In this document: in pieces, positions 1 to 64,000 of the stretch | Layout: each line of letters opens with the position of its first letter | How positions within the stretch are numbered: position 1 is the first letter of the stretch | From: Wielerella bovis | Lineage (GTDB): Bacteria > Pseudomonadota > Gammaproteobacteria > Burkholderiales > Neisseriaceae | DNA length: 64,000 nucleotides | Assembly: GCF_022354465.1 (NCBI RefSeq) | Contig: NZ_CP092361.1 | Coordinates: forward strand, 992,001 to 1,056,000 | Reading direction: 5' to 3' | Notes under the pieces: model-generated | The model's database searches: none | The model's input: only the letters and a program-made list of their open reading frames with translations | What the model was told of the DNA's origin: nothing | Translations under genes and position numbers: made by a program

Positions 1-1206
1 TACTACACGCTCATTGCGGCAACATTGGTTTTGTTGCTGGGGCGCATATTGGTAAAGAATATCAAATTTTTGCGCGATTTCAATATTCCTGAACCGGTTT
101 CGGGTGGTTTGATTGCAGCTGCTATTATCACAACACTATATTACACGGCAGGCATTACTTTCCAGTTTGAATCCGCTTTGCAAACAACTTTCATGTTGAT
201 TTTTTTCTCATCAATCGGCTTATCTGCCGATTTCTCGCGTTTGAAACAAGGTGGTTTTCCATTAGTTGCTTTCTTGATTATTGTGAGTATCTTTATTGTG
301 TTGCAAAACTTTGTTGGAATTGGTTTGGCAACTTTAATGGGACAAAATCCTTTGGTTGGTTTATTAACAGGTTCTATCACATTAACAGGTGGTCATGGTA
401 CAGGTGCGGCATACGGTAAAACTTTGTCTGAACAATTTGGTGTGCAAGGCGCGGTAGAAATGGCTATGGTTTCTGCGACTTATGGCTTGGTAGCAGGTGG
501 TTTGGTTGGTGGTCCAGTAGCACGTCATTTGTTAAATAAAATGGGTCATAAACCTTTGGCAGATGAGGTGGATTCTGGAGACCTTAAAGGCGAATACGAT
601 AATCAAACATTTGAAAAATCTGCACGCATGCGTTTGATTACTGCGGAATCTGCGATTGAAACAATGGCTTTGTTTGCTGCTTGCTTGGCATTCTCATCAT
701 TTGCATACGGTTATATGACTGAACACTTTCCAAACTTTAAATTACCACAATTCGTATGGGCATTAGGTTTTGGCGTATTATTGCGTAATGCACTGACAGG
801 TATGTTTAAATTTGATATGTTTGACCGCGCGATTGACGTGTTTGGTAACGCATCATTGAGTTTATTCTTGGCAATAGCATTGATGAGCATGAAATTGTGG
901 CAACTGGCTGGCATGGCAGGTCCATTGTTGGTTATCTTGTTGGCACAAACTGCGGCTATGATTTTATATGCTTACTTTGTTACTTTCCGTTTCATGGGTA
1001 AAGACTACGATGCTGCCATTTTGACAGCAGGACATTGTGGCTTTGGTTTGGGTGCAACGCCAACCGCGGTTGCCAATATGCAATCAGTAACAGGGACATT
1101 CGGTCCATCACATAAAGCGTTTTTGATTGTGCCACTGGTCGGCGCATTCTTCATTGACTTGGTCAATGCTGCTATTCTTGACCGTATGATGGCATTTTTT
1201 GGTTAA
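1..1206 (+). CDS. gltS: Sodium/glutamate symporter GltS (5' end outside window)
   Basis: Inner-membrane Na+-coupled glutamate carrier. The protein is almost all hydrophobic helices and shows the Gly-rich segments of the GltS family, for example LTGGHGTGAAYG near residue 135 and AGHCGFGLGATPTAV near residue 345. The reading frame is open from base 1 (YYTLIAATLVLLLGR), which matches the usual N-terminal helix. The TTG at base 25 is therefore only an internal codon, and the first few residues lie upstream of the window. The C-terminus is complete and is followed by an inverted DUS terminator. The family assignment is strong. Confidence 0.93.
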   Translation, partial: YYTLIAATLVLLLGRILVKNIKFLRDFNIPEPVSGGLIAAAIITTLYYTAGITFQFESALQTTFMLIFFSSIGLSADFSRLKQGGFPLVAFLIIVSIFIVLQNFVGIGLATLMGQNPLVGLLTGSITLTGGHGTGAAYGKTLSEQFGVQGAVEMAMVSATYGLVAGGLVGGPVARHLLNKMGHKPLADEVDSGDLKGEYDNQTFEKSARMRLITAESAIETMALFAACLAFSSFAYGYMTEHFPNFKLPQFVWALGFGVLLRNALTGMFKFDMFDRAIDVFGNASLSLFLAIALMSMKLWQLAGMAGPLLVILLAQTAAMILYAYFVTFRFMGKDYDAAILTAGHCGFGLGATPTAVANMQSVTGTFGPSHKAFLIVPLVGAFFIDLVNAAILDRMMAFFG

Positions 1207-1221
1207 TACTATTTAAAAATT

Positions 1222-1257
1222 AAGGCAGCCTGAAAAACTTATTTTTCAGGCTGCCTT
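1222..1257. terminator. Inverted DUS pair, terminator after gltS
   Basis: AAGGCAGCCTGAAAAA is followed within a few bases by its reverse complement ending in CTGCCTT. It forms a strong hairpin with T-rich flanks, 16 bases after the gltS stop. DUS copies arranged this way are a known terminator type in Neisseriaceae. Confidence 0.8.
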
Positions 1258-1310
1258 AAAGCTATTTTTTTGATATGATGCACGCTTAAATTTTTACGAA
1301 GGATATTTAA

Positions 1311-2411
1311 ATGACGAAACAAACCCTTATTGCTGCTACTTGCGCTGCCTTGCTTTTGTCCGCCTGTTCTAATAAAGAAGAAAACACCGCCGTGGCATCT
1401 AGCGCAGCTGTGGCAACAGATTGTAATCATCCTACTGTTGCTACACAGGTTCAACAAATCATTCAGCAAGCCATCGCAACACAATCACAAGGTTTTATCA
1501 ATAAAAATGACAGCAATGGTATTTTGGATTCGGATAAACTCATCGCCATTGTAGCGCAATTAGGCATCAATATAAGCGATGTTCAAGCAGGTAAAATGCC
1601 CCATACTTGTGAAGCCCAAGTCAGCATTAACATTCCAGAAAACGTGTTGGCGCAAGCCAAAACCAATGCACCTTTGTTGCAAATTGAAGCACCCGTAGAT
1701 GTCATTACCAAAGGCATCATTGGCAGCAACACAAAATTTGACAACAATACCTTATCTCTACCTTTGAATTACTCCATGCAAAACAATCAATTTGCATTGA
1801 CCGATAAAAATTTAAATGGTGTGGCAAATCTGCTGACCGATGCACTTATGGCCTATGCGGTGCGTGATTTGCTGACTGTTAATGGCAAAGAAATCCGCCG
1901 CGAAGATGCTTTGCGTATGCTGACAAAATCAGCCGAGCCCAAACCCAATACCGCATCAACGCCCGCTGTAGTACCCCAAATTAAACAAGTAGAGCCGATT
2001 GGCGAACCAATTCCTACACCACCTGCCGATGTGCAAATGCCAAAAGAGGAAGTTATACCAGCAGAATCTCAACCTGCTGAAAATGCAAACGCACAAACGC
2101 AGCCTGAAACCTTAACGCCTCCTGACAGCAAACCACAAAGTCGCATTACCGATAATGATTTGGATAATGCGCGCCAAGCCAATGATGATGCCACACAAAA
2201 CATCAAAGGCGCATGGCGTAAAATTGCGCCCGAAATCCAAAAAGATTTGGTGGCAGAACAACGTGAATGGGAAAGTAAAAAACGCCAATCATGCCGTAGC
2301 GCAGCCGCCAAAGGTGCGGACGCAGCCGAAAGTCGTTATTTGCAAATGCAATGCGATACTCGTATGACACGCGAACGCATAGAATACTTAAATGGTTACA
2401 GCATTGATTAA
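1311..2411 (+). CDS. Lipoprotein with C-terminal LprI/DUF1311-like domain
   Basis: Predicted outer-membrane or periplasmic lipoprotein of 366 residues. The signal peptide ends in the lipobox LLSAC, with the lipidated Cys at about residue 19. The middle (about 210-280) is a Pro/Gln/Glu-rich linker. The last 80 residues carry the pattern of the lysozyme-inhibitor LprI/DUF1311 domain: conserved W residues, the LVAEQREWESKKRQSC segment and two further Cys. The N-terminal 200 residues contain alternating polar/hydrophobic stretches that I do not recognise. The start has AAGGA 8 bases upstream. The function is inferred from the C-terminal domain only. A SanA-like gene follows closely. Confidence 0.75.
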   Translation: MTKQTLIAATCAALLLSACSNKEENTAVASSAAVATDCNHPTVATQVQQIIQQAIATQSQGFINKNDSNGILDSDKLIAIVAQLGINISDVQAGKMPHTCEAQVSINIPENVLAQAKTNAPLLQIEAPVDVITKGIIGSNTKFDNNTLSLPLNYSMQNNQFALTDKNLNGVANLLTDALMAYAVRDLLTVNGKEIRREDALRMLTKSAEPKPNTASTPAVVPQIKQVEPIGEPIPTPPADVQMPKEEVIPAESQPAENANAQTQPETLTPPDSKPQSRITDNDLDNARQANDDATQNIKGAWRKIAPEIQKDLVAEQREWESKKRQSCRSAAAKGADAAESRYLQMQCDTRMTRERIEYLNGYSID

Positions 2412-2436
2412 TATTGTAAAAAAAGGCAGCCTGAAA

Positions 2437-3060
2437 ATGTGGTATGCATTGTTTATCTTGCTTTCAGGCTGCCTGATTGTGTACGCTATTCGTTGTTACA
2501 CCGCATACGTTACTGCCCCCTATTTGTTTGATAATCCAGCCCAGTTGTCCACGCAAAAAACCGCCTTGCTACTGGGTACCAACCCCAAACTCAAAGATGG
2601 GCGCAATAATTTGTATTTTGACTACCGCATTCGCGCCGCAGCCGATTTGTATCACGCAAACAAAATCCGCTACATCATCGTCAGCGGCGACAATCGCAAA
2701 AACAGCTACAACGAACCCGATTACATGAAAGCCGCGCTCATCGCACAAGGCATTCCTGCAGAACGGATTTATCCCGATTACGCAGGCATTCGCACTTTGG
2801 ATTCCGTGTTGCGCGCGCACGCAATTTTTGGGCAACAGCGTCTCATCATTATTTCGCAAAAATTTCACAACGAACGCGCGGTGTATCTGGCGCAAGCACA
2901 TGGCATAGAAGCCTACGGCTACAACGCCACCGATGTGGATGTGTATAACGGTTTCAAAACCCAACTGCGTGAATATGGCGCGCGAGTCAAAATGCTGCTG
3001 GACGTGTGGACAGGCAAAACCGCGCGACATGGCGGCGACAAAATCGTCATACCCGAATAA
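2437..3060 (+). CDS. SanA/YdcF-like DUF218 membrane protein
   Basis: Single N-terminal membrane helix (MWYALFILLSGCLIVYAI) followed by a DUF218 domain with ALLLGTNPKL, the DYRIRAAADLY segment, IIVSGDN and a late ISQKFHNERAVYLA motif. This is the pattern of SanA, which affects envelope permeability (vancomycin exclusion in E. coli); the molecular activity is not known. An in-frame start at 2392 overlaps the previous gene. I prefer ATG 2437 because the helix begins there and a DUS (GGCAGCCTGAA) sits immediately upstream, overlapping the place of a ribosome binding site. A second DUS lies inside the first codons (SGCL). Confidence 0.8.
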   Translation: MWYALFILLSGCLIVYAIRCYTAYVTAPYLFDNPAQLSTQKTALLLGTNPKLKDGRNNLYFDYRIRAAADLYHANKIRYIIVSGDNRKNSYNEPDYMKAALIAQGIPAERIYPDYAGIRTLDSVLRAHAIFGQQRLIIISQKFHNERAVYLAQAHGIEAYGYNATDVDVYNGFKTQLREYGARVKMLLDVWTGKTARHGGDKIVIPE

Positions 3061-3122
3061 AACATTATTTGCAGGCTGCTTCACAATACACGACATTTTT
3101 TGAAATAAGCACGAATCTTGTT

Positions 3123-3242
3123 CCTTCCCCCGTCCTAAACGGGGGAGGGCTAGGGTGGGGGAAATCGGTGGAACAAATTTATTTTTCTGAAAATTAACGA
3201 GCCACCCCCCACCCTAACCCTCCCCCGCCAGCGTGGGAGGGG
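3123..3242. repeat. GC-rich inverted repeat (CCCTAACCCTCCCC type)
   Basis: Two arms of about 38 bases (3123-3161 and 3205-3242) are near-perfect reverse complements, each with the core CCCTAACCCTCCCC or its complement. They stand out sharply from the AT-rich surroundings. The element lies between the SanA-like gene and trpC and has no open reading frame. Similar GC-rich palindromes are dispersed in many proteobacterial genomes. Confidence 0.6.
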
Positions 3243-3345
3243 ATAGATTTCAGGTAATATTAAAGATTCATGTCGTGTACCGTAAAGCTCCTTATATTCA
3301 ATATTTTGAATAGCCAGTCTGAAAACCACATTAAATCAAATTATT

Positions 3346-4128
3346 ATGTCTGATATTCTACAAAAAATTCTCGCTACCAAAGCCCAAGAAGTTGCCGCGC
3401 AAAAAGCCGCTATTTCTTTGGACGACATCAAACGCATGGCACACGATACCGAACCGCCACGCGATTTCATTGGCGCGATTACCGCCAAACATCAACTCAA
3501 TCAACCCGCTATTATCGCCGAAATCAAAAAAGCCAGTCCGTCCAAAGGCTTGATTCGTCCCGATTTTCGTCCTGCCGACCATGCGCGTGATTACGAAGCG
3601 GCAGGCGTGGCGTGTTTATCCGTTTTGACCGATGAGCCGTATTTTCAAGGCTCGCCCGATTATTTGCGCCAAGCACGCGCCGCCGTATCGCTACCCGTGT
3701 TACGCAAAGATTTTATGATTGATGAATACCAAGTCTATCAAGCGCGAGCATGGGGCGCAGATGCGATTTTATTGATTGCAGCAGCATTGGACGAAGCGAC
3801 TTTACTGCATTTGGAACGCACGGCACACGAGTTGGGCATGGCGGTTTTGCTGGAATTGCACGATGCGAGCGAGTTGGCAAAATGCGCCAAAATGAACACC
3901 ATTTTGCGCGGCGTAAACAACCGCAATCTGCGGACATTTGACGTAGATTTGCAGCAAACGATTCAACTGCTGCCGCATCTTTCAGGCTGCATTACCGTTA
4001 CTGAAAGCGGTATTCGCGATAAACAAGATGTAGATTTTATGCGTGAACAAGGCGTGCATACTTTTCTCATCGGCGAAACGTTTATGCGTGCAGACGATAT
4101 TACCGCCGAAGTTCGGAAGCTATTTTAA
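3346..4128 (+). CDS. trpC: Indole-3-glycerol phosphate synthase
   Basis: Tryptophan pathway enzyme that closes the indole ring from 1-(2-carboxyphenylamino)-1-deoxyribulose phosphate. At 260 residues it is the normal length for a monofunctional TrpC. Visible motifs are [10 protein letters not shown] (about 60-69), [25 protein letters not shown], the VNNRNLRTF segment and ESGI near the C-terminus, all typical of this TIM-barrel family. It is not in a trp operon here; trpB lies about 39 kb away. The stop overlaps the next start (TAATG), which suggests translational coupling with the following lipoprotein gene. Confidence 0.96.
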
Positions 4129-4637
4129 TGCGTAGGCAGCCTGAAAATATCCGCTGGATTGGCTTGCTGTGCGTATTATTGTCTGCTTGTTCGCCCAATC
4201 AAGATGATGCGCCACAAACTTCGCATATCATCGCTGCTTCGGTGGAGGCTAATCAAGCGGCGATTGCCAGCGCAATTTTGGCGGATGCCGAGCCTCGCAG
4301 CGATATTTTACAAGCGCGAAAAGAGGCAAAAGCTGAAGTTAGTGCATCGGATATTGCCGAAATGGCGACGCAAATGAATATGTTGCCAGAATATGTGCCT
4401 GATACATTTCAGGCTGCCTCTGTGCCTGAAAATTTACCGCCATTGCATCCGATTTGCGAGCAATATTATCAACGCGTTGATGCTTGTTTTGCGCGACAAG
4501 GCGATGATGCCAATGCCTTGCGTGCGCAAAATCAAGAAGCAAAAATTGAAGTCATGCGTGAAAATCCCGATGAAGCAACGTGCCACGCGCTGAACCAGAG
4601 TTTTAATTCTGTCGCCATGAATTTAGGTTGCGAATAG
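4128..4637 (+). CDS. Small lipoprotein, function unknown
   Basis: A 169-residue exported protein. Signal segment WIGLLCVLLSAC is a lipobox with Cys near residue 21, then an Asp/Glu/Ala-rich mature part and a C-terminal region with four Cys (HPICEQYYQRVDACFARQ, ATCHALNQ, NLGCE), suggesting disulfides in the periplasm. The start codon overlaps the trpC stop by one base, and a DUS falls within codons 2-6, so the first residues (RRQPEN) are encoded by uptake sequence. I do not recognise a named domain. Linkage to trpC may be positional only. Confidence 0.75.
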   Translation: MRRQPENIRWIGLLCVLLSACSPNQDDAPQTSHIIAASVEANQAAIASAILADAEPRSDILQARKEAKAEVSASDIAEMATQMNMLPEYVPDTFQAASVPENLPPLHPICEQYYQRVDACFARQGDDANALRAQNQEAKIEVMRENPDEATCHALNQSFNSVAMNLGCE

Positions 4638-4666
4638 GCAGCCTGAAACCCATTAAAGTCCACATC

Positions 4667-5536
4667 ATGAAATTTGCCTTTCTTTTTCTCAAATTCCTGT
4701 CCCGATTTCCTGTTAGCACGCTGCAAAAAATAGCGCGTGTTGTCGGTTTTTTGTGTTATTGGCTGGTTGTGCCGCGCCGCAAAGTCGGGCAGCGCAATTT
4801 GGCACTGTGTTTCCCCGAAAAATCCGCCGCCGAACGCGAACAAATTTTGCGTGAACATTTTTATCATATGGCATTATTGGTATTGGAATATGGGCGATAT
4901 TGGTATGCCGATGCAGGCAGCCTGAAAAATGCCGTGCGCTATCAAGATAAAGAAATTTTGGATAAGGCATTGGCAAATAAAGAAAAAGTGATTTTGTTGT
5001 ATCCGCATTTTACTGCGTTTGAAGCCGCCGTTTACGCGCTCAATCAAGACGTGGCATTGACCAGCGTGTATTCGCACCAAAAAAATGTTGAGCTGGATAA
5101 ACAAATTTTGCATGGACGACACCGCTACAACAATGTCTTTTTGATTGGGCGCACCGAAGGTTTACGCGCCATTATCAAACACATTCGCAACAGCGATGCG
5201 CCTTTTTTGTATTTGCCTGACCAAGATTTTGGCGCGAAAGACAGTATTTTTGTGGATTTTATGGGCGTTCAGGCTGCCACGATTACAGGTTTGTCGCGCA
5301 TCGCCAAAATGACCGATGCCAAAGTGATTCCCGCCATTCCCACGCGCGAAAACGATGGCACGGTAACATTGCAGTTTTATCCCGCGTGGGACAATTTCCC
5401 CAGCGAAGATGTTATGGCAGATACACAGCGCATGAATGATTTTATCGCCGAGCGTATTCGTGAACAGCCAGCGCAATATTATTGGCTACACAAACGCTTC
5501 AAAACCCGTCCCGAAGGCGAAGTTTCTGTTTATTAA
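4667..5536 (+). CDS. lpxL: Lipid A biosynthesis late acyltransferase (LpxL/HtrB family)
   Basis: Inner-membrane enzyme adding a secondary acyl chain to the lipid A precursor. It has an N-terminal hydrophobic anchor (FAFLFLKFLSRFP), the conserved RKVGQRNLALCFPE segment, the HX4E catalytic motif HFTAFE at about residue 118, then LPDQDFG and a C-terminal HKRFKTRP, all as in LpxL/LpxM proteins. An in-frame start at 4628 exists, but ATG 4667 fits the family start and avoids a DUS at 4636-4647. Whether it acts as LpxL or LpxM cannot be decided from sequence alone. Confidence 0.88.
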   Translation: MKFAFLFLKFLSRFPVSTLQKIARVVGFLCYWLVVPRRKVGQRNLALCFPEKSAAEREQILREHFYHMALLVLEYGRYWYADAGSLKNAVRYQDKEILDKALANKEKVILLYPHFTAFEAAVYALNQDVALTSVYSHQKNVELDKQILHGRHRYNNVFLIGRTEGLRAIIKHIRNSDAPFLYLPDQDFGAKDSIFVDFMGVQAATITGLSRIAKMTDAKVIPAIPTRENDGTVTLQFYPAWDNFPSEDVMADTQRMNDFIAERIREQPAQYYWLHKRFKTRPEGEVSVY

Positions 5537-5727
5537 AAATAAGGTTTCAGGCTGCCTTAATATCGTTGTTTAAAATAGAAATCAGGCAAAGCGACAACGA
5601 ATGCAAAGGGTAGCCTGAAAATGACTTAATAAATATAGATGTATCTTTTTCTAAATATCTATTATCAAATATTTTTTTGTGATACATTACTTTGCACTCG
5701 CCCAAATATCAAAACAGGAAAAATACC

Positions 5728-6942
5728 ATGAGTACCCATTTTATCCGTCCCGACATTCTCGCACAAAGCGCGTATCAAGTTGCCGATGTTCCCGCCGATT
5801 TCATCAAACTAGATGCCATGGAAGTACCCTACACTTTTCCCGAAGAGTTGCAAAAACAACTGGCGGAACAATTAGTCAATACGCCCATTAATCGCTATCC
5901 CAATATTGCCAGCAGTGGCATTCAGGCTGCCTTGCGTCAAACTTTCCACATTCCCGAAACCACCGCCATCGCTTTGGGTAATGGTTCGGATGAGTTGATT
6001 CAATTTCTCACTTTATTGGTTGCGCAGCCCAATGCCGTGATGTTGGCGCTGGAACCCAGTTTTGTCATGTATCGCCGCAACGCTGAATTATTCGGTATGC
6101 AATATGTTGGCGTACCACTTACGCCTGATTTTTCTCTGAATAAACAAGCGGTTTTAGATTCGATTGCGCAACACAATCCTGCAATTATTTTCATTGCCTA
6201 TCCCAATAATCCCACAGGCGTTCCCTTTATTCGTAGCGATATTGAAGAAATTATTCAGGCTGCATCGGGTTTAGTTGTGATTGATGAAGCCTATGGTGCA
6301 TTCAGCGATGATAGTTTTATCGCACAAGCAGGGCAGCCTGAAAACCTAATTATTATGCGTACATTGAGCAAAATTGGTTTTGCAGGATTGCGTTTAGGTT
6401 ACGCGGTTGGCAGCCCGATTGTATTAAACGAATTAACAAAAATTCTGCCACCTTACAATATCAATCAGTTGAGCCTAACGGCTGCAAAATTTGCCTTACA
6501 GCATTTTGATATGATTGAAAAAAATATTGAAACTTTGAAAGATGAACGCCAGCATTTGTTTACTGAATTGGCATTATTGGACGATGTAACTGTGTATCCT
6601 AGCCAAGCCAATTTCTTAACCATCAAAGTGCCAGATGCACAGTATGCATTTAATAAATTAAAAGAAAACAAAATTTTAGTTAAAAATTTACATAATGCTC
6701 ACCCATTTTTAGCTAACTGTTTGCGTCTTACCATTGGGACACCGATTGAAAATGCTCATGTTTTGCGTGTACTGCGCGATGTGATTGCCGAGCATAATCA
6801 ACAAAAGCATCGTGGTTTAATGGCGATAACGCAAAAAGTAAACAATCAAAAATTGATGCGCAATATTTTGATTACGCTAGCGATTTTTTTAGTGTTTAGT
6901 ATTTTTGTTGGCGTGATTTATTTTAGTACCATTAATCCTTAA
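5728..6942 (+). CDS. hisC: Histidinol-phosphate aminotransferase with C-terminal membrane tail
   Basis: PLP enzyme of histidine synthesis (imidazole acetol phosphate to histidinol phosphate). Class I/II aminotransferase features are present: LGNGSDELI, AYPNNPTG, VIDEAYGAF and the PLP-lysine region TLSKIGFAGLRLGY. ATG 5728 has AGGAAAA upstream. The usual enzyme should end near residue 355 (RVLRDVIAEH), but the frame runs on about 50 residues and contains one clear membrane helix (ILITLAIFLVFSIFVGVIYF) before the stop. No separate ribosome site is visible for the tail, so it looks like a genuine fusion. hisB follows after an inverted DUS pair. Confidence 0.92.
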   Translation: MSTHFIRPDILAQSAYQVADVPADFIKLDAMEVPYTFPEELQKQLAEQLVNTPINRYPNIASSGIQAALRQTFHIPETTAIALGNGSDELIQFLTLLVAQPNAVMLALEPSFVMYRRNAELFGMQYVGVPLTPDFSLNKQAVLDSIAQHNPAIIFIAYPNNPTGVPFIRSDIEEIIQAASGLVVIDEAYGAFSDDSFIAQAGQPENLIIMRTLSKIGFAGLRLGYAVGSPIVLNELTKILPPYNINQLSLTAAKFALQHFDMIEKNIETLKDERQHLFTELALLDDVTVYPSQANFLTIKVPDAQYAFNKLKENKILVKNLHNAHPFLANCLRLTIGTPIENAHVLRVLRDVIAEHNQQKHRGLMAITQKVNNQKLMRNILITLAIFLVFSIFVGVIYFSTINP

Positions 6943-6948
6943 ATTTAT

Positions 6949-6993
6949 TTTTCAGGCTGCCTTTACCATAAAACAAATCAGGCAGCCTGAAAA
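6949..6993. terminator. Inverted DUS pair between hisC and hisB
   Basis: TTTTTCAGGCTGCCTTT and AGGCAGCCTGAAAAAA face each other across a loop of about 15 bases, just after the hisC stop. It could attenuate or stop hisC transcription before hisB. Confidence 0.6.
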
Positions 6994-7020
6994 AATACAT
7001 CACATCATGAAAGGAACTTT

Positions 7021-7614
7021 ATGCGAACCGCAACCATTACACGCAATACCAGCGAAACTCAAATTACCGTATCTATCAATTTAGACGGCACAGGCAAAGC
7101 ACATTTTGATACAGGTGTCCCCTTTTTGGAGCATATGCTTGACCAAATCGCGCGACACGGTCTGATTGATTTAGATATTGTTTGCAAAGGCGATTTACAC
7201 ATTGACGACCATCACACGGTGGAAGATATTGGCATCACGCTGGGGCAAGCACTTAAAGAGGCATTGGGCAACAAAGTGGGTATTCGCCGTTATGGGCACG
7301 CTTATGTGCCATTGGACGAGGCATTGAGTCGTGTGGTGTTGGATTTATCTGGGCGTGCTGGCTTGGAATATAATATTGATTTTACTCGTGCTTTGATTGG
7401 ACGATTTGATGTGGATTTGTTCAGCGAGTTTTTTCACGGCTTGGTCAATCACGCGATGATGACGCTGCATATTGATAATTTGCGTGGCAAAAATGCACAT
7501 CATCAAGCGGAAACGGTGTTCAAAGCGTTTGGACGTGCGTTGCGTATGGCGGTGGAATATGATGAGCGTATGGCAGGAAAAATGCCGTCTACCAAAGGAA
7601 CGCTGACAGCTTGA
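7021..7614 (+). CDS. hisB: Imidazoleglycerol-phosphate dehydratase
   Basis: Mn-dependent dehydratase of histidine synthesis. The 197-residue length fits the monofunctional enzyme. Metal-binding signatures are visible: [24 protein letters not shown] near residue 62, [15 protein letters not shown] and [17 protein letters not shown] near residue 160. The start has GAAAGGAAC immediately upstream. It follows hisC with about 80 bases between, including an inverted DUS pair. Confidence 0.97.
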
Positions 7615-7666
7615 TAAAAAGGCAGCCTGAAATCTTGTAGGTCAGAGATTTGTGTCTAATAGTTTT

Positions 7667-7771
7667 TATAGTGAATTCGATTTAAACCAGTACAGCGTTG
7701 CCAGCTCCCTTATGTACTATGTGTACACGGTGGTCGCTGTCGCCTTGTCCTGATTTAGTGAATCCACTATA
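7667..7771. repeat. Correia-like element, TATAGTGAATTC end type
   Basis: A 105-bp element with terminal inverted repeats (TATAGTGAATTCG and its partner GAATCCACTATA) and the conserved inner part ACAGCGTTGCC ... GTCGCCTTGTCC. The ends and the core match the neisserial Correia repeat enclosed element in compact form. It lies 22 bases upstream of the first secreted paralogue, so it may affect its transcription. Confidence 0.85.
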
Positions 7772-7794
7772 AAACCATTTATAAAGGGATTATC

Positions 7795-8493
7795 ATGAAA
7801 AAAATCATTTTAGCAATTGCGTTATCAACTACATTAGCGATTCAAGCTGCCCCTGTTGCACAAAAATATGCACCGATGGCTGCGGAGCAAATGGCGCAAC
7901 GCTCACAAACAGAAACGGCAAAATTGGTCAGTAAAACCGAAAGCCGTGTGGTGGCGTATTATGATAAAGATGGCGAAGAAACCCAAACGGAAAGCAAAGG
8001 CGGTTTTTATCGCATGTTGTTGGGTTATACGGCAGATGGTCGCGCAGTCGTGCAAGATTTCTATCAAGATACGCGTACCAAGCAAATTGACCCTGTGGTT
8101 ATGTCCAAAGACAGCGATGTGAAAGATTTTTCTGTATATGCATCGGAAGGACGTACCACATGGTACACGCCTGAAGGTGAGCTGAAAAATTATGTTGTGA
8201 TAGAAAAAGGCAAAATGCTGGAGCAAGGTTATTACAGGGATGGTAAATTGCGTTTATTGGCGCATGAACTAATGGGTCAGAACAAAGAAACATGGGGCTA
8301 TTATTCTAATGGGCAATTATTTATGTATGCTAAACAAAAAGCCAATGAAACTGAGCCACATATTTTCATGTATGGTAAAAATGGAAATATATTGATTGAC
8401 AGTCAAAAACCTTTAGATGGAGAACCTGTGGAAGAGGCAGTGGAAGCTGCTAAAATATATTTTGATTTGATGATGGAGTTTGATTTGTACTAA
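7795..8493 (+). CDS. Secreted protein, paralogue 1 of 3 (MORN-like repeats)
   Basis: A 232-residue protein with a clear Sec signal (KKIILAIALSTTLAIQAA). The mature part contains VVQDFYQDTRTKQIDP and strand-turn units of the type YYRDGKLRL and GYYSNGQLFM, which resemble the MORN-variant repeats of secreted or toxin-associated proteins. Two further homologues follow directly, sharing the Tyr-rich repeats and the QDFxQxxRTK block. A Correia-like element ends 23 bases before the start. No enzymatic motif is visible and the function is unknown. Confidence 0.72.
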   Translation: MKKIILAIALSTTLAIQAAPVAQKYAPMAAEQMAQRSQTETAKLVSKTESRVVAYYDKDGEETQTESKGGFYRMLLGYTADGRAVVQDFYQDTRTKQIDPVVMSKDSDVKDFSVYASEGRTTWYTPEGELKNYVVIEKGKMLEQGYYRDGKLRLLAHELMGQNKETWGYYSNGQLFMYAKQKANETEPHIFMYGKNGNILIDSQKPLDGEPVEEAVEAAKIYFDLMMEFDLY

Positions 8494-8534
8494 AACAATA
8501 AAAATAGATGTGAAAATGACATAAATCCAACAAT

Positions 8535-8566
8535 AGGCAGCCTGAAAATATGTTTTCAGGCTGCCT
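8535..8566. terminator. Inverted DUS terminator
   Basis: AGGCAGCCTGAAAA and TTTTCAGGCTGCCT separated by four bases form a tight hairpin between the first and second paralogue. Confidence 0.75.
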
Positions 8567-8623
8567 TATACATAAAATATGCTAGAATTTCTACTATATC
8601 AGAATATATTTGAGGATATTATT

Positions 8624-9355
8624 GTGCAAAAATGGATATTTGCTACCGCGCTAACTGCAGTTATTAGTGTGCAAGCCGAACCACGCTTGCGCTATCAACA
8701 TATTGCACCTAGGCAAGCTGATGTTTTAGCAAAACATTCTGCAACTGAAATGGAACGTGCCATTGTGCAGCCAGAATTGCGTTTTGTGGGCTATTTTGAT
8801 GAAAATGGACAAGCAACAGCGCAAGCTGATGGCATAGGTTATTTTCGGATGCAGTTGGGAAAAACAGCTGATGGGCGAATTGTGATTCAAGATTTTCATC
8901 AATCTTCACGAACCAAATATACTGATCCATTTATTGTTCCGAAAAAAACACATTTAAATCAGTTTCAGGTAACAACATGGGCAGGTTTCCATTCTAAATA
9001 TTTACCAACAGGACAATTACAATCGTTTGTAGAATATGAAAATGGTGAACGTAAGAGGTCGGCATATTACGCCAAAGGACGTTTGCGCTTGGTGGAAAAT
9101 GAAGTAACTGGCGAGTTTGGGCGATATGCGTATTATCCTAATGGTAAGCCGATGCTGATTGTGGTGGAACGTGATGGTAAAATGCATGGCAAAATGTTTA
9201 ATACGCGTGGTCAGGTGGTTTATGACAGTCGCCGCGATAAAATGCCTATTAATGCCAATAGCCCTAAAGCACGCGCAATTCAACGTGTAATGAGTGCTTT
9301 TCAAGATTTAAAACAAGAAATGCAGGCAGCTAATTTATTAGAAGATAATAAATAG
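8624..9355 (+). CDS. Secreted protein, paralogue 2 of 3 (MORN-like repeats)
   Basis: Homologue of the preceding gene: Sec signal (QKWIFATALTAVISVQA), then the same order of blocks, including a VIQDFHQSSRTKYTDP segment and Tyr/Gly/Asn repeats (AYYAKGRLRL, AYYPNGKPML). An ATG at 8579 is in frame, but it would put 15 residues before the signal peptide. GTG 8624, with GAGGAT nine bases upstream, gives a normal signal sequence and is preferred. It is the most divergent copy and lacks the Ala/Pro-rich segment after the signal seen in copy 3. Confidence 0.7.
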   Translation: MQKWIFATALTAVISVQAEPRLRYQHIAPRQADVLAKHSATEMERAIVQPELRFVGYFDENGQATAQADGIGYFRMQLGKTADGRIVIQDFHQSSRTKYTDPFIVPKKTHLNQFQVTTWAGFHSKYLPTGQLQSFVEYENGERKRSAYYAKGRLRLVENEVTGEFGRYAYYPNGKPMLIVVERDGKMHGKMFNTRGQVVYDSRRDKMPINANSPKARAIQRVMSAFQDLKQEMQAANLLEDNK

Positions 9356-9376
9356 GCAGCTTGAAAAGGACGTATC

Positions 9377-10111
9377 ATGAAGAAAATGATTGCGCTTGCA
9401 TGCCTGTCTGTGGTGCTGCAAAATTTTGCATATGCAGCACCTGCAACTGTCCCGAAAATACCTGTGCAAACAGTTGCCCCTGCATCTGCAAAAACGTTGG
9501 CAATACAATCTGATTTGGCGACAAAACAATTAATTAAACAGGAAGAAACGCGTGTTGTAGCGTTTTACGATGCGCAATGGCAAAAATCTGATATGCCTGT
9601 ACAGGGTGGTTATTATCGGATGTTGGTAGGTAAAACGGCGACGGGGAAATCGGTTATACAAGATTTTTATCAAGATACGCGTACCAAACAAATTGATCCA
9701 TCTGTTATTGCGCAAGAATCGGAATTAACCAATTCAGATACACGAGCAGCAGAAGGACGCGTGATTTGGTATACCCCAATGGGTGATTTAAGCAAATTTG
9801 TGTGGGTACAAACAGGCAGTATTACGCGTGCAGCCCATTATAATAATGGGCAATTACAGATGGCGTATCAGCGCTTGCCCAATACAGAACGCATTTGGGC
9901 ATATTATCCCAATGGTAAATTATTGGCGTATTCCACTGCGAAGAATAAACAATCTAAACATTATCTTTTTGATGAAAAGGGACAATTTTTGATTGATAGC
10001 AATCATGTGAAAAATATACCTGATAAACATCCGAAGATTGATTCAATTCGCCAAGCTGCATCAATGTATTTTGATATGTTGAACGTTGTTGCACCTGAAT
10101 TGGGAATTTAA
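9377..10111 (+). CDS. Secreted protein, paralogue 3 of 3 (MORN-like repeats)
   Basis: Third tandem homologue, 244 residues. The signal peptide (ALACLSVVLQNFAYA) is followed by a Pro/Val/Ala-rich stretch, then the family core VIQDFYQDTRTKQIDP, which is identical to copy 1 over most of its length, and the repeat units HYNNGQLQM and AYYPNGKLLA. The start is 21 bases after the stop of copy 2, with a degenerate DUS (AGGCAGCTTGAA) between them, so these two are probably co-transcribed. Confidence 0.72.
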   Translation: MKKMIALACLSVVLQNFAYAAPATVPKIPVQTVAPASAKTLAIQSDLATKQLIKQEETRVVAFYDAQWQKSDMPVQGGYYRMLVGKTATGKSVIQDFYQDTRTKQIDPSVIAQESELTNSDTRAAEGRVIWYTPMGDLSKFVWVQTGSITRAAHYNNGQLQMAYQRLPNTERIWAYYPNGKLLAYSTAKNKQSKHYLFDEKGQFLIDSNHVKNIPDKHPKIDSIRQAASMYFDMLNVVAPELGI

Positions 10112-10147
10112 AGTTTCAGGCTGCCCTATTCAAGGCAGCCTGAAAAC
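10112..10147. terminator. Inverted DUS terminator after paralogue 3
   Basis: GTTTCAGGCTGCC and GGCAGCCTGAAAAC are separated by about ten bases, immediately after the stop. Confidence 0.65.
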
Positions 10148-10160
10148 ATAAGGAAACATT

Positions 10161-10310
10161 ATGTCTCGTACGACTTATATTATTGTTGCTGTGCTTTCCA
10201 TTATGTTTGGCACATTTACTAATTATTCTATGGTTAGCGAAAGTAAAAGTTCACGCGGTTACACAGGTTCATCGGGTTATGTGGGCGGTTTTTCAGGTGG
10301 GCATAAATGA
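10161..10310 (+). CDS. 49-residue membrane peptide overlapping speD
   Basis: Short frame with a good ribosome site (AAGGAAAC, five bases before ATG). It encodes one hydrophobic helix (YIIVAVLSIMFGTFTNY) followed by a Ser/Gly/Tyr-rich tail ending GGFSGGHK. Its stop overlaps the speD start as ATGA, a classic sign of translational coupling. I do not recognise the family. The position suggests a role as leader or partner of SpeD, but this is inference. Confidence 0.65.
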   Translation: MSRTTYIIVAVLSIMFGTFTNYSMVSESKSSRGYTGSSGYVGGFSGGHK

Positions 10311-10675
10311 GTGATTATCGTCCCAGCGCACATGGTTTGCTGGATTTATACGGTTGTCCTGCGGATATTTTGCGTGATGCGGTTGCATTGGAACAAGCTT
10401 TGCGTCAAGCCGCCCATAATGCACAAGCTACGATTTTATCAGCACATTTTCATACTTTTGGTGGACATGGTGGCGTAACAGGTGTGGTATTGTTGGCAGA
10501 GTCGCACATCACTATCCACACTTGGGCGGAACATGGTTTTGCAGCTGTGGATGTGTTTTTATGTGGCAGCCTACAACCGCAAATTGCAGCGCAAAGCATT
10601 CAGGCTGCCTTATCTGCTCAAACGGCACAATGGCGTGAATATCCGCGTGGCGAGAATTTGTTTCAGGCAGCCTGA
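10307..10675 (+). CDS. speD: S-adenosylmethionine decarboxylase proenzyme
   Basis: Pyruvoyl-dependent enzyme making decarboxylated SAM for spermidine synthesis. The processing and active-site block LAESHITIHTWAEHGFAAVDVFLCG (residues about 65-89) is clear; the Ser of ESHIT becomes the pyruvoyl group after self-cleavage. At 122 residues it belongs to the short prokaryotic class (1B). No speE is adjacent. The start overlaps the stop of the upstream 49-residue membrane peptide by four bases. A Correia-like element begins 9 bases after the stop. Confidence 0.93.
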   Translation: MSDYRPSAHGLLDLYGCPADILRDAVALEQALRQAAHNAQATILSAHFHTFGGHGGVTGVVLLAESHITIHTWAEHGFAAVDVFLCGSLQPQIAAQSIQAALSAQTAQWREYPRGENLFQAA

Positions 10676-10683
10676 AATCTTGG

Positions 10684-10789
10684 TATAGTGAAGTAAAATA
10701 AGAAAGATGCAAGGCGACCACGCCCGCTGTGTACAAATAGTACATAAGGGCGTGGTCGCCTTGTCCTATTTTTATTTTAAGCGACTATA
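10684..10789. repeat. Correia-like element, mixed ends
   Basis: TATAGTGAAGTAAAATA at the left and TTATTTTAAGCGACTATA at the right bracket a core GCAAGGCGACCACGCCC ... GGGCGTGGTCGCCTTGTCC. At 106 bp it is the same size as the other elements. The core is a long palindrome, so the RNA should fold strongly behind speD. No gene lies in 10676-10980. Confidence 0.82.
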
Positions 10790-10980
10790 ACAAATGTCGG
10801 ATACACGAATCTGACCTACGAGTTTTCAGGCTGCCTGAATCGATTTTTCAAAGGTTTCAGTTTGAAAAAACATTAACCAGTAAGAAATATGGTTTTAAAA
10901 ATCAGTGAATCAATATCACGAAATTTTATGTTATGATTCAAAAGTTAATTTTTTACACCACTCACACAAGGATAAATAAC

Positions 10981-11547
10981 ATGAAAAAAATCATCGCTGC
11001 AACCGTTTTGGCATTTGCCGCAGTCAGTGCAACCGCTGCATCATACGAAATTGACCCAAAACACACCAATGCTCGTTTTATGATTGACCATTTTGGTACA
11101 TCAAGTAACGTAGGTGGCGTGTATGAAATTGAAGGTAGCATGGAATTTAATCCAGCTAAACGTATAGGTAGTGTGGACATCACTTTACCATTGGCAAACT
11201 TGCGCAGTAGTTCTGATGCGTTTACGGGACATTTGAAATCTGCGGATTTGTTCCATGCCGACAAATTCCCAGAAATGCGTTTTCAATCTACCAAATTTCA
11301 TTTTGTTGGTAAAAAAGTGGTAGCGGTAAGCGGTAATCTAACTTTGTTGGGTAAAACGCATCCTGTAAAATTGCGCGCCAACAAATTTAACTGCTATAAC
11401 AGTCCAATGTTGAAAACCGAAGTATGTGGTGGTGATTTCACAACCACGATTGACCGTACCAAATGGGGCATGGATTATTTGGTTAGCGCAGGAATGAGCA
11501 AAAAAGTACGCTTGGATATTCAAATTGAAGCTGCAAAAAATAATTGA
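10981..11547 (+). CDS. YceI-family periplasmic protein
   Basis: Secreted lipocalin-like protein of 188 residues; family members bind isoprenoid-type lipids in a beta barrel. The signal is KKIIAATVLAFAAVSATAA. The mature part shows YEIDPKHTNARFMIDHFG, then LPLANLRSSSDAFTGHLKSADLFHADKFPEMRFQS and the late KWGMDYLVSAGMSKKVRL, all typical of YceI. An upstream in-frame start at 10933 would place 16 polar residues before the signal; ATG 10981, with AAGGAT upstream, is preferred. Confidence 0.92.
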   Translation: MKKIIAATVLAFAAVSATAASYEIDPKHTNARFMIDHFGTSSNVGGVYEIEGSMEFNPAKRIGSVDITLPLANLRSSSDAFTGHLKSADLFHADKFPEMRFQSTKFHFVGKKVVAVSGNLTLLGKTHPVKLRANKFNCYNSPMLKTEVCGGDFTTTIDRTKWGMDYLVSAGMSKKVRLDIQIEAAKNN

Positions 11548-11556
11548 TTGAGAATT

Positions 11557-11595
11557 AAAAAGGCAGCCTGAAAACATTTTCAGGCTGCCTTTTTA
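11557..11595. terminator. Bidirectional inverted DUS terminator
   Basis: AAAAAGGCAGCCTGAAAA and TTTTCAGGCTGCCTTTTT form a near-perfect hairpin with A and T runs on both sides, between two convergent genes (yceI-family and ampG). Confidence 0.88.
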
Positions 11596-11599
11596 TACT

Positions 11600-13108
11600 T
11601 TATTTTTCGTGAAACAAAACTTTATTTGTCCACACAATCAATAGCACAATCGGAATGCCTAGCGCGGCGGTAAACGTGAAAAATCCCGTATATTGAATAT
11701 GCTCCACAATCGCACCCGAATAGCCGCCCAGTGTTTTGGGCAGCAAACTCATCAAAGAAGAGAATAGGGCGTATTGCATTGCACTAAATTGAATATTGGT
11801 CAGCGAGGATAAGAACGCTACGAAAATAGTAGATGCCAATCCTGCGGCTAAATTATCAATAGAAACCACAAGATACAACATAGCAATATCGTACCCTCGC
11901 ATCGCCAATAACACAAATAATAAATTGGTGGCGGCGGATAAAATTGCGCCCAGCATCATCATTTTCATGATATTGAAACGTTGTGCTAATACGCCGCCTA
12001 ATATGCCACCCAGAATCATCATCAATACGCCAAATACTTTAACGGCGTTGCCAATTTCGGTTTTGCTAAATCCTAAATCACTGTAAAATAAATTGGAAAC
12101 CACGCCTGCAACAATGTCAGATATGCGATACAAACCAATCAAGGTAAGCAGCAGCAGGGCTTTTTTGCCGTATCGGGTAAAAAAATCGGCAATCGGTTCT
12201 ACGCAAGTTTGATAGGCAATGTGTTTGGGCGTGATTTTGCTGATGATGGCGATGCCTGCTAAAACAGCGCCCACTGCGATAGAGCCCGATAAACGGATGA
12301 TTTCCCAGCCCAATGCGATAATAGGTGTGGGTTTTTCAGGCTGCATGACGCCAATTTGTTTGAATGCAAAAATAAATCCAATAATAAACAACACAAACAT
12401 CAGCAATAAACGCACATTTTCTTGCGCGTTTAATCGTGCTGGGCGTTGTTGATTGACTTCTGGTTCGCGCACGCACCGAATGGTAAGCGTGAGCAAAATC
12501 GCCATAAATGCTGCCATGAAATAATAGGTGCTGCGCCATGCGTCATACACATAATGCTCGCGGCTGGAACCGAGCCAGTCTGCTAAATAGAGTGAACCTG
12601 CGCCTGCGACAATCATGCCGATACGATAACCCATAGTGTAGGTGGATGACATAACAGATAACATGGCAGGATTATTCGGTGCGGCTTCAATGCGATAAGC
12701 ATCAATCACAATATCTTGCGTGGCAGCGGAAAAACCGAGTAACACGGAAGATGCAGCCATAAGTGATAACAGCGATTGTTGCGCGGGATTGATGGACGCC
12801 ATCAGTATAATCGCGGCGATAATCAATAATTGCGCCAACAGCAACCAACTGCGGCGTTTGCCCAATTTACCGATAAGGGGCAGTTGCAGCGAATCAATCA
12901 ACGGTGCCCACAAAAATTTGAAGGAATAACCCAAGCCTGCCCAGCTAAACATGGTTACCAATTTGCGTTCTACGCCCGCTTCGGGTAACCAAATGGAAAG
13001 CGTGCCGAAAATCAAAGGAAACGGTAGCCCTGCGGCACAACCGAGCAACAGCATGATGATGGCGCGGCGGTCTGAATAACTGTGTAGGGATTTGGATAGG
13101 GAAGTCAT
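11600..13108 (-). CDS. ampG: AmpG-family muropeptide permease
   Basis: Inner-membrane MFS transporter importing anhydro-muropeptides for cell-wall recycling. The 502 residues show about 14 hydrophobic segments, the early LGCAAGLPFPLIFGTLSIWL and GYSFKFLWAPLIDSL blocks, and DIVIDAYRIE near residue 130, all diagnostic of AmpG. The inserted hydrophobic region around residues 230-300 also fits longer AmpG proteins. The start at 13108 is followed by SLSKSLHSYSDRRA. It converges on the YceI gene and shares its terminator. Confidence 0.92.
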   Translation of the reverse strand: MTSLSKSLHSYSDRRAIIMLLLGCAAGLPFPLIFGTLSIWLPEAGVERKLVTMFSWAGLGYSFKFLWAPLIDSLQLPLIGKLGKRRSWLLLAQLLIIAAIILMASINPAQQSLLSLMAASSVLLGFSAATQDIVIDAYRIEAAPNNPAMLSVMSSTYTMGYRIGMIVAGAGSLYLADWLGSSREHYVYDAWRSTYYFMAAFMAILLTLTIRCVREPEVNQQRPARLNAQENVRLLLMFVLFIIGFIFAFKQIGVMQPEKPTPIIALGWEIIRLSGSIAVGAVLAGIAIISKITPKHIAYQTCVEPIADFFTRYGKKALLLLTLIGLYRISDIVAGVVSNLFYSDLGFSKTEIGNAVKVFGVLMMILGGILGGVLAQRFNIMKMMMLGAILSAATNLLFVLLAMRGYDIAMLYLVVSIDNLAAGLASTIFVAFLSSLTNIQFSAMQYALFSSLMSLLPKTLGGYSGAIVEHIQYTGFFTFTAALGIPIVLLIVWTNKVLFHEK

Positions 13109-13196
13109 AATGTAATCAATAAAATAATTTGTGCGGATTATAACAGTTTCAGGCTGCCTGATATATTTTGTACGATAAAGGCAGCCTGAAAAGAGT

Positions 13197-13224
13197 TTGA
13201 CAATTCGGGGGGGGGGGGTAGTAT
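13197..13224 (+). promoter_or_regulatory. Candidate phase-variable promoter with a 12-G spacer
   Basis: TTGACA (13197-13202, perfect -35) is followed by ATTC, an uninterrupted run of 12 G (13207-13218), and TAGTAT (13219-13224, good -10). The spacer is 16 bases and would change by one with each G gained or lost. The same layout controls porA and opc transcription in meningococcus by slipped-strand mispairing. The predicted transcript would start near 13231 and reach the ATG at 13269 after about 38 bases. Confidence 0.75.
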
Positions 13225-13268
13225 TCTACCCTTTCACATTTATAAATCAATCGGGTAGGGTGTATTTT

Positions 13269-14029
13269 ATGGAAAATGAAGTTCAATTATTGGATAAGGC
13301 AGCCAGTCGCCCATTTAGCGATGGTTGGGTTTGGATAAAAAAGCCTGTGGTTTAAGCCAAGAACGCGCGGGTAAATGGCTGTTGATGTCTTTTATCATGT
13401 GCCTATGCATCAGATTATGTGGCTTTTTTCTATACGATGTTCCCATCAATATTTTGCGTGAATTTATTGCATTATTTTTGCTGCTCTCATTTACAGGCGG
13501 TTTGGTAGTTTCTATGGCATCGCTGATAGAAGAAGATGATTTAGCGACATCTTATTTGTTCGCAGGTTTTCAATATAAATTTTTGCAATTACTGTTTCTC
13601 TCTATCTATGTAATTCTGATTTCAGGTGTTTTTAACGGACTCGGTTACATGATATTAATGGCTGTTGGTATCAATATCATAACACTAGCTGTCATAGTTC
13701 CGATTGTATTTTTTATTTCTTTTTCAATCAGTTGGCTCGCATTGCCTTTGATGATGTTGCAAGATATCAAACCACTTACCGCCATTAAAATGAGCTTTTT
13801 AGGCAGCCTGAAAAATATTTTGCCGATTTTATGCGCTTTTTTAATATTCATCTTGGCGATTGGCGGATTTGTGATGCTCATCATATCCTTGGCAGACATT
13901 TTAAGCGATAGAACCGTATCCAAAATCAGATTTTTAGTTCTGGTTTTATTATTAACCGCCCCAATTATCAATGCCGCTTTCATGTATGTTGGATATCGGA
14001 ATATTTGGACAAATGTGCCGATGGAATAA
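13269..14029 (+). pseudogene. BPSS1780-like membrane protein gene, frameshifted in an A6 run
   Basis: Frame 1 opens at ATG 13269 (AGGG upstream) and gives ENEVQLLDKAASRPFSDGWVWIK before stopping. The following frame, open from 13325 to 14029, gives KKACGLSQERAGKWL and then five or six membrane helices. The two parts join at six A (about 13337-13342); one more A restores a single frame of 253 residues whose start (ASRPxSxGWxWIxxxxxL) fits the BPSS1780 family of neisserial and burkholderial membrane proteins. It could be a phase-off state, a true null, or an assembly error. Combined with the poly-G promoter upstream, phase variation is plausible. Confidence 0.7.
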
Positions 14030-14046
14030 AACAAATTTGTTACAAT

Positions 14047-14237
14047 AAAGCGTTATCCAGTAGGGGCTGTTGACAATTCGTTTCACGGTTGTTTTTTCAT
14101 CAAAATCGCCAACTTCTGCGTCAAAAATACTCGCCAATGGACGGCATTGGCTCGCATTTTTTCCTTGAATTTGGCGATTTTGCCTGAAAAACCAACTCCG
14201 CGCCCAAATTGTCAACAGCCCCTAGCGATAACGCTTT
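14047..14237. repeat. 162-bp palindromic element inserted in a terminator loop
   Basis: Inner arms AGGGGCTGTTGACAATT (14062-14078) and its perfect complement (14207-14223) enclose a region with another inverted pair (CAAAATCGCCAA / TTGGCGATTTTG). This looks like a miniature inverted-repeat element without a gene. Outside it, AAAGCGTTATC (14047-14057) and GATAACGCTTT (14227-14237) followed by more T form the two halves of what looks like the original terminator of the preceding gene. The element seems to have landed in the loop. Confidence 0.65.
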
Positions 14238-14279
14238 TTGCTTTTCAGGCAGCCTGAAAAATACATTTAAGGAAAAAAC

Positions 14280-16946
14280 ATGACCCAAATCGTCAAATAT
14301 TTAAAAGACTACACCGCACCGACTCATCTTGTGCCCAAAACCGATTTATTGTTTGAAATTGAAGACACGCACACTTACGTAACCGCCACGCTGCACATTG
14401 AACCCCAAACCAGCACACAAGGCGGCCTGAAACTACCCGGCGATGCCGAGTTGATTTCATTGGCAATCAACGGCGAAAAGCAGCCTGAAAACGCATACCA
14501 ATTAGATACCGCCAACGAAACACTCATCATCAAAAATACCCCGAATATTCCATTTATTTTAACGATTGAAACGCGCGTTGAGCCAAGCAAAAACAAATCT
14601 TTCAATGGTTTATACGAAAGTGGTGGCAATCTCTACACCCAATGCGAACCCGAAGGTTTCCGCAAAATCACATTCCACCCCGACCGCCCAGACGTGATGG
14701 GCGAATTCACCACAGAAATTCGCGCAAATGCCGACAAATTCCCCGTTTTGCTGTCAAATGGCAACAAAATCCGTTCAGGCAGCCTGAATGACGGGCGACA
14801 TTTTGCCGTGTGGCACGACCCCCATGTGAAACCGACTTATTTATTTGCGCTGGTGGCAGGCGATTTGGCTTTGACATCGGATTTTTTCATCACACAAAGC
14901 GGTCGCCGCGTAGAAATTGAGTTCTACACCCGCGCCGAAGACACGCCACAAGTGCCATTCGCCATTGAAGCATTAAAAAATTCAATGAAATGGGACGAAA
15001 CACGTTTCGGCTTGGAATACGATTTGGACATCTACATGGTCGTGGCGGTCGGCGATTTCAATATGGGCGCGATGGAAAACAAAGGCTTAAATATTTTCAA
15101 TACCAAATACGTCCTTGCCGACAGCCGCACCGCCACAGACGCGGATTTTGAAGGTGTAGAAGCCGTGATTGCCCACGAATATTTCCACAACTGGACAGGC
15201 AACCGCGTAACCTGCCGCGATTGGTTCCAACTGTCGCTCAAAGAAGGCTTGACCGTGTTCCGCGACCAAGAATTTTCAGGCGACCGCGCCAGCCGTGCCG
15301 TGCGCCGCATTGAAAATGTGAAATTATTGAGAATACATCAATTTGCCGAAGACGCATCGCCAATGGCACACCCCGTCCGCCCAGCCAGCTATGTGGAAAT
15401 GAACAATTTTTACACCATGACCGTGTACGAAAAAGGCGCGGAAGTTGTGCGGATGTACCACACTTTTTTGGGCGAAGAAGGTTTCCAAAAAGGCATGAAA
15501 TTGTATTTTGAACGCCATGACGGTCAAGCCGTAACCTGCGATGATTTCCGCGCGGCAATGGCGGACGCAAATGGCTTTGATTTTGAACAATTTGCATTGT
15601 GGTATTCGCAAGCGGGTACGCCCACGCTCAAAGTTTCAGGCAGCCTGAAAGACGGCAAATACATTTTGAATGTGAAACAAAGTTTGCCCGACACGCCCGA
15701 TATGCCGTCATCAGCGAAACAGCCGATGATGATGCCACTTTCTATCGCATTTTTTGATGAAAAAGGCGCAAAAATCGCTTTCAGGCAGCCTGAAAATGAT
15801 GAAACACGCCAAGAAATCGTTTTGACGCTCAATCAAACCGAGCAATCATTTGAATTTTTGATTGAAAACGCGAATGCCGTTACACCGTCATTATTGCGTG
15901 GTTTTTCTGCGCCCGTGCATTTGCAATTTGATTATACAAATGAACAACTTGCCTTGTTGTTGGCGCACGATGACGATGAATTTGCGCGTTGGGAAGCGGG
16001 GCAAACTTTGTTCCGCCGCGCTATTGCCGAAAACGAAACCGCTTTGCAAAACGGCAATAATCCGCCCGAACATACTTTGTTAATCCATGCCTTGCGTAAT
16101 ATTTTGAATGACAATGACATGGACGCGGCATTCAAAGCCATGCTGTTGCAAGTGCCAGCCGAAGCCGAATTGTGGGGCGAGCGCGACAACATCAACCCCG
16201 TGCTGGTGGCGATGGCGCGTGAAGCCTTGTTGGACGAAATCGCCCACGCTTTGCATGGCGAATTGTTGGCGAATGCGCTCAATGCGCGTGAAGCGGAAAA
16301 CGCGGACAAACGCGGCAAAGAAATTGAAATTTATGAATACAATCCGCAAGATGCAGGTTTACGCGCTTTGCAATATGCGTGTTTCCCATTGATTCATCGT
16401 TTTGATGAATCGGCAACCATTGAGCAAGTGTTTGAACATTATGATGAAATGGCGCGGAAAAACATGACCCACGAATGGGGCGTGTTGTCGTCCATCAACA
16501 GCAATGCGAGCGCGAAACGCGATGAATTATTGGCGCGATTTGCCGCGAAATTTGATGACCAAGCCCTTGTAATGGATAAATATTTCTCGCTGATTGCGTG
16601 CAGTCGCCGTGCGGACACTTTGGCGCAGGTTCAGGCTGCCTTAAATCATCCGCGTTTTGCGCTGACCAATCCAAATAAAGTTCGCGCTTTGATTGGCACG
16701 TTTGCGCGGAATGTGCCGCATTTTCATGCACTTGACGGTTCGGGTTACGCTTTTGTGGCGGAACACATCAAAAAAATTGATGAATTCAATCCGCAAGTGG
16801 CGGCAGGTTTGGCGCGCGCGTTTAATTTGCTGAAACGGATTGAGCCGCAACGTCAAGCCTTGATGCGTGGGGAATTGGAGGCGATTGAGGCATTGCCAAA
16901 TTTATCCAAAGATGTGCGGGAGATTGTGGAAAAAATCTTGGCGTAA
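14280..16946 (+). CDS. pepN: Aminopeptidase N
   Basis: Cytosolic zinc M1 metallopeptidase that removes N-terminal residues from peptides. The 888 residues match the proteobacterial PepN length. The exopeptidase motif GAMEN is at about residue 262, and the zinc site HEYFHNWTGNRVTCRDWFQLSLKEG at about 298-322 gives HEXXH plus the distal Glu. The conserved DxEFS-DRxSRAV segment follows. At least six DUS copies or variants lie within the coding region, read as GSLN, GSLK, RQPE and similar. One (near 14422) is altered to GGCGGCCTGAA. Confidence 0.97.
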   Translation: MTQIVKYLKDYTAPTHLVPKTDLLFEIEDTHTYVTATLHIEPQTSTQGGLKLPGDAELISLAINGEKQPENAYQLDTANETLIIKNTPNIPFILTIETRVEPSKNKSFNGLYESGGNLYTQCEPEGFRKITFHPDRPDVMGEFTTEIRANADKFPVLLSNGNKIRSGSLNDGRHFAVWHDPHVKPTYLFALVAGDLALTSDFFITQSGRRVEIEFYTRAEDTPQVPFAIEALKNSMKWDETRFGLEYDLDIYMVVAVGDFNMGAMENKGLNIFNTKYVLADSRTATDADFEGVEAVIAHEYFHNWTGNRVTCRDWFQLSLKEGLTVFRDQEFSGDRASRAVRRIENVKLLRIHQFAEDASPMAHPVRPASYVEMNNFYTMTVYEKGAEVVRMYHTFLGEEGFQKGMKLYFERHDGQAVTCDDFRAAMADANGFDFEQFALWYSQAGTPTLKVSGSLKDGKYILNVKQSLPDTPDMPSSAKQPMMMPLSIAFFDEKGAKIAFRQPENDETRQEIVLTLNQTEQSFEFLIENANAVTPSLLRGFSAPVHLQFDYTNEQLALLLAHDDDEFARWEAGQTLFRRAIAENETALQNGNNPPEHTLLIHALRNILNDNDMDAAFKAMLLQVPAEAELWGERDNINPVLVAMAREALLDEIAHALHGELLANALNAREAENADKRGKEIEIYEYNPQDAGLRALQYACFPLIHRFDESATIEQVFEHYDEMARKNMTHEWGVLSSINSNASAKRDELLARFAAKFDDQALVMDKYFSLIACSRRADTLAQVQAALNHPRFALTNPNKVRALIGTFARNVPHFHALDGSGYAFVAEHIKKIDEFNPQVAAGLARAFNLLKRIEPQRQALMRGELEAIEALPNLSKDVREIVEKILA

Positions 16947-16970
16947 GGACTGCGCGTCCAGCGAAAAATG

Positions 16971-17016
16971 AATTTCAGGCAGCCTGAACAACAATTCAGG
17001 CTGCCTGAAATTTTTA
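16971..17016. terminator. Inverted double DUS terminator
   Basis: AATTTCAGGCAGCCTGAA (16971-16988) and its perfect complement (16995-17012) are followed by a T-rich tract. It separates pepN from the convergent restriction-modification gene. Confidence 0.8.
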
Positions 17017-17886
17017 TTTATCAATCTGTTGCATGATTTCCAGCGTTTTGGATAAAGCCAAAATCATTTTTTGATAATGCTCTAAATCAGCCACAGTCAG
17101 CGTTTGCCCTTTGCGGTCTTTCAGCCATTTTTGCGCTGGCTGATAACCGCCAATATACATTTCCCACACGGTTTGCGGCACACCTTTCAGGCTGCCTGTT
17201 TTGCTCCAAAACACGGTTTCATTTTCGTATTTCAATTTATCCACCGTCATATCAGGATTTTCGGCGTTAAATTCGGTGATGAAATTTGCCATATCGCAAT
17301 CATCGTGTTTGAGCGTGTGCCACAAACGCAATTCTTTGCCCAAATCTGCTAAACGGAAAAATTCGCTTGCATTTTCGGGATAAGGAATGCGTGGGAAATT
17401 GGTTTTCAGCATTTCGGCGTATTTTGTCCGATAGTTGGGGCTGTGTAATACGGCATAAATGTAGTCCAATAAATTTTCAGGCGTAAAATCATCACTTCCC
17501 CAATCTTTTTTGATGATTTTGGCGATTTTTTTGACAATGGTTTCATTGATATTGGGCTGGCGTTGCAGGCTGCCTGAAAAATTTAAGGATTGGTTATCGG
17601 GGTACACATACAAAGGGAAAATACTTGTTATCTCACTGGTTTTATTGGAAACATAACCAGATTCCATGATAGTTTCACTAATTAAACAATGCTGATAAGT
17701 TGAGCCTGATTTAAATTGTTTTGTTAGGCATAAACCTAAATTTATTTTTCCTACAAAATGTTTCATCACATTACCACGTGGCATACAATGAAAACCTTTG
17801 CTGTTACCTGTGAAAAATGTATAACGTGTATCAAATGGTCGGTAGGCAATCGGCACAATTTGGTGTGTTTCCAAATGATTTTTCAC
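17014..17886 (-). pseudogene. C-terminal (target-recognition) part of a split type IIG restriction-modification enzyme
   Basis: A 290-residue frame continuing the product of the upstream N-terminal part, from which it is separated by a Correia-like element. It begins in the block NHLETHQIVPIAYRPFDTRYTFFTGNSKGF; YRPFDxRYTxYTGxSxGF is common in single-chain restriction-methylation proteins, after which comes the specificity region. It ends WEMYIGGYQPAQKWLKDRKG, the typical C-terminus of these enzymes. Alone it lacks catalytic motifs. It could be translated from an internal ATG at 17886, but I see no good ribosome site. Removing 106 bp of the element fuses it in frame with the upstream part. Confidence 0.82.
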
Positions 17887-17904
17887 ATCTGTTTGTGCAT
17901 CTGC

Positions 17905-18012
17905 TATAGTCGCAGAATTGAAAAATCATTACAGCGTTGCCAACGTCCTTATGTGTTTTCACACACGGCGGACGTTGTCGCCTTGTACTGTTTTTTCACT
18001 TCTACGACTATA
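17905..18012. repeat. Correia-like element inside the restriction-modification gene
   Basis: Left end TATAGTCGCAGAATTG, right end CACTTCTACGACTATA, core ACAGCGTTGCC ... GTCGCCTTGT. The gene continues on both sides, and TA is present at each edge as expected for a TA target duplication. Deleting 106 bp, leaving one TA, restores the reading frame. The element terminus itself supplies the TAG that ends the N-terminal fragment. Confidence 0.88.
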
Positions 18013-20293
18013 CATTCCAATCGCGCACATCTTTACCTAAATTAAATCGTGTTCGTGCACTTTCTGTTTCCAAATTCACAAATTCATCTAAAATATATTT
18101 CATTCTTTCTTTGCTTGCTTGAATGCACAAATCATCACGAGCAGTAACAATTCCCACACTATTTATTGGGAATAATTCCATTAAATCAATCATTTTATGA
18201 TAATTCGCCAATTCATCTGCATTATAGCTTTTTGGCACAAAGAAATAATCGGGAGCACTAGGCTGCAATTTTGTCCATGAAACTGTATTCAAATCATAAT
18301 TTTGTAAAAATGTGAATTTATCGGCACGTTTTCCAAATAAATTGGCGTGATACACTTTTGCCAATTCGCCTTTTTTCTTTTTCTCGCCCGTTTTCACAAA
18401 AATATTGATGCACACACCTTCGGTAATATCAAAAACATTGTCGTCTTTGCTACCATCAGGGGCGGTTTCCTGCTTTTTACTGTTGCCGTGTAAATCCAAA
18501 ATGTAGATTTGATCGTAAGTTTGTAGCATATTCCAGCGCACACCGCGAAAAATCACGCCATCTAAATAGCTGTTCATATTGATGAAACCGATAACGCCTT
18601 GTTTGGTTTTTTCAATATGGTGCTGGGCGTAGCGAAGAAATTTCACATAATCGTTGTTAATCCATTTGCTGTTGCGTTCTTTTAATTTTTGGTCGGTATT
18701 GGGTTCTTTTTTGTAATCGTCCATTAAACCCATAATCCATTCGCCTTTGTTTTTGCTTTCGCCAAAATAGGGCGGATTACCGACTACCACCATAATGGGA
18801 TTGTCGCGTTTAATCGCATTGGCGCTGTTGGCTTCATTGCTCAACCATTGGGCAAACAATGTGTTGGTGTCGGGGTGGTGTTCTTCCAAAGTGTCGGTTA
18901 GGAAAACGTTTAAGCGTTGTTTGCTGTTTTCAGGCAGCCTGAAATCGGTTTCTTGCAAAACCAAGTCCAATTTTAAATGTGCCATGGCATAACTTGCCAT
19001 CATCAATTCAAAACCGTTTAAGCGTGGAATTAAATCTGTGGGTACATAGTTTTGCCATAAGCCTTTTTGTTTGCCAAATTGGGCGTAAATGTGGCGTACG
19101 ATTTCGGCGAGAAACGTGCCTGTACCTGTGGCAGGGTCTAAAATTTGTACACGGTGGATTTCTTTGTCCGTCATGATTCTTTTGTAGCCACCACCTTTGG
19201 CTTGCTTTTTGGCTGTGGTTTCTACAGCAATTTCGGTTTTGCTGTTATCACGCAAGCCTTGTTTGATGCCCAAATGGGTTTTGAGTGCTTGGTCTATGGC
19301 TTTGACAATAAATTGTACGGCAGGTTGGGGGGTGTACCATACGCCATTTTCTTTACGGATTTTGGGGTCGTATTTTTCCAAAAAGGTTTCATAGAAATGG
19401 ATAAATGGGTCGTCTGTGAGTTTGTTTTTACCAAAATCTTTCAAGATTTTTGGCACGTCTGCCACACGAAAAATGTCGGCAAGTACGTCCACAATCCACA
19501 CAATGCGTGTATCCAAGTTTTCTTCTCCCAATTTTTGGAAGAGTTCACGCAAAAAAGGATTGCTTTTGGGCAACAGTCGGGCTGCTTCATGGCGGCTGAA
19601 TGTTTCGGGCGTATCATCGTGTAAACGTGCAGCAAACATACCGTAAGCCAATGTTTGTGCGTATAAATCAGCAAATTCCTTTTCAGTTAAGTCATGTAAT
19701 AAATGTTCGCGGAAACCTTCTAAATAGCTTTCTAATTCGCTGATTCCATCGCTTTTGGCGTCTTGTTCCAATGCTTTTTTAATCACATCTGCCATCATGC
19801 GAGCTTTGTTTGCCATCATTTCTGCCAAAACCGATGGCGAATTGATTTTTTGCCCTTGATATTGCACAAATGTTTGAATAAGTTGGGTAAATTTTTCAAA
19901 TTCTTCGTGATAAATTTCCATTTGCCCCATAAAGAAATTTGCCAAACGAATATGGGCAATACGTTCGCCGTCCCGATAAAATTCAAATTGTAAATAATCG
20001 GTAATAATCAGATTATCCAAAGCACTTTTGTAACGCGCAAACTGTTCTTGCAAGATTTTGTGGTGTAAATCTACACCAATATCTTTGGCTTCTATATAGC
20101 CAATGGGTAAATCATTGCGTGTGAGAATGTAATCTGGTGCACCACAGGCAATGCGTTTGGGTTCATTGGTTACTTGAATTTCAGGTGCAAGTTGGGCGAT
20201 TAATTTTTGCAAAGCTGGGCGATAACTGTGTTCAGTGGCTTTACCTGAATTGAATAAAGTGTGGCATTCTTGGAGATAGTTTTGGATGGGCAT
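18008..20293 (-). CDS. N-terminal part of a split type IIG restriction-modification enzyme (nuclease and methyltransferase)
   Basis: The 761-residue fragment holds a PD-(D/E)XK-like nuclease site (APDYILTRN, then GYIEAK, about residues 52-70), a helical linker, and an N6-adenine methyltransferase with motif I DPATGTGTF (about 384) and motif IV NPPYF (about 503). This is the layout of single-chain enzymes that cut and methylate. The frame ends DVRDWNV followed by a stop created by the inserted Correia-like element. The target-recognition part lies beyond it at 17014-17886. Reconstructed length is 1057 residues. Loss of the recognition domain should abolish both activities, so I regard the gene as inactivated. 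Confidence 0.85.
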   Translation of the reverse strand: MPIQNYLQECHTLFNSGKATEHSYRPALQKLIAQLAPEIQVTNEPKRIACGAPDYILTRNDLPIGYIEAKDIGVDLHHKILQEQFARYKSALDNLIITDYLQFEFYRDGERIAHIRLANFFMGQMEIYHEEFEKFTQLIQTFVQYQGQKINSPSVLAEMMANKARMMADVIKKALEQDAKSDGISELESYLEGFREHLLHDLTEKEFADLYAQTLAYGMFAARLHDDTPETFSRHEAARLLPKSNPFLRELFQKLGEENLDTRIVWIVDVLADIFRVADVPKILKDFGKNKLTDDPFIHFYETFLEKYDPKIRKENGVWYTPQPAVQFIVKAIDQALKTHLGIKQGLRDNSKTEIAVETTAKKQAKGGGYKRIMTDKEIHRVQILDPATGTGTFLAEIVRHIYAQFGKQKGLWQNYVPTDLIPRLNGFELMMASYAMAHLKLDLVLQETDFRLPENSKQRLNVFLTDTLEEHHPDTNTLFAQWLSNEANSANAIKRDNPIMVVVGNPPYFGESKNKGEWIMGLMDDYKKEPNTDQKLKERNSKWINNDYVKFLRYAQHHIEKTKQGVIGFINMNSYLDGVIFRGVRWNMLQTYDQIYILDLHGNSKKQETAPDGSKDDNVFDITEGVCINIFVKTGEKKKKGELAKVYHANLFGKRADKFTFLQNYDLNTVSWTKLQPSAPDYFFVPKSYNADELANYHKMIDLMELFPINSVGIVTARDDLCIQASKERMKYILDEFVNLETESARTRFNLGKDVRDWNV

Positions 20294-20407
20294 GATGATT
20301 TTCTCTTAATCAATAATTCATAATCTGGGCTATTTTAGCGAAAAAAAAGTTTTCAGGCTGCCTGATAGTTCTTTTGAGAATGTATCTAATCTAACATATT
20401 AACTCAA

Positions 20408-20623
20408 GTGCCGATTGTTTTGCCGATTACGACCAAAAGTCAGTTTGCGCGAACACAAGGTTTTGCTGTACATCTGGACGAGCGCACCAAAACACAAGGC
20501 ATTATCCGCACCGACCAGCCACGCGCTTTGGACATTAACGCAAGAAATGGCAGGAAATTGGAAACCTTACCGATTGATTTAATGAATGAAGTGTTGGCGA
20601 AAATGGCGACTTTTTTAAGCTGA
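20408..20623 (+). pseudogene. 5'-truncated MazF/ChpB-type toxin gene
   Basis: The 71-codon frame gives LPITTKSQFARTQGFAVHL, then IIRTDQPRALDINARNGRKLE and LMNEVLAKMATFL, which matches the C-terminal two thirds of ChpB/PemK endoribonucleases. The N-terminal 40-45 residues, with the GDIVW/RPALVLS motif, are absent, and no antitoxin gene is next to it. The upstream sequence contains only a DUS and AT-rich DNA. The GTG at 20408 has no clear ribosome site, so this is a remnant. Confidence 0.75.
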
Positions 20624-20719
20624 AAATAAATTTCAGGCTGCCTGAAACATTAAACTATTAATTTTCAAAGTGTGAATAGCAATACTGTTCTCTGCGATTG
20701 CCAGCAATTTAGCTACAAT

Positions 20720-20822
20720 TTAAACCAAAAAATCGTTTGGCAAATATGCATCTAAATCAGATTGACTTTCCCAAAGTTCAATAAACAAATGGTGCAGGTG
20801 GAATGCTTGCGTAGTTATTACT
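20720..20822 (-). pseudogene. C-terminal remnant of an unidentified gene
   Basis: On the minus strand, about 34 codons read ITTQAFHLHHLFIELWESQ and then SDLDAYLPNDFLV before a stop at 20720-20722. The composition looks like real protein. Upstream the frame runs into the Correia-like element at 20834, which probably marks the break. The family is not recognised. Between here and 20624 I see only a double DUS and no further gene. Confidence 0.4.
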
Positions 20823-20833
20823 CAAATTCTATT

Positions 20834-20940
20834 TATAGTGAATTCACTTTAAACCAGTACAGCGTTGCCAGCTCCCTTATGTACTATGTGTACACGGCGG
20901 TCGCTGTCGCCTTGTCCTGATTTAAATTGAATCCACTATA
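20834..20940. repeat. Correia-like element, TATAGTGAATTC end type
   Basis: A 107-bp element with TATAGTGAATTCACTTTAAA at the left and TTTAAATTGAATCCACTATA at the right, and the standard core with ACAGCGTTGCCAGCTCCC and GTCGCTGTCGCCTTGTCC. It is the most complete copy of this subtype in the window, sitting upstream of tldD. Confidence 0.88.
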
Positions 20941-21067
20941 GTTATGTTTATTTTAAATATCTATATGCCATTTTTTACACAAAATATCGTATAATTTAAG
21001 GTGTTTATCACTCCTAATGTTTCAGGCTGCCTATCTCATTACAGGCAGCCTGAAACATTCACACACA

Positions 21068-22516
21068 ATGAAAAATACATTTGATACTGTAACCCATAAT
21101 TTATTACATGCCAATCACATCCATGCCGAAGAACTTGCCAAATCATTGTCCATCATTGGCAGCTATCATGTTGATTATGCCGATATTTACTGCCAAAGAA
21201 CCGCTTTTGAAAGCTGGCATTTGGATGAAGGCATGGTCAAATCTGGCAGTTTTCAAATTGACCAAGGTGTAGGCGTGCGTGCCGTATCGGGGGACAAAAC
21301 CGCATTTGCCTATGCCGACAGCTTAACCGCCGATGCCATCAAACGCGCTGCAGAAACCGTCAAAGTCATTGGTGCAGCAGGCAATCACACCCCCATTCGC
21401 GTACCTGTGCCAACTTTCAGCCAGCCTGTTCACGGCACATTCAATCCCATTCATACCCTGCAATCGGCTGAAAAAGTGGCTTTATTGCAAAAAATTGAAC
21501 AGCTTGCCAAAGCCGCCGACCCACGCATCGTGCAAGTCATGGCAGGTTTAACTTGCGAACACGATATGGTTTACATCGCCCGTTTGGATGGCAAACACGC
21601 AGCGGATATTCGTCCACTTGTGCGTTTGAGTTTAACTGTCATCGCCAAACAAGGCGAACGCCGTGAACAAGGCAGCGCAGGCGGTGGCGGACGCGTAGAT
21701 TTAAACTATTTCAACGATGCCAAAATCAAAGAATATGTGAACCATGCAGTACAACAAGCCTTGATTAATCTGGAAGCCCGCCCTGCTCCAGCTGGTGCCA
21801 TGACGGTGGTATTGGGTAATGGTTGGCCCGGTGTATTGCTGCACGAAGCAGTAGGGCATGGTTTAGAGGGTGATTTCAATCGCAAACAAACCAGTGTATT
21901 TTCAGGGAAAATAGGCGAGCGCGTTGCCGCCAAAGGCGTGACCGTGATTGACCAAGGAAATATTGCCGATAGACGAGGCAGCCTGAATATTGACGATGAA
22001 GGCAATCCGACTGGTCGCACCGTTTTGATTGAAGACGGCATTTTGACAGGCTACATGCAGGACGAAACCAACGCACGTTTAATGGGTGTGCCCGTAACAG
22101 GCAATGGACGACGCGAAAGTTACTCATCGGTTGTCATGCCTCGTATGACCAATACATTTATGGAAAATGGCAACCATGACCCACAAGAAATCATTGCCAG
22201 CGTGGATAAAGGCATTTACGCGGTGAATTTTGGTGGTGGACAAGTGGACATCACCAGCGGTAAATTTGTGTTCAGCGCAAGCGAAGCGTGGTGGGTGGAA
22301 AAAGGCAAATTACAATACCCCGTAAAAGGCGCAACCATCATCGGCAGCGGCTCGGAAGTCATGAACCACATTGCCATGATAGGCAATGATACGGCTTTGG
22401 ATACAGGTGTGGGCGTTTGTGGTAAAGACGGTCAAAGTGTGCCTGTGGGTGTCGGTCAGCCCACTTTACGCATTGATGCAGGCTTGACTGTGGGTGGCAG
22501 CGAAATGAATAGATAA
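21068..22516 (+). CDS. tldD: Metalloprotease TldD
   Basis: Subunit of the TldD/TldE zinc protease, involved in peptide maturation (microcin B17, CcdA turnover in E. coli). The metal site is LLHEAVGHGLEGD near residue 258. The conserved N-terminal YADIYCQRTAFESW, GVGVRAVSG and C-terminal GVGQPTLRIDAGLTVGGSEM also match. At 482 residues it is normal length. An in-frame start at 21017 lies within an inverted DUS pair; ATG 21068 is preferred. tldE is not in the window. Confidence 0.95.
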   Translation: MKNTFDTVTHNLLHANHIHAEELAKSLSIIGSYHVDYADIYCQRTAFESWHLDEGMVKSGSFQIDQGVGVRAVSGDKTAFAYADSLTADAIKRAAETVKVIGAAGNHTPIRVPVPTFSQPVHGTFNPIHTLQSAEKVALLQKIEQLAKAADPRIVQVMAGLTCEHDMVYIARLDGKHAADIRPLVRLSLTVIAKQGERREQGSAGGGGRVDLNYFNDAKIKEYVNHAVQQALINLEARPAPAGAMTVVLGNGWPGVLLHEAVGHGLEGDFNRKQTSVFSGKIGERVAAKGVTVIDQGNIADRRGSLNIDDEGNPTGRTVLIEDGILTGYMQDETNARLMGVPVTGNGRRESYSSVVMPRMTNTFMENGNHDPQEIIASVDKGIYAVNFGGGQVDITSGKFVFSASEAWWVEKGKLQYPVKGATIIGSGSEVMNHIAMIGNDTALDTGVGVCGKDGQSVPVGVGQPTLRIDAGLTVGGSEMNR

Positions 22517-22561
22517 AACTTGTTTTCAAGTAGAAAGCTTTGAAAAACCTATTCAGGCTGC

Positions 22562-22660
22562 CTGAAAACTCATAGGTTGGATAATCGTATTCGACATTTT
22601 AAATCAAATTAAATACTTGTTAAATATGAAAAAATATCAGATTTAAGAATCCGACCTGCA
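22562..22660. repeat. Degenerate GTAGGTNGGATT-type palindrome
   Basis: ATAGGTTGGATAATCGTATTCGAC and a later AAGAATCCGACCTGCAA are degenerate copies of the short GTAGGTCGGATT/AATCCGACC palindromes common between genes in Neisseriaceae. No gene is seen in 22517-22973. Confidence 0.4.
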
Positions 22661-22733
22661 ATTTTGAGTTTTGCAAAGGTTTTTACCTGAAACTTTTACA
22701 GAATTTATTTTGCAACTGATGTAGAGGTGGATT

Positions 22734-22833
22734 GAAACCTTTGCAAAACCCTATTTTTTGAAAAATAAATTTCTTAAAATTCAAAAAATTAAAATTTTTA
22801 AATATCAAATTTTAGGAGTTTTGCAAAGGTTTC
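22734..22833. repeat. 100-bp inverted-repeat element with GAAACCTTTGCAAAAC ends
   Basis: GAAACCTTTGCAAAAC and GTTTTGCAAAGGTTTC flank a very AT-rich centre. A second copy with the same ends and nearly the same centre lies at 41572-41682. The ends resemble those of IS5-family elements of Neisseria (GAGACCTTTGCAAAA), so this may be a non-autonomous derivative. It directly abuts a half Correia-like element. A lone copy of one end lies at 22669-22683. Confidence 0.6.
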
Positions 22834-22836
22834 ATA

Positions 22837-22890
22837 GGTGTACACGACGGTCTCTGTCGCCTTGTCCTGATTTAAATTGAATCCACTATA
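22837..22890. repeat. Right half of a Correia-like element
   Basis: GTGTACACGACGGTCTCTG, CGCCTTGTCCTGATTT and AATTGAATCCACTATA match the right half of the complete copies. The left half is missing and is replaced by the GAAACCTTTGCAAAAC element that ends at 22833. Confidence 0.75.
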
Positions 22891-22973
22891 TTTTGGGGAC
22901 GACTGTAAAAAAGGCGGAGATAAAATCCACCTTTGCTAATCAAATTGTGTCATGATTTTAAGCTGAAAATAGG

Positions 22974-23987
22974 TTACCACTCAAACCAATGTCGTTTTTT
23001 TCGTGTACGAAATGTCCATTCTTCAAGTTTTTTTTCACCATTCATATGATAATGAAATGCCACACGATATTCTGTATCAAATGCCAATGGTTCAATCGGG
23101 AAAAGAGCAAATTCGGTTTTAGATAACAAATTATTTGGGTCGCTGGAAACCGTTAAAATTTCTGTTTTTGTGATTTCGCCATTGGGCGCAAAAATCTGAA
23201 AATCCTCCATGCGGATATCGCCTTTTTGCCCATAAAATGCAATGCTTACAGGATTACCTGTTTTATCATAATGTGGCATGGGATTGGGGGTTTCCTTGCC
23301 ATCATATTTAGGTTCTGCATTCTCGCCAATGGGAAATTTAACCGCAATTTCTTGACTTGGAGGAGGTGTATCTAAATGAATTTCTACACTTTTCCCACGA
23401 CAAGGCATCGTCATAATATAGCGTTTACCATTGGGCGGAGTGTCGCACACCTCACGGTCGTAACTGCTGCCTTGATTAACCACAAATGCATTGTATTTGC
23501 CGTTTGCCCATGCTGCACCTGCTTCATCGTGATTGGGATTGAGCAGCGATAAACGATGATAAATTGCCGTCATTAAGCCATCAATGCTGCTTTTACCCGA
23601 ACGCGCAAAATTACCAATGGTTAAATTCTCAGCAATTGGTGCGGAATATCCCACAGCCGTCGCCCTAACTTGCGGTGTTTCTCCCGTAAAAAATGGATTG
23701 CTGGTATTTAATTCATCGTGTCCATGCGCATCTTTGCTCAAATATTTGGCATGATTTTGAGCCGATTCCTCCAACATTTCATATCGTGTCAATGGCATCA
23801 AACCTGCTTGATTACGCCAATAATTCAACTGTTGCAAGCCAGCTTGTGCTTCACGTTGCGGATTAAATCGCTTTTGTGATAAATAAACCAAACTAAAAAT
23901 TGCAATACACACTGGTATCCAAAACCAAATAATACGCAATGACAGGGAAGATTGTGTCGCTGTATGTCTGCGGCGTTTTTTACTCAT
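22974..23987 (-). CDS. Membrane-anchored CAP (SCP/PR1) domain protein
   Basis: A basic N-terminus (KKRRRHTATQ) and one helix (IIWFWIPVCIAIFSLVYL, about 18-37) anchor the protein; the rest should be periplasmic. Residues 50-170 form a CAP domain: LNYWRNQAGLMPLTRYEMLEESAQNHAKYL, the HGHDE and IAENL segments, and YHRLSLLNPNHDEAGAAWA. The C-terminal 150 residues (PPPSQEIAVKFPIG onward) resemble a beta-sandwich region seen after CAP domains in this family. The role is unknown; related proteins act in the envelope. Confidence 0.82.
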   Translation of the reverse strand: MSKKRRRHTATQSSLSLRIIWFWIPVCIAIFSLVYLSQKRFNPQREAQAGLQQLNYWRNQAGLMPLTRYEMLEESAQNHAKYLSKDAHGHDELNTSNPFFTGETPQVRATAVGYSAPIAENLTIGNFARSGKSSIDGLMTAIYHRLSLLNPNHDEAGAAWANGKYNAFVVNQGSSYDREVCDTPPNGKRYIMTMPCRGKSVEIHLDTPPPSQEIAVKFPIGENAEPKYDGKETPNPMPHYDKTGNPVSIAFYGQKGDIRMEDFQIFAPNGEITKTEILTVSSDPNNLLSKTEFALFPIEPLAFDTEYRVAFHYHMNGEKKLEEWTFRTRKKRHWFEW

Positions 23988-24125
23988 ACTTTTCTAGTAT
24001 CCTTAATAATGGATATTTTCAGGCTGCCTTAATATATAACTTGGTAAATAAACCATAATAGAATATTAATTCATCAAAAGGCAGCCTGAAAGATTATTTT
24101 CCGCATATTGCTGACAAAAATAGGA

Positions 24126-25559
24126 TTACGCCAATTTTTGTTTAACTAAATCCTGAACTTGGGTCGGATTTGCCTTGCCTTTGGACGCTTTCATCACTTG
24201 ACCGACAATCGCATTCAAGGCTTTTTCGTTGCCCGATTTGAATTGTTCAACGGCTTTGGCATTGTTCGCCAACACTTCGTCCACAATCGCTTCAATCGCG
24301 CCTGTGTCCGTCATTTGCTGCAAACCGTGTTTTTCAATGATTTGCTCAATGCTGGATTCGGGTTCAGCCCACATTGCTTCAAACGCCTGTTTTGCCAATT
24401 TGCTGCTTAATGTGCCGTCTGCAATTTTTTTGACCAAATCCGCCAAACGGTTTGCCGTAATCGGATTATCTTGTAAATCAATGCCTTCTTTGTTCAAACG
24501 CGATGCCAAATCGCCATTCATCCAGTTGGCAACCAATTTGCCGTTGCCATTGGAATTTTGCGCCGCCGTTTCAAAAAAGGCTGCCTGAACACGCGATGCC
24601 GTCAGCAAACGCGCATCGTATTCGCTCACGCCAAAATCTGCGACAAAACGCGCTGCCATTTCTTTTGGCAATTCAGGCATTTGTGATTTGGCTTTGTCCA
24701 TTTGTGCGTCTGAAATGATGACGGGCAACAAATCGGGGTCGGGGAAATAGCGGTAATCGTGCGCGTCTTCTTTCAAACGCATCACGCGCGTTTCGCCTTT
24801 TTCAGGGTCAAACAACATGGTGGCTTGTTGCACTTTGCCGCCATCTTCCAAAATTTCAATTTGTGCTTCCACTTCGTAGCTGATTGCTTGTTCCAAAAAT
24901 CTGAACGAATTCAAATTCTTGATTTCACGGCGCGTACCAAATTCCGCTTGACCTTTGGGGCGTACCGACACATTCGCGTCCACACGGAACGAGCCTTCCG
25001 CCATATTGCCATCGCAAATATCCAACCACGTTACCAAGCCATGCAAGGCTTTGGCGTAGGCGACCGCTTCGGCGGCGGAACGCAATTCGGGTTCGGAAAC
25101 CACTTCCAAAAGTGGCGTGCCAGCGCGGTTCAAGTCAATGCCTGTTGCGCCATTCAAGCCCTCGTGGACGGATTTGCCTGCGTCTTCTTCCATGTGGGCG
25201 CGGGTTACGTTAATCGTTTTAACTTCATCGCCCACCACGATATCCAATTTGCCGTGTTCTACAATCGGCAAAGCCAACTGGCTGATTTGATAGCCTTTTG
25301 GCAAATCGGGGTAGAAATAGTTTTTGCGGTCAAACACATTTTTGCGGTTAATGGTCGCATTGAGTGCCAAGCCCAATTTAATGGCTTTTTCCACCACTTC
25401 GCGGTTCATCACGGGCAACGCCCCAGGTAAAGCGCATTCCACCACGCTGGCGTGGGCATTGGGTTCTGCGCCAAAAGCGGTGCTTGCGCCACTGAAAATT
25501 TTGGATTTGGTGTTAAGTTGGACGTGGATTTCCAGTCCGATTACGGTTTCCCAAGTCAT
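24126..25559 (-). CDS. gatB: Asp/Glu-tRNA amidotransferase subunit B
   Basis: Transfers ammonia from GatA to mischarged Glu-tRNA(Gln) or Asp-tRNA(Asn). The 477 residues start [22 protein letters not shown], with the hallmark [17 protein letters not shown] near residue 82, [22 protein letters not shown] and [24 protein letters not shown], followed by the C-terminal YqeY-like tRNA-binding tail (about 330-477). gatA and gatC are not adjacent. Confidence 0.97.
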
Positions 25560-25590
25560 TTTTGGTCTTTCTGATATTGAAATAAATGTA

Positions 25591-25833
25591 TAGGCAGCCT
25601 GAAAACAGATTTTCAGGCTGCATTATCGTTAAAATATGGAAAAAATTCTGGTTTTCAGGCTGCCCTTTTATCATATGCAGCCTGAAAAATAGCGCGTATT
25701 ATAACAGCCCCAATCCTATTCTTACTACATTAGCGTTCCCATAAATATCTTGCTACCCAAACATGGTTAGGCTTCATTCATTTTTTCAGGCTGCTTTCAT
25801 ACACAAATTTTCATCATCAAGGCAGCCTGAAAA
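25591..25833. repeat. Cluster of six DUS copies in a 324-bp intergenic region
   Basis: Three inverted DUS pairs or partial pairs follow each other between divergent gatB and the 25884 gene (AGGCAGCCTGAAAA at 25592, 25676 and 25819 in partial or full form, plus complements at 25611, 25653 and 25785). I see no gene or RNA here. Promoters for both neighbours must lie among them. Confidence 0.6.
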
Positions 25834-25883
25834 CAAATAATCTTTGATAGAATACAACACTTATTGAGTGTAGAAAGCACAGC

Positions 25884-26735
25884 ATGAATAAAAAAGTTAT
25901 TTTTCTCATTGCTTTTATAATATGCAGCGGTATGAGTTACATCGCGTATAACTTCATTCAAAAAGCAGGCGAAAGTGCTGCCAATATACACAGCAACATT
26001 CCCCTCAAAGAGCCTTTAAATGATAATGCACCTTTACGCCCTTCCGATGAATCCACAAGTCATGTCGCATCATTTCCCTTTGCGGCGATATTTGATTCAT
26101 CGCCAACCAATGGCAATGATATTGCGATACAAGCAGGAGATTTTGCCTATATTCATGGCGAACCGCATATTCAATTAGCCATTCAAAATCAAAGTTCATT
26201 TACCGCATCCAGTGTGTACATCAGTTTGAGTCTTTATTTGGACGATAATAGCAAACCCACAACACAATTAATTGGCGTGCCCGTTACTTTGGAGGGTGGT
26301 TTAGCATCGGGTGGCGAAACCATTATTCATGTGCCAGCAGAAGGCGTGGCATGGCGCAGTCCAGAAGTCGCGCAAGCACAAAAACGGCGTATTTTGGCGC
26401 AAATTGTGGCGGTGGGCGACACCAGCAACGGTAGCACCGATTATCCACAAATTAGTGAAGGTGTCATGCTAACGCAAACAAAAAATGATTGGTCGGGCAG
26501 TCAAACAATGAATGAACCGATACCAACTGAAAATGACGATGATGAGATACCAAATAATGCTGCATCGTCGCCATCGGAACAAATCAGTACGCCGCCTATT
26601 CCTGATGTCGCGTCTACGCCGCAATCAGCGTTTATTTCGCATGAAGATTTAATGTATCGTCGTGATGAAGAATTGAATCTACCAACGGGCGAACCGCGTA
26701 TTTTGTCGCACGAAGTTCGTGTAGAAAGAAAATAA
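25884..26735 (+). CDS. Membrane-anchored exported protein, function unknown
   Basis: The 283-residue protein has an N-terminal helix (KKVIFLIAFIICSGMSYIAY) that serves as a signal or anchor. Residues about 85-190 look like a beta-rich domain (YIHGEPHIQLAIQNQSSFTASS, VTLEGGLASGGETIIHVPAEGVAWRSPEV). The last 90 residues are acidic and Pro/Ser/Thr-rich, ending with a charged tail. I do not recognise the family. It lies upstream of murD on the same strand, with about 120 bases and DUS copies between, so it could be co-transcribed. Confidence 0.65.
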   Translation: MNKKVIFLIAFIICSGMSYIAYNFIQKAGESAANIHSNIPLKEPLNDNAPLRPSDESTSHVASFPFAAIFDSSPTNGNDIAIQAGDFAYIHGEPHIQLAIQNQSSFTASSVYISLSLYLDDNSKPTTQLIGVPVTLEGGLASGGETIIHVPAEGVAWRSPEVAQAQKRRILAQIVAVGDTSNGSTDYPQISEGVMLTQTKNDWSGSQTMNEPIPTENDDDEIPNNAASSPSEQISTPPIPDVASTPQSAFISHEDLMYRRDEELNLPTGEPRILSHEVRVERK

Positions 26736-26765
26736 ACGCAGATAAAACGAAATAGGCTGCCTGAA

Positions 26766-26796
26766 AAGTAGGTGGATTTTTGAATCCAACCAATCT
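26766..26796. repeat. GTAGGTNGGATT palindrome
   Basis: AGTAGGTGGATTTTTGAATCC followed by AACC is a short palindrome of the type widespread between neisserial genes; similar copies are near 22565 and 34651. Confidence 0.5.
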
Positions 26797-26854
26797 TGCA
26801 AAATGGCGTTTTAGGCTGCTTGAAAATGATTTCACAAAATAATTAGGACAAAAA

Positions 26855-28186
26855 ATGTTACACAACAAAAAAGTATTGGTCGCAGGATTGGGCGGTACGG
26901 GTGTGTCAGTGTTAGCGTATTGCGCGCATATTGGCGTGGACGCGGCGGCTTATGATGCGAATGTATCGGATAATCAACGCGTTGATTTAACAGATAAATT
27001 CCCAAAATTTCCCATTTTTTCAGGCAGCCTGAAAGATGCTTTGATGGGCTATGATGTGCTGGTGTTGAGTCCAGGGATTACGCGCAGGCAGCCTGAAATC
27101 CGTGCATTTGAAGAACGCGGCGGCAAAGTGGTCGGCGATGTGGCGATTTTGGCGGATATTCTGAAAAATCAATCGGATAAAATCATCGCCATCACGGGCA
27201 GCAACGGCAAAACCACCACCACCAGTTTGGTTGGGCACTTGTGTGAACGCGCAGGTTTGGACACAGTAGTGGCGGGCAATATCGGTACGCCTGTGTTGGA
27301 AGCATGGTTGGCGCGTGGCGGCAAGGCGGCGGATGTGTGGGTATTGGAATTGTCCAGTTTTCAATTGGAAACCACAGATGATTTGAATGCGGACGCGGCA
27401 GCGTGTTTGAATGTGTCGGAAGACCATTTGGACAGATACGATGATTTGTTGGATTATGCGCGCGCCAAAGACATGATTTTCAATGGAAAAGCGGTGCAGG
27501 TTTTGAATGCGGACGATGTGTTTTGCAGCGCGATGAAGCGTGAACATCGGACGGTAAAATATTTTTCATTAAATAAATCAACAGATTATTATTTGGACAC
27601 GGTTTCAGGCAGCCTGAAATGTGAAGGCGTTGATTTAATGCAGGAAAATGACATTTCTTTGCAGGGCAGCCACAATACGGCGAATGTGTTGGCGGCATTG
27701 GCTTTGTGTGAAAGCATTGGTTTGGCGCGTGAAGTTTTATTGAAAAATGTAAAAACATTCAAAGGTTTGCCGCACCGTGTGGAAAAAGTGGGTGAGAAAG
27801 ACGGCGTGATTTTTATTGACGACAGCAAAGGCACGAATGTGGGCGCAACGGTGGCGGCGATTGCGGGTTTGCGCGAAAAAATTTGGCTGATTGCGGGCGG
27901 CATGGGCAAGGGGCAGGATTTCACGCCTTTGCGCGATGTATTGCGCGGCAAGGCGAGAGCGGTGTTTTTGATTGGCGTGGACGCACCGAAAATTGCGCGT
28001 GATTTGGACGGCTGCGGCGTGGATTTGGTGTTTTGCGACACTTTGCCGCAAGCGGTGCAACAGGCGTTTGCGGCGGCGCAGTCGGGCGAGATTGTGTTGT
28101 TAAGTCCTGCGTGTGCGAGTTTTGATATGTTTAAGGGTTATGCTCATCGCGCGGAAGTGTTTGTGGACACGTTTAAGGCGTTGTGA
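26855..28186 (+). CDS. murD: UDP-N-acetylmuramoylalanine--D-glutamate ligase
   Basis: Cytoplasmic peptidoglycan precursor ligase adding D-Glu. The N-terminal Rossmann part ([18 protein letters not shown]) is followed by the ATP loop [13 protein letters not shown] at about residue 113, [13 protein letters not shown], the [13 protein letters not shown] segment, LPHRVEKV and the C-terminal [20 protein letters not shown]. At 443 residues it is normal length. Three full DUS copies lie inside the gene, read as GSLK or RQPE. No other mur genes are in view. Confidence 0.97.
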
Positions 28187-28189
28187 TTT

Positions 28190-28237
28190 TTTCAGGCTGT
28201 CTTTACATTAAAACATTGTATTAGGCAGCCTGAAAAC
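28190..28237. terminator. DUS-based terminator after murD
   Basis: A degenerate DUS (TTTTTTCAGGCTGTCT) and a perfect AGGCAGCCTGAAAAC face each other just after the murD stop. Confidence 0.55.
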
Positions 28238-28327
28238 GTTAAATGTTGCAATAAAATGTTAGTTTTATTGACAGTTTCTAATTTAAAAAAACAAAATCTT
28301 ACTTTTCAATCATGGAAGGTCAAAAAT

Positions 28328-28696
28328 ATGAAAATGAAGCAGTTGGCAATCATCTCTTTGGTTTTTGCAAGTATTTCTGCGCACGCTGAATTTGTGGAAA
28401 ACATGCCAAGTAGTTCAGATATGCAGATGAATACGGTGCAAGCAACACAAAATATGCGCGATGGTTATCATGTTATTTTGGAAGGCTATATTACTGGTAG
28501 AGCTGGTCATGTGGATTCGGAAAAATTTTTCTTTAAAGATGAAACGGGTAGCTTGAAAGTGGAAATTGATGATGATGTGTGGCGTGGTCAAAAAGTTTCT
28601 CCACAAACTAAAGTACGCATTTGGGGTGAGGTAGACCGAGATTCTTTCAATCGCGCTATGGAAGTTGAAGTGGATAGATTGGAAATCATCCAATAA
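28328..28696 (+). CDS. YgiW/YdeI-family OB-fold periplasmic protein
   Basis: Small secreted protein of 122 residues from a stress-tolerance family (YgiW/YdeI, BOF domain). The signal is KQLAIISLVFASISAHA. The mature domain shows MRDGYHVILEGYITGRAG, KFFFKDETGSLKVEIDDDVWRG and KVRIWGEVDRD, the characteristic blocks of this OB fold. An upstream in-frame start at 28256 adds 24 residues without a good ribosome site; ATG 28328, with AAGGTC upstream, is preferred. Its 3' end overlaps by 11 bases the 3' end of the convergent DUF1653 gene. Confidence 0.88.
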   Translation: MKMKQLAIISLVFASISAHAEFVENMPSSSDMQMNTVQATQNMRDGYHVILEGYITGRAGHVDSEKFFFKDETGSLKVEIDDDVWRGQKVSPQTKVRIWGEVDRDSFNRAMEVEVDRLEIIQ

Positions 28697-28976
28697 TTCG
28701 TTTTTGAAGATATTTTAGGCAGCCTGAAAACATAAATTGGTTTTCAGGCTGCTGAAACGCTTGTACTAATTCAAACCGTGCTTGTGTGCCATTTTCGGTT
28801 TGCACCGTTTCGGCGAACATGGCGAGCGGTCGCACCCACACACCGTATTCGCCATACAAAGCGCGGTAAACCACCAGTTTTTCTTGCGTTTCGGAATGGG
28901 TGGCGATTTCCAACACTTCGTAGAGATTGCCTTTGTAATGGCGGTAGATGCCGCGTGGGATTTGGTTTTCTTGCAT
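28686..28976 (-). CDS. DUF1653 domain protein
   Basis: A 96-residue cytoplasmic protein. IPRGIYRHYKGNLYEVL, SETQEKLVVYRALYGEYG and VWVRPLAMFAETV are the full set of DUF1653 blocks (a small SH3-like barrel, role unknown). The core ends near residue 70. The last 20 residues are encoded by an inverted DUS pair (PENQFMFSGCLK), so the natural C-terminus has been extended across a terminator-like sequence. It is convergent with the YgiW-family gene. Confidence 0.85.
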   Translation of the reverse strand: MQENQIPRGIYRHYKGNLYEVLEIATHSETQEKLVVYRALYGEYGVWVRPLAMFAETVQTENGTQARFELVQAFQQPENQFMFSGCLKYLQKRIIG

Positions 28977-28992
28977 GTTTTTTTCCTTTTAT

Positions 28993-29076
28993 TTGTAGGG
29001 TGCGTACTACGCACCGAAATTCAGGCAGCCTGAAATAAAATGGTGGGGAAGTTGGTGCGTGGTATGCACCCTATGC
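28993..29076. repeat. GGGTGCGTNNTACGCACC inverted repeat
   Basis: GTAGGGTGCGTACTACGCACC (28996-29016) and GGTGCGTGGTATGCACCCTA (29055-29074) are related palindromes enclosing a DUS. No reading frame is present. Confidence 0.45.
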
Positions 29077-29103
29077 GGATTGTCTGAAAATGAGTTAGAA
29101 CAT

Positions 29104-29148
29104 GAGAAAAGCCCATGCCACATTATTATTTTTAAGTAGCATGGGCTT
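29104..29148 (-). terminator. Rho-independent terminator of the small RNA/peptide locus
   Basis: Read on the minus strand, AAGCCCATGC and GCATGGGCTT pair over ten bases and are followed by TTTTCTC. Unlike most terminators in the window it contains no DUS, which suggests a dedicated transcription unit from the minus strand. Confidence 0.7.
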
Positions 29149-29156
29149 AACAAATT

Positions 29157-29268
29157 CGGTGAGGGTGGAAGGACTTTAACCTTCGGCTAAACTATTGGTA
29201 ATAACAAAAGATTGTACTGCTGATGTCCCGTCAGTTTGGTTTGTCATTATTACAATGAAAACACCCTC
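29157..29268 (-). ncRNA. Candidate structured RNA with tRNA-like ends
   Basis: Read on the minus strand, GAGGGTG (29268-29262) pairs with CACCCTC (29167-29161). The latter is directly preceded by a five-pair stem with a seven-base loop (GAAGG TTAAAGT CCTTC), and is followed by A and CCG. This is the geometry of a tRNA acceptor stem and T arm. Inside lie two more hairpins (TCATT/AATGA and CTGA/TCAG with the loop CGGGACA). The T loop departs from TTCRANY and the centre is long, so it is not a normal tRNA. It could be a tRNA-derived RNA, a structured 3' untranslated region, or chance. A terminator follows 9 bases later. Confidence 0.35.
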
Positions 29269-29347
29269 AGTTAGCCACAAAGCCAAAACCTACCATCGCA
29301 CCAATACTAGATATAGTAACATTGAGAATTGACCATACAGTTGCCAT
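29267..29347 (-). CDS. 26-residue hydrophobic peptide (candidate)
   Basis: ATG at 29347-29345 is preceded by a perfect GGAGG with a five-base spacer, one of the best ribosome sites in the window. The peptide begins MATVWSILNVTISSIG and is a single hydrophobic helix ending FVAN. The same frame is open upstream to 29581, giving a possible 104-residue protein, but that longer form begins within a palindromic repeat and includes a DUS. The stop lies on the first bases of the structured RNA candidate. Size and hydrophobicity resemble type I toxin peptides, but no homologue is recognised. Confidence 0.4.
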   Translation of the reverse strand: MATVWSILNVTISSIGAMVGFGFVAN

Positions 29348-29557
29348 TGAAACCTCCATTCCTAATTCCAATTTATCGGTTGAAAAAGCAATTTTGGGTG
29401 TAATGCCATACTGATTTAGGACATTCTTGACAGTACTACCTATTGTTATTAAACCCCAATTCTTTATGTTAATTATGTCGGATATTTTACCACGAAAAAT
29501 TTTACTTCGTAAAAACCGAATACTCATTGCTACATGATTTTCAGGCAGCCTGAAAAT

Positions 29558-29625
29558 GTAGCTTGGGTCTTGACCCAACATTACGCGCCATTATCGCCCA
29601 ATGTTGGGTTTGCAACCCAATCTAC
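29558..29625. repeat. GTAG...CTAC palindrome
   Basis: GTAGCTTGGGTCTTGACCC (29558-29576) and a region ending GGGTTTGCAACCCAATCTAC (29606-29625) are complementary arms of a 68-bp palindrome, of the same general form as the one at 37096-37161. It lies just after the stop of the FAD/Fe-S oxidoreductase. Confidence 0.55.
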
Positions 29626-29630
29626 CATTT

Positions 29631-32600
29631 TTACAACATCACCCTTTCAATCCCCCCATTATTCGCCTTTTCCACAAATTCATTTTGCCAATTTTCGCCT
29701 AAAATTTTCTTCGCCATTTCAATCACAATGTAATCCGCAGGCAAATTATTGTCGTCCGAATAGCGGCTCAAACCTTGCAAACACGCTGGACACGATGTCA
29801 GCATTTTCACAGGTTCGCCTTCGGGCAACTGCTTCAAATTTTTGGCGATTTCTTCCTGTTTGCGGAATTTCACTTGCGTGGCGATGTCGGGGCGTTTCAC
29901 CGCAAACATACCGCTTTCGCCACAACAACGGTCGCTGTTGACCACGTTTTGTCCCATTAAGGCACTTGCCAATTTCGCGCCGTCCATGCTCTTAATCGGC
30001 GTATGGCAAGGGTTGTGGTACAAATACTGTTGCCCCTTAACCCCTTCTAATTGAATGCCTTTTTCCAACAAAAATTCGTGAATGTCCACAATGCGGCTGT
30101 TCGGGAAAATGTCTTCAAAACGATAACCTGCCAATGAGTCGTAACACGTTCCGCAACTCACGACAATCGTTTTAATGTCCAAATAATTCAAGGTGTTCGC
30201 CATGCGATGGAACAACACTCGGTTTTCCGTAACCATTTGTGTGGCCTTGTCTTTGTCGCCACCCGCATTTTGCGGATAACCACAACACAAATAGCTCGGC
30301 GGCAACACCGTTTGCACACCTGCGTGGTACAACATCGCTTGCGTGGCTAAACCCACTTGCGAAAACAGTTTTTCCGAACCACAACCAGGGAAATAGAACA
30401 CCGCTTCCGCATCTTCGCCCACTTGCGGATTGCGAATAATCGGAATGGTTTTGCTGTCTTCAATATTCAGCAGGGCGCGAGACGTTTTCAACGGCACATG
30501 GCGCGGCAAAGGTCGGTTGATGAAATGCACAACTTGTTCTTGAATATGCGCTTTTTGCGTGGTGGCTTTGGGGGCGGCTTTTTGTTTATTCGCACCCACA
30601 TTGAATTTTTGCGCCAAATCGTAGCCCAAATTTTGCAATTTAAAGCCCGTTTCCGCCACGCCTTTACGCAGGATTTTGACCGCAGTCGGGTCTTTCGCGT
30701 TGAGCAAAGCCATGCCTGCTGCCACCGCAGGATTGAATTTCGCCTTGCCCGATTTTTTCAAAAAGGCGCGAATGTCCACCGTTACATCGCCAAAATCAAT
30801 TTTCACGGGACACGGTTTCACGCAACGATGACACACCGTGCAATGGTCGCCAATATTGCCTAATTCATGGAAATGTTTCAGCGACACGCCGCGCCGCGTT
30901 TGCTCTTCATACAAAAACGCTTCGGCAAGCAAACCCACGCCCAAAATTTTATTTCTTGGCGAATACAACAAGTTGGCGCGTGGAACATGGGTTGAGCAAA
31001 CGGGTTTACATTTGCCACAACGCAAACAATCTTTCACGGCATGGGTAATCCGCCCCAAAGCCGATTGTTCCATAATCAGGCTTTCAAAGCCCAATAATTC
31101 AAACGATGGCGTGTAGGCGTTACGCAAATCCGCGCCTTTCATCAATTTGCCGCGATTGAAATTGCCTTTCGGGTCAATGCGTTGTTTGTAATCCCAAAAC
31201 GGCTGCATTTCTTCATCGGTCATAAACTCCAATTTGGTGATGCCGATGCCGTGTTCGCCCGAAATCACACCGTTCAGGCTGCGTGCCAATTTCATAATCC
31301 GCGCAACGGCATGATGTGCCGTTTGCAACATTTCATAATCGTCTGAATTAACAGGGATATTGGTGTGAACATTGCCGTCGCCCGCGTGCATGTGCAGGGC
31401 AACGAACACGCGACCGCGCACGGTTTTGGCGTGGATTTTGCCCAAACCTGCCATGATTTTCGTGTCGGCTTGGCTGCTGAAAATGTCTTCCAAAGGCTTC
31501 ATGATGTCTTCTTTGACCGACACACGCAGCCTGAAATCACGGAATGCAATAAAGCAACTTGCCGCAAAATCCGCTTCGGGCGTAACCACGATTTCTTTGG
31601 GATAACGTTTTGAATATTCAGACAAAGGCGCGTCCAAATTGTCCAACAGCCATTGCCAACGTGCTTGTACCGCATGCACAAAATCCAGCGCGTGTTTGGC
31701 GCGGTCGCCCAATAATTCGTGTTTGGGCAAATCGCTGTCCAGTTGTTCAACGGGCAGGCTGCCTGAAAGATAATCGGACAAGGCGGCACACAATTTCAGC
31801 TTGTTTTGAATGGATAATTCAATGTTGATGCGTTCAATGCCGTCCGAATATTCGCCCAATCTTTCCAATGGAATAACCACGTCTTCGTTGATTTTAAAGG
31901 CGTTGGTGTGGCGCGCAATGGCGGCGGTTCGGCTGCGGTCTAACCAGAATGTTTTGCGTTGTTCGGGCGACACGGCAATGAAGCCTTCGCCATCACGCGC
32001 GTTTGCCAATTTGATGATGTGTTCGCAGGCTGCCACGACTTCATTTTCATCGTCCGAAACCAAATCCGCCAACAAAACCATTTTCGGGCGACCTTTGCCA
32101 GCCGCTTTGGTGGCGTAACCGACCGCGCGGACGTATCGCCAATCCAAATGTTCCAAACCTGCCAATTTAACCGTTTGATGTGAAAGCATATAATCGCGGA
32201 TTTCCACAATGGACGGCGTGGCGTTGGCAACCGTGCCGAAAAATTCCAGACACACGGTGCGAATGTGCGCGGGCATGCGGTGCAACACGAATGCGACACT
32301 CGTGATGATGCCGTCCGTGCCTTCTTTTTGCACGGCTGGCAAACCGCTCAAAAATTTGTCGGTAACGTCTTTGCCCAAACCGACTTTGCGGAACAGGCTG
32401 CCTGAAATTTCCAAACGCTCGGTTTTGGCAATGGTTTCGCCATCGTCTTTCAAAGTGTGTACGTCAAACAGGGCGACTTCTTCGTCATGGATTTTGCCGA
32501 AATTGTGTTTAACACGTTCAATTTTCAGCCATTCTCCTTGTGCATTGACCATTTTCCACCAAGCGAGATTGTCCAAAGCGGTGCCCCACAATACGGCTTT

Positions 32601-33470
32601 TTTGCCGCCTGCGTTCATGGCAACGTTGCCGCCCACGCACGATGCGTCTGCGGAAGTCGGGTCTACGGCAAACACGAGTTTGGCGGCAGACGCGGTTTCT
32701 TCTACGCGGCGCGTTACCACACCTGCGCCGCAATGGATAATCGGGTGTTTGCCTTCCAAACCTGCCAGTTCAACGTATTCCACGCCATTGTGTTTGTCCA
32801 ATTTTTCTGTGTTGATGACGGCAGACATCGCGTCTAATGGGACTGCGCCGCCTGTGTAACCTGTGCCACCACCGCGTGGGATAATGGTCAAATCCAATTC
32901 AATCAGGGCGCGGACAAGTGGCGCGATTTCCTGTTCGGTATCGGGATTGATGACAACAAAGGGGTATTCCACGCGCCAGTCGGTCGCATCGGTAACGTGG
33001 GTAACGCGCGCCAAGCCGTCAAACATGATGTTGTGTTTTTTCGTGATTTTGGACAAACGCGCCATGATTTGTTCACGTTTGAGTTTGGTTGCAGCAAAAC
33101 TGTGTTCAAATCTGTTTACGGCACTTTCGGCAGCCTGAACCAATTTCAAAACATCGGAATTATCATCACGGCGTTTGTTGATTTCCTGTAAACGATGGTG
33201 CATGGCTTCTACCAACGCGGTCAGACGTTTGGGATTTTCTAGCAAATCATCAATTAAATATGGATTGCGTATTACCACCCAAATATCACCCAATACTTCA
33301 AACAACATGCGCGCAGAACGTCCTGTTTTGCGTTGTTGGCGCAAGGTTTCCAAAATTTGCCATGCGTGTTCGCCCAATAAACGGCTGATAATTTCTTTGT
33401 CAGAATAAGATGTGTAGTTGTAGGGAATTTCGCGGATACGTTGGTCTGGTGTATACGTTATGGCGGTCAT
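29631..33470 (-). CDS. FAD-linked oxidase fused to Fe-S/CCG oxidoreductase (DUF3683 type)
   Basis: A giant 1279-residue flavo-iron-sulfur dehydrogenase of the D-lactate/glycolate/2-hydroxyacid type. Order: DUF3683-like N-terminus ([14 protein letters not shown]), FAD-binding PCMH domain ([29 protein letters not shown] near residue 200), FAD-oxidase C-terminal domain with [14 protein letters not shown] near 695, two 4Fe-4S motifs ([11 protein letters not shown] near 800 and [12 protein letters not shown] near 880), then two CCG domains ([10 protein letters not shown] near 1060, CCGESGMF near 1180). It should feed electrons to the quinone pool. The substrate cannot be read from the sequence. 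No partner gene is adjacent. Confidence 0.9.
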
Positions 33471-33642
33471 GATGCGTTCCTTTGTTTATTGTCATTGATG
33501 TGGTTTAGACTATATTTGGATGGCAGCCTGAAAATGAGATGGGGCAAATGATTAGATTTAACGAGACAAGGCACGTTGGGAGGCTAATTCCGTTCGGTTA
33601 AGTATCATTCACTATACATTCTAACGTAAAATAATCTTTCAT

Positions 33643-33687
33643 AGGCAGCCTGAAAACAGAAATATAAATTTTTCAGGCTGCTTTTTT
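33643..33687. terminator. Inverted DUS pair in a 275-bp gene-free stretch
   Basis: AGGCAGCCTGAAAA and TTTTTCAGGCTGCTTTTTT pair across about 14 bases. The surrounding region 33471-33745 has no convincing gene, only AT-rich DNA and one more DUS near 33523. Confidence 0.55.
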
Positions 33688-33789
33688 ATAACAGTATTTG
33701 CATATACGGTATATGCTTCACATATTTTTTAATAGCAAAAACCTTTATAGGTGTAGAATTAAATAAACGGTACACACAGGAGAACAGTT

Positions 33790-34092
33790 ATGGCTTATTC
33801 ACAAGATTATCGCCAAATGATTTTAGAAAAATTAAATTCGGGTTACAGCTACCGTGAATTGGCAGCGGAATATGGCATCAGTCGCAGTACCATTCAACTA
33901 TGGAAAAAATGCATTGAACGTAAACCCTACCCCAAAAGAACCAATAAAATCAATGATGAATTATTGCGAAAAGACGTAGAACAATTTCCTGATGATTTTC
34001 AAAGAGAACGCGCTGTTCGCTTTAACTGTTCACAAAGAGCCATTGGTGTGGCACTTAAACGGCTAAAAATCACTCAAAAAAAAGATTCTTAA
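33790..34092 (+). CDS. IS630-family transposase, helix-turn-helix part (orfA)
   Basis: The 100-residue frame is the DNA-binding half of the transposase: DYRQMILEKLNSGYSYRELAAEYGISRSTIQLWKK is a textbook helix-turn-helix, followed by a second helical unit (NCSQRAIGVALKRLKITQKK). ATG has CAGGAG eight bases upstream. The frame ends just after eight A (34076-34083). The catalytic part continues in another frame, which is reached if one A is removed or the ribosome shifts by +1. Confidence 0.85.
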   Translation: MAYSQDYRQMILEKLNSGYSYRELAAEYGISRSTIQLWKKCIERKPYPKRTNKINDELLRKDVEQFPDDFQRERAVRFNCSQRAIGVALKRLKITQKKDS

Positions 34093-34627
34093 ACACCCCA
34101 AAGCTCAACCCGAAACAATTGAACAATTTCTCTCATTAAAACAACAGTATGAGCAAGAGAAACGTCCTATTGTTTATATTGATGAAAGTGGTTTTAAAAA
34201 CCAAACTTATCGTCCTTATGCCTATGCGCCAAGAGGACAAGTTTGTCATGGCAATCACAACTGGCAAATCAAAAACACAACCAATGCCATTGGCGCACTG
34301 TACCAAAATCAATTGATTGCAGTGGGTTTGTATGAATTCAGCATCAATTCAGATGTGTTTTATTCATGGGTTCAAAACGTTTTACTGCCACAATTACCAC
34401 CTAACAGTGTTTTGGTTATGGATAATGCGACTTTTCACAAACGCCAGGACATTCAAGAGCTTATTGTTTTATCAGGGCATGTGATTTTATGGTTACCGCC
34501 ATACTGTCCTGATTTGAATTTAATTGAGCACACTTGGGCTTGGATTAAACATTTACGTCAAGATTGGTTATTGGATTGCATTCACTCTTTGTTTTTTTAT
34601 TTTACTTGGTTGTGTACCGAATTTTAA
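34082..34627 (+). CDS. IS630-family transposase, catalytic part (orfB, reached by frameshift)
   Basis: This frame is open from the A8 run and reads ILKHPKAQPETIEQF, then the DDE residues: D in IVYIDESGF (about residue 30), D in VLVMDNATFHKR, and E in PDLNLIEHTWAWIKH. The C-terminal end (LLDCIHSLFFYF) is near the usual length. It has no start codon or ribosome site at its beginning, so expression needs a shift at the A8 run or slippage by RNA polymerase. Fused with orfA the protein would have about 278 residues. It may be functional or a one-base null. Confidence 0.78.
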   Translation, partial: KILKHPKAQPETIEQFLSLKQQYEQEKRPIVYIDESGFKNQTYRPYAYAPRGQVCHGNHNWQIKNTTNAIGALYQNQLIAVGLYEFSINSDVFYSWVQNVLLPQLPPNSVLVMDNATFHKRQDIQELIVLSGHVILWLPPYCPDLNLIEHTWAWIKHLRQDWLLDCIHSLFFYFTWLCTEF

Positions 34628-34650
34628 TTTCTTTATCTATACAAAACTTA

Positions 34651-34680
34651 AAATGGTAGGTTAGATTTTTGAATCCTATA
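34651..34680. repeat. Degenerate GTAGGTNGGATT palindrome
   Basis: TGGTAGGTTAGATTTTTGAA followed by TCCTA is a degenerate copy of the short palindromes near 22565 and 26766. Confidence 0.4.
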
Positions 34681-34700
34681 TTTTTCAAATAATTGTTTTG

Positions 34701-34789
34701 TAGTGGATTCAATTTAAATCAGGACAAGGCGACAGCGACCGCCGTGTACACCGAGTACATAAGGAAGCTGGCAACGCTGTACTAGTTTA
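34701..34789. repeat. Correia-like element cut by IS982
   Basis: TAGTGGATTCAATTTAAATC begins the copy (the leading TA is changed) and it runs through AGGACAAGGCGACAGCG and GGCAACGCTGTACTAG before stopping exactly at the IS982 left end. The remaining 18 or so bases of the right end are not found beyond the IS, which indicates a deletion after insertion or a non-simple event. Confidence 0.8.
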
Positions 34790-35784
34790 ACGCGAACTCG
34801 GGATAAGAAATTTCATAAAAATTAAAGGGCAAACGTGATAATCTATTGTTTGCACACAACCAAGTATCACGAAAGCCCTTTAACATGGATTATCTTACCG
34901 CACTTTTCTGCCAAATTGATGATTTTTGCAAAGAATTTGAACCCAAATTCAATAGCAAATTGATTAAAAACAATAAAATTCGTAATAGACCAAGTTGTAT
35001 CAGTACCGCAGAAATCATGACCGTACTGATTGCTTTTCATCAATATCGCATGCGTGATTTCAAAACCTATTACCAATGGCAAGTCCAATCCATTTGGCAG
35101 CGAGACTGCCCCAATATGCCCAGCTACAACCGCTTTTTGGAACTGGCTACACGAGCCTTACCTGCTATGTTGGTATTTTTAACCACCCAAATGGGCAAAT
35201 GCACAGGTATAGGTGTGGTGGATTCAACCACTTTGTCGGTTTGCCACAATCGCCGTATTCACTCGCATAAAGTGTTTAAAAACATCGCGCAAAGGGGCAA
35301 AAGCAGTACAGGCTGGTTTTACGGTTTCAAATTGCATGCGGTATTTAACCACTTGGGTGAGCTGGTCAATTTTTGCTTAACCGCAGGCAATGTGGATGAC
35401 CGTCAAGGTTTAAAACAAATGGCAAAGCACCTATTCGGCATTTTGGTGGCGGATAGGGGCTATATTGGAAAAGATTTAAGTGATTGGCTTAAAGAGAAAT
35501 ATGGCATTACTTTACTAACGGGTATCAAAAAAGGCATGAAACCCAAACAATACACAAGTGAGCAGAAAAAGCTGCTTAAAAAACGTGGTGTTATAGAAAC
35601 CATTTTTGGGCAACTGAAAAATTTGTGTCAAATTGAACATACTCGGCATCGTTTGGAGCGTGGTTTTATCTTGAATTTGATTTCAGGTTTGACTGCCTAT
35701 TGCCTGTTTCCTTATAAGCCAATGATGTTTGGAAAAAAGTCTTTGTTACCAATGAAGTAAGAAAGACTTATCCCGAGTTCGCGT
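34790..35784 (+). mobile_element. IS982-family insertion sequence
   Basis: A 995-bp element with perfect 18-bp terminal inverted repeats ACGCGAACTCGGGATAAG (34790-34807, complement 35767-35784) and one intact transposase gene. The left end lies in a Correia-like repeat. The right end touches the stop codon of the minus-strand gene at 35784. I see no clear target duplication. Confidence 0.92.
34885..35760 (+). CDS. IS982-family transposase
   Basis: DDE transposase of 291 residues. Catalytic signature: VVDSTTLSVCHNRRIHSHKVF (first Asp near residue 110), LVADRGYIGKDL (second Asp) and KKRGVIETIFGQLKNLCQIEHTRHRL (Glu). The N-terminal part has the ISTAEIMTVLIAFHQ helices of this family. An in-frame start at 34846 exists, but ATG 34885 lies after the terminal repeat and fits other members. 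The frame is intact, so the element may be active. Confidence 0.92.
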   Translation: MDYLTALFCQIDDFCKEFEPKFNSKLIKNNKIRNRPSCISTAEIMTVLIAFHQYRMRDFKTYYQWQVQSIWQRDCPNMPSYNRFLELATRALPAMLVFLTTQMGKCTGIGVVDSTTLSVCHNRRIHSHKVFKNIAQRGKSSTGWFYGFKLHAVFNHLGELVNFCLTAGNVDDRQGLKQMAKHLFGILVADRGYIGKDLSDWLKEKYGITLLTGIKKGMKPKQYTSEQKKLLKKRGVIETIFGQLKNLCQIEHTRHRLERGFILNLISGLTAYCLFPYKPMMFGKKSLLPMK

Positions 35785-36695
35785 TACTTAGAACGAATAT
35801 AATCTAAATAAATTTTTGGTAAAGGATCTTTATAATTTTCATCAATTAAAAAACCTTGCTTTTTCAATTTCCTTTCTTTTTCAATACGGCTTTGTTGAGT
35901 TTGAATATAATACTCTTCTACACTCGGTAACCATAATGCAGCTTCTGCATGATTTTTATTTTTTTCATCATAATCGCAAGCATCGCGGTATATTTCTTGC
36001 TCCATCGCTTGAAAAACTAAATTAACTGTATAAATAGCTTCACCTCTCAGAAATGCCATTTGCTCCCCTTTTATACTAATAAACAAGATAATATCATCAG
36101 CATATAGTTTATAAACTAGTGTAGTAACATTATTTTTAAATACACTTTCCCATTCTTCTAAAGTTGGTTGATAAGCTATTGAGGCATAATAAATGCCATA
36201 ACCTTTCTTTATTTCCCTTTCCCAAGTTTTTTGAGTACCAATTAAACGTGGCGAGTCCCAATAATAATATTCTTTCCAACCCAATTTTTGTAAATCATGT
36301 ATAAATTGATAGAATTTATTTCTTGTGATTTCATGGGCATTGGATTCAAAAGAACGATAGAATGGTGCATCAATATCCAATTTTGTAACACCAAAACCCA
36401 ATTTCTCTTGGCTCGTTGCCAGAATTTTGCTGTTTTCAGGCAATATAAAACTGTATTGCCCATGCTCAAAACGCATACGATGGTACATCGGTATACTCAT
36501 AAACGTTACACTATAAATGGGTTCATAACTGGCATTCAGTCTTTTTGCCATTTTCTGTTCATTTTCGCGCAAATAAATTTTTTTCACACCATCATACATT
36601 TTCATGTTCTCCGTATTCATAAAAAATGGTACATAAATGACCATAATAAATAAAAAACTAAATAATATAATTCCATTGTTTTTTAGCCAATTCAT
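35784..36695 (-). CDS. Membrane-anchored hypothetical protein (possible immunity protein)
   Basis: A 303-residue protein with one N-terminal helix (IILFSFLFIMVIYVPFF) and a soluble mostly alpha/beta part, ending with a charged helix (EEYYIQTQQSRIEKERKLKKQG) and IDENYKDPLPK. No catalytic motif is visible. The upstream gene on the same strand (36703) is a fragment starting 8 bases away, so they form a pair. Membrane-tethered proteins downstream of lost or truncated genes are often immunity proteins of secreted effectors. This is a guess from context, not recognition. Its stop codon coincides with the end of IS982, so its C-terminus may have been trimmed. Confidence 0.6.
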   Translation of the reverse strand: MNWLKNNGIILFSFLFIMVIYVPFFMNTENMKMYDGVKKIYLRENEQKMAKRLNASYEPIYSVTFMSIPMYHRMRFEHGQYSFILPENSKILATSQEKLGFGVTKLDIDAPFYRSFESNAHEITRNKFYQFIHDLQKLGWKEYYYWDSPRLIGTQKTWEREIKKGYGIYYASIAYQPTLEEWESVFKNNVTTLVYKLYADDIILFISIKGEQMAFLRGEAIYTVNLVFQAMEQEIYRDACDYDEKNKNHAEAALWLPSVEEYYIQTQQSRIEKERKLKKQGFLIDENYKDPLPKIYLDYIRSK

Positions 36696-36702
36696 ACCAA
36701 AC

Positions 36703-37146
36703 CTATGATTTCGGTGTAAGTTTATCAGAATACCAATTCGCTAATTTATTTAATGAAGCCAACATTTTATCAGTATCAGTATTCATCAATTCGTGATATT
36801 TTTTGGCAGCTTCTACAATCCATACCATTCTTTGCTCTACATCTTCAACACGAAATTTTTCGTTCGTTGCCACTTTACCTGGAATATATTGTGCATGCTG
36901 ATAACTTGATGAGAGTGTCGCAAGATTTCGCCTAACTAATTCCATTACAACCTCTTTATCTTTTGGGGTACTAACAAATCTAGGGTCTTTGCTATCTTCT
37001 TGTTCAGTTAAAACTAATTTTAAATCAGGAGAAAACAAACTAAAAAGCCTCATTCTTTTCATAGCGTCAATTAATGGCTTTTTATTCCAGTTTCCGTAGG
37101 TCGGGCATTTATGCCCGACACAATATACCGTTATCATGTCGGGCAT
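36703..37146 (-). pseudogene. 5'-truncated gene fragment upstream of the 35784 gene
   Basis: The 147-codon frame begins inside a palindromic repeat, which encodes the first 20 or so residues (MPDMITVYCVGHKCPTYG), so the natural start is lost. From about residue 22 the sequence looks like the C-terminus of a larger protein: VVMELVRRNLATLSSSYQHA and EDVEQRMVWIVEAAKKYHEL. I do not recognise the family with certainty. Pairing with a membrane-anchored neighbour would fit a lost effector, but this is not proven. Confidence 0.5.
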
Positions 37147-37161
37147 AAATGCCCAACCTAC
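37096..37161. repeat. GTAGGTCGGGCATTTATGCCCGAC palindrome
   Basis: GTAGGTCGGGCATTTATGCC (37096 on) and GGCATAAATGCCCAACCTAC (ending 37161) are complementary arms, each itself palindromic (GGGCATNNATGCCC). The 66-bp unit replaces the 5' end of the adjacent gene fragment. Confidence 0.65.
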
Positions 37162-37176
37162 AAATTGTCTATAAGT

Positions 37177-37210
37177 TTCAGGCTGCCTTTAAATAAAAAG
37201 GCAGCCTGAA
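37177..37210. terminator. Inverted DUS terminator after purM
   Basis: TTCAGGCTGCCTTT and AAAAAGGCAGCCTGAA pair just beyond the purM stop (minus strand). Confidence 0.8.
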
Positions 37211-37215
37211 AAGAT

Positions 37216-38253
37216 TTACGCGATTTGCGTTTGGTGTTCATCGCCCACGCGCTCGCGGATTTTGCCCAAGCGGTAAACCGTTTCACCTTGTTCCGCCAAG
37301 AATTTTTCGGCTTTGTCCGCGTTTTCGGGCGACACAATCACGACCATGCCCACACCACAGTTGAAGGTACGGTACATTTCAGCCGTTTCCACATTGCCAC
37401 CTTTTTGCAACCATTGGAATAATTTGGGCAATTCCCACGCTTTTGCATCAATTTGCGCCACGCAGTTTTCAGGCAACACGCGCGGCACGTTTTCCGTGAT
37501 GCCGCCACCTGTGATGTGTGCCATGCCTTTGATTTCAAATTCTTTTAAGGCTGCCAAAATCGGTTTCACATACAAACGGGTTGGCGCGATAATCGCTTGA
37601 CGCAAGGTTTTGTCACCATCAAAAGGCGCGTCCAAATCGGGATTATCGCGCGCCAAAATTTTGCGAACCAGCGAATAGCCGTTGGAATGCGCCCCATTGC
37701 TCGCCAAACCCAACACCACATCGCCCGCCTTGATATTGCGACCGTTGATGACTTGCGATTTTTCCACCACGCCCACAGCAAAACCTGCCAAATCGTACTC
37801 GCCATCGGGGTACATACTTGGCATTTCAGCCGTTTCGCCACCGATTAAGGCGCAGCCTGATTCTTCGCAACCTTGCGCGATGCCTTTAATCACATCGGTG
37901 GCGCGCGCCACGTCCAATTTGCCGCAAGCAAAATAATCCAAGAAAAACAATGGTTCTGCGCCTTGTACCAAAATGTCGTTCACGCTCATCGCCACCAAAT
38001 CAATGCCGACCGTGTCGTGTTTGTCCCACTCAAACGCCAGCTTCAATTTGGTGCCAACACCGTCCGTGCCACTCACCAAAACAGGGTTTTCGTATTTTTT
38101 GCTGATTTCCACCAACGCGCCAAAGCCGCCCAAATCGCCCAGCACTTCGGAGCGCATGGTGCGTTTGGCGAAAGGTTTGATGTTTTCAACGAGTTGGTCG
38201 CCAGCGTCAATGTCCACGCCTGCGTCGCGGTAGCTTAAAGATTCTTGGGTCAT
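37216..38253 (-). CDS. purM: Phosphoribosylformylglycinamidine cyclo-ligase (AIR synthetase)
   Basis: Fifth step of purine synthesis, ATP-dependent ring closure to AIR. The 345 residues show [35 protein letters not shown] near residue 60, [36 protein letters not shown] and [16 protein letters not shown], all diagnostic. An ATG four codons upstream (38265) is also in frame; [12 protein letters not shown] is the usual start. A double DUS (38286-38300) precedes the gene. Confidence 0.97.
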
Positions 38254-38353
38254 GGTGTTTTCCAATCATGTGATAAAAAATGGGTTTCAGGCTGCCTGAA
38301 AAAAGAGAATTTTACTTAAATTTACGGTTTTTTGATAGTATTTTTATGATGAT

Positions 38354-38382
38354 AGGCAGCCTGAAAGGCTTTCAGGCTGCCT
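38354..38382. terminator. Inverted DUS terminator
   Basis: AGGCAGCCTGAAAGG and CTTTCAGGCTGCCT form a hairpin 19 bases beyond the stop of the lipoprotein gene on the minus strand, with a T-rich far side. Confidence 0.75.
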
Positions 38383-38400
38383 TATTTTATCATTCAATTA

Positions 38401-39066
38401 TTAACGTTTACGGCGACCGCCAAAACTGCGCTGCGGCGAAGTAGGGCGAGTATTACTGTATCCCTGATTGCTTGGGCGATAGTTTGGTGTTGCACTTTTT
38501 TGAGTCGCACTATTTTGTGTTGGTGCAATCGCTTGTCGTGGGCTGGTACCTTGTTGTTGGTTATTGGCACTAGGTGCGGCACGCGGTGCTTCTGGATATT
38601 TGGCACGATAATCATTGTGTACGCGCGTAACTGCTGCAGTTGGTTTGCTGACTGGCGCATACTTTGCTGCATTACGTTGATTCATTGCATTGGCTGCCAA
38701 ATAACCCGCAGCGGCGCCAATCGCGCCATATAACAACCAACTGCCTGTATCAGGGTCAAAAGTATATTGTTGTCCGTCTGTACCTTGCACGATTTCACCT
38801 GCTTTGGCATTGGCTTGAGCTGCTTGTGGAATGGTGCTGGCAACTTCTGATGCCACCAGTTGATATACTTGTGCATCGGATGCGCTAGCCGCTTGTGGTT
38901 GTTTCAATTCATTTTGCAAACGTTGAATTTCAGCTTGCTGTTTCAATAATTCAATTTCTTTTTGATTTTCAGCTATTTGTCTGTCTTTGTCACTGCTTTG
39001 CGTACCGCCACCACAAGCGGTTAAAGTTAGTGCAGTAGCTAAAATCAAAATTAAAGATTTATTCAT
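38401..39066 (-). CDS. Lipoprotein with coiled coil and glycine-zipper-like segment
   Basis: A 221-residue lipoprotein (signal SLILILATALTLTAC, Cys at 18). Residues 25-60 form a short coiled coil (QIAENQKEIELLKQQAEIQRLQNEL). Residues about 110-130 are hydrophobic and Gly/Ala-rich (WLLYGAIGAAAGYLAANAMN), a possible membrane hairpin. The last 80 residues are a disordered Pro/Ser/Asn/Gln tail ending GGRRKR. No catalytic motif. It may be an envelope structural protein, but the function is unknown. Confidence 0.7.
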   Translation of the reverse strand: MNKSLILILATALTLTACGGGTQSSDKDRQIAENQKEIELLKQQAEIQRLQNELKQPQAASASDAQVYQLVASEVASTIPQAAQANAKAGEIVQGTDGQQYTFDPDTGSWLLYGAIGAAAGYLAANAMNQRNAAKYAPVSKPTAAVTRVHNDYRAKYPEAPRAAPSANNQQQGTSPRQAIAPTQNSATQKSATPNYRPSNQGYSNTRPTSPQRSFGGRRKR

Positions 39067-39109
39067 AGTGTTTATTTCTTTCTGTGATAAATAATATTGT
39101 GGAAATAGG

Positions 39110-39155
39110 TTTCAGGCTGCCTAATTGATTGATAACAAATAAAGGCAGCCTGAAA
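39110..39155. terminator. Inverted DUS pair between pseB-like gene and lipoprotein
   Basis: TTTCAGGCTGCCT and AGGCAGCCTGAAAA pair across about 20 bases after the pseB-like stop (minus strand). Confidence 0.65.
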
Positions 39156-39167
39156 AGCGCAGAGAAC

Positions 39168-40166
39168 TTAAATTGCACCAATTTTGTGTTGATTTTTTGC
39201 AATCCAATCACGCAATTCCTCCACCGACATCCATTCGCGGTTATTATCGCTAGAGTAAACAAAGCCTTCGGGAACTTTTACACCATCTTTAATGCGTTCG
39301 GGGCTGTCGCTCCAACCATTGATTGCGGGCAAAATCTTAAAATGTTCAGGGTATTCGTAGGTGTTGAAGGAATCTTCCGCGCTAATCATTTGTTCGTGCA
39401 ATTTTTCGCCAGCGCGTATGCCGATGATTTCGTGGCGACATTCAGGTGCGACCGCCGTCGCTAAATCGCCAATGGTCATGGACGGGATTTTTTTCACATA
39501 AATTTCGCCGCCCACCATATCATCAAACGCATGCCAAACCAATTCCACACCCTGTTCTAGCGAAATCATAAAGCGCGTCATACGGTTGTCGGTAATCGGC
39601 AAAACGCCTTTATCTTTGATGGACAAGAAAAATGGAATAACAGAACCGCGCGACCCCATCACATTACCATAGCGCACCACCGCAAAACGCGTACCGTGTT
39701 CGCCCGAATAAGCATTGCCAGCGACAAACAATTTATCGGAAGCCAGTTTCGTTGCGCCATACAAATTCACGGGGCTGCTGGCTTTGTCGGTGGACAGCGC
39801 GACCACTTTTTTCACGCCTTTGTCTATGCAAGCATCAATCAGATTCATCGCGCCATTGATGTTGGTTTTGACACATTCAAAGGGGTTGTATTCGGCGGTT
39901 GGCACGATTTTGGTGGCGGCGGCGTGGACGACATAATCCACACCGTCCAAAGCGCGATACAGGCGGTCTTTGTCGCGCACATCGCCAATGAAAAAGCGGA
40001 CACGTTTGTCGCCTTCAAATTTTTTTGCCATATCCCATTGTTTCATTTCATCGCGTGAAAAAATAATGATTTTCTTGGGAGTGTATTTTGCCAAAGTCAT
40101 AGGAACAAAAGTGTTACCAAACGAGCCTGTGCCGCCTGTGATGAGAATAGTGGAGTTGTGTAACAT
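39168..40166 (-). CDS. pseB: UDP-N-acetylglucosamine 4,6-dehydratase (PseB type)
   Basis: NAD(P)-dependent sugar-nucleotide dehydratase/epimerase of the extended SDR family, first step toward pseudaminic acid and related sugars on glycoproteins or surface glycans. ILITGGTGSFGNTF is the nucleotide site. FSRDEMKQWDM, HAAATKIVPTAEYNPFECVKTNINGA, ALSTDKASSPVNLYGATKLASDKLF (YXXXK catalytic) and DNRMTRFMISL are PseB-like. An upstream in-frame start at 40184 is less likely than ATG 40166. No other pse gene is in the window. Confidence 0.9.
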   Translation of the reverse strand: MLHNSTILITGGTGSFGNTFVPMTLAKYTPKKIIIFSRDEMKQWDMAKKFEGDKRVRFFIGDVRDKDRLYRALDGVDYVVHAAATKIVPTAEYNPFECVKTNINGAMNLIDACIDKGVKKVVALSTDKASSPVNLYGATKLASDKLFVAGNAYSGEHGTRFAVVRYGNVMGSRGSVIPFFLSIKDKGVLPITDNRMTRFMISLEQGVELVWHAFDDMVGGEIYVKKIPSMTIGDLATAVAPECRHEIIGIRAGEKLHEQMISAEDSFNTYEYPEHFKILPAINGWSDSPERIKDGVKVPEGFVYSSDNNREWMSVEELRDWIAKNQHKIGAI

Positions 40167-40312
40167 GATGGGCAATATGGTCAAATAAAAAAGGCGATAT
40201 TATAGCAGTGTTGTGCGAAATGAGCTTTGAAAATACATCGTGTTATCTCAAGTATATTTTCAGGCTGCCTTATATATTAATCAGGTACTTCATACCTTGT
40301 CTTAATTCATGT

Positions 40313-40419
40313 TATAGTCGGTTAAAATAAAAATAAGACAAAATAACAGTGGTTGCCGTGTACAAATCGTACGAGAGGTGGGCAACGCGGTATTTTCTAT
40401 TAAAATTTTGAACGACTAT
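40313..40419. repeat. Correia-like element, TATAGTCG end type
   Basis: Left TATAGTCGGTTAAAATAAAA, right TTAAAATTTTGAACGACTAT, core GTGGTTGCCGTGTAC ... GAGGTGGGCAACGCGGTA. About 107 bp, and more diverged in the core than the others. It lies between pseB and dusB in a 254-bp gap with no gene. Confidence 0.75.
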
Positions 40420-40438
40420 CAATCTAAACTGCTGTACT

Positions 40439-41446
40439 TTACCCATAATCACGACACCAATATTCTTGTTCTATCGCACGTTTTTCAAAAAAATCCGCTA
40501 ACATATCATATTGTTGTTCCGCATCCTCAATCTGATTAATAGATTGGCGGACAGACTCGCTTTCAGGCTGCCGTGCCAGATACCAGCCAATGTGTTTTCG
40601 TGCAATACGCACGCCACTTTTGGCACCATAAAACGCGTGAATTGCTGCTAAATGTCCCAATGCAATTTTGGAGGCAGCCTGAAAACGCATGGGTGGCGGC
40701 ATTGTGCCATGCTGCAAATAATGCTGAATATCGGCAAAAATCCACGGTTGTCCTTGCGCACCACGACCAATCATCAAAGCATCTACCCCTGTTTGCGCCA
40801 AAACTGCTGCTGCTTTTTCGGGCGATACGATATCGCCATTTGCCCATACGGGAATATTCAAATTGCGTTTAACTTCGCCAATCAAATCATAATTTGCCTC
40901 GCCACGATACATTTGCGCCCGTGTGCGTCCATGTATCGCCAAAGCTGCAATGCCAGCATTTTGTGCCATTTGTGCGATGGTTAAAATATTTTTATGCTCA
41001 TCGTCCCAACCCAAACGTGTTTTTAAGGTAACAGGCACATCTACCGCTTGCACCACTGTTTGCAAAATTTTTTTCACCAAAGGTTCATTTTGCAGCAATG
41101 CACTTCCAGATAATACATTGCATACTTTTTTGACTGGGCAACCCATATTGATATCAATCACTTGTGCGCCTAATGCCACATTGTATTGTGCAGCCGATGC
41201 TAATTGTTCAGGGTCGCTGCCCGCAATTTGTGCCACAACCACGCCATTTTCCCCTGCGTGATTTTGACGATGCAGAGTTTTGCGTGTGTGCTGCATACTG
41301 GGATTATCGGTAACCATTTCGCAGGTTGCCCAGTCTGCACCAAATTGTCTGGCGATTTGACGAAAGGGCAAATCAGTAATACCTGCCATCGGCGCAAGGG
41401 CTAATTTAACATTCTTAATTTTTTCAATTAATTCTTTGTTTTTCAT
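40439..41446 (-). CDS. dusB: tRNA-dihydrouridine synthase
   Basis: FMN enzyme reducing uridine in the tRNA D loop. LALAPMAGITDLPFRQIARQFGA (residues 15-37), INMGCPVKKVCN with the catalytic Cys near residue 100, KTRLGWDD, AIHGRTRAQMYRG and NGDIVSPEKA are the standard Dus blocks; the sequence fits the DusB branch. The 335 residues are normal. It is not linked to fis here. Confidence 0.93.
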   Translation of the reverse strand: MKNKELIEKIKNVKLALAPMAGITDLPFRQIARQFGADWATCEMVTDNPSMQHTRKTLHRQNHAGENGVVVAQIAGSDPEQLASAAQYNVALGAQVIDINMGCPVKKVCNVLSGSALLQNEPLVKKILQTVVQAVDVPVTLKTRLGWDDEHKNILTIAQMAQNAGIAALAIHGRTRAQMYRGEANYDLIGEVKRNLNIPVWANGDIVSPEKAAAVLAQTGVDALMIGRGAQGQPWIFADIQHYLQHGTMPPPMRFQAASKIALGHLAAIHAFYGAKSGVRIARKHIGWYLARQPESESVRQSINQIEDAEQQYDMLADFFEKRAIEQEYWCRDYG

Positions 41447-41571
41447 ATAGTTATTTGGTATTTTTATTTTTGAGTAACAGTGTTTTTATTGCACCATATT
41501 TATATCATTTTAATTTAGAATTAAGATGATTGTCCGCTGGTATGATTTTGTAATCAATAAATAGGCAACTT

Positions 41572-41682
41572 GAAACCTTTGCAAAACCCTATTTTTTGAA
41601 CTTTTTTGAAAAATAAATTTCTTAAAATTCAAAAAAATTAAAATTTTTAAATATCAAATTTTTGGATTCTTGCAAAGGTTTC
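41572..41682. repeat. 111-bp inverted-repeat element with GAAACCTTTGCAAAA ends
   Basis: Second copy of the element at 22734-22833: the ends GAAACCTTTGCAAAACCC and TTGCAAAGGTTTC, and a shared AT-rich centre (TTTTTGAAAAATAAATTTC and AATTTTTAAATATCAAATTT). It carries an extra GAACTTTTTT relative to the first copy and has no gene. The right end merges with a DUS. Confidence 0.6.
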
Positions 41683-41701
41683 AGGCTGCCTGAAACGCAA
41701 T

Positions 41702-42829
41702 TTATGGCTGTGTTGATTGAGATTCAAAGTGATGTTTTGCCATATTCAAAGACCAACCGTCCTGTTGTGGTAGCGCATCGCGCATTTCATCTACCGAAAC
41801 TTTCTGTAATTTCCTGTCCCAACACGTTTGGGGGACATTTTGTGTGGGATAAGTAACAACCAAAATGGTTTTGGGCTGCGATTTGCGCCACCCCAGCAAA
41901 GTATTTTTCGGTAAACCGCAATGTTTTTCAGGGGAATCATTTAATTCAATTAAAAAGTTATGCACAGTTTTTTTTGCTGTCTACCACCAAATCAAATCCA
42001 TCAAAATCCATTTTTATCGTGGCTTTAATAATATCATAGCGATTAGCATGAATGAACCAAAAACCTTGTTCTACATCACGAAATTTATCTTCTGTACGTT
42101 TTAAACTGCGATTGCTTAAGGTAAAGTTTATCCCTAAACTGGGTAAGAATACAGTTTGCCCTCGTTCTAAAAAACACTCATTTAAATAAAATAATTGCTC
42201 AAAATTTTCATTATTTAATCGTTTTCCATCATAAATCGGTAAAAGTTTAAAAGTAATATCATATGAGTTATCACAAATCCAATTTCCAATAGCCACATAT
42301 TTTTCCGACCTCACTTCCATTTTGGGTAAATTCTTGTTTAAGCGCGTAATGGGAAGATTATTCCACATAATTGCTTGCGGAAACGAGGCATATCTAAATT
42401 TTTCAGGTTCAGGCTGCTTTCTGTAGTAATCAAAATCTGTTTCAATTTTTGTTCCTGCTGGCATGGTTATGCCTGAAATGGTTTGTGGTTGGGATAGTGT
42501 GATGTAGCTTAAACTTTTTGCCCGTTCACGGATTTGGGGTTTAATGTAATACTCGTTAAATAAAAAGCACAAAAAAACATGGGAATATCCAAAATAATTA
42601 AATTCCTATTCCACTTATCTATTTTTCTTTTAAAAATAAATTTAACAATACCATAAATCCAACACGATAAGTGCATGCCCACATAAGGCATAAGAATAAA
42701 GTATATAAAAGCAAGTATCAACACACCATAAATGATGATTTCAGCCGATAAACTAGCATATGCCAACGCATTCGCATTCAACAAAACCATCATGCCAATC
42801 AAGCAAGCGATTTTTTGTATTTTATTCAT
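41702..42829 (-). pseudogene. Membrane protein gene broken by two homopolymer frameshifts
   Basis: Three consecutive frames are parts of one gene. Part 1 (42829 to about 42578) encodes two to three helices (ACLIGMMVLLNANALAYA, IIIYGVLILAFIYFILM). At seven T (read on the minus strand; 42571-42577) the frame changes, giving FNEYYIKPQIRERAKSL and a soluble domain to about 41976. At eight A (41968-41975) it changes again into NFLIELNDSPEKHCG and the end at 41702. Adding one T and removing one A gives one frame of 375 residues. I do not recognise the family. Phase-variable, decayed, or sequencing error are all possible. Confidence 0.6.
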
Positions 42830-42853
42830 GGCTTTTCCTTTCGTAAAAATGGA

Positions 42854-42902
42854 TTTCAGGCAGCCTGAAAACGGAATTTTCCCCTTTCAGGCTGCCTGAA
42901 AA
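42854..42902. terminator. Double inverted DUS terminator after trpB
   Basis: TTTCAGGCAGCCTGAAAAC and GTTTTCAGGCTGCCTGAAA type arms, each itself palindromic, lie directly after the trpB stop (minus strand). Confidence 0.75.
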
Positions 42903-42905
42903 CCT

Positions 42906-44114
42906 TTACAACTCAATATTTTTCAATTTCGCAACAGTATTAATATCCTTATCGCCACGCCCCGACAAATTCACCAAAATCACTTGGTCTTTGCCCATTT
43001 TTGGCGCGTTTTCCACCGCCCACGCCAGCGCGTGCGAGCTTTCCAGTGCAGGAATAATGCCTTCATATTGGCACAATAAATCAAAGGCTTGTAAAGCGGC
43101 TTCGTCATTGGCGGCATGATATTCCACGCGTTTTAAATCGTGCAAATGGCTGTGTTCGGGTCCAATTCCGGGGTAATCCAAACCTGCGGAAACCGAATGC
43201 GTTCCCAAAATTTGTCCGTTTTCGTCTTGCATTAAATAGCTGCGGAAACCGTGTAACACGCCAATCGGTGCGCCCGATGTGATGGGCGCGGCATGGTCGG
43301 GCGTGTGGACACCGTGTCCGCCCGCTTCCACACCCACCAATCGCACCGAAGTTTCTGAAATATATGGGTAAAATAAGCCAATCGCATTTGAACCGCCGCC
43401 CACACACGCTACTGCCACATCAGGCTGTCTGCCGATGGCGGCTTGCATTTGTTCTTTCGCCTCGTTGCCGATGACACATTGGAAATCGCGCACCATTTCG
43501 GGATAGGGCGCAGGACCTGCTGCCGTGCCGATGATGTAGAAGGTGTCGTCCACGCGAGCCACCCATTCGCGCATGGCTTCGTTCATCGCGTCTTTGAGTG
43601 TGCGGCTTCCACTTGATACGCTCACCACATTTGCACCGAGCAATTTCATGCGGAACACGTTGGGTGCTTGGCGTTGGATGTCGTCCGCACCCATATAAAC
43701 GTGGCATTCCATGCCAAAACGCGCCGCTACCGTTGCACTTGCTACGCCGTGTTGTCCTGCGCCTGTTTCGGCGATAACGCGCTTTTTGCCCATGCGTTTG
43801 GCGAGCAGGGCTTGACCGATGGTGTTGTTCACTTTGTGCGCGCCTGTGTGATTTAAATCTTCGCGTTTGAGCCAAATTTGTGCGCCACCGAGTTTTTCAG
43901 ACAGCCTTGCCGCGTGGTAAACGGGACTGGGGCGACCCACATAATTCGCCAAATCACGATGAAATTCTGCCCAAAATTCGGGGTCTTGTTTGGCTTCTTG
44001 ATAGGCTTGCGCGAGTTCTTGCAAGGCTGGGATAAGGGTTTCGGCAACGTACACGCCGCCGTGTTCGCCGAAAAAGCCGTTTTGGTCGGGGGCTTGATAA
44101 TTGGTGTGAGACAT
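42906..44114 (-). CDS. trpB: Tryptophan synthase beta subunit
   Basis: PLP enzyme joining indole and serine. [26 protein letters not shown] at the start, the PLP-lysine block [24 protein letters not shown] near residue 85, [13 protein letters not shown] and [17 protein letters not shown] are all present. The 402 residues are normal. trpA is not adjacent, which is unusual outside families with scattered trp genes; trpC is at 3.3 kb. Confidence 0.97.
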
Positions 44115-44235
44115 TGGGATTTCCTTTCTGATTTTTGTAGAAAATAGTTTTAACTTCGTTGAAACCTAGCACTTTCAGAATGCTTGAATATTGCAATTTT
44201 ACATCTGAATGATTGATTTATTGATAGTATCACAA

Positions 44236-44266
44236 AGGCAGCCTGAAAACGCATTTCAGGCTGCCT
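44236..44266. terminator. Inverted DUS pair in divergent region
   Basis: AGGCAGCCTGAAAAC and TTTCAGGCTGCCT are separated by four bases between divergent trpB and moxR. In this position it cannot end either gene; it is probably an uptake-site pair only. The surrounding 289 bp hold no gene. Confidence 0.45.
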
Positions 44267-44403
44267 AATTTTTGTTAAAATTTATATTTTCATTATTATC
44301 ATAAAAAATAGTGCAACAAAATATATCGTTATTATTTGATTAATACAAAATTTCATTTCAGGCAGCCTGAAACATCCATCACAATTTGAAAACAAGGAAC
44401 AAA

Positions 44404-45309
44404 ATGAATACTGAATTTACCCCCTTATTTAAACAACTTAATACCATTATTTTAGGAAAAGAATCCGTTCTAAAACAATTAATTACTTGTATTTTAGCGG
44501 GCGGACACGTTTTACTGGAAGACGTACCAGGGGTGGGCAAAACCACATTGGCAAGCAGTTTGGCGGCGGTGCTGGGTTTGCATTATCAGCGCGTGCAATT
44601 TACCAATGATATGCTGCCTGCCGATTTGTTGGGCGTAAACGTGTTTGCGCCGAATGAAGCGGCGTTTAAATTTCACCCCGGTCCTGTGTTCAACCAATTT
44701 GTGTTGGCGGACGAGATTAACCGCGCTTCGCCCAAAGTGCAATCCGCGCTGTTGGAAGCGATGGAAGAAGGGCAAGTGTCGGTGGACGGCAAAACTTATC
44801 GTCTGCCGCAACCATTTTTGGTGGTGGCAACGCAAAATCCATCGGAGCAGCTTGGCACATTCCCCTTGCCCGAAAGTCAGCTTGACCGCTTTATGATGCG
44901 CTTGAGCATGGGTTATCCTGTTGAAGAAGCAGAAAAAATGTTGTACCACATGGGCGACCGCCGCCAATTAGTCCCCAAAATTCAAGCGATTGGCTCTCCC
45001 GAAATTTTGGCGCAATGGCAAGCGCAAGTGCAGCAAGTTACCGTGTCCGAAGCGGTGGCGGCGTATATTTACCGTTTGGTGGCGGCGACGCGCCAAGCGG
45101 GGCGATTTGCGCTGGGTTTGAGTCCACGCGCGGGTTTGGCGGTGGCGAATGCGGCAAAAGCGTGGGCGTTTTTGGACGGACGCGATTTTGTCTTGCCCGA
45201 AGACGTGAAAGCGGTTTGGGTGTCGGTCGGCAACCACCGTTTACAATCTTTACAGCAGCAAAACAGCAGCAAGGTTTTGGCGGAAATTTTGGAACAGGTG
45301 GCGGTGTGA
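44404..45309 (+). CDS. MoxR-family AAA+ ATPase
   Basis: ATP-dependent chaperone-like protein (301 residues). Walker A DVPGVGKTTLASSLA near residue 40, VQFTNDMLPADLLGVN, Walker B VLADEINRASPKVQSALLEAMEE near residue 100, sensor VATQNPSEQLGTFPLPESQLDRF and the C-terminal lid LGLSPRAGLAVANAAKAWA. The ATG at 44404 with AAGGA upstream is preferred over TTG 44386. MoxR genes are usually followed by DUF58 and VWA-domain partners; here an ADP-ribosylglycohydrolase gene follows after 33 bases instead. Confidence 0.92.
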   Translation: MNTEFTPLFKQLNTIILGKESVLKQLITCILAGGHVLLEDVPGVGKTTLASSLAAVLGLHYQRVQFTNDMLPADLLGVNVFAPNEAAFKFHPGPVFNQFVLADEINRASPKVQSALLEAMEEGQVSVDGKTYRLPQPFLVVATQNPSEQLGTFPLPESQLDRFMMRLSMGYPVEEAEKMLYHMGDRRQLVPKIQAIGSPEILAQWQAQVQQVTVSEAVAAYIYRLVAATRQAGRFALGLSPRAGLAVANAAKAWAFLDGRDFVLPEDVKAVWVSVGNHRLQSLQQQNSSKVLAEILEQVAV

Positions 45310-45342
45310 ATTTCAGGCTGCCTGAAATAAAATTAAATCACT

Positions 45343-46242
45343 ATGAAAACAACCCTTTACCAAACCCTACTCGCCACAGCAGTCGGCGATGCCTACGGTT
45401 TACCCTATGAAAATCTCTCGCCGCTCCGCGCAAAAAAATGGTTGCGCCCACGCCGTTACGCGCTGCTGCCGTTTATTCACGGCGGCATGGTTTCGGACGA
45501 CACCGAACACGCTGTTTTGACCGTGCAAGCCTACATCGCCAGCGCAGGCGAACCCAGCGCGTTTCGGCGCAAATTGCGCGGACAATTGCGTGGGTGGCTG
45601 CTCGCTTTGCCCGCGAATTGTGGCATGGCTACGCTCAAAGGCTGCCTGAAAATCTGCTTGGGTTTGCAAAACACAGGCACTTGGTCGGCAGGCAATGGTG
45701 CGGCGATGCGCGCGCTCATTTTGGGTATTTTGTGCAATGATGTCAATCAGTTAGCCGAATTAGTCCACATCAGCACCGCCACCACCCACCGTGACCCGCA
45801 AGCGGAACACGCCGCGTATGCGTTGGCATTGTTGGCGCACGCAGAATATTATTTGTCCAATCAATCAGTTGAACAAAAATGGGCGTGGCTGGGCGAGCGC
45901 GTTCACGCCGATTTGTGGGCGCACATTCACGCCTACCAGCCCGACCCCAAACACGGCATTACGGGTTACGCCTATCACACGGTGGCGGCGGTGTTTCAGG
46001 CGTGGCGACAATTTCGGGATAATCCATTGGCAGGATTGGATTTTTTATGCGAATGCGGTGGCGACACCGACACTTGCGCCCTATTTGCAGGCGTGGTCGG
46101 TGGCAAACACGGCGCAACCCTGTTTGACGAAATGGCGGGCGCATGGTGTGAACCTGTGTTACGCCCTGATTTTTTTGAACAATTAGCCACGCAAGCGGCA
46201 CGCGTTGCCCAAACAAGGCAGCCTGAAAAAACTGTGCGATAG
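45343..46242 (+). CDS. ADP-ribosylglycohydrolase family protein
   Basis: The 299 residues carry the DraG-family magnesium sites: VGDAYGLPYE near residue 13, MVSDDTEHAV near residue 50, and CGGDTDTCALFAGVVGGKHG near residue 237. Family members remove ADP-ribose from proteins, nucleic acids or small molecules. It lies 33 bases after moxR on the same strand and is probably co-transcribed. No ADP-ribosyltransferase gene is nearby. The substrate is unknown. A DUS near the end encodes RQPEK. Confidence 0.85.
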   Translation: MKTTLYQTLLATAVGDAYGLPYENLSPLRAKKWLRPRRYALLPFIHGGMVSDDTEHAVLTVQAYIASAGEPSAFRRKLRGQLRGWLLALPANCGMATLKGCLKICLGLQNTGTWSAGNGAAMRALILGILCNDVNQLAELVHISTATTHRDPQAEHAAYALALLAHAEYYLSNQSVEQKWAWLGERVHADLWAHIHAYQPDPKHGITGYAYHTVAAVFQAWRQFRDNPLAGLDFLCECGGDTDTCALFAGVVGGKHGATLFDEMAGAWCEPVLRPDFFEQLATQAARVAQTRQPEKTVR

Positions 46243-46410
46243 GGCGGCGTACGGACAATATTGCGAAATGCGGTGTTTGTGGTGATTGTGTTGGCACATG
46301 GTTTGCGGCGATTGTTGCCGCCGTATTGATTGGATTGAGTTTATTTTTTCAGGCTGCCTGAAAAAGTATCAGTGAGTGCATCATGAAGTTGTATTAAAAT
46401 GTAAAAATTT

Positions 46411-46451
46411 TAGAGTAGATATTTTAATCTAGAGTAAAAATAGAGTATAAT
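46411..46451 (+). promoter_or_regulatory. Promoter with three TAGAGTA repeats before the nitronate monooxygenase gene
   Basis: TAGAGTA occurs at 46411, 46430 and 46441; the last copy runs into TATAAT (46446-46451), a perfect -10, 31 bases before the ATG. The -35 region is weak (TTTAAT-like), which is usual for activated or repressed promoters. The repeats could be an operator, but no regulator gene is adjacent. Confidence 0.45.
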
Positions 46452-46482
46452 ACCTAGAATATAACATCATTAAGGTTTCATC

Positions 46483-47649
46483 ATGCACATTCCTTTCAAC
46501 ACGCTAACCATTCGCAACAAAGAACTCATTCCCATTGTGCAAGGCGGTATGGGCGTGGGTATTTCTGCGTCCAGTTTATCTAGCGCAGTGGCGCGTGAAA
46601 ACGGCATTGGCACCATTGCCAGCGTGGATTTGCGCCATTTGCACGAAGATTTGTTGGCAGAAAGCAAAATCAACCCCACCGAAGAAAAATACACGCGCCT
46701 GAATTTAATCGCGCTTGACCGCGAAATTCAGGCTGCCAAAGAAAAAAGCGAAGGGCGTGGTATGATTGCCGTAAACGTGATGAAAGCCGTGAAAGACCAC
46801 GCCGCACTCGTGCGCCAAGCCTGTGAATCGGGCGCGGACGCGATTGTGATGGGTGCAGGTTTGCCTTTGGATTTGCCTGAATTGGTGGGCGAACACCGCA
46901 AAAATGTGGCGTTGTTTCCGATTTTGTCGGAATCGCGCGGTATTGGTATTGTATTGAAACGCTGGATGAAAAAAGGCGTGTTGCCCGATGCCATCGTGAT
47001 TGAACACCCAGCCCACGCCGCAGGACATTTGGGCGCGGCGACGGTGGCAGGCGTGAACAATGAAAAATTTGATTTCAAACGTGTTTTAGAAGAAACCTTT
47101 GAATTGTTTAAACAATTGGATTTGGAACGCGAAAAAATCCCCCTGATTTTGGCTGGTGGCATGGCGAATTTCCAAAAAGTTTCAACGGCTTTGCGTGAAT
47201 GGGGCGCGAATGCGGTGCAAGTTGGCACAGCGTTTGCGGTAACCAAAGAAGGTGATGCACACATCAATTTCAAAAACACGCTGGCTGGCGCAGAGCGCGA
47301 GCAAGTGGTGGAATTTATGTCGGTGGCGGGTTTGCCTGCGCGTGGTGTGTCCACACGGTTTTTGTCCAGCTACATCAAGCGCGAAGACAAATTGCAAGCC
47401 AATGCGAAAGCCGACCCGCGCCGTTGCACGCAAGGCATTAATTGTTTGACGACTTGCGGTTTGCGCGATGGTTTGCCCAATGCGGGGCAGTTTTGTATTG
47501 ATTTGAAATTGGCGGAAGCGTTTCGTGGCGAAGTGGATAAGGGTTTGTTTTTCCGTGGTAAAGACCCACTTCCATTTGGTACGGCAATTAAATCAGTGCG
47601 TGAAACAATAGAATATCTATTAACAGGAAAATTGAGTTTAATAAAGTAA
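46483..47649 (+). CDS. Nitronate monooxygenase / 2-nitropropane dioxygenase family protein
   Basis: FMN enzyme of 388 residues oxidising alkyl nitronates such as propionate 3-nitronate. IPIVQGGMGVGISASSLSSAVAREN at the N-terminus, the GADAIVMGAGLPLDLPEL block, IEHPAHAAGHLGA (with the His of this family), PLILAGGMANFQ and GANAVQVGTAF are the standard TIM-barrel/FMN blocks. The C-terminus contains a Cys-rich stretch (RRCTQGINCLTTCGLRDG), seen in the longer subclass. The start has TAAGG nine bases upstream. Confidence 0.88.
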   Translation: MHIPFNTLTIRNKELIPIVQGGMGVGISASSLSSAVARENGIGTIASVDLRHLHEDLLAESKINPTEEKYTRLNLIALDREIQAAKEKSEGRGMIAVNVMKAVKDHAALVRQACESGADAIVMGAGLPLDLPELVGEHRKNVALFPILSESRGIGIVLKRWMKKGVLPDAIVIEHPAHAAGHLGAATVAGVNNEKFDFKRVLEETFELFKQLDLEREKIPLILAGGMANFQKVSTALREWGANAVQVGTAFAVTKEGDAHINFKNTLAGAEREQVVEFMSVAGLPARGVSTRFLSSYIKREDKLQANAKADPRRCTQGINCLTTCGLRDGLPNAGQFCIDLKLAEAFRGEVDKGLFFRGKDPLPFGTAIKSVRETIEYLLTGKLSLIK

Positions 47650-47659
47650 TGCTATCAAG

Positions 47660-47695
47660 ATAAGGCAGCCTGAAAATAGTTTCAGGCTGCCTTAT
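47660..47695. terminator. Inverted DUS terminator
   Basis: ATAAGGCAGCCTGAAAATAG and TTTCAGGCTGCCTTAT form a hairpin 10 bases after the nitronate monooxygenase stop. Confidence 0.8.
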
Positions 47696-47716
47696 TATAG
47701 TTGTTTGAAATTAAAA

Positions 47717-47838
47717 TATAGTGGATTCAATTTATATAGTGAATTCAATTTAAACCAGTATAGCGTTGCCAGCTCTCTATGTACTCGGTGTACACGGCGG
47801 TTGCTGTCGTCTTGTCCTGATTTAGTGAATCCACTATA
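47717..47838. repeat. Correia-like element nested on a left-end fragment
   Basis: A 104-bp element (47735-47838) with TATAGTGAATTCAATTTAAA at the left and GTGAATCCACTATA at the right is preceded immediately by an isolated left end, TATAGTGGATTCAATTTA (47717-47734). The fragment suggests insertion of one copy in another, followed by loss. It lies before the stop of a minus-strand gene. Confidence 0.82.
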
Positions 47839-47855
47839 AAATGCAGCCTGAAAGA

Positions 47856-48284
47856 CTACTTCAAATTTGCAACGCATTGTCTATCACGTTCCACAAATGC
47901 TTGTTCTCCACCCAATAACGCCAACTGCTCTTGTGGCGAGATTTTGGAAAAAGATTGAATTTGCTTTGCTGACAATTTTTGCAATGGCTCGTCCCACATA
48001 CATACACAATATTGTGCAACCAATTTGCCATTGTCATCTTTCAGGCTGAGTTGTGCCAAATCTTGCTGCCATTTTTCCGCAAATGGCACATTTTTGATAC
48101 AACTTTCTACAATCATCGCTTTCGCTTTGGGTTTACTCATACCGCATTGGCTCAATAGGAAAAACAAGGCAAATAACAATGCTATCACACGCAACCAAAT
48201 GATTATCGTACGCCGTTTTTTGCGACTGTGTTCAATTTGTGCTGCATTTTCAGGCTGCATATCTTCTTTTTCTACATCAGCCAT
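47856..48284 (-). CDS. Single-helix membrane protein, function unknown
   Basis: 142 residues: an acidic, then basic N-terminus (KKRRTII), one helix (IIIWLRVIALLFALFFLLSQ, about 27-46), and a soluble part with four Cys (MIVESCIKNVPFAEKW, YCVCMWDEPLQKL, RQCVANLK). The helix is probably an uncleaved signal, with the Cys region in the periplasm. The start overlaps the last 8 bases of hom, so it is translationally coupled to homoserine dehydrogenase, but no functional link is evident. I do not recognise the family. Confidence 0.68.
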   Translation of the reverse strand: MADVEKEDMQPENAAQIEHSRKKRRTIIIWLRVIALLFALFFLLSQCGMSKPKAKAMIVESCIKNVPFAEKWQQDLAQLSLKDDNGKLVAQYCVCMWDEPLQKLSAKQIQSFSKISPQEQLALLGGEQAFVERDRQCVANLK

Positions 48285-49584
48285 TTAGGCTCTCCATGCG
48301 TATCATCGTTACAGGTGCAGTAACCATTGGAATTTGTTCAATCGCCCGAATCGCCTGTTTGATGTTTTTTTCCACCGTATGATGTGTCAAAATCACCATT
48401 TCTGCATGTTGGTCGTCCATAACACTTTTTTGGATTAAGGCTTCAATAGAAATATTTTGTTGCGCCAATAATGTTGCAATATTTCCCAAAACACCAGCTT
48501 GGTCAAGTGCTTGTACACGCAAATAATAACTGCTGGTAATTTCATCAATACTCAAAAAATGCAATTCTTTGACTTGCGAAGGTTGGAATGCCAAATGTGG
48601 AACACGATTATCACTATCTGCACCCATAATACGACAAATATCAATAATATCTGCCACTACGGCACTCGCGGTTGGCAGTGAACCTGCGCCTGCACCATAA
48701 TACAAAGTTTCGCCCACCATATCCGCATTCACACGCACTGCATTCATAACGCCATTAACATTTGCTAACAAACGACTTTCAGGCAGCAATGTTGGATGCA
48801 CGCGTAATTCAATGCCTTTTTCAGTACGGCGTGTAATGCCCAATAATTTGATACGATAACCCAATTCTTCCGCATATTTAATATCACGGCTTTCCAATTT
48901 ACTAATGCCTTCCAAATAACAAGCATCAAAATTAACAGGCGTACCAAATGCCAAAGCTGACATAATCGTAATTTTATGCCCTGCATCATGTCCTTCAATA
49001 TCAAAAGTCGGGTCAGCTTCTGCATAACCCAAATCCTGTGCTTGTTTCAGTACATCAGCAAATGTTGCTCCTTTTTCACGCATCTCGGTCAAGATAAAGT
49101 TGCTGGTACCATTAATAATGCCTGCGATAGATTGAATTTGGTTTGCCGCCAAACCCTCGCGCAAAGTTTTGATGATGGGAATCCCGCCTGCTACCGCTGC
49201 TTCAAAATATACCATGACATTTTTTTGTTCTGCTAACGCAAAAATCTCATTACCATATTCTGCTAATAATTTTTTATTGGCAGTTACAACATGCTTGCCA
49301 TTTCCAATCGCTTGCAATACAGCATCTTTGGCAACACTTGTCCCACCGTATAATTCCACCACAATATCCACATCATCACGATTAACCAAATCAGTAGGTT
49401 CCGTAACCACCACAGCTTGTGGACACAGTTGTTTCACACGAACAGCATTTCGGGTACACACCGCCGATATGCGTACTTCGCGTCCCAAGCGTCGCTTTAT
49501 TTCCTCCGCATTGTCTTGTAACACTTTGGCAGTACCACCACCAACCGTTCCCAAACCTAAAATCCCAATATTCACAGCTTTCAT
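48277..49584 (-). CDS. hom: Homoserine dehydrogenase
   Basis: NAD(P)-dependent reduction of aspartate semialdehyde, leading to Thr and Met. The 435 residues comprise a Rossmann domain (NIGILGLGTVGGGTAKVLQDN), ELYGGTSVAKDAV, VTANKKLLAEYG, the catalytic GTSNFILTEM and YAEADPTFDIEGHDAGHKITIMSALAFG, and a C-terminal ACT regulatory domain (SYYLRVQALDQAGVLGNIATLL, about 350-435), implying feedback by threonine. The downstream small membrane protein gene overlaps its end by 8 bases. Confidence 0.96.
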   Translation of the reverse strand: MKAVNIGILGLGTVGGGTAKVLQDNAEEIKRRLGREVRISAVCTRNAVRVKQLCPQAVVVTEPTDLVNRDDVDIVVELYGGTSVAKDAVLQAIGNGKHVVTANKKLLAEYGNEIFALAEQKNVMVYFEAAVAGGIPIIKTLREGLAANQIQSIAGIINGTSNFILTEMREKGATFADVLKQAQDLGYAEADPTFDIEGHDAGHKITIMSALAFGTPVNFDACYLEGISKLESRDIKYAEELGYRIKLLGITRRTEKGIELRVHPTLLPESRLLANVNGVMNAVRVNADMVGETLYYGAGAGSLPTASAVVADIIDICRIMGADSDNRVPHLAFQPSQVKELHFLSIDEITSSYYLRVQALDQAGVLGNIATLLAQQNISIEALIQKSVMDDQHAEMVILTHHTVEKNIKQAIRAIEQIPMVTAPVTMIRMESLNG

Positions 49585-49831
49585 TTTGTCTTCCTATTTA
49601 AAATAAACACTTGCTCAATTTCAGCTAAATGCTAACCGATTTTGCCATATTCTGCACGAAATTTTGTATTTTCAGGCTGCATTTATGATACAAGGCAGCC
49701 TGAAAATAAAGTTTTTAACATAACATTGTCATCATCTTGTAAAACTGCCATAATCGAACTACAGCCCCTAGGGCACTATGACATCTTTAACATTTCTTTG
49801 ACCCAAATATTTTAACCAAAGGAAAATTTGA

Positions 49832-51826
49832 ATGACTATTGCAAAATCACTTTCCCAAACTGCCAACGCAATCCGTTTCTTGTCTATGGACATGGTTCAA
49901 CAAGCCAATTCGGGACACCCCGGTGCGCCCATGGGCATGGCAGACATGGCAGACGTATTGTGGCGCGAATTTCTGCAACACAATCCCCAAAATCCCCAAT
50001 TTTTCAACCGCGACCGCTTTGTTTTGTCCAACGGTCATGCGTCCGCTTTGTTGTACAGCGTGTTGCATTTGAGCGGCTACGATTTGTCGCTGGACGATTT
50101 GAAAAATTTCCGCCAACTGCACAGCAAAACCGCAGGACACCCCGAATACGGCTACGCGGCTGGCGTGGAAACCACCACAGGCCCACTCGGTCAAGGCATT
50201 GCCAACGCGGTCGGCATGGCTTTGGCGGAACAATTATTGGCAAAAGAATTCAACCAAGATGGCTTGGACATCGTCAATCATCACACCTACGTTTTCTTGG
50301 GCGATGGCTGCCTGATGGAAGGCGTTTCCCACGAAGCCGCATCTTTGGCGGGGACTTTGGGCTTGGGCAAACTCGTTGTTTTGTATGATGATAACAATAT
50401 TTCCATTGACGGCAAAGTGGACGGCTGGTTCACAGAAAACATTCCGCAACGCTTTGAAAGCTACGGCTGGCACGTTGTGGCAAATGTGGACGGACACAAT
50501 CCCGATGAAATCCGCGCTGCCATTCAGGCTGCCAAAAATGAAACGGCAAAACCGTCCATTATTTGCTGCAAAACCTTAATCGGCAAAGGCGCAGCCAACA
50601 AAGAAGGCAGCCACAAAACACACGGCGCACCGTTGGGCGCAGACGAAATTGCCGCCACACGCGCCCATTTGAACTGGAATTTCGCCCCATTTGAAGTACC
50701 GCAAGACGTGTACGCGCAATGGAACGCTGCCGAAAAAGGCGCGAAAATTGAAGCCGAATGGAACGCATTATTCCAACAATATGCACAAAAATTCCCCGAA
50801 AAAGCGGCTGAATTCACACGCAGAATGTCTGGCACGCTGCCTGAAAACTTGGACGCACACGTTCAGGCTGCCTTAAAAGAAATTTGCGAAAAAGCGGAAA
50901 AAATCGCCACGCGCAAAGCCAGTCAAAACAGCATTGAAGTTTTGGCGCAAGTGTTGCCTGAATTGGTGGGCGGTTCGGCAGACTTAACCCCTTCAAATTT
51001 AACGGATTGGTCAAACAGCGTTTCCGTGAAACCGCGTCAGGGCGGCAATTATTTGCATTATGGCGTGCGCGAATTTGGCATGGCGGCAATCATGAACGGC
51101 ATGGCGTTGCACGGTGGCGTGAAGCCGTTTGGCGCGACTTTCCTGATGTTCAGCGAATATGCGCGTAATGCTTTGCGTATGGCGGCTTTGATGAAAATCA
51201 ACCCGATTTTCGTGTTCACGCACGATTCCATTGGTTTGGGCGAAGACGGCCCGACACACCAGCCTGTTGAACAAACCGCGACTTTGCGCCTGATTCCGAA
51301 TATGGCGGTTTGGCGTCCGTGCGACACGGCGGAAAGTTTGGTGGCGTGGTCGCACGCGGCAAAAGCGAAAGACCACCCAAGCTGTTTGATTTTCAGCCGT
51401 CAAAATTTGCCGTTTATTCAACGTGATGAGCAGACTTTGGCGAACATTCAACGTGGCGGCTATGTGATTTCAGGCAGCCTGAACGCGCAAGCGGTGCTGA
51501 TTGCGACTGGTTCGGAAGTGGAATTGGCATTGAACGCGCAAAAAGCATTGGCGGAACAAGGCATTGCCGTGAACGTGGTTTCCATGCCGTCCACCAATGT
51601 GTTTGACAAACAGGATTTGGCGTACCGTCAATCCGTGTTGCCAGCGAATTTGCCGAAAGTGGCGGTGGAAGCGGGCGTTACCGATGGTTGGTACAAATAC
51701 GTTGGTTTGAATGGCAAAGTGGTCGGTTTAGACCGTTTTGGCGAATCCGCGCCAGCCGAGTTGCTGTTTAAAGAGTTTGGCTTTACTGTGGAAAATGTGG
51801 TTGAAGCCGTGAAATCTGTTTTGTAA
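49832..51826 (+). CDS. tkt: Transketolase
   Basis: Thiamine diphosphate enzyme of the pentose phosphate pathway (664 residues). [66 protein letters not shown], the ThDP motif [32 protein letters not shown] (about 155-187), and the C-terminal [27 protein letters not shown] are clear. It has AAGGAAAA seven bases before the ATG. Several DUS copies occur in frame. Confidence 0.97.
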
Positions 51827-51839
51827 TAAACATCATATA

Positions 51840-51875
51840 AAATGCAGCCTGAAAAATCTTTTCAGGCTGCATTTA
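51840..51875. terminator. Bidirectional inverted DUS terminator (tkt / permease)
   Basis: AAATGCAGCCTGAAAAATC and TTTTCAGGCTGCATTTATTTT pair between two convergent genes. Both arms carry the same one-base DUS change (TGCAGCCTGAA). Confidence 0.82.
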
Positions 51876-51877
51876 TT

Positions 51878-53254
51878 TTATTCTTTTCTAAATTTAATCA
51901 AATAGATAATTCCCAAAGTAGCAAACCAAATTGGCGAGAAGAGCATGCCGTTCAAGGTATTCTCGTCAAGTGAGAACAGATACAAGGCAAATGCTAAAAA
52001 TGCCAAACATGTCCACGCCATGACCACGCCTCCAGGCATTTTGTAGATGGATTTGGCGTGTAATTCGGGACGTATTTTGCGATATTTGATGTATGCCAGC
52101 AAAATCATGCTCCACACGAAAATAAACCCAATATTGGCAATGGTGGTTACAATCGTAAACACATTCATCACATCGCCTTCTAAATACGTCAAAATCATGC
52201 CAATAAACAAGAATGAACATGAAAATAATAAAGCAGGCGATGGCACACCATTAATGTTTAATTTACCGAAAATTTTAGGAGCGGCTTCATTTTGTGCCAA
52301 ACCATACAGCATTCGCCCTGTGGAAAACATACCACCATTGGCTGATGATAATGCGGAAGTGAGAACCACCAAGTTAATCAAGCTGGCTGCGATTGGAATC
52401 CCAATCAGGGTAAACATATTAACAAACGGGCTTACTTTGGGATTGACCATGTCCCAAGGCGTTACCGTCATAATCACGGTTAATGCCAATACATAAAAAA
52501 TGATAATACGAATAGGAATACTATTAATGGCGCGTGGTAGATTTTCGTATGGGTCTTTGGTTTCTGCTGCGGCAGTCCCGACCAACTCAATACCTAAAAA
52601 GGCAAAAAGTGCAATTTGAAATGCAGAAAAGAAACCATTGATACCATTTGGAAAAATACCGCCTTCTCGTGCCCATAAATGGGTTAGAGAGGCTTTTTCA
52701 CCTGAAGTTGGATTCTCAAATCCTGTTACTACCAAGTAAAAACCTATGCACACCAGCGATAAAATGGCAATCACTTTAATCAGCGCAAACCAAAATTCCA
52801 TTTCCCCGAATAATTTAACCGTGAGCATATTCAATGTGGTCATAACGATGATGCAGAATAATCCAGGCAACCAAAGGGGAATGTTGGGAAACCAGTATTG
52901 GAAGTAACCTGTAATGGCGATGATGTCTGCCATGCCGATGACAACCCAGCAGAACCAATATGTCCAGCCAACAAAGAAACCTGCGCCATGCCCCAAAATA
53001 TCGTGTGTGAAGTCGGTAAAGGATTTGTATTCCAGATTGGATAACAACAATTCCCCCATCGCTCGCATCACGAAAAATAAGAAAAATCCAATGATAATGT
53101 ATGTCAGTAAAACAGAAGGTCCTGCTAAACTGATGGTTTTACCTGAACCTAAAAATAAACCTGTACCGATTGCACCGCCAATAGCGATAAGTTGTAAATG
53201 TCTGTTTTTAAGGTTACGTTGCAAACCTTCTGATGAATGTTGGTTCGTGTCCAT
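51878..53254 (-). CDS. cycA: Amino-acid permease of the CycA/AAP family
   Basis: Inner-membrane APC-superfamily carrier with 12 helices (458 residues). NRHLQLIAIGGAIGTGLFLGSGKTISLAGPS near residue 17 is the signature of the AAP branch, followed by FVMRAMGELLLSNLEYKSFTDF and FSAFQIALFAFLGIELVGTAAAETKDP. It is closest by eye to D-Ala/D-Ser/Gly transporters (CycA), but the substrate could be another neutral amino acid. ATG 53254 with AAAGG upstream is preferred over 53293. Confidence 0.85.
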   Translation of the reverse strand: MDTNQHSSEGLQRNLKNRHLQLIAIGGAIGTGLFLGSGKTISLAGPSVLLTYIIIGFFLFFVMRAMGELLLSNLEYKSFTDFTHDILGHGAGFFVGWTYWFCWVVIGMADIIAITGYFQYWFPNIPLWLPGLFCIIVMTTLNMLTVKLFGEMEFWFALIKVIAILSLVCIGFYLVVTGFENPTSGEKASLTHLWAREGGIFPNGINGFFSAFQIALFAFLGIELVGTAAAETKDPYENLPRAINSIPIRIIIFYVLALTVIMTVTPWDMVNPKVSPFVNMFTLIGIPIAASLINLVVLTSALSSANGGMFSTGRMLYGLAQNEAAPKIFGKLNINGVPSPALLFSCSFLFIGMILTYLEGDVMNVFTIVTTIANIGFIFVWSMILLAYIKYRKIRPELHAKSIYKMPGGVVMAWTCLAFLAFALYLFSLDENTLNGMLFSPIWFATLGIIYLIKFRKE

Positions 53255-53554
53255 AAGGAAACCTTTTTCTTGTATTTGAGAACCTATGTTCATAATCTAA
53301 AAATAATTTGCTGATTGTATAGGCATAACTTATCAATATAAATAAGCCAAACTACCAATCCATGAACACAAGTGTGGGTTGAGATAAAAATTTTAATGAC
53401 TAGCCATTGTAGTCATGTGTTTACAATATAACTGATGTTTTTTGCAATGACAATATTTGCTTAACTTTTCAAATAAAATATTTTTCAGGCTGCCTTTTAT
53501 AATCATTTAAATAAAATAAGGCAAAGCGACAGCGACTCACTATATACAAATAAG

Positions 53555-53684
53555 TATAGTTGTTTGAAATTAACACATATAGCACTATTAGCTCCCTTAA
53601 TGTTAGGTGTACACGACAGTCGCTGTCGCCTTGTCCGAGTTAAGAAGCTGACAATGCTGTATTATTTTTATTTACACGACTATA
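53555..53684. repeat. Degenerate Correia-like elements, partly duplicated
   Basis: TATAGTTGTTTGAAATTAAC at the left and TTTACACGACTATA at the right enclose AGTCGCTGTCGCCTTGTCC plus an extra piece. Another fragment (GCAAAGCGACAGCGACTCAC, 53521 on) precedes it. At about 130 bp it looks like two copies merged or repeatedly rearranged. The region 53294-53782 contains no gene apart from these and two DUS. Confidence 0.65.
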
Positions 53685-53782
53685 TGACTATATTAATATG
53701 GAAAGGCAGCCTGAAAAATATTAAAACCCATATCCACAACTTTAAAATTTTGTGAATACAGGTTCTAAAATCAAGCAACCTC

Positions 53783-54739
53783 TTATCCAATTTCACCACA
53801 ATCTGCTTTGGGTTTACTAGCTAAAATATTAATGATTTTTCGTTCAGGCTTGTTTTCAGGCTGCCTGATGTCATCATCGTCCAATTCAGGCGTGTAAGAG
53901 ACCGTTTCGCCATCAAACGCCAAATCGCCACCATGTTTCAAATTTTGCCCGTGCTGCAATCCAGCAAAATCAAATAATTCAATGTCCGCCAAATGCGATG
54001 GCACAACATTTTGCAAAGCTGAAAACATACTCTCAATCCGACCTGGGAAACGCTTGTCCCAATCATTCAGCATTTCCTTAATCACTTGACGTTGCAAATT
54101 TGGCTGCGAGCCACACAAATTACATGGAATAATTGGAAACTGTTTCAATTCAGCGTATTTAATCAAATCTTTTTCTTTCACATACGCCAAAGGGCGAATA
54201 ACAATATGCTCACCATTATCGGAAACCAGTTTCGGTGGCATGGCTTTTAATTTGCCACCGTAAAACATATTTAAAAACAAAGTTCCCAAAATATCATCAC
54301 GATGATGACCCAGCGCGATTTTGGTGCAGCCTAATTCTTTCGCCGTACGATACAAAATGCCGCGTCGCAAACGGCTACACAGAGAGCAAGTGGTTTTACC
54401 TTCTTCCAAGACACGTTTGACAGTGGAATAGGTGTCTTCTTCTACAATTTTGTATGGCACGCCGATGCTGTCCAAATATTCAGGCAACACGTGTTCGGGA
54501 AACCCTGGTTGTTTTTGGTCAAGATTGACCGCCACCAATTCAAATTCAATCGGTGCAGAGGCTTGTAATTGGCGCAAAATATCCAGTAAAGCATAGCTGT
54601 CTTTGCCGCCCGACAGACAAACCATGATTTTGTCGCCATCTTCAATCATATTAAAATCATTAATTGCATCACCGACTGCGTGGCGCAAACGTTTGTTTAG
54701 TTTATTGTTTTCTAATTCTGTTTTGGATTTTTTGGACAT
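53783..54739 (-). CDS. ttcA: tRNA 2-thiocytidine biosynthesis protein TtcA
   Basis: Fe-S and ATP-dependent thiolation of cytidine 32 in tRNA. The PP-loop [19 protein letters not shown] near residue 40, the [12 protein letters not shown] pair near residue 115 and the CNLCGSQPN pair near residue 206 (CXXC motifs for the cluster), and the [14 protein letters not shown] segment, are diagnostic. The 318 residues include a C-terminal tail with a DUS ([10 protein letters not shown]). The start is [18 protein letters not shown]. Confidence 0.95.
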
Positions 54740-54761
54740 AGTTAAATGTATTAAATAAAAA

Positions 54762-55135
54762 GGGGGTGTACCAGATAACTAGGGAAATCTAATTTCAGGT
54801 TAGAATAATCCCTATGAGGAAAAGTCGTTTAAGTCATTGTTTATACCGATTGTTATAAAAGTTATGATGTGCTTGATGTAAGTGAATTTAGCCATTTTCG
54901 CATCAATCACAGCACACATCTTGCGGAACGGCAAAATCATATTAACGTAATTGAGAACTTTTGGAGTCAAGCAAAACGCCATTTACATAAGCCTAATGGC
55001 ATTCCTAAAGAGCAGTTTGAGTTGTATTTAAAGGGGTGCGAATGGCGTTTTAATAACAGTGAGATAAAAGTTCAGATTTTTATTTTAAAACAATTAGTAA
55101 AGCAGGATTTGTTCTAGTTATCTAGGACAGCCCTA
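54762..55135 (+). mobile_element. Internally deleted IS1016 (IS1595 family)
   Basis: The left end GGGTGTACCAGATAACTAG and right end CTAGTTATCTAGGACAGCCC are the inverted repeats of IS1016. Between them only the first eight or so codons and the last 90 of the transposase remain. About half of the usual 0.7 kb element is missing. Confidence 0.8.
54814..55117 (+). pseudogene. IS1016 transposase remnant
   Basis: Starts MRKSRLSHCLY, which fits the first residues of the IS1016 transposase, then jumps in another frame to YTDCYKSYDVLDVSEFSHF, the NHINVIENFWSQAKRHL motif with the catalytic E region, and CEWRFNNSE. The middle, with the first catalytic Asp residues, is deleted, so it cannot be active. 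Confidence 0.82.
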
Positions 55136-55345
55136 AATTCTTTAAATGTGGGGCGATCGATTCCAGTAACCTCAACTGCTGGTTAGCATCAACACGACCT
55201 CAATCACGGAGACTTCCTTGAGGAACAGAATCTATCAATAACAACATTATAATTGCGTAGCTATAATGCTCTAGCTAGATGAATAGCAGTTGTAGTTTTA
55301 GCTACTCCCCCCTTTAAAATTTAATACACTAATGACTTTTATAAA
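55135..55345 (-). pseudogene. Decayed plasmid-type parA
   Basis: On the minus strand the pieces ISVLNFKGG, GVAKTTTAIHLARAL, RNYNVVID, SVPQGSLRD and GRVDANQQL lie in order but in three frames with stops. KGGVAKTT is a Walker A of ParA/MinD ATPases and DSVPQGSLRDW is the following switch region. Frameshifts occur at a run of six G and at a GATA/GATT duplication. It is a relic of a plasmid or integrative element. The rest of the gene is not visible. The AT-rich DNA to 55560 shows nothing further. Confidence 0.65.
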
Positions 55346-55560
55346 ACCAACTCAATATAAACATATTCTTATATTCTATAATAAAATAAGTAAAATATCA
55401 AAAATTCTTAAATTCTATGCAAGTATTAAATAAGCAAAAAAAAGAAATGTACATACAGTACCAAAAACAATCCGCACGCGCACAATACACACTAATTTAG
55501 TGAGCGCTAAAAGCTTTTTATCTCCCTGTTTATTACTGGATATCATCTGACATGTAATGG

Positions 55561-55667
55561 TATAGTCGTTTCAAATACAAATAGTACAGCGTTGCCAACG
55601 CCCTTATGTACTACTTGTACAAGGTGGTCGTTGTCGCCTTGTCCTATTTTAATTTGAAACGACTATA
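55561..55667. repeat. Correia-like element, TATAGTCG end type
   Basis: A 107-bp element with TATAGTCGTTTCAAATACAA and TTTAATTTGAAACGACTATA as ends and the core AGTACAGCGTTGCC ... GTTGTCGCCTTGTCC. It is the clearest copy with this kind of end. Confidence 0.88.
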
Positions 55668-55693
55668 TAATCTTAGCTTTGTAACAACCGTAT

Positions 55694-55752
55694 TATAGTG
55701 AATTCGATTTAAATCAGGATTTGTTTTCTAGTTATCTAGGACAGCTCCAAAA
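55694..55752. repeat. Junction of a Correia-like end with an IS1016 end
   Basis: TATAGTGAATTCGATTTAAA (55694 on, Correia left end) runs without a gap into GGATTTGTTTTCTAGTTATC followed by TAGGACAG, the right end of IS1016. Both are fragments. This shows that the two element types recombined or inserted into one another. Confidence 0.72.
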
Positions 55753-55784
55753 ATTATTTCATTATTAGTAAAATAATAAATTTC

Positions 55785-55817
55785 AGGCAGCCTGAAAATA
55801 TTTTCAGGCTGCCTTTT
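55785..55817. terminator. Inverted DUS terminator after yicC
   Basis: AGGCAGCCTGAAAATATTTT and CAGGCTGCCTTTTGA form a hairpin next to the stop of yicC (minus strand). Confidence 0.8.
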
Positions 55818-55830
55818 GATAAAAAATTAA

Positions 55831-56700
55831 TTATTCAATATTTTGTACTTGCTCCCGCATTTGCTCAATCAACACTTTCAATTCCACAGAAACTTGCGTA
55901 CATTCAGTTGCAATCGCTTTGCTACCCAGTGTGTTGGCTTCACGGTTCAATTCCTGCATCAAAAAATCCAAACGCTTACCAATGCTGCCTTTTTGTTCCG
56001 TTACAATACGTCGAACTTCCGCAATATGTCCATGCAAACGGCTAAATTCCTCATCCACATCCGCTTTTTGCATAAACAATGCAAATTCCTGTTTCAAACG
56101 GTCTTCATCAATATTTTGTACCGCCTCTGCCAAACGTGCGCGCACACGTTGCATATGCGTTTTCAGTAGACCAGGGAACAAACTTTCCAATGCCGTGATG
56201 ATGTCGTCCATCAAATCCAAACGCTCCAAAATATGCGCTTGCAATTTTTCGCCTTCACGTTCACGCGCAGCCACAAAATCGTTCAATGCACGTTCTAATA
56301 ATGCCAAAACCTCTTTTTCTAATGCTTCACTGTCGTTTTCCGTGCTAACAATGACACCAGGGTAACGCAAAATATCTGCTACGCTCAATTTGGCAACATC
56401 GTATTTTTTGCGCCATTTTTCATTTAAATCTGCCAGCTCTGCCACCAAATTTTGATTGATATTCAGGCTGCCTGAATTGTCAGGTAAATTATTCAGTTGC
56501 ACCCGACATTCTAGTTTACCGCGTGATACTTTAGTACCAATGAGTTCACGCATTGGACTTTCCAAAGCACGCAAATCATCGGGAATTTTGAATTGTGCAT
56601 CCAAAAAACGATGATTTACCGAGCGAATTTCCAGATAAATGTGTTTTCCTGCACACTCGCTGCTTGCATTGGCAAATCCCGTCATACTTCTTACAGCCAT
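55831..56700 (-). CDS. yicC: YicC-family endoribonuclease
   Basis: 289 residues. MAVRSMTGFANASS at the start, IYLEIRSVNHRFLDAQFKIPDDLRALE near residue 20, RGKLECRVQLN, and the C-terminal EQKGSIGKRLDFLMQELNREANTLGSKA are the YicC signature. E. coli YicC acts in RNA turnover (RNase activity on small RNAs). The upstream in-frame start at 56748 adds 16 residues; ATG 56700 is preceded by AAGGAA and is preferred. Confidence 0.94.
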   Translation of the reverse strand: MAVRSMTGFANASSECAGKHIYLEIRSVNHRFLDAQFKIPDDLRALESPMRELIGTKVSRGKLECRVQLNNLPDNSGSLNINQNLVAELADLNEKWRKKYDVAKLSVADILRYPGVIVSTENDSEALEKEVLALLERALNDFVAAREREGEKLQAHILERLDLMDDIITALESLFPGLLKTHMQRVRARLAEAVQNIDEDRLKQEFALFMQKADVDEEFSRLHGHIAEVRRIVTEQKGSIGKRLDFLMQELNREANTLGSKAIATECTQVSVELKVLIEQMREQVQNIE

Positions 56701-56785
56701 CGTTTTTTCCTTATTTAATTTATTGAAAAACCGCAACAATATTAACAAAATTTCAGGCTGCCTGAAAGGTGGTTGTCTAACAAAA

Positions 56786-57514
56786 TCATATTATAAAACC
56801 CATCGCGTAACTGATGCGTTGCCATTCATCATCAAATAGTGCGTTGATGGTAAGCATTTCTTGGGTTTCAGGCTGCCTAAATGTCAGGCTACTGGCGTGT
56901 AATAATAAGCGCGTGTTGCCACAAAATTGCTGTATGGCTTTGTTTTGTCGCAAATCGCCATGCGTAGTGTCGCCAATAATCGGGTGAAAAATATGTTTTA
57001 AATGGCGGCGGATTTGGTGTTTTCGCCCTGTGTGTGGTGTGATTTTAAGCAATGAGTAGCGCGATGTAGGAAAATGTTTGCTGCTAGCAAAAGGTAATTC
57101 GGTTTGTGCTAGGGTACAATAATCAGTAATGGCATCTTGCGCAGCTTTATTGGACTGGGCGAATTTATCGGCAATATTGTCTAATTCTTCTTGGAGCGGA
57201 TAATTGATACAGCCTGAAACAGCTGTCCAGCCACGAACAATGGCATGATAGGTTTTGCTAATCTGTTGATTTTCAAATTGTTGTGTCAATTCGCGTGCGG
57301 TGTCGCTGTTGAGTGCGAATAACATGACACCTGATGTGGGACGGTCTAAACGATGGACAGGATAGACATATTGTCCGATTTGGTCGCGTAGAGTTTGCAT
57401 TAAAAATACGGTTTCGCGTGTGTCCAGCCATGAGCGATGCACCAACATACCTGCTGGTTTGTCAACGGCAATAAGGGTAGGGGACTGGTATAGAATGTGG
57501 ATGGGGAGCGGCAT
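56786..57514 (-). CDS. truC: tRNA pseudouridine(65) synthase TruC-like
   Basis: RluA-family pseudouridine synthase (242 residues). The catalytic block VYPVHRLDRPTSGVMLFAL near residue 50 contains the essential Asp. LIAVDKPAGMLVHRSWLDTRETVFLMQ and TPHTGRKHQIRRHLKHIFHPIIGDTTHGDLRQN are TruC-like. No S4 domain is present, as expected for TruC. It is 86 bases downstream of the yicC start on the same strand. Confidence 0.9.
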   Translation of the reverse strand: MPLPIHILYQSPTLIAVDKPAGMLVHRSWLDTRETVFLMQTLRDQIGQYVYPVHRLDRPTSGVMLFALNSDTARELTQQFENQQISKTYHAIVRGWTAVSGCINYPLQEELDNIADKFAQSNKAAQDAITDYCTLAQTELPFASSKHFPTSRYSLLKITPHTGRKHQIRRHLKHIFHPIIGDTTHGDLRQNKAIQQFCGNTRLLLHASSLTFRQPETQEMLTINALFDDEWQRISYAMGFII

Positions 57515-57565
57515 TTTTCAGGCTGCTTTATAGCAAATAAAATTTGATTGATTAACTTATTTTTC

Positions 57566-57616
57566 ATTTTTCAGGCTGCCTATTTTGATAAACAATCACA
57601 ATAGGCAGCCTGAAAA
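57566..57616. terminator. Inverted DUS pair after gltX
   Basis: TTTTTCAGGCTGCCTATTTT and AATAGGCAGCCTGAAAA pair with a longer loop between gltX and truC (minus strand). Confidence 0.65.
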
Positions 57617-57618
57617 CC

Positions 57619-59013
57619 TTATCCGCGCATACGGCGCAACACTTCTTCTTTACCAATCAATGCCAACACCGCATCCACGCTTGGCGTTTTTGCTGTGCCG
57701 CATACTGCTAAACGCAAGGGCATGCCCAATTTGCCCATCTTAATCCCTTCTTCATCGCAGAATGGTTTGAACAAATCGTGAATGCTTTCCGCTGACCATG
57801 TCTCCAATTGCGCTAATTTATCGGCAAAACGCTGCATACGCGCCGCTGCGTCTTCGTCCCAATGTTTCGCCACGTCCGCTTCGTCTGGCGTGGCTTTCAC
57901 ATAAAAATAGGCACATTCGTTTGCCAAAGCATTCAAATCTTGGGCGCGGTCTTTGACCAATGCAATCACATCTTCCAATTTCAGGCTGCCTGAAATAGGT
58001 ACACCTAATTTTTGCAAACGCGGTATCAGCAAATCCACCAAACGCGCATTATCGGCTGCTTTGATGTGTTCGCCATTAATCCACAATAATTTTTTACTGT
58101 CCATGCGGCTTGGACTGGCAGAAACATCTTTCAAATCAAACCATTGTGTAAATTGTTCCATAGTGAAAAATTCATCATCGCCATGCGCCCAACCCAGTCG
58201 CGCCAAATAATTCAACATGGCTTCGGGCAAAATCCCCATGTCTTCATATTCGGTAATCGCCACTGTGTCGCCGCTGCGTTTGGAAATTTTCTTACCCTGT
58301 TCATTCAAAATCATGGGCAAATGTGCAAATTCAGGTAATTTCGCGCCCAATGCTTTGAAAATATTGATTTGTTTTGGCGTGTTATTGACATGGTCATCGC
58401 CACGAATCACATGGGTAACGCCCATATCCAAATCGTCCACCACCACGCAGAAATTGTAGGTTGGGGTGCCATCGGCGCGCGCGATAATCAAATCGTCCAA
58501 CGCAGCATTGGGAATGCTGATTTCGCCTTTAACCAAATCTGTCCAAGCCGTTACGCCGTCCAATGGATTTTTGAAGCGAACCACAGGCTCAATACCTTGT
58601 GGGATTTCAGGCAGTGTTTTGCCCACTTCGGGTCGCCAGCGGCGGTCGTAAGTTGCCGTGCCTTCGCGTTCAGCACGTTCACGCATTTCGGCGAGTTCTT
58701 CTTTGCTGCAATAGCAGAGATAAGCGTGTCCTTGTTCCAGTAATTGTTTAACCACTTCTTTGTAGCGGTCAAAACGTTGCGTTTGGTAAACAATTTTGTC
58801 TTGATTGGCTGCGTGCAAACCCACCCAATTCAGACCTTGTAAAATGATTTCCACGGATTCTTGTGTAGAACGTTCCAAATCGGTGTCTTCAATTCGCAGC
58901 AAAAATTTGCCACGATGATGTTGTGCAAACGCCCATGAATACAAGGCGGTACGCACCCCACCGATGTGTAAATAACCTGTTGGGCTGGGCGCAAAACGAG
59001 TGGTAACTGTCAT
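57619..59013 (-). CDS. gltX: Glutamyl-tRNA synthetase
   Basis: Class I aminoacyl-tRNA synthetase of 464 residues. The HIGH-type motif is in TRFAPSPTGYLHIGGVRTALYSWAFAQ (residues 5-31) and the KMSKS-type motif is GKKISKRSGD near residue 240. VTHVIRGDDHVNNTPKQINIFKALG and LARLGWAHGDDEFF are also conserved. The frame extends upstream to 59070, but ATG 59013 (TVTTRFAPSPTG) is the family start. Since gatB is present, the enzyme probably also charges tRNA(Gln) unless glnS exists elsewhere. Confidence 0.97.
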   Translation of the reverse strand: MTVTTRFAPSPTGYLHIGGVRTALYSWAFAQHHRGKFLLRIEDTDLERSTQESVEIILQGLNWVGLHAANQDKIVYQTQRFDRYKEVVKQLLEQGHAYLCYCSKEELAEMRERAEREGTATYDRRWRPEVGKTLPEIPQGIEPVVRFKNPLDGVTAWTDLVKGEISIPNAALDDLIIARADGTPTYNFCVVVDDLDMGVTHVIRGDDHVNNTPKQINIFKALGAKLPEFAHLPMILNEQGKKISKRSGDTVAITEYEDMGILPEAMLNYLARLGWAHGDDEFFTMEQFTQWFDLKDVSASPSRMDSKKLLWINGEHIKAADNARLVDLLIPRLQKLGVPISGSLKLEDVIALVKDRAQDLNALANECAYFYVKATPDEADVAKHWDEDAAARMQRFADKLAQLETWSAESIHDLFKPFCDEEGIKMGKLGMPLRLAVCGTAKTPSVDAVLALIGKEEVLRRMRG

Positions 59014-59081
59014 TTTTAACTTTCTTATCGTATTTTTGAAAAAAAAACGATATTTTACCGTTTTTAGCAATATTTGGTATG

Positions 59082-59125
59082 AAAAAAGGCAGCCTGAAAA
59101 TATTTTCAGGCTGCCTTTTATTTTA
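59082..59125. terminator. Inverted DUS terminator after aceF
   Basis: AAAAAAGGCAGCCTGAAAAT and ATTTTCAGGCTGCCTTTTA pair next to the aceF stop (minus strand), with A/T runs on both sides. Confidence 0.82.
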
Positions 59126-59135
59126 AAATATTAAA

Positions 59136-60770
59136 TTACAGGGATACGCGGCGGAAATCTTTCAACAAGTTTGCCAAGAATACTGTAAATTTCATACCTG
59201 CCGCGCCATCAATCACGCGGTGGTCAAACGACAAGCTCAATGGGCACATCAAACGTGGCTCAAATTCTTTACCGTTCCATACAGGTTTCATTTGCGATTT
59301 GCATACACCCAAGATGGCTACTTCTGGTGCATTGACAATCGGGGTAAAGCCTGTGCCACCAATGCCGCCCAAGCTGGAAATCGTGAAACACGCGCCTTGC
59401 ATTTCTTGCGGTTTCAGTTTGCCTTCGCGGGCTTTTTTGGACAATTCAGTCAATTCGATGGAGATTTCTTTCAAACCTTTTTTATCAACATCTTTAATCA
59501 CAGGCACAACCAAGCCATTTGGCGTATCTGCTGCAAAACCGATGTTGTAGTATTTTTTCAATACCAAATTATCGCCATCCAAAGAAGAATTGAATTCTGG
59601 GAATGCTTTCAATGCGCTGACAGAGGCTTTGATGATGAACGCCAATGGCGACACTTTCACACCTGCTTTTTCCCATTCTTTATTCAATACTTTGCGGAAT
59701 TCTTCCAATTCCGTCATGTCAGCATCTTCGTTCACGGTAACGTGTGGAATCATCACCCAGTTGCGCGACAGGTTTTGACCTGAAATTTTCTTAATGCGCG
59801 ACAATTCTTTAACTTCAATTTCGCCAAATTTGCTGAAATCAATTTTCGGCCAAGGCAACAAATCCAAACCGCCACCCAATGATGCACCAACAGCCACAGA
59901 AGCAACTTGTGTTGCGCCACCATTTTGCATCACGCCTTTCACAAATGCTTTCACATCTTCTGCTGTAATGCGATTTTTCGCGCCAGTACCTTTTACCAAG
60001 CCCAAATCTACACCTAATTCACGCGCCAATTTGCGTGTTGATGGGCCAGCATGCGCTTTAGCAAAAGCTTCTTCATTTACCACGCCGTAAGCCGCTGCCA
60101 CACTCGATACTACAGGTGTTGGTGCAGGAGCTGGGGCAGTTTGAGCAACAGGCGCAGGTTTCGGTGCTTCTGGCGCAGGTTGTGCTGCTTGAACAGGTGC
60201 TGCAACTTGCGCTGCACCTGCCACTTCAATAATCAATGCGCCTTCTGAAACTTTGTCGCCTACTTTAATGTGAACGGCAGTAACCGTACCTGCAGCGGTA
60301 CTTGGAACATCCATGGTGGCTTTGTCGGTTTCCAGTGTGATTAAAGTGTCATCAATCGCAACGGTATCGCCCACTTTTACTTCAACGGCAATCACGTCCA
60401 CATTGCTGTGTCCACCAATATCAGGAACAACGACTTTTGCTGCACCAGTTGTTGCAGCAGGGGCTGCCTGAACAGGAGCAGGTTCAGCTGCTTTAGGGGT
60501 TTCGGCTTGAGGCGCAGATTGAGCAGCCTCACCAGCAGCCTCAACCACCACAACCACACCACCTTCAGAGATTTTGTCGCCCACTTTAACGCGAACTTCT
60601 TTCACGACACCAGAGGCATCGGCAGGTACGTCCATGGTGGCTTTATCGGTTTCCAATGTGATTAAAGTATCATCAACCGCAATGGTATCGCCCACTTTCA
60701 CTTCAACAGCGATAATATCTACATTTTCGTGTCCGCCGATGTCGGGGACTTTAATTTCAATTAAACTCAT
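59136..60770 (-). CDS. aceF: Pyruvate dehydrogenase E2, dihydrolipoamide acetyltransferase
   Basis: Core of the pyruvate dehydrogenase complex (544 residues). Two lipoyl domains, each with LETDKATMDVP (lipoyl-Lys near residues 44 and 153), are separated by Ala/Pro/Gln-rich linkers. The E1/E3-binding domain is GPSTRKLARELGVDLGLVKGTGAKNRITAEDV (about 245-275), and the catalytic domain ends with LSFDHRVIDGAAG (active His). Two rather than three lipoyl domains is common in Neisseria. It lies downstream of aceE on the same strand, separated by two small genes. Confidence 0.97.
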   Translation of the reverse strand: MSLIEIKVPDIGGHENVDIIAVEVKVGDTIAVDDTLITLETDKATMDVPADASGVVKEVRVKVGDKISEGGVVVVVEAAGEAAQSAPQAETPKAAEPAPVQAAPAATTGAAKVVVPDIGGHSNVDVIAVEVKVGDTVAIDDTLITLETDKATMDVPSTAAGTVTAVHIKVGDKVSEGALIIEVAGAAQVAAPVQAAQPAPEAPKPAPVAQTAPAPAPTPVVSSVAAAYGVVNEEAFAKAHAGPSTRKLARELGVDLGLVKGTGAKNRITAEDVKAFVKGVMQNGGATQVASVAVGASLGGGLDLLPWPKIDFSKFGEIEVKELSRIKKISGQNLSRNWVMIPHVTVNEDADMTELEEFRKVLNKEWEKAGVKVSPLAFIIKASVSALKAFPEFNSSLDGDNLVLKKYYNIGFAADTPNGLVVPVIKDVDKKGLKEISIELTELSKKAREGKLKPQEMQGACFTISSLGGIGGTGFTPIVNAPEVAILGVCKSQMKPVWNGKEFEPRLMCPLSLSFDHRVIDGAAGMKFTVFLANLLKDFRRVSL

Positions 60771-60921
60771 GATTTGACTTTCTTTTTGTTTTAATGAGAA
60801 AAATGAGTTTGTGGTACATTTTCAGGTTGCCTGAAAATTGACTGCAATTCAGATGCCACAAAATACCATATCATCATTTTCCCAAAAAAATAATTTTTAA
60901 ACTTTCAGGCTGCCTGAAAAA

Positions 60922-61158
60922 TCATTTTGCATGATTGGCACGGAAATAATCCCATTCGTTTATTTCACTGCCATTTGAGAATACGCATACACCGTATTCA
61001 GAGCCATCTGTATTTTTGCGATTAATGGACTGACCGCCTTGTTTTTCACAAAATACAGATGCTGGGTTTGCCATGCCGACCATAGGTTCATCGTTGTGTG
61101 ATGATGTGGCACACGCGCTCAAAGTGGCGACGATTGCCAAAATTACCAGTTTTTTCAT
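60922..61158 (-). CDS. DUF333 lipoprotein
   Basis: 78 residues. Signal KKLVILAIVATLSAC gives a lipobox with Cys at 16. The mature part NPASVFCEKQGGQSINRKN, VCVFSNGSEINEWDYFR is the DUF333 domain found in small Cys-containing secreted proteins (named hemolysin-like in some databases, without evidence). It sits between aceE and aceF on the same strand, an unusual place since these two genes are normally adjacent. Confidence 0.82.
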   Translation of the reverse strand: MKKLVILAIVATLSACATSSHNDEPMVGMANPASVFCEKQGGQSINRKNTDGSEYGVCVFSNGSEINEWDYFRANHAK

Positions 61159-61230
61159 GTTGATTTATCTTAAAATATTTTAAAAATATTTTTTCAGGCT
61201 GCCTGAAATTAGGATACAGCCTAATAAAAA

Positions 61231-61365
61231 CTACTTTTCGCATTGCTTGGTCTGCACGTTATACGAACCACCATCATCCAAGCAATGGTCTTTTTCGTCA
61301 AAAATTAAACCACATGCACCATAGGCAATCATCAATACACCAATGATTAAAAGCCATTTTTTCAT
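61231..61365 (-). CDS. 44-residue exported protein
   Basis: Small frame with a basic start and hydrophobic helix (KKWLLIIGVLMIAYGACGLIF), then DEKDHCLDDGGSYN and a Cys near the end. The size and three Cys suggest a short periplasmic or membrane-bound protein. The Cys after AYGA is a poor lipobox. The start has AGGTTGAA upstream on its strand. It lies between aceE and the DUF333 gene, and the family is not recognised. Confidence 0.55.
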   Translation of the reverse strand: MKKWLLIIGVLMIAYGACGLIFDEKDHCLDDGGSYNVQTKQCEK

Positions 61366-61394
61366 TTTCAACCTATTGTCTTATTATCATTTTT

Positions 61395-61427
61395 TGTAGG
61401 GACTGACTGAATATCCGCCCCTACAAA
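61395..61427. repeat. TGTAGGG...CCCTACA palindrome
   Basis: TTGTAGGGACTGACTG and ATCCGCCCCTACAAA are complementary at the ends. It is a short intergenic palindrome of the GTAGG/CCTAC kind seen elsewhere in the window, followed by a double DUS before the aceE stop. Confidence 0.4.
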
Positions 61428-61463
61428 TTCTGATTGATTTTTCAGGCTGCCTGAAAGTATAGA

Positions 61464-64000
61464 TTAGCGTTTCCAGCTTGGCGCAGCATCGGCTTTGATG
61501 CCGTATTTATCAATCGCCACTTGCACGGTTTTCTTGTCCACAGTACCTTGATTTGCCAATGCATTCAATGCAGCAACCACAATGTGATAGCGGTCTACTT
61601 CAAAGAAATTGCGCAAGTTGGCACGGCTGTCGCTGCGACCAAAACCGTCTGTACCCAATACCACAAATTCACCATTTTCTTTTGGAATGGCATGGCGAAT
61701 GCGGTCTGCAAAGCTGCGGATGTAGTCGCTTGAGGCAATCACAGGACCTGCATGACCTTTCAATTGTTCTGCCACAAATGCCACTTTTTGTTCACCAGTT
61801 GGGTGCAAACGGTTATGGCGTTCCACTTCCATTGCATCGCGTCCCAATAATGTGAATGATGGGCAAGACCAAATATCAGCTTCTACACCGAAATCGGCTT
61901 TCAACAAATCTGCTGCGTGAATCACTTCTTCCAAAATCACGCCAGAACCCATCAGCTGAACTTTTTTATCGGCTTTTGCACCTTCACGCAACAAATACAT
62001 GCCTTTCAAAATATCGCGTTCAATGTTTTCGCGTTGTGGCATAGCTGGGTGTTTGTAGTTTTCGTTCATCACGGTCAAGTAGTAGAACACGTCTTCTTGT
62101 TCCACATACATGCGGCGCAAACCGTCTTGTACAATAACCGCCAATTCGTATTGATATGTTGGGTCATAAGACAAGCAGTTGGGAATTAAGTCTGCCTGAA
62201 TGTGGCTGTGACCGTCTTCGTGTTGCAAACCTTCACCGTTCAAAGTCGTGCGACCAGCCGTGCCGCCAATCAAGAAACCGCGTGCATGCATGTCGCCAGC
62301 TGCCCAAGCCAAATCGCCTACGCGTTGGAAACCAAACATTGAGTAATAAATGTAGAATGGAATCATGGCATAGCGATTGTTCGCGTAAGAAGTTGCCGCG
62401 GCAATCCAGTCTGCCATTGCACCCGGTTCATTGATGCCTTCTTGCAAAATTTGACCGTCAATGGATTCTTTGTAGAACATCAACTGGTCTTTGTCTTGTG
62501 GCGTGTACAACTGACCTTTCAAGTTCCAAATGCCGTATTGACGGAACATACCTTCCATACCAAAAGTACGGCTTTCGTCTGGCACAATCGGTACAATGCG
62601 TTTGCCCAGTTGTTTGTCTTTCAACAAAGTATTCAAAATGCGAACGAATGCCATTGTGGTAGAAAATTCACGGTCGCCACTGGATTGTAATTGTGTATCA
62701 AATGTTTCCAAAGCAGGAATTGGCAAGGCATCGTTTACAGGATTACGCGCTGGCAGATAACCGCCCAAAGCATTGCGACGTTCGCGCAGATAGCGCATTT
62801 CTTCGCTGTCTTCTGGGAAACGGAAGTAAGGCAAATCGCCACTATCAATTTGCTCATCAGTAACTTGAATGCCAAAACGAGTACGGAATTGTTTCAAGGA
62901 TGCCACGTCCATTTTTTTGGCTTGGTGTGCTACGTTTTGACCTTCACCAGATGCACCCATACCATAACCTTTAATGGTTTTTGCCAAAATCACAGTAGGA
63001 CGACCGTCTGCATTATTCACCGCTTCGTGGTAAGCAGCGTAAATTTTGTGTGGGTCATGACCACCACGGTTCAGCGCCCATACTTCATCGTCTGACATAT
63101 TCGCAACCATGGCTTTCAATTCAGGCGTATTGAAGAAATGTTCACGTACATATGCGCCGTCTTTTGATTTGTAAGTTTGGTAGTCGCCGTCCAATACTTC
63201 TTCCATGCGTTGTTTCAATAGATTGTCAGTATCGTTTGCCAGCAAAGCATCCCAACGACGACCCCAAATTACTTTAATCACATTCCAACCTGCGCCACGG
63301 AATGTGCCTTCAAATTCCTGAATGATTTTGCCATTACCGTGAACAGGACCGTCCAAACGTTGTAAGTTACAGTTAATCACAAAAATCAGGTTATCCAAAC
63401 CTTCGCGTGCAGCCAATGAAATCGCACCCAAAGATTCAGGTTCGCTCATTTCGCCGTCGCCACAGAAACACCATACTTTGCGACCAGCGGTTTTGCTCAA
63501 ACCACGAGAATCCAAGTATTTCAAGAAACGTGCTTGGTAAATCGCCATGAGTGGACCCAAGCCCATAGATACGGTGGGGAATTGCCAGAAATCAGGCATT
63601 AAATGTGGATGTGGGTAAGAAGACAAACCATTGCCTTCAATTTCTTGACGGAAGTTGTTCAATTGTTCTTCGCTCAAACGACCTTCCACAAACGCGCGAG
63701 AATACACACCTGGTGCAGCATGACCTTGGATGAAAATCATGTCACCTTCTTCACCATTTTCGCCTTTGGCTTTCCAGAAGTGGTTAAAACCAACATCATA
63801 CAAAGTTGCTGATGATGCGAAAGACGAAATGTGTCCGCCCAATTCCAAATCTTTTTTACCTGCACGCAGTACCATTGCGGCAGCATTCCAGCGAATCGCA
63901 GAACGAATACGGTGTTCCAATTCATGATTGCCAGGAGATTTGACTTCTTTACCAACAGGAATGGTATTCAAATAAGCAGTAGTGGCGTCAAAAGGTAAAT
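61464..64000 (-). CDS. aceE: Pyruvate dehydrogenase E1 component (5' end outside window)
   Basis: Homodimeric E1 that decarboxylates pyruvate with thiamine diphosphate. The frame runs off the window end: bases 63972-64000 read LPFDATTAY in frame, so the TTG at 63971 is internal. Visible blocks are RIRSAIRWNAAAMVLRAGKKDLELGGHISSFASSATLYDVGFNHF, the ThDP motif FCGDGEMSEPESLGAISLAAREGLDNLIFVINCN, and the C-terminal VLGTDGFGRSDSRANLRNFFEVDRYHIV. About 845 of some 887 residues are present. aceF follows after two small genes. Confidence 0.96.
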   Translation of the reverse strand, partial: LPFDATTAYLNTIPVGKEVKSPGNHELEHRIRSAIRWNAAAMVLRAGKKDLELGGHISSFASSATLYDVGFNHFWKAKGENGEEGDMIFIQGHAAPGVYSRAFVEGRLSEEQLNNFRQEIEGNGLSSYPHPHLMPDFWQFPTVSMGLGPLMAIYQARFLKYLDSRGLSKTAGRKVWCFCGDGEMSEPESLGAISLAAREGLDNLIFVINCNLQRLDGPVHGNGKIIQEFEGTFRGAGWNVIKVIWGRRWDALLANDTDNLLKQRMEEVLDGDYQTYKSKDGAYVREHFFNTPELKAMVANMSDDEVWALNRGGHDPHKIYAAYHEAVNNADGRPTVILAKTIKGYGMGASGEGQNVAHQAKKMDVASLKQFRTRFGIQVTDEQIDSGDLPYFRFPEDSEEMRYLRERRNALGGYLPARNPVNDALPIPALETFDTQLQSSGDREFSTTMAFVRILNTLLKDKQLGKRIVPIVPDESRTFGMEGMFRQYGIWNLKGQLYTPQDKDQLMFYKESIDGQILQEGINEPGAMADWIAAATSYANNRYAMIPFYIYYSMFGFQRVGDLAWAAGDMHARGFLIGGTAGRTTLNGEGLQHEDGHSHIQADLIPNCLSYDPTYQYELAVIVQDGLRRMYVEQEDVFYYLTVMNENYKHPAMPQRENIERDILKGMYLLREGAKADKKVQLMGSGVILEEVIHAADLLKADFGVEADIWSCPSFTLLGRDAMEVERHNRLHPTGEQKVAFVAEQLKGHAGPVIASSDYIRSFADRIRHAIPKENGEFVVLGTDGFGRSDSRANLRNFFEVDRYHIVVAALNALANQGTVDKKTVQVAIDKYGIKADAAPSWKR

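Follow-up and report, generated by a model that had tools for sequence, protein, structure and literature searches.

The window, a 64,000-nucleotide stretch of Wielerella bovis contig NZ_CP092361.1, contains a Type IIG-like restriction-modification gene that lies on the minus strand (20293-17014) in two collinear pieces, separated by a 108-bp Correia-like miniature element that reads TATAGTCG...CGACTATA. The features referred to in the text are as follows.

10684-10789: Correia-like element of end class b, with an IS630-B-like right end
17014-17904, minus strand: 3' piece of the restriction-modification gene, the target-recognition domain (Type_ISP_C positions 73-341)
17905-18012: Correia-like miniature element of end class a, 108 bp, its terminal TA common with the duplicated target TA
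17905-17931, plus strand: left terminal inverted repeat of this element, TATAGTCGCAGAATTGAAAAATCATTA
17986-18012, minus strand: right terminal inverted repeat of this element, TATAGTCGTAGAAGTGAAAAAACAGTA; best match the IS630-A left end (16/22)
18008-20293, minus strand: 5' piece of the restriction-modification gene, a 761-aa ORF with its stop codon from the element
20834-20940: canonical-type Correia element of end class c, 107 bp, 0.5 kb upstream of the restriction-modification gene
33746-34641, plus strand: IS630-A copy (one of 18), 896 bp, with a DDE_3 transposase; candidate mover of class a
55561-55667: Correia-like element of end class b'

The interrupted gene and its reconstructed frame

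The 5' piece carries the motifs PDYIL..GYIEAK (residue 53), LDPATGTGTF (residue 385) and NPPY (residue 506). The putative nuclease part is assigned from a motif and from an HSDR_N match (E 0.0033) that is below the cut-off of that family. The TAG that ends the 761-aa ORF arises within the element's own terminal TATAG. The 3' piece is found in the ORF list as 290 aa (17014-17886, minus strand) with a GTG start at 17886, and from the base after the element it is open for 296 aa, beginning ADAQTDVKNHLETHQIVPIAYRPFDTRYTFFTG. The Pfam domain Type_ISP_C is divided between the pieces, the 5' piece matching profile positions 1-55 and the 3' piece the remainder of the match, and PDLC03610 (Type IIG), the best PADLOC model for the split gene, is also matched collinearly and divided (E 1.8e-249 and 1.2e-61, respectively). 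Domain searches detected no helicase family in either piece; the helicase/translocase that Type ISP enzymes have between nuclease and methyltransferase was thus not found. The PDB matches to LlaBIII and LlaGI are confined to the methyltransferase and C-terminal parts.

The element interrupts one gene, with the two pieces in register and TA as the target, as an earlier note on this DNA had proposed for a single-chain gene. In a protein alignment with 10 uninterrupted relatives (10 of 12 kept, L040 and the 716-aa L117 being left out), the last column of one piece is directly followed by the first column of the other, and none of the relatives has a residue in between; at one place the joined protein lacks six residues that 80 % or more of these relatives have. 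L124, an uninterrupted 1058-aa relative from an Acinetobacter plasmid, has GTA as the codon aligned with the insertion site (one of the seven relatives compared at the DNA level). A separate nested insertion, in which a member of the family lies inside another element, has an empty site with a single TA, and the host arms with one TA align with the canonical element at 101 of 105 positions.

Removal of 106 bp, with one TA kept, leaves 3280 - 106 = 3174 bases, or 1058 codons including the stop, which agrees with the earlier coordinates and arithmetic. The reconstructed frame contains no other stop or frameshift. This fits the earlier view that nothing else has decayed, but a single genome gives no date for the insertion, which the earlier note described as recent. 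The uninterrupted allele that the earlier note proposed to look for among relatives is represented by intact but distant proteins, one of them with the GTA codon. No insert-free allele was found within the species or genus, and the empty state is therefore reconstructed from distant relatives, the best of which show approximately 55 % protein identity for the 5' piece and 44 % for the 3' piece. A protein search of 61 genomes gave a match at E <= 0.001 in seven, including the genome itself, and the six other matches were weak, covering part of the protein at 23-29 % identity.

The element and its relationship to Correia repeats

The genome holds 18 essentially full-length matches to the element, itself included, seven of which are identical; two of the 18 differ by 2 bases from the copy at 17905. 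The inverted ends are imperfect, matching at 16 of 20 positions after TATAG. The terminal pattern occurs at 105 genome sites compared with one for the reversed control, which excludes a chance origin. The transcript is predicted to form a 108-nt hairpin (-49.9 kcal/mol, z -8.79). An Rfam scan of the window at the gathering threshold gave no matches, and no match to the element was found in the phage collection.

The core of the element aligns with that of the canonical element at 20834-20940 at 41 of 52 positions; the score is 53, whereas 1000 shuffles gave no more than 13. The length falls within the classes given for Correia elements (CREE; 104-108 or 153-157 bp, PMC2649163), and the conserved core and TA insertion with duplication are also present. 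However, the ends, TATAGTCGCAGAATTGAAAA.. and TATAGTCGTAGAAGTGAAAA.., do not fit the 26-bp published pattern TATAG[CT]GGATTAA(CAAAAA or ATTTAAA).. within 3 mismatches, and for this reason the element is named Correia-like rather than CREE. The earlier label, Correia-like, is accordingly justified by the core but not by the ends. Similarly, the target TA that the earlier note took to be demonstrated here is borne out, but not for the first time, as PMC2649163 already describes Correia elements that target TA and disrupt genes.

Ends resembling those of IS630 insertion sequences

Two IS630-type insertion sequences, IS630-A and IS630-B, are present in the genome, and 16 of the 18 IS630-A copies examined lie within 0-5 of 896 bases of the consensus. 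As in a MITE of IS630, the ends of the element resemble the termini of a co-resident IS630 and its target TA is duplicated; the IS630 copies themselves have TATAG..CTATA termini, and the duplication is read from the element sites. Ends were compared over the 22 positions after TATAG, ungapped unless stated, with significance assessed by permutation, which replaced a first null that reached 18/22 (131 of 180 TATAG sites kept, those resembling element ends dropped).

In ungapped comparison, class a matched the IS630-A ends at 13-16/22 (permutation p <= 0.0122 in all eight pairs) and the A-clade IS630 of genome G094 at 13-15/22, compared with 7-10/22 against B-clade ends, which is at chance level (p >= 0.17). 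Classes b and b' matched B-clade ends at 16-19/22, with blastn E values down to 1.4e-6 and matches stopping at the termini. Two published Correia repeats also matched B-clade ends (12-16/22, p <= 0.0099); the other two, which are one base shorter, did so at 12-15/21 with one gap (p 0.0005-0.056) but at only 8-12/21 ungapped. Among B-clade IS630, the five for which both ends could be read scored 13-16 against Correia repeats, compared with 6-14 for eight IS630 outside the clade, and the B-clade ends contain both published inner motifs, GGAC and GTAC. A pattern of the A and class a ends, which was built from the two sequences under comparison, with N at differing positions, and thus matches them without mismatch by construction, was found with up to 3 mismatches at 55 sites, comprising 18 IS630-A ends and 37 element ends; the control gave none.

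The separation between the pairing of class a with IS630-A and the B clade is less clean once one gap is allowed. The right end of the element at 17905 then matches two B-clade left ends at 13-14/23 (p 0.039 and 0.015), and one published repeat matches the IS630-A right end at 15/22 (0 of 2000 permutations). With its right end, the G094 A-clade IS630 reaches 11-14 when compared with class b, class c and published ends. The end at 53684 scores 9-11/22 against B-clade ends ungapped and 15-16 with one gap. Beyond the ends, no convincing similarity between elements and insertion sequences was detected, the best other match being 20 bases (E 7.5e-4) between class c and IS630-A. A DDE_Tnp_1_2 search of the genome gave nine matches, none above the cut-off, and an insertion sequence of this type was rejected as the source of the ends, its own end scoring only 3-9/22 against element ends.

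Related elements also occur in other genomes of the family, 21 of 83 genomes having a match, own included. A DDE_3 match is present in 11 of 16 genomes with at least 19 canonical ends and in 18 of 67 others (Fisher p 0.003), a co-occurrence that carries little weight, the threshold having been chosen after the counts were seen and relatedness being uncorrected. The five Correia-rich genomes in which no DDE_3 transposase was found (G009, G019, G064, G080 and G081) include four drafts, and G019 has 10 full-length class a copies among the matches listed.

Proposed origin and comparison with known systems

These observations suggest that a Correia-type miniature transposon, probably moved by an IS630-family transposase, entered a Type IIG-like gene at a TA and disabled the enzyme. 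A non-autonomous element would have entered a GTA codon at its TA and duplicated this TA. In-frame translation stops at once in the terminal TATAG, and the frame is also shifted by the 106 bases that were added; the methyltransferase part would therefore be made without the recognition domain, and activity has most likely been lost. The element encodes no protein and was most likely mobilized in trans by a transposase acting on similar ends. Judging from end likeness, which is moderate between class a and IS630-A, the putative mover would be IS630-A for class a and an IS630-B-type enzyme for canonical Correia elements and the b classes.

It is unlikely that the mover was another, unsampled transposase, for example of the IS5/IS427 type, and that the IS630 likeness reflects convergence on a TATAG-led, AT-rich consensus. 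The transposase searches of the genome covered two families (DDE_3 and DDE_Tnp_1_2), five Correia-rich genomes gave no DDE_3 match, and PMC9778887 reports IS5-group elements including IS427 in gonococcus and meningococcus, the relevant passages naming no IS630. On the other hand, ungapped end matching tracks the IS630 clades, both inner motifs occur in B-clade ends, and the one other insertion-sequence end scored in the genome matched poorly; PMC2817692 (2010) also lists Correia elements as IS630-derived, citing a 2002 paper, the mobilizing mechanism having been given as undetermined in PMC2649163 (2009). Rather less probable is the arrival of the gene in an already interrupted form, by transformation or other transfer, the insertion predating this lineage. 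Such a history would fit the absence of a close homologue from the 60 other genomes, the G+C content of the gene (0.39-0.40, below 0.43 for the window) and the affiliation of the nearest relatives found with other groups, and the distribution of related elements makes a donor within the family possible; nevertheless, the subfamily of the inserted copy has two near-identical copies elsewhere in this genome.

The same two copies could in principle have led confused repeats to place the element wrongly during assembly, but an artefact is hardly credible, as the flanks carry on one gene in register, the copy at 17905 differs from the others by 2 bases and the genome is a single contig. We consider it very improbable that the split gene remains functional as a methyltransferase/nuclease chain together with a second chain for recognition. 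The ORF with the GTG start spans nearly the whole recognition domain, and promoters have been reported in Correia elements (PMC2649163, PMC10969869). However, the sole promoter-like site overlapping the element, at 17882-17910 on the plus strand, is not directed towards the 3' piece, promoter counts around the element are near the shuffle level (2 against a mean of 1.2, sd 1.0), and the predicted hairpin is of a kind reported to be cut by RNase III (PMC10969869).

One core seems to appear with the ends of two IS630 clades. Whether the Correia core is a module passed between transposase systems, with a B clade found in several genomes of the family moving canonical and b elements and an A clade moving the class with exchanged ends, is in our judgement evenly balanced. 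Correia elements alter how genes are regulated in Neisseria and which genes are present, and transposase clades with matching ends, in genomes with hundreds of Correia ends, offer concrete enzymes to test. The IS630 origin of Correia elements is already in print, and the new part may be the pairing of end classes with clades A and B; the named clades and the end exchange would be new if true. The gene disruption itself is a clean but ordinary case of a known kind of event.

Type ISP enzymes (LlaBIII, LlaGI) and Type IIG enzymes likewise join an N6-adenine methyltransferase and a Type_ISP_C recognition domain in one chain, whereas here the chain, of 1058 codons if joined, is interrupted and no helicase/translocase domain was detected in it. 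The element resembles the Correia elements (CREE, nemis) of Neisseria in its length of 104-108 bp, TATAG..CTATA ends and TA target, as well as in its conserved core, hairpin transcript (here predicted), many copies and gene disruption (PMC2649163). It differs in its terminal repeat, TATAGTCGNAGAANTGAAAA, which lies beyond the 3 mismatches allowed in published searches; the left end matches TATAGTGGATTAAATTTAAATCAGGAC at about 8 of 22 positions, counted by eye. A close parallel in mobilization may be RUP of pneumococcus and IS630-Spn1, in which a miniature element (107 bp) also inserts at TA and has ends matching the IS630-family mover proposed for it (PMC2229807, PMC3049150), although the host of RUP is Gram-positive and the elements described here appear to combine one core with ends pairing to two IS630 clades.

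A restriction-modification gene split at a TA

The minus strand between 20293 and 17014 holds ORFs of 761 and 290 amino acids with a 108-bp element between them, which reads TATAGTCGCAGAATTG...CACTTCTACGACTATA and supplies, inside its own TATAG, the TAG stop of the longer ORF.

17014-17904, minus strand: 3' piece of the restriction-modification gene (recognition-domain part)
17905-18012: Correia-like element, end class a
18008-20293, minus strand: 5' piece, the 761-aa ORF
20408-20620, plus strand: toxin remnant resembling PemK/MazF, from a toxin-antitoxin pair (PF02452 positions 39-108, E 3.5e-11), flanked by the restriction-modification gene and the ORF at 21017

The 5' piece contains PDYIL..GYIEAK (residue 53), LDPATGTGTF (385) and NPPY (506), motifs associated with nucleases and with adenine methyltransferases. 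In the PDB, sequence similarity to LlaBIII, to LlaGI and to an adenine methyltransferase extends over the methyltransferase and C-terminal parts only, and family searches detected no helicase family in the gene. We class the interrupted enzyme as Type IIG-like, its recognition domain being of the Type ISP kind. The element breaks the match to Pfam Type_ISP_C, with positions 1-55 falling in the 5' piece and 73-341 in the 3' piece, and does the same to the PADLOC Type IIG model PDLC03610.

The earlier note had proposed a single gene, restored to 3174 bases (1058 codons) by removing 106, and this arithmetic is borne out: 3280 less 106 gives 3174, or 1058 codons including the stop. The two pieces were entered as separate fragments into an alignment of 10 uninterrupted relatives from 12 extracted (L040, a wrong ORF, and L117, for its length, were left out); the 5' piece ends at column 1071 and the 3' piece begins at 1072, with no residue between them in any of the 10, which confirms a split in register. 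Apart from the insert, neither piece has a further stop or frameshift, as the note had also held; at one spot six residues are absent that 80% or more of these relatives have. Among the full-length relatives used, the nearest is an Acinetobacter plasmid gene of 1058 aa (55.0% identity to the 5' piece, 44.3% to the 3' piece); it has GKDVRDWKVQYAKTDL opposite GKDVRDWNV / ADAQTDV of the window and GTA at the aligned codon, the only one of seven relatives compared at the DNA level to do so. Searches of 61 genomes (seven matching at E <=0.001, one of them the own genome and six with weak matches) and of 398 genomes of the phylum (14 passing E 1e-60, own included) turned up no uninterrupted allele from this species or genus. 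The split gene is real and ordinary in kind.

A single TA recurs where a 109-bp class-a copy is nested within a canonical-type element of the same genome: joined with one TA, its two arms agree with the canonical element (20834-20940) in 101 of 105 aligned positions. A second nested case, L023 (1562280-1562570), has no clean single TA, with some three surplus bases to one side; like L002 (2205180-2205460), it is another place where Correia-type elements of differing end classes are nested or abut. The claimed TA target therefore stands by the register junction and the first nested case, but it is not first demonstrated here, since the accessible text of PMC2649163 already reports TA targeting of Correia elements.

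A Correia core with different ends

The window also holds the following relatives of the element.

10684-10789: element of end class b
20834-20940: canonical Correia type, end class c
55561-55667: element of end class b'
47717-47838, 53555-53684 and 40313 onward: more Correia-like elements, partly rearranged

The window further carries the uptake-sequence-like repeats AGGCAGCCTGAA (90 times) and AGGCTGCCTGAA (36 times), which together with the Correia elements point to a member of the Neisseriaceae.

The interrupting element has at least 47 matches in its own genome (2,294,361 bases, one contig; E <=1; 40 of 250 candidates scored), of which at least 18 span essentially its whole length; seven of these 18 are identical copies, and two others are identical to each other and two bases off the window copy. 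The class-a end pattern occurs at 105 sites (control 1), the B/b pattern at 97 (control 0) and the canonical Correia pattern at 293 (control 0); across the family, sites of this last pattern occur in 30 of the 83 genomes. The core is shared with the elements at 20834 (41 of 52 aligned positions; score 53, shuffle maximum 13) and 55561 (42 of 52; score 57, shuffle maximum 13), and the transcript is predicted to fold as a single hairpin of 108 nt (-49.9 kcal/mol, z -8.79). The name Correia-like is apt by core and architecture, but because its ends depart from the Correia repeats in print, the element is not a Correia element (CREE) by published end patterns.

Element ends and IS630 clades

The transposase search of the genome covered two families and gave 29 matches to DDE_3 (IS630-type). 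IS630-A is present in 18 copies (16 compared, each 0-5 of 896 bases from the consensus) with ends TATAGGTGTAGAATTAAATAAACGGTAC and TATAGATAAAGAAATTAAAATTCGGTAC, and the 902-bp IS630-B has TATAGTCAATTCAAAATAAAATAGTAC at one end and TATAGTCAGTTAAAATAAGAATAGGAC at the other, the former read in 3 of its 5 copies and the latter in all 5. Both transposases are split between frames (for A, close to a stretch of eight adenines), possibly through programmed frameshifting or decay; one TAA lies within the scored stretch in 6 of 18 IS630-A copies. Where IS630-A flanks were compared (left for 16 copies, right for 4), at least 4 of 16 copies (L052, L057, L077, L078) directly adjoin the outermost TATA of a Correia end of canonical type, as if such ends were favoured targets.

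The 22 positions after TATAG were compared without gaps in 121 pairings, so that a lone permutation p value around 0.01 carries little weight. In these comparisons class-a ends match IS630-A ends at 13-16 positions (p <=0.0122 in all eight pairs), those of an A-clade IS630 in genome G094 at 13-15, and B-clade ends at only 7-10 (p >=0.20, or 0.17 in another such comparison). B-clade ends are matched at 16-19 of 22 by b and b' ends and at 12-16 by two published Correia repeats (p <=0.0099), and canonical c ends match the genome's own B ends at 12-16; GTAC and GGAC, the inner motifs telling published repeats apart, both occur in B-clade ends. Six of 23 additional IS630 loci have a transposase domain 74-77% identical to B, and the five of these with a readable TATAG pair score 13-16 against Correia repeats, compared with 6-14 for eight other IS630 with TATAG pairs. 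Genomes with B-clade IS630 include some with many canonical ends (G076, 548; G066, 236; G077, 130; G071, 74).

Other observations run against this pairing. The remaining two of four published repeats, one base shorter, match B-clade ends at only 8-12 of 21 ungapped, and at 12-15 (p 0.0005-0.056) with one gap allowed. The separation of ends by clade is blurred once one gap is allowed: a published repeat then agrees with the IS630-A right end at 15 of 22 positions (0 of 2000 permutations) and a second one at 14 (p 0.012), and the right end of the interrupting element agrees with two B-clade left ends at 13 (p 0.039) and 14 (p 0.015) of 23 positions. The A-clade right end of G094 scores 11-14 against b, c and published ends. 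B-clade IS630 also occurs in genomes with few canonical ends (G093, 11; G061, 0), and a DDE_3 match is absent in 5 of 16 Correia-rich genomes, including G081 (477 canonical ends) and G019, which has at least 10 full-length class-a copies. The resemblance of IS630 ends to each end class would be consistent with movement of the elements in trans by an IS630 transposase, the candidate mover.

Relation to known systems

The accessible text of PMC2817692 (2010), crediting a 2002 paper, places Correia elements among IS630-derived miniature elements, and the general link is thus already in print, while that of PMC2649163 called their mobilising mechanism undetermined in 2009. The accessible text of PMC9778887 (2022) names IS5, IS30, IS110 and IS1595 for gonococcus and meningococcus and does not name IS630, as would be expected if the mover had been lost from these species. 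In the open-access papers covered, no statement was found on which IS630 elements have matching ends, nor on one core with the ends of two IS630 clades. The remaining interest lies in the element, whose Correia core is joined to ends of another kind, and in IS630 clades with ends that resemble each end class. Short class-a variants with paired ends (72-79 bp; G000:C1 124817-124895, 221609-221683, 247509-247580 and 1312838-1312911) recall the short Correia forms of 69-73 bp described in the accessible text of PMC2649163. Movement in trans would parallel that proposed for RUP and IS630-Spn1, for which, in the accessible text of PMC2229807, mobilisation was itself inferred from end similarity.
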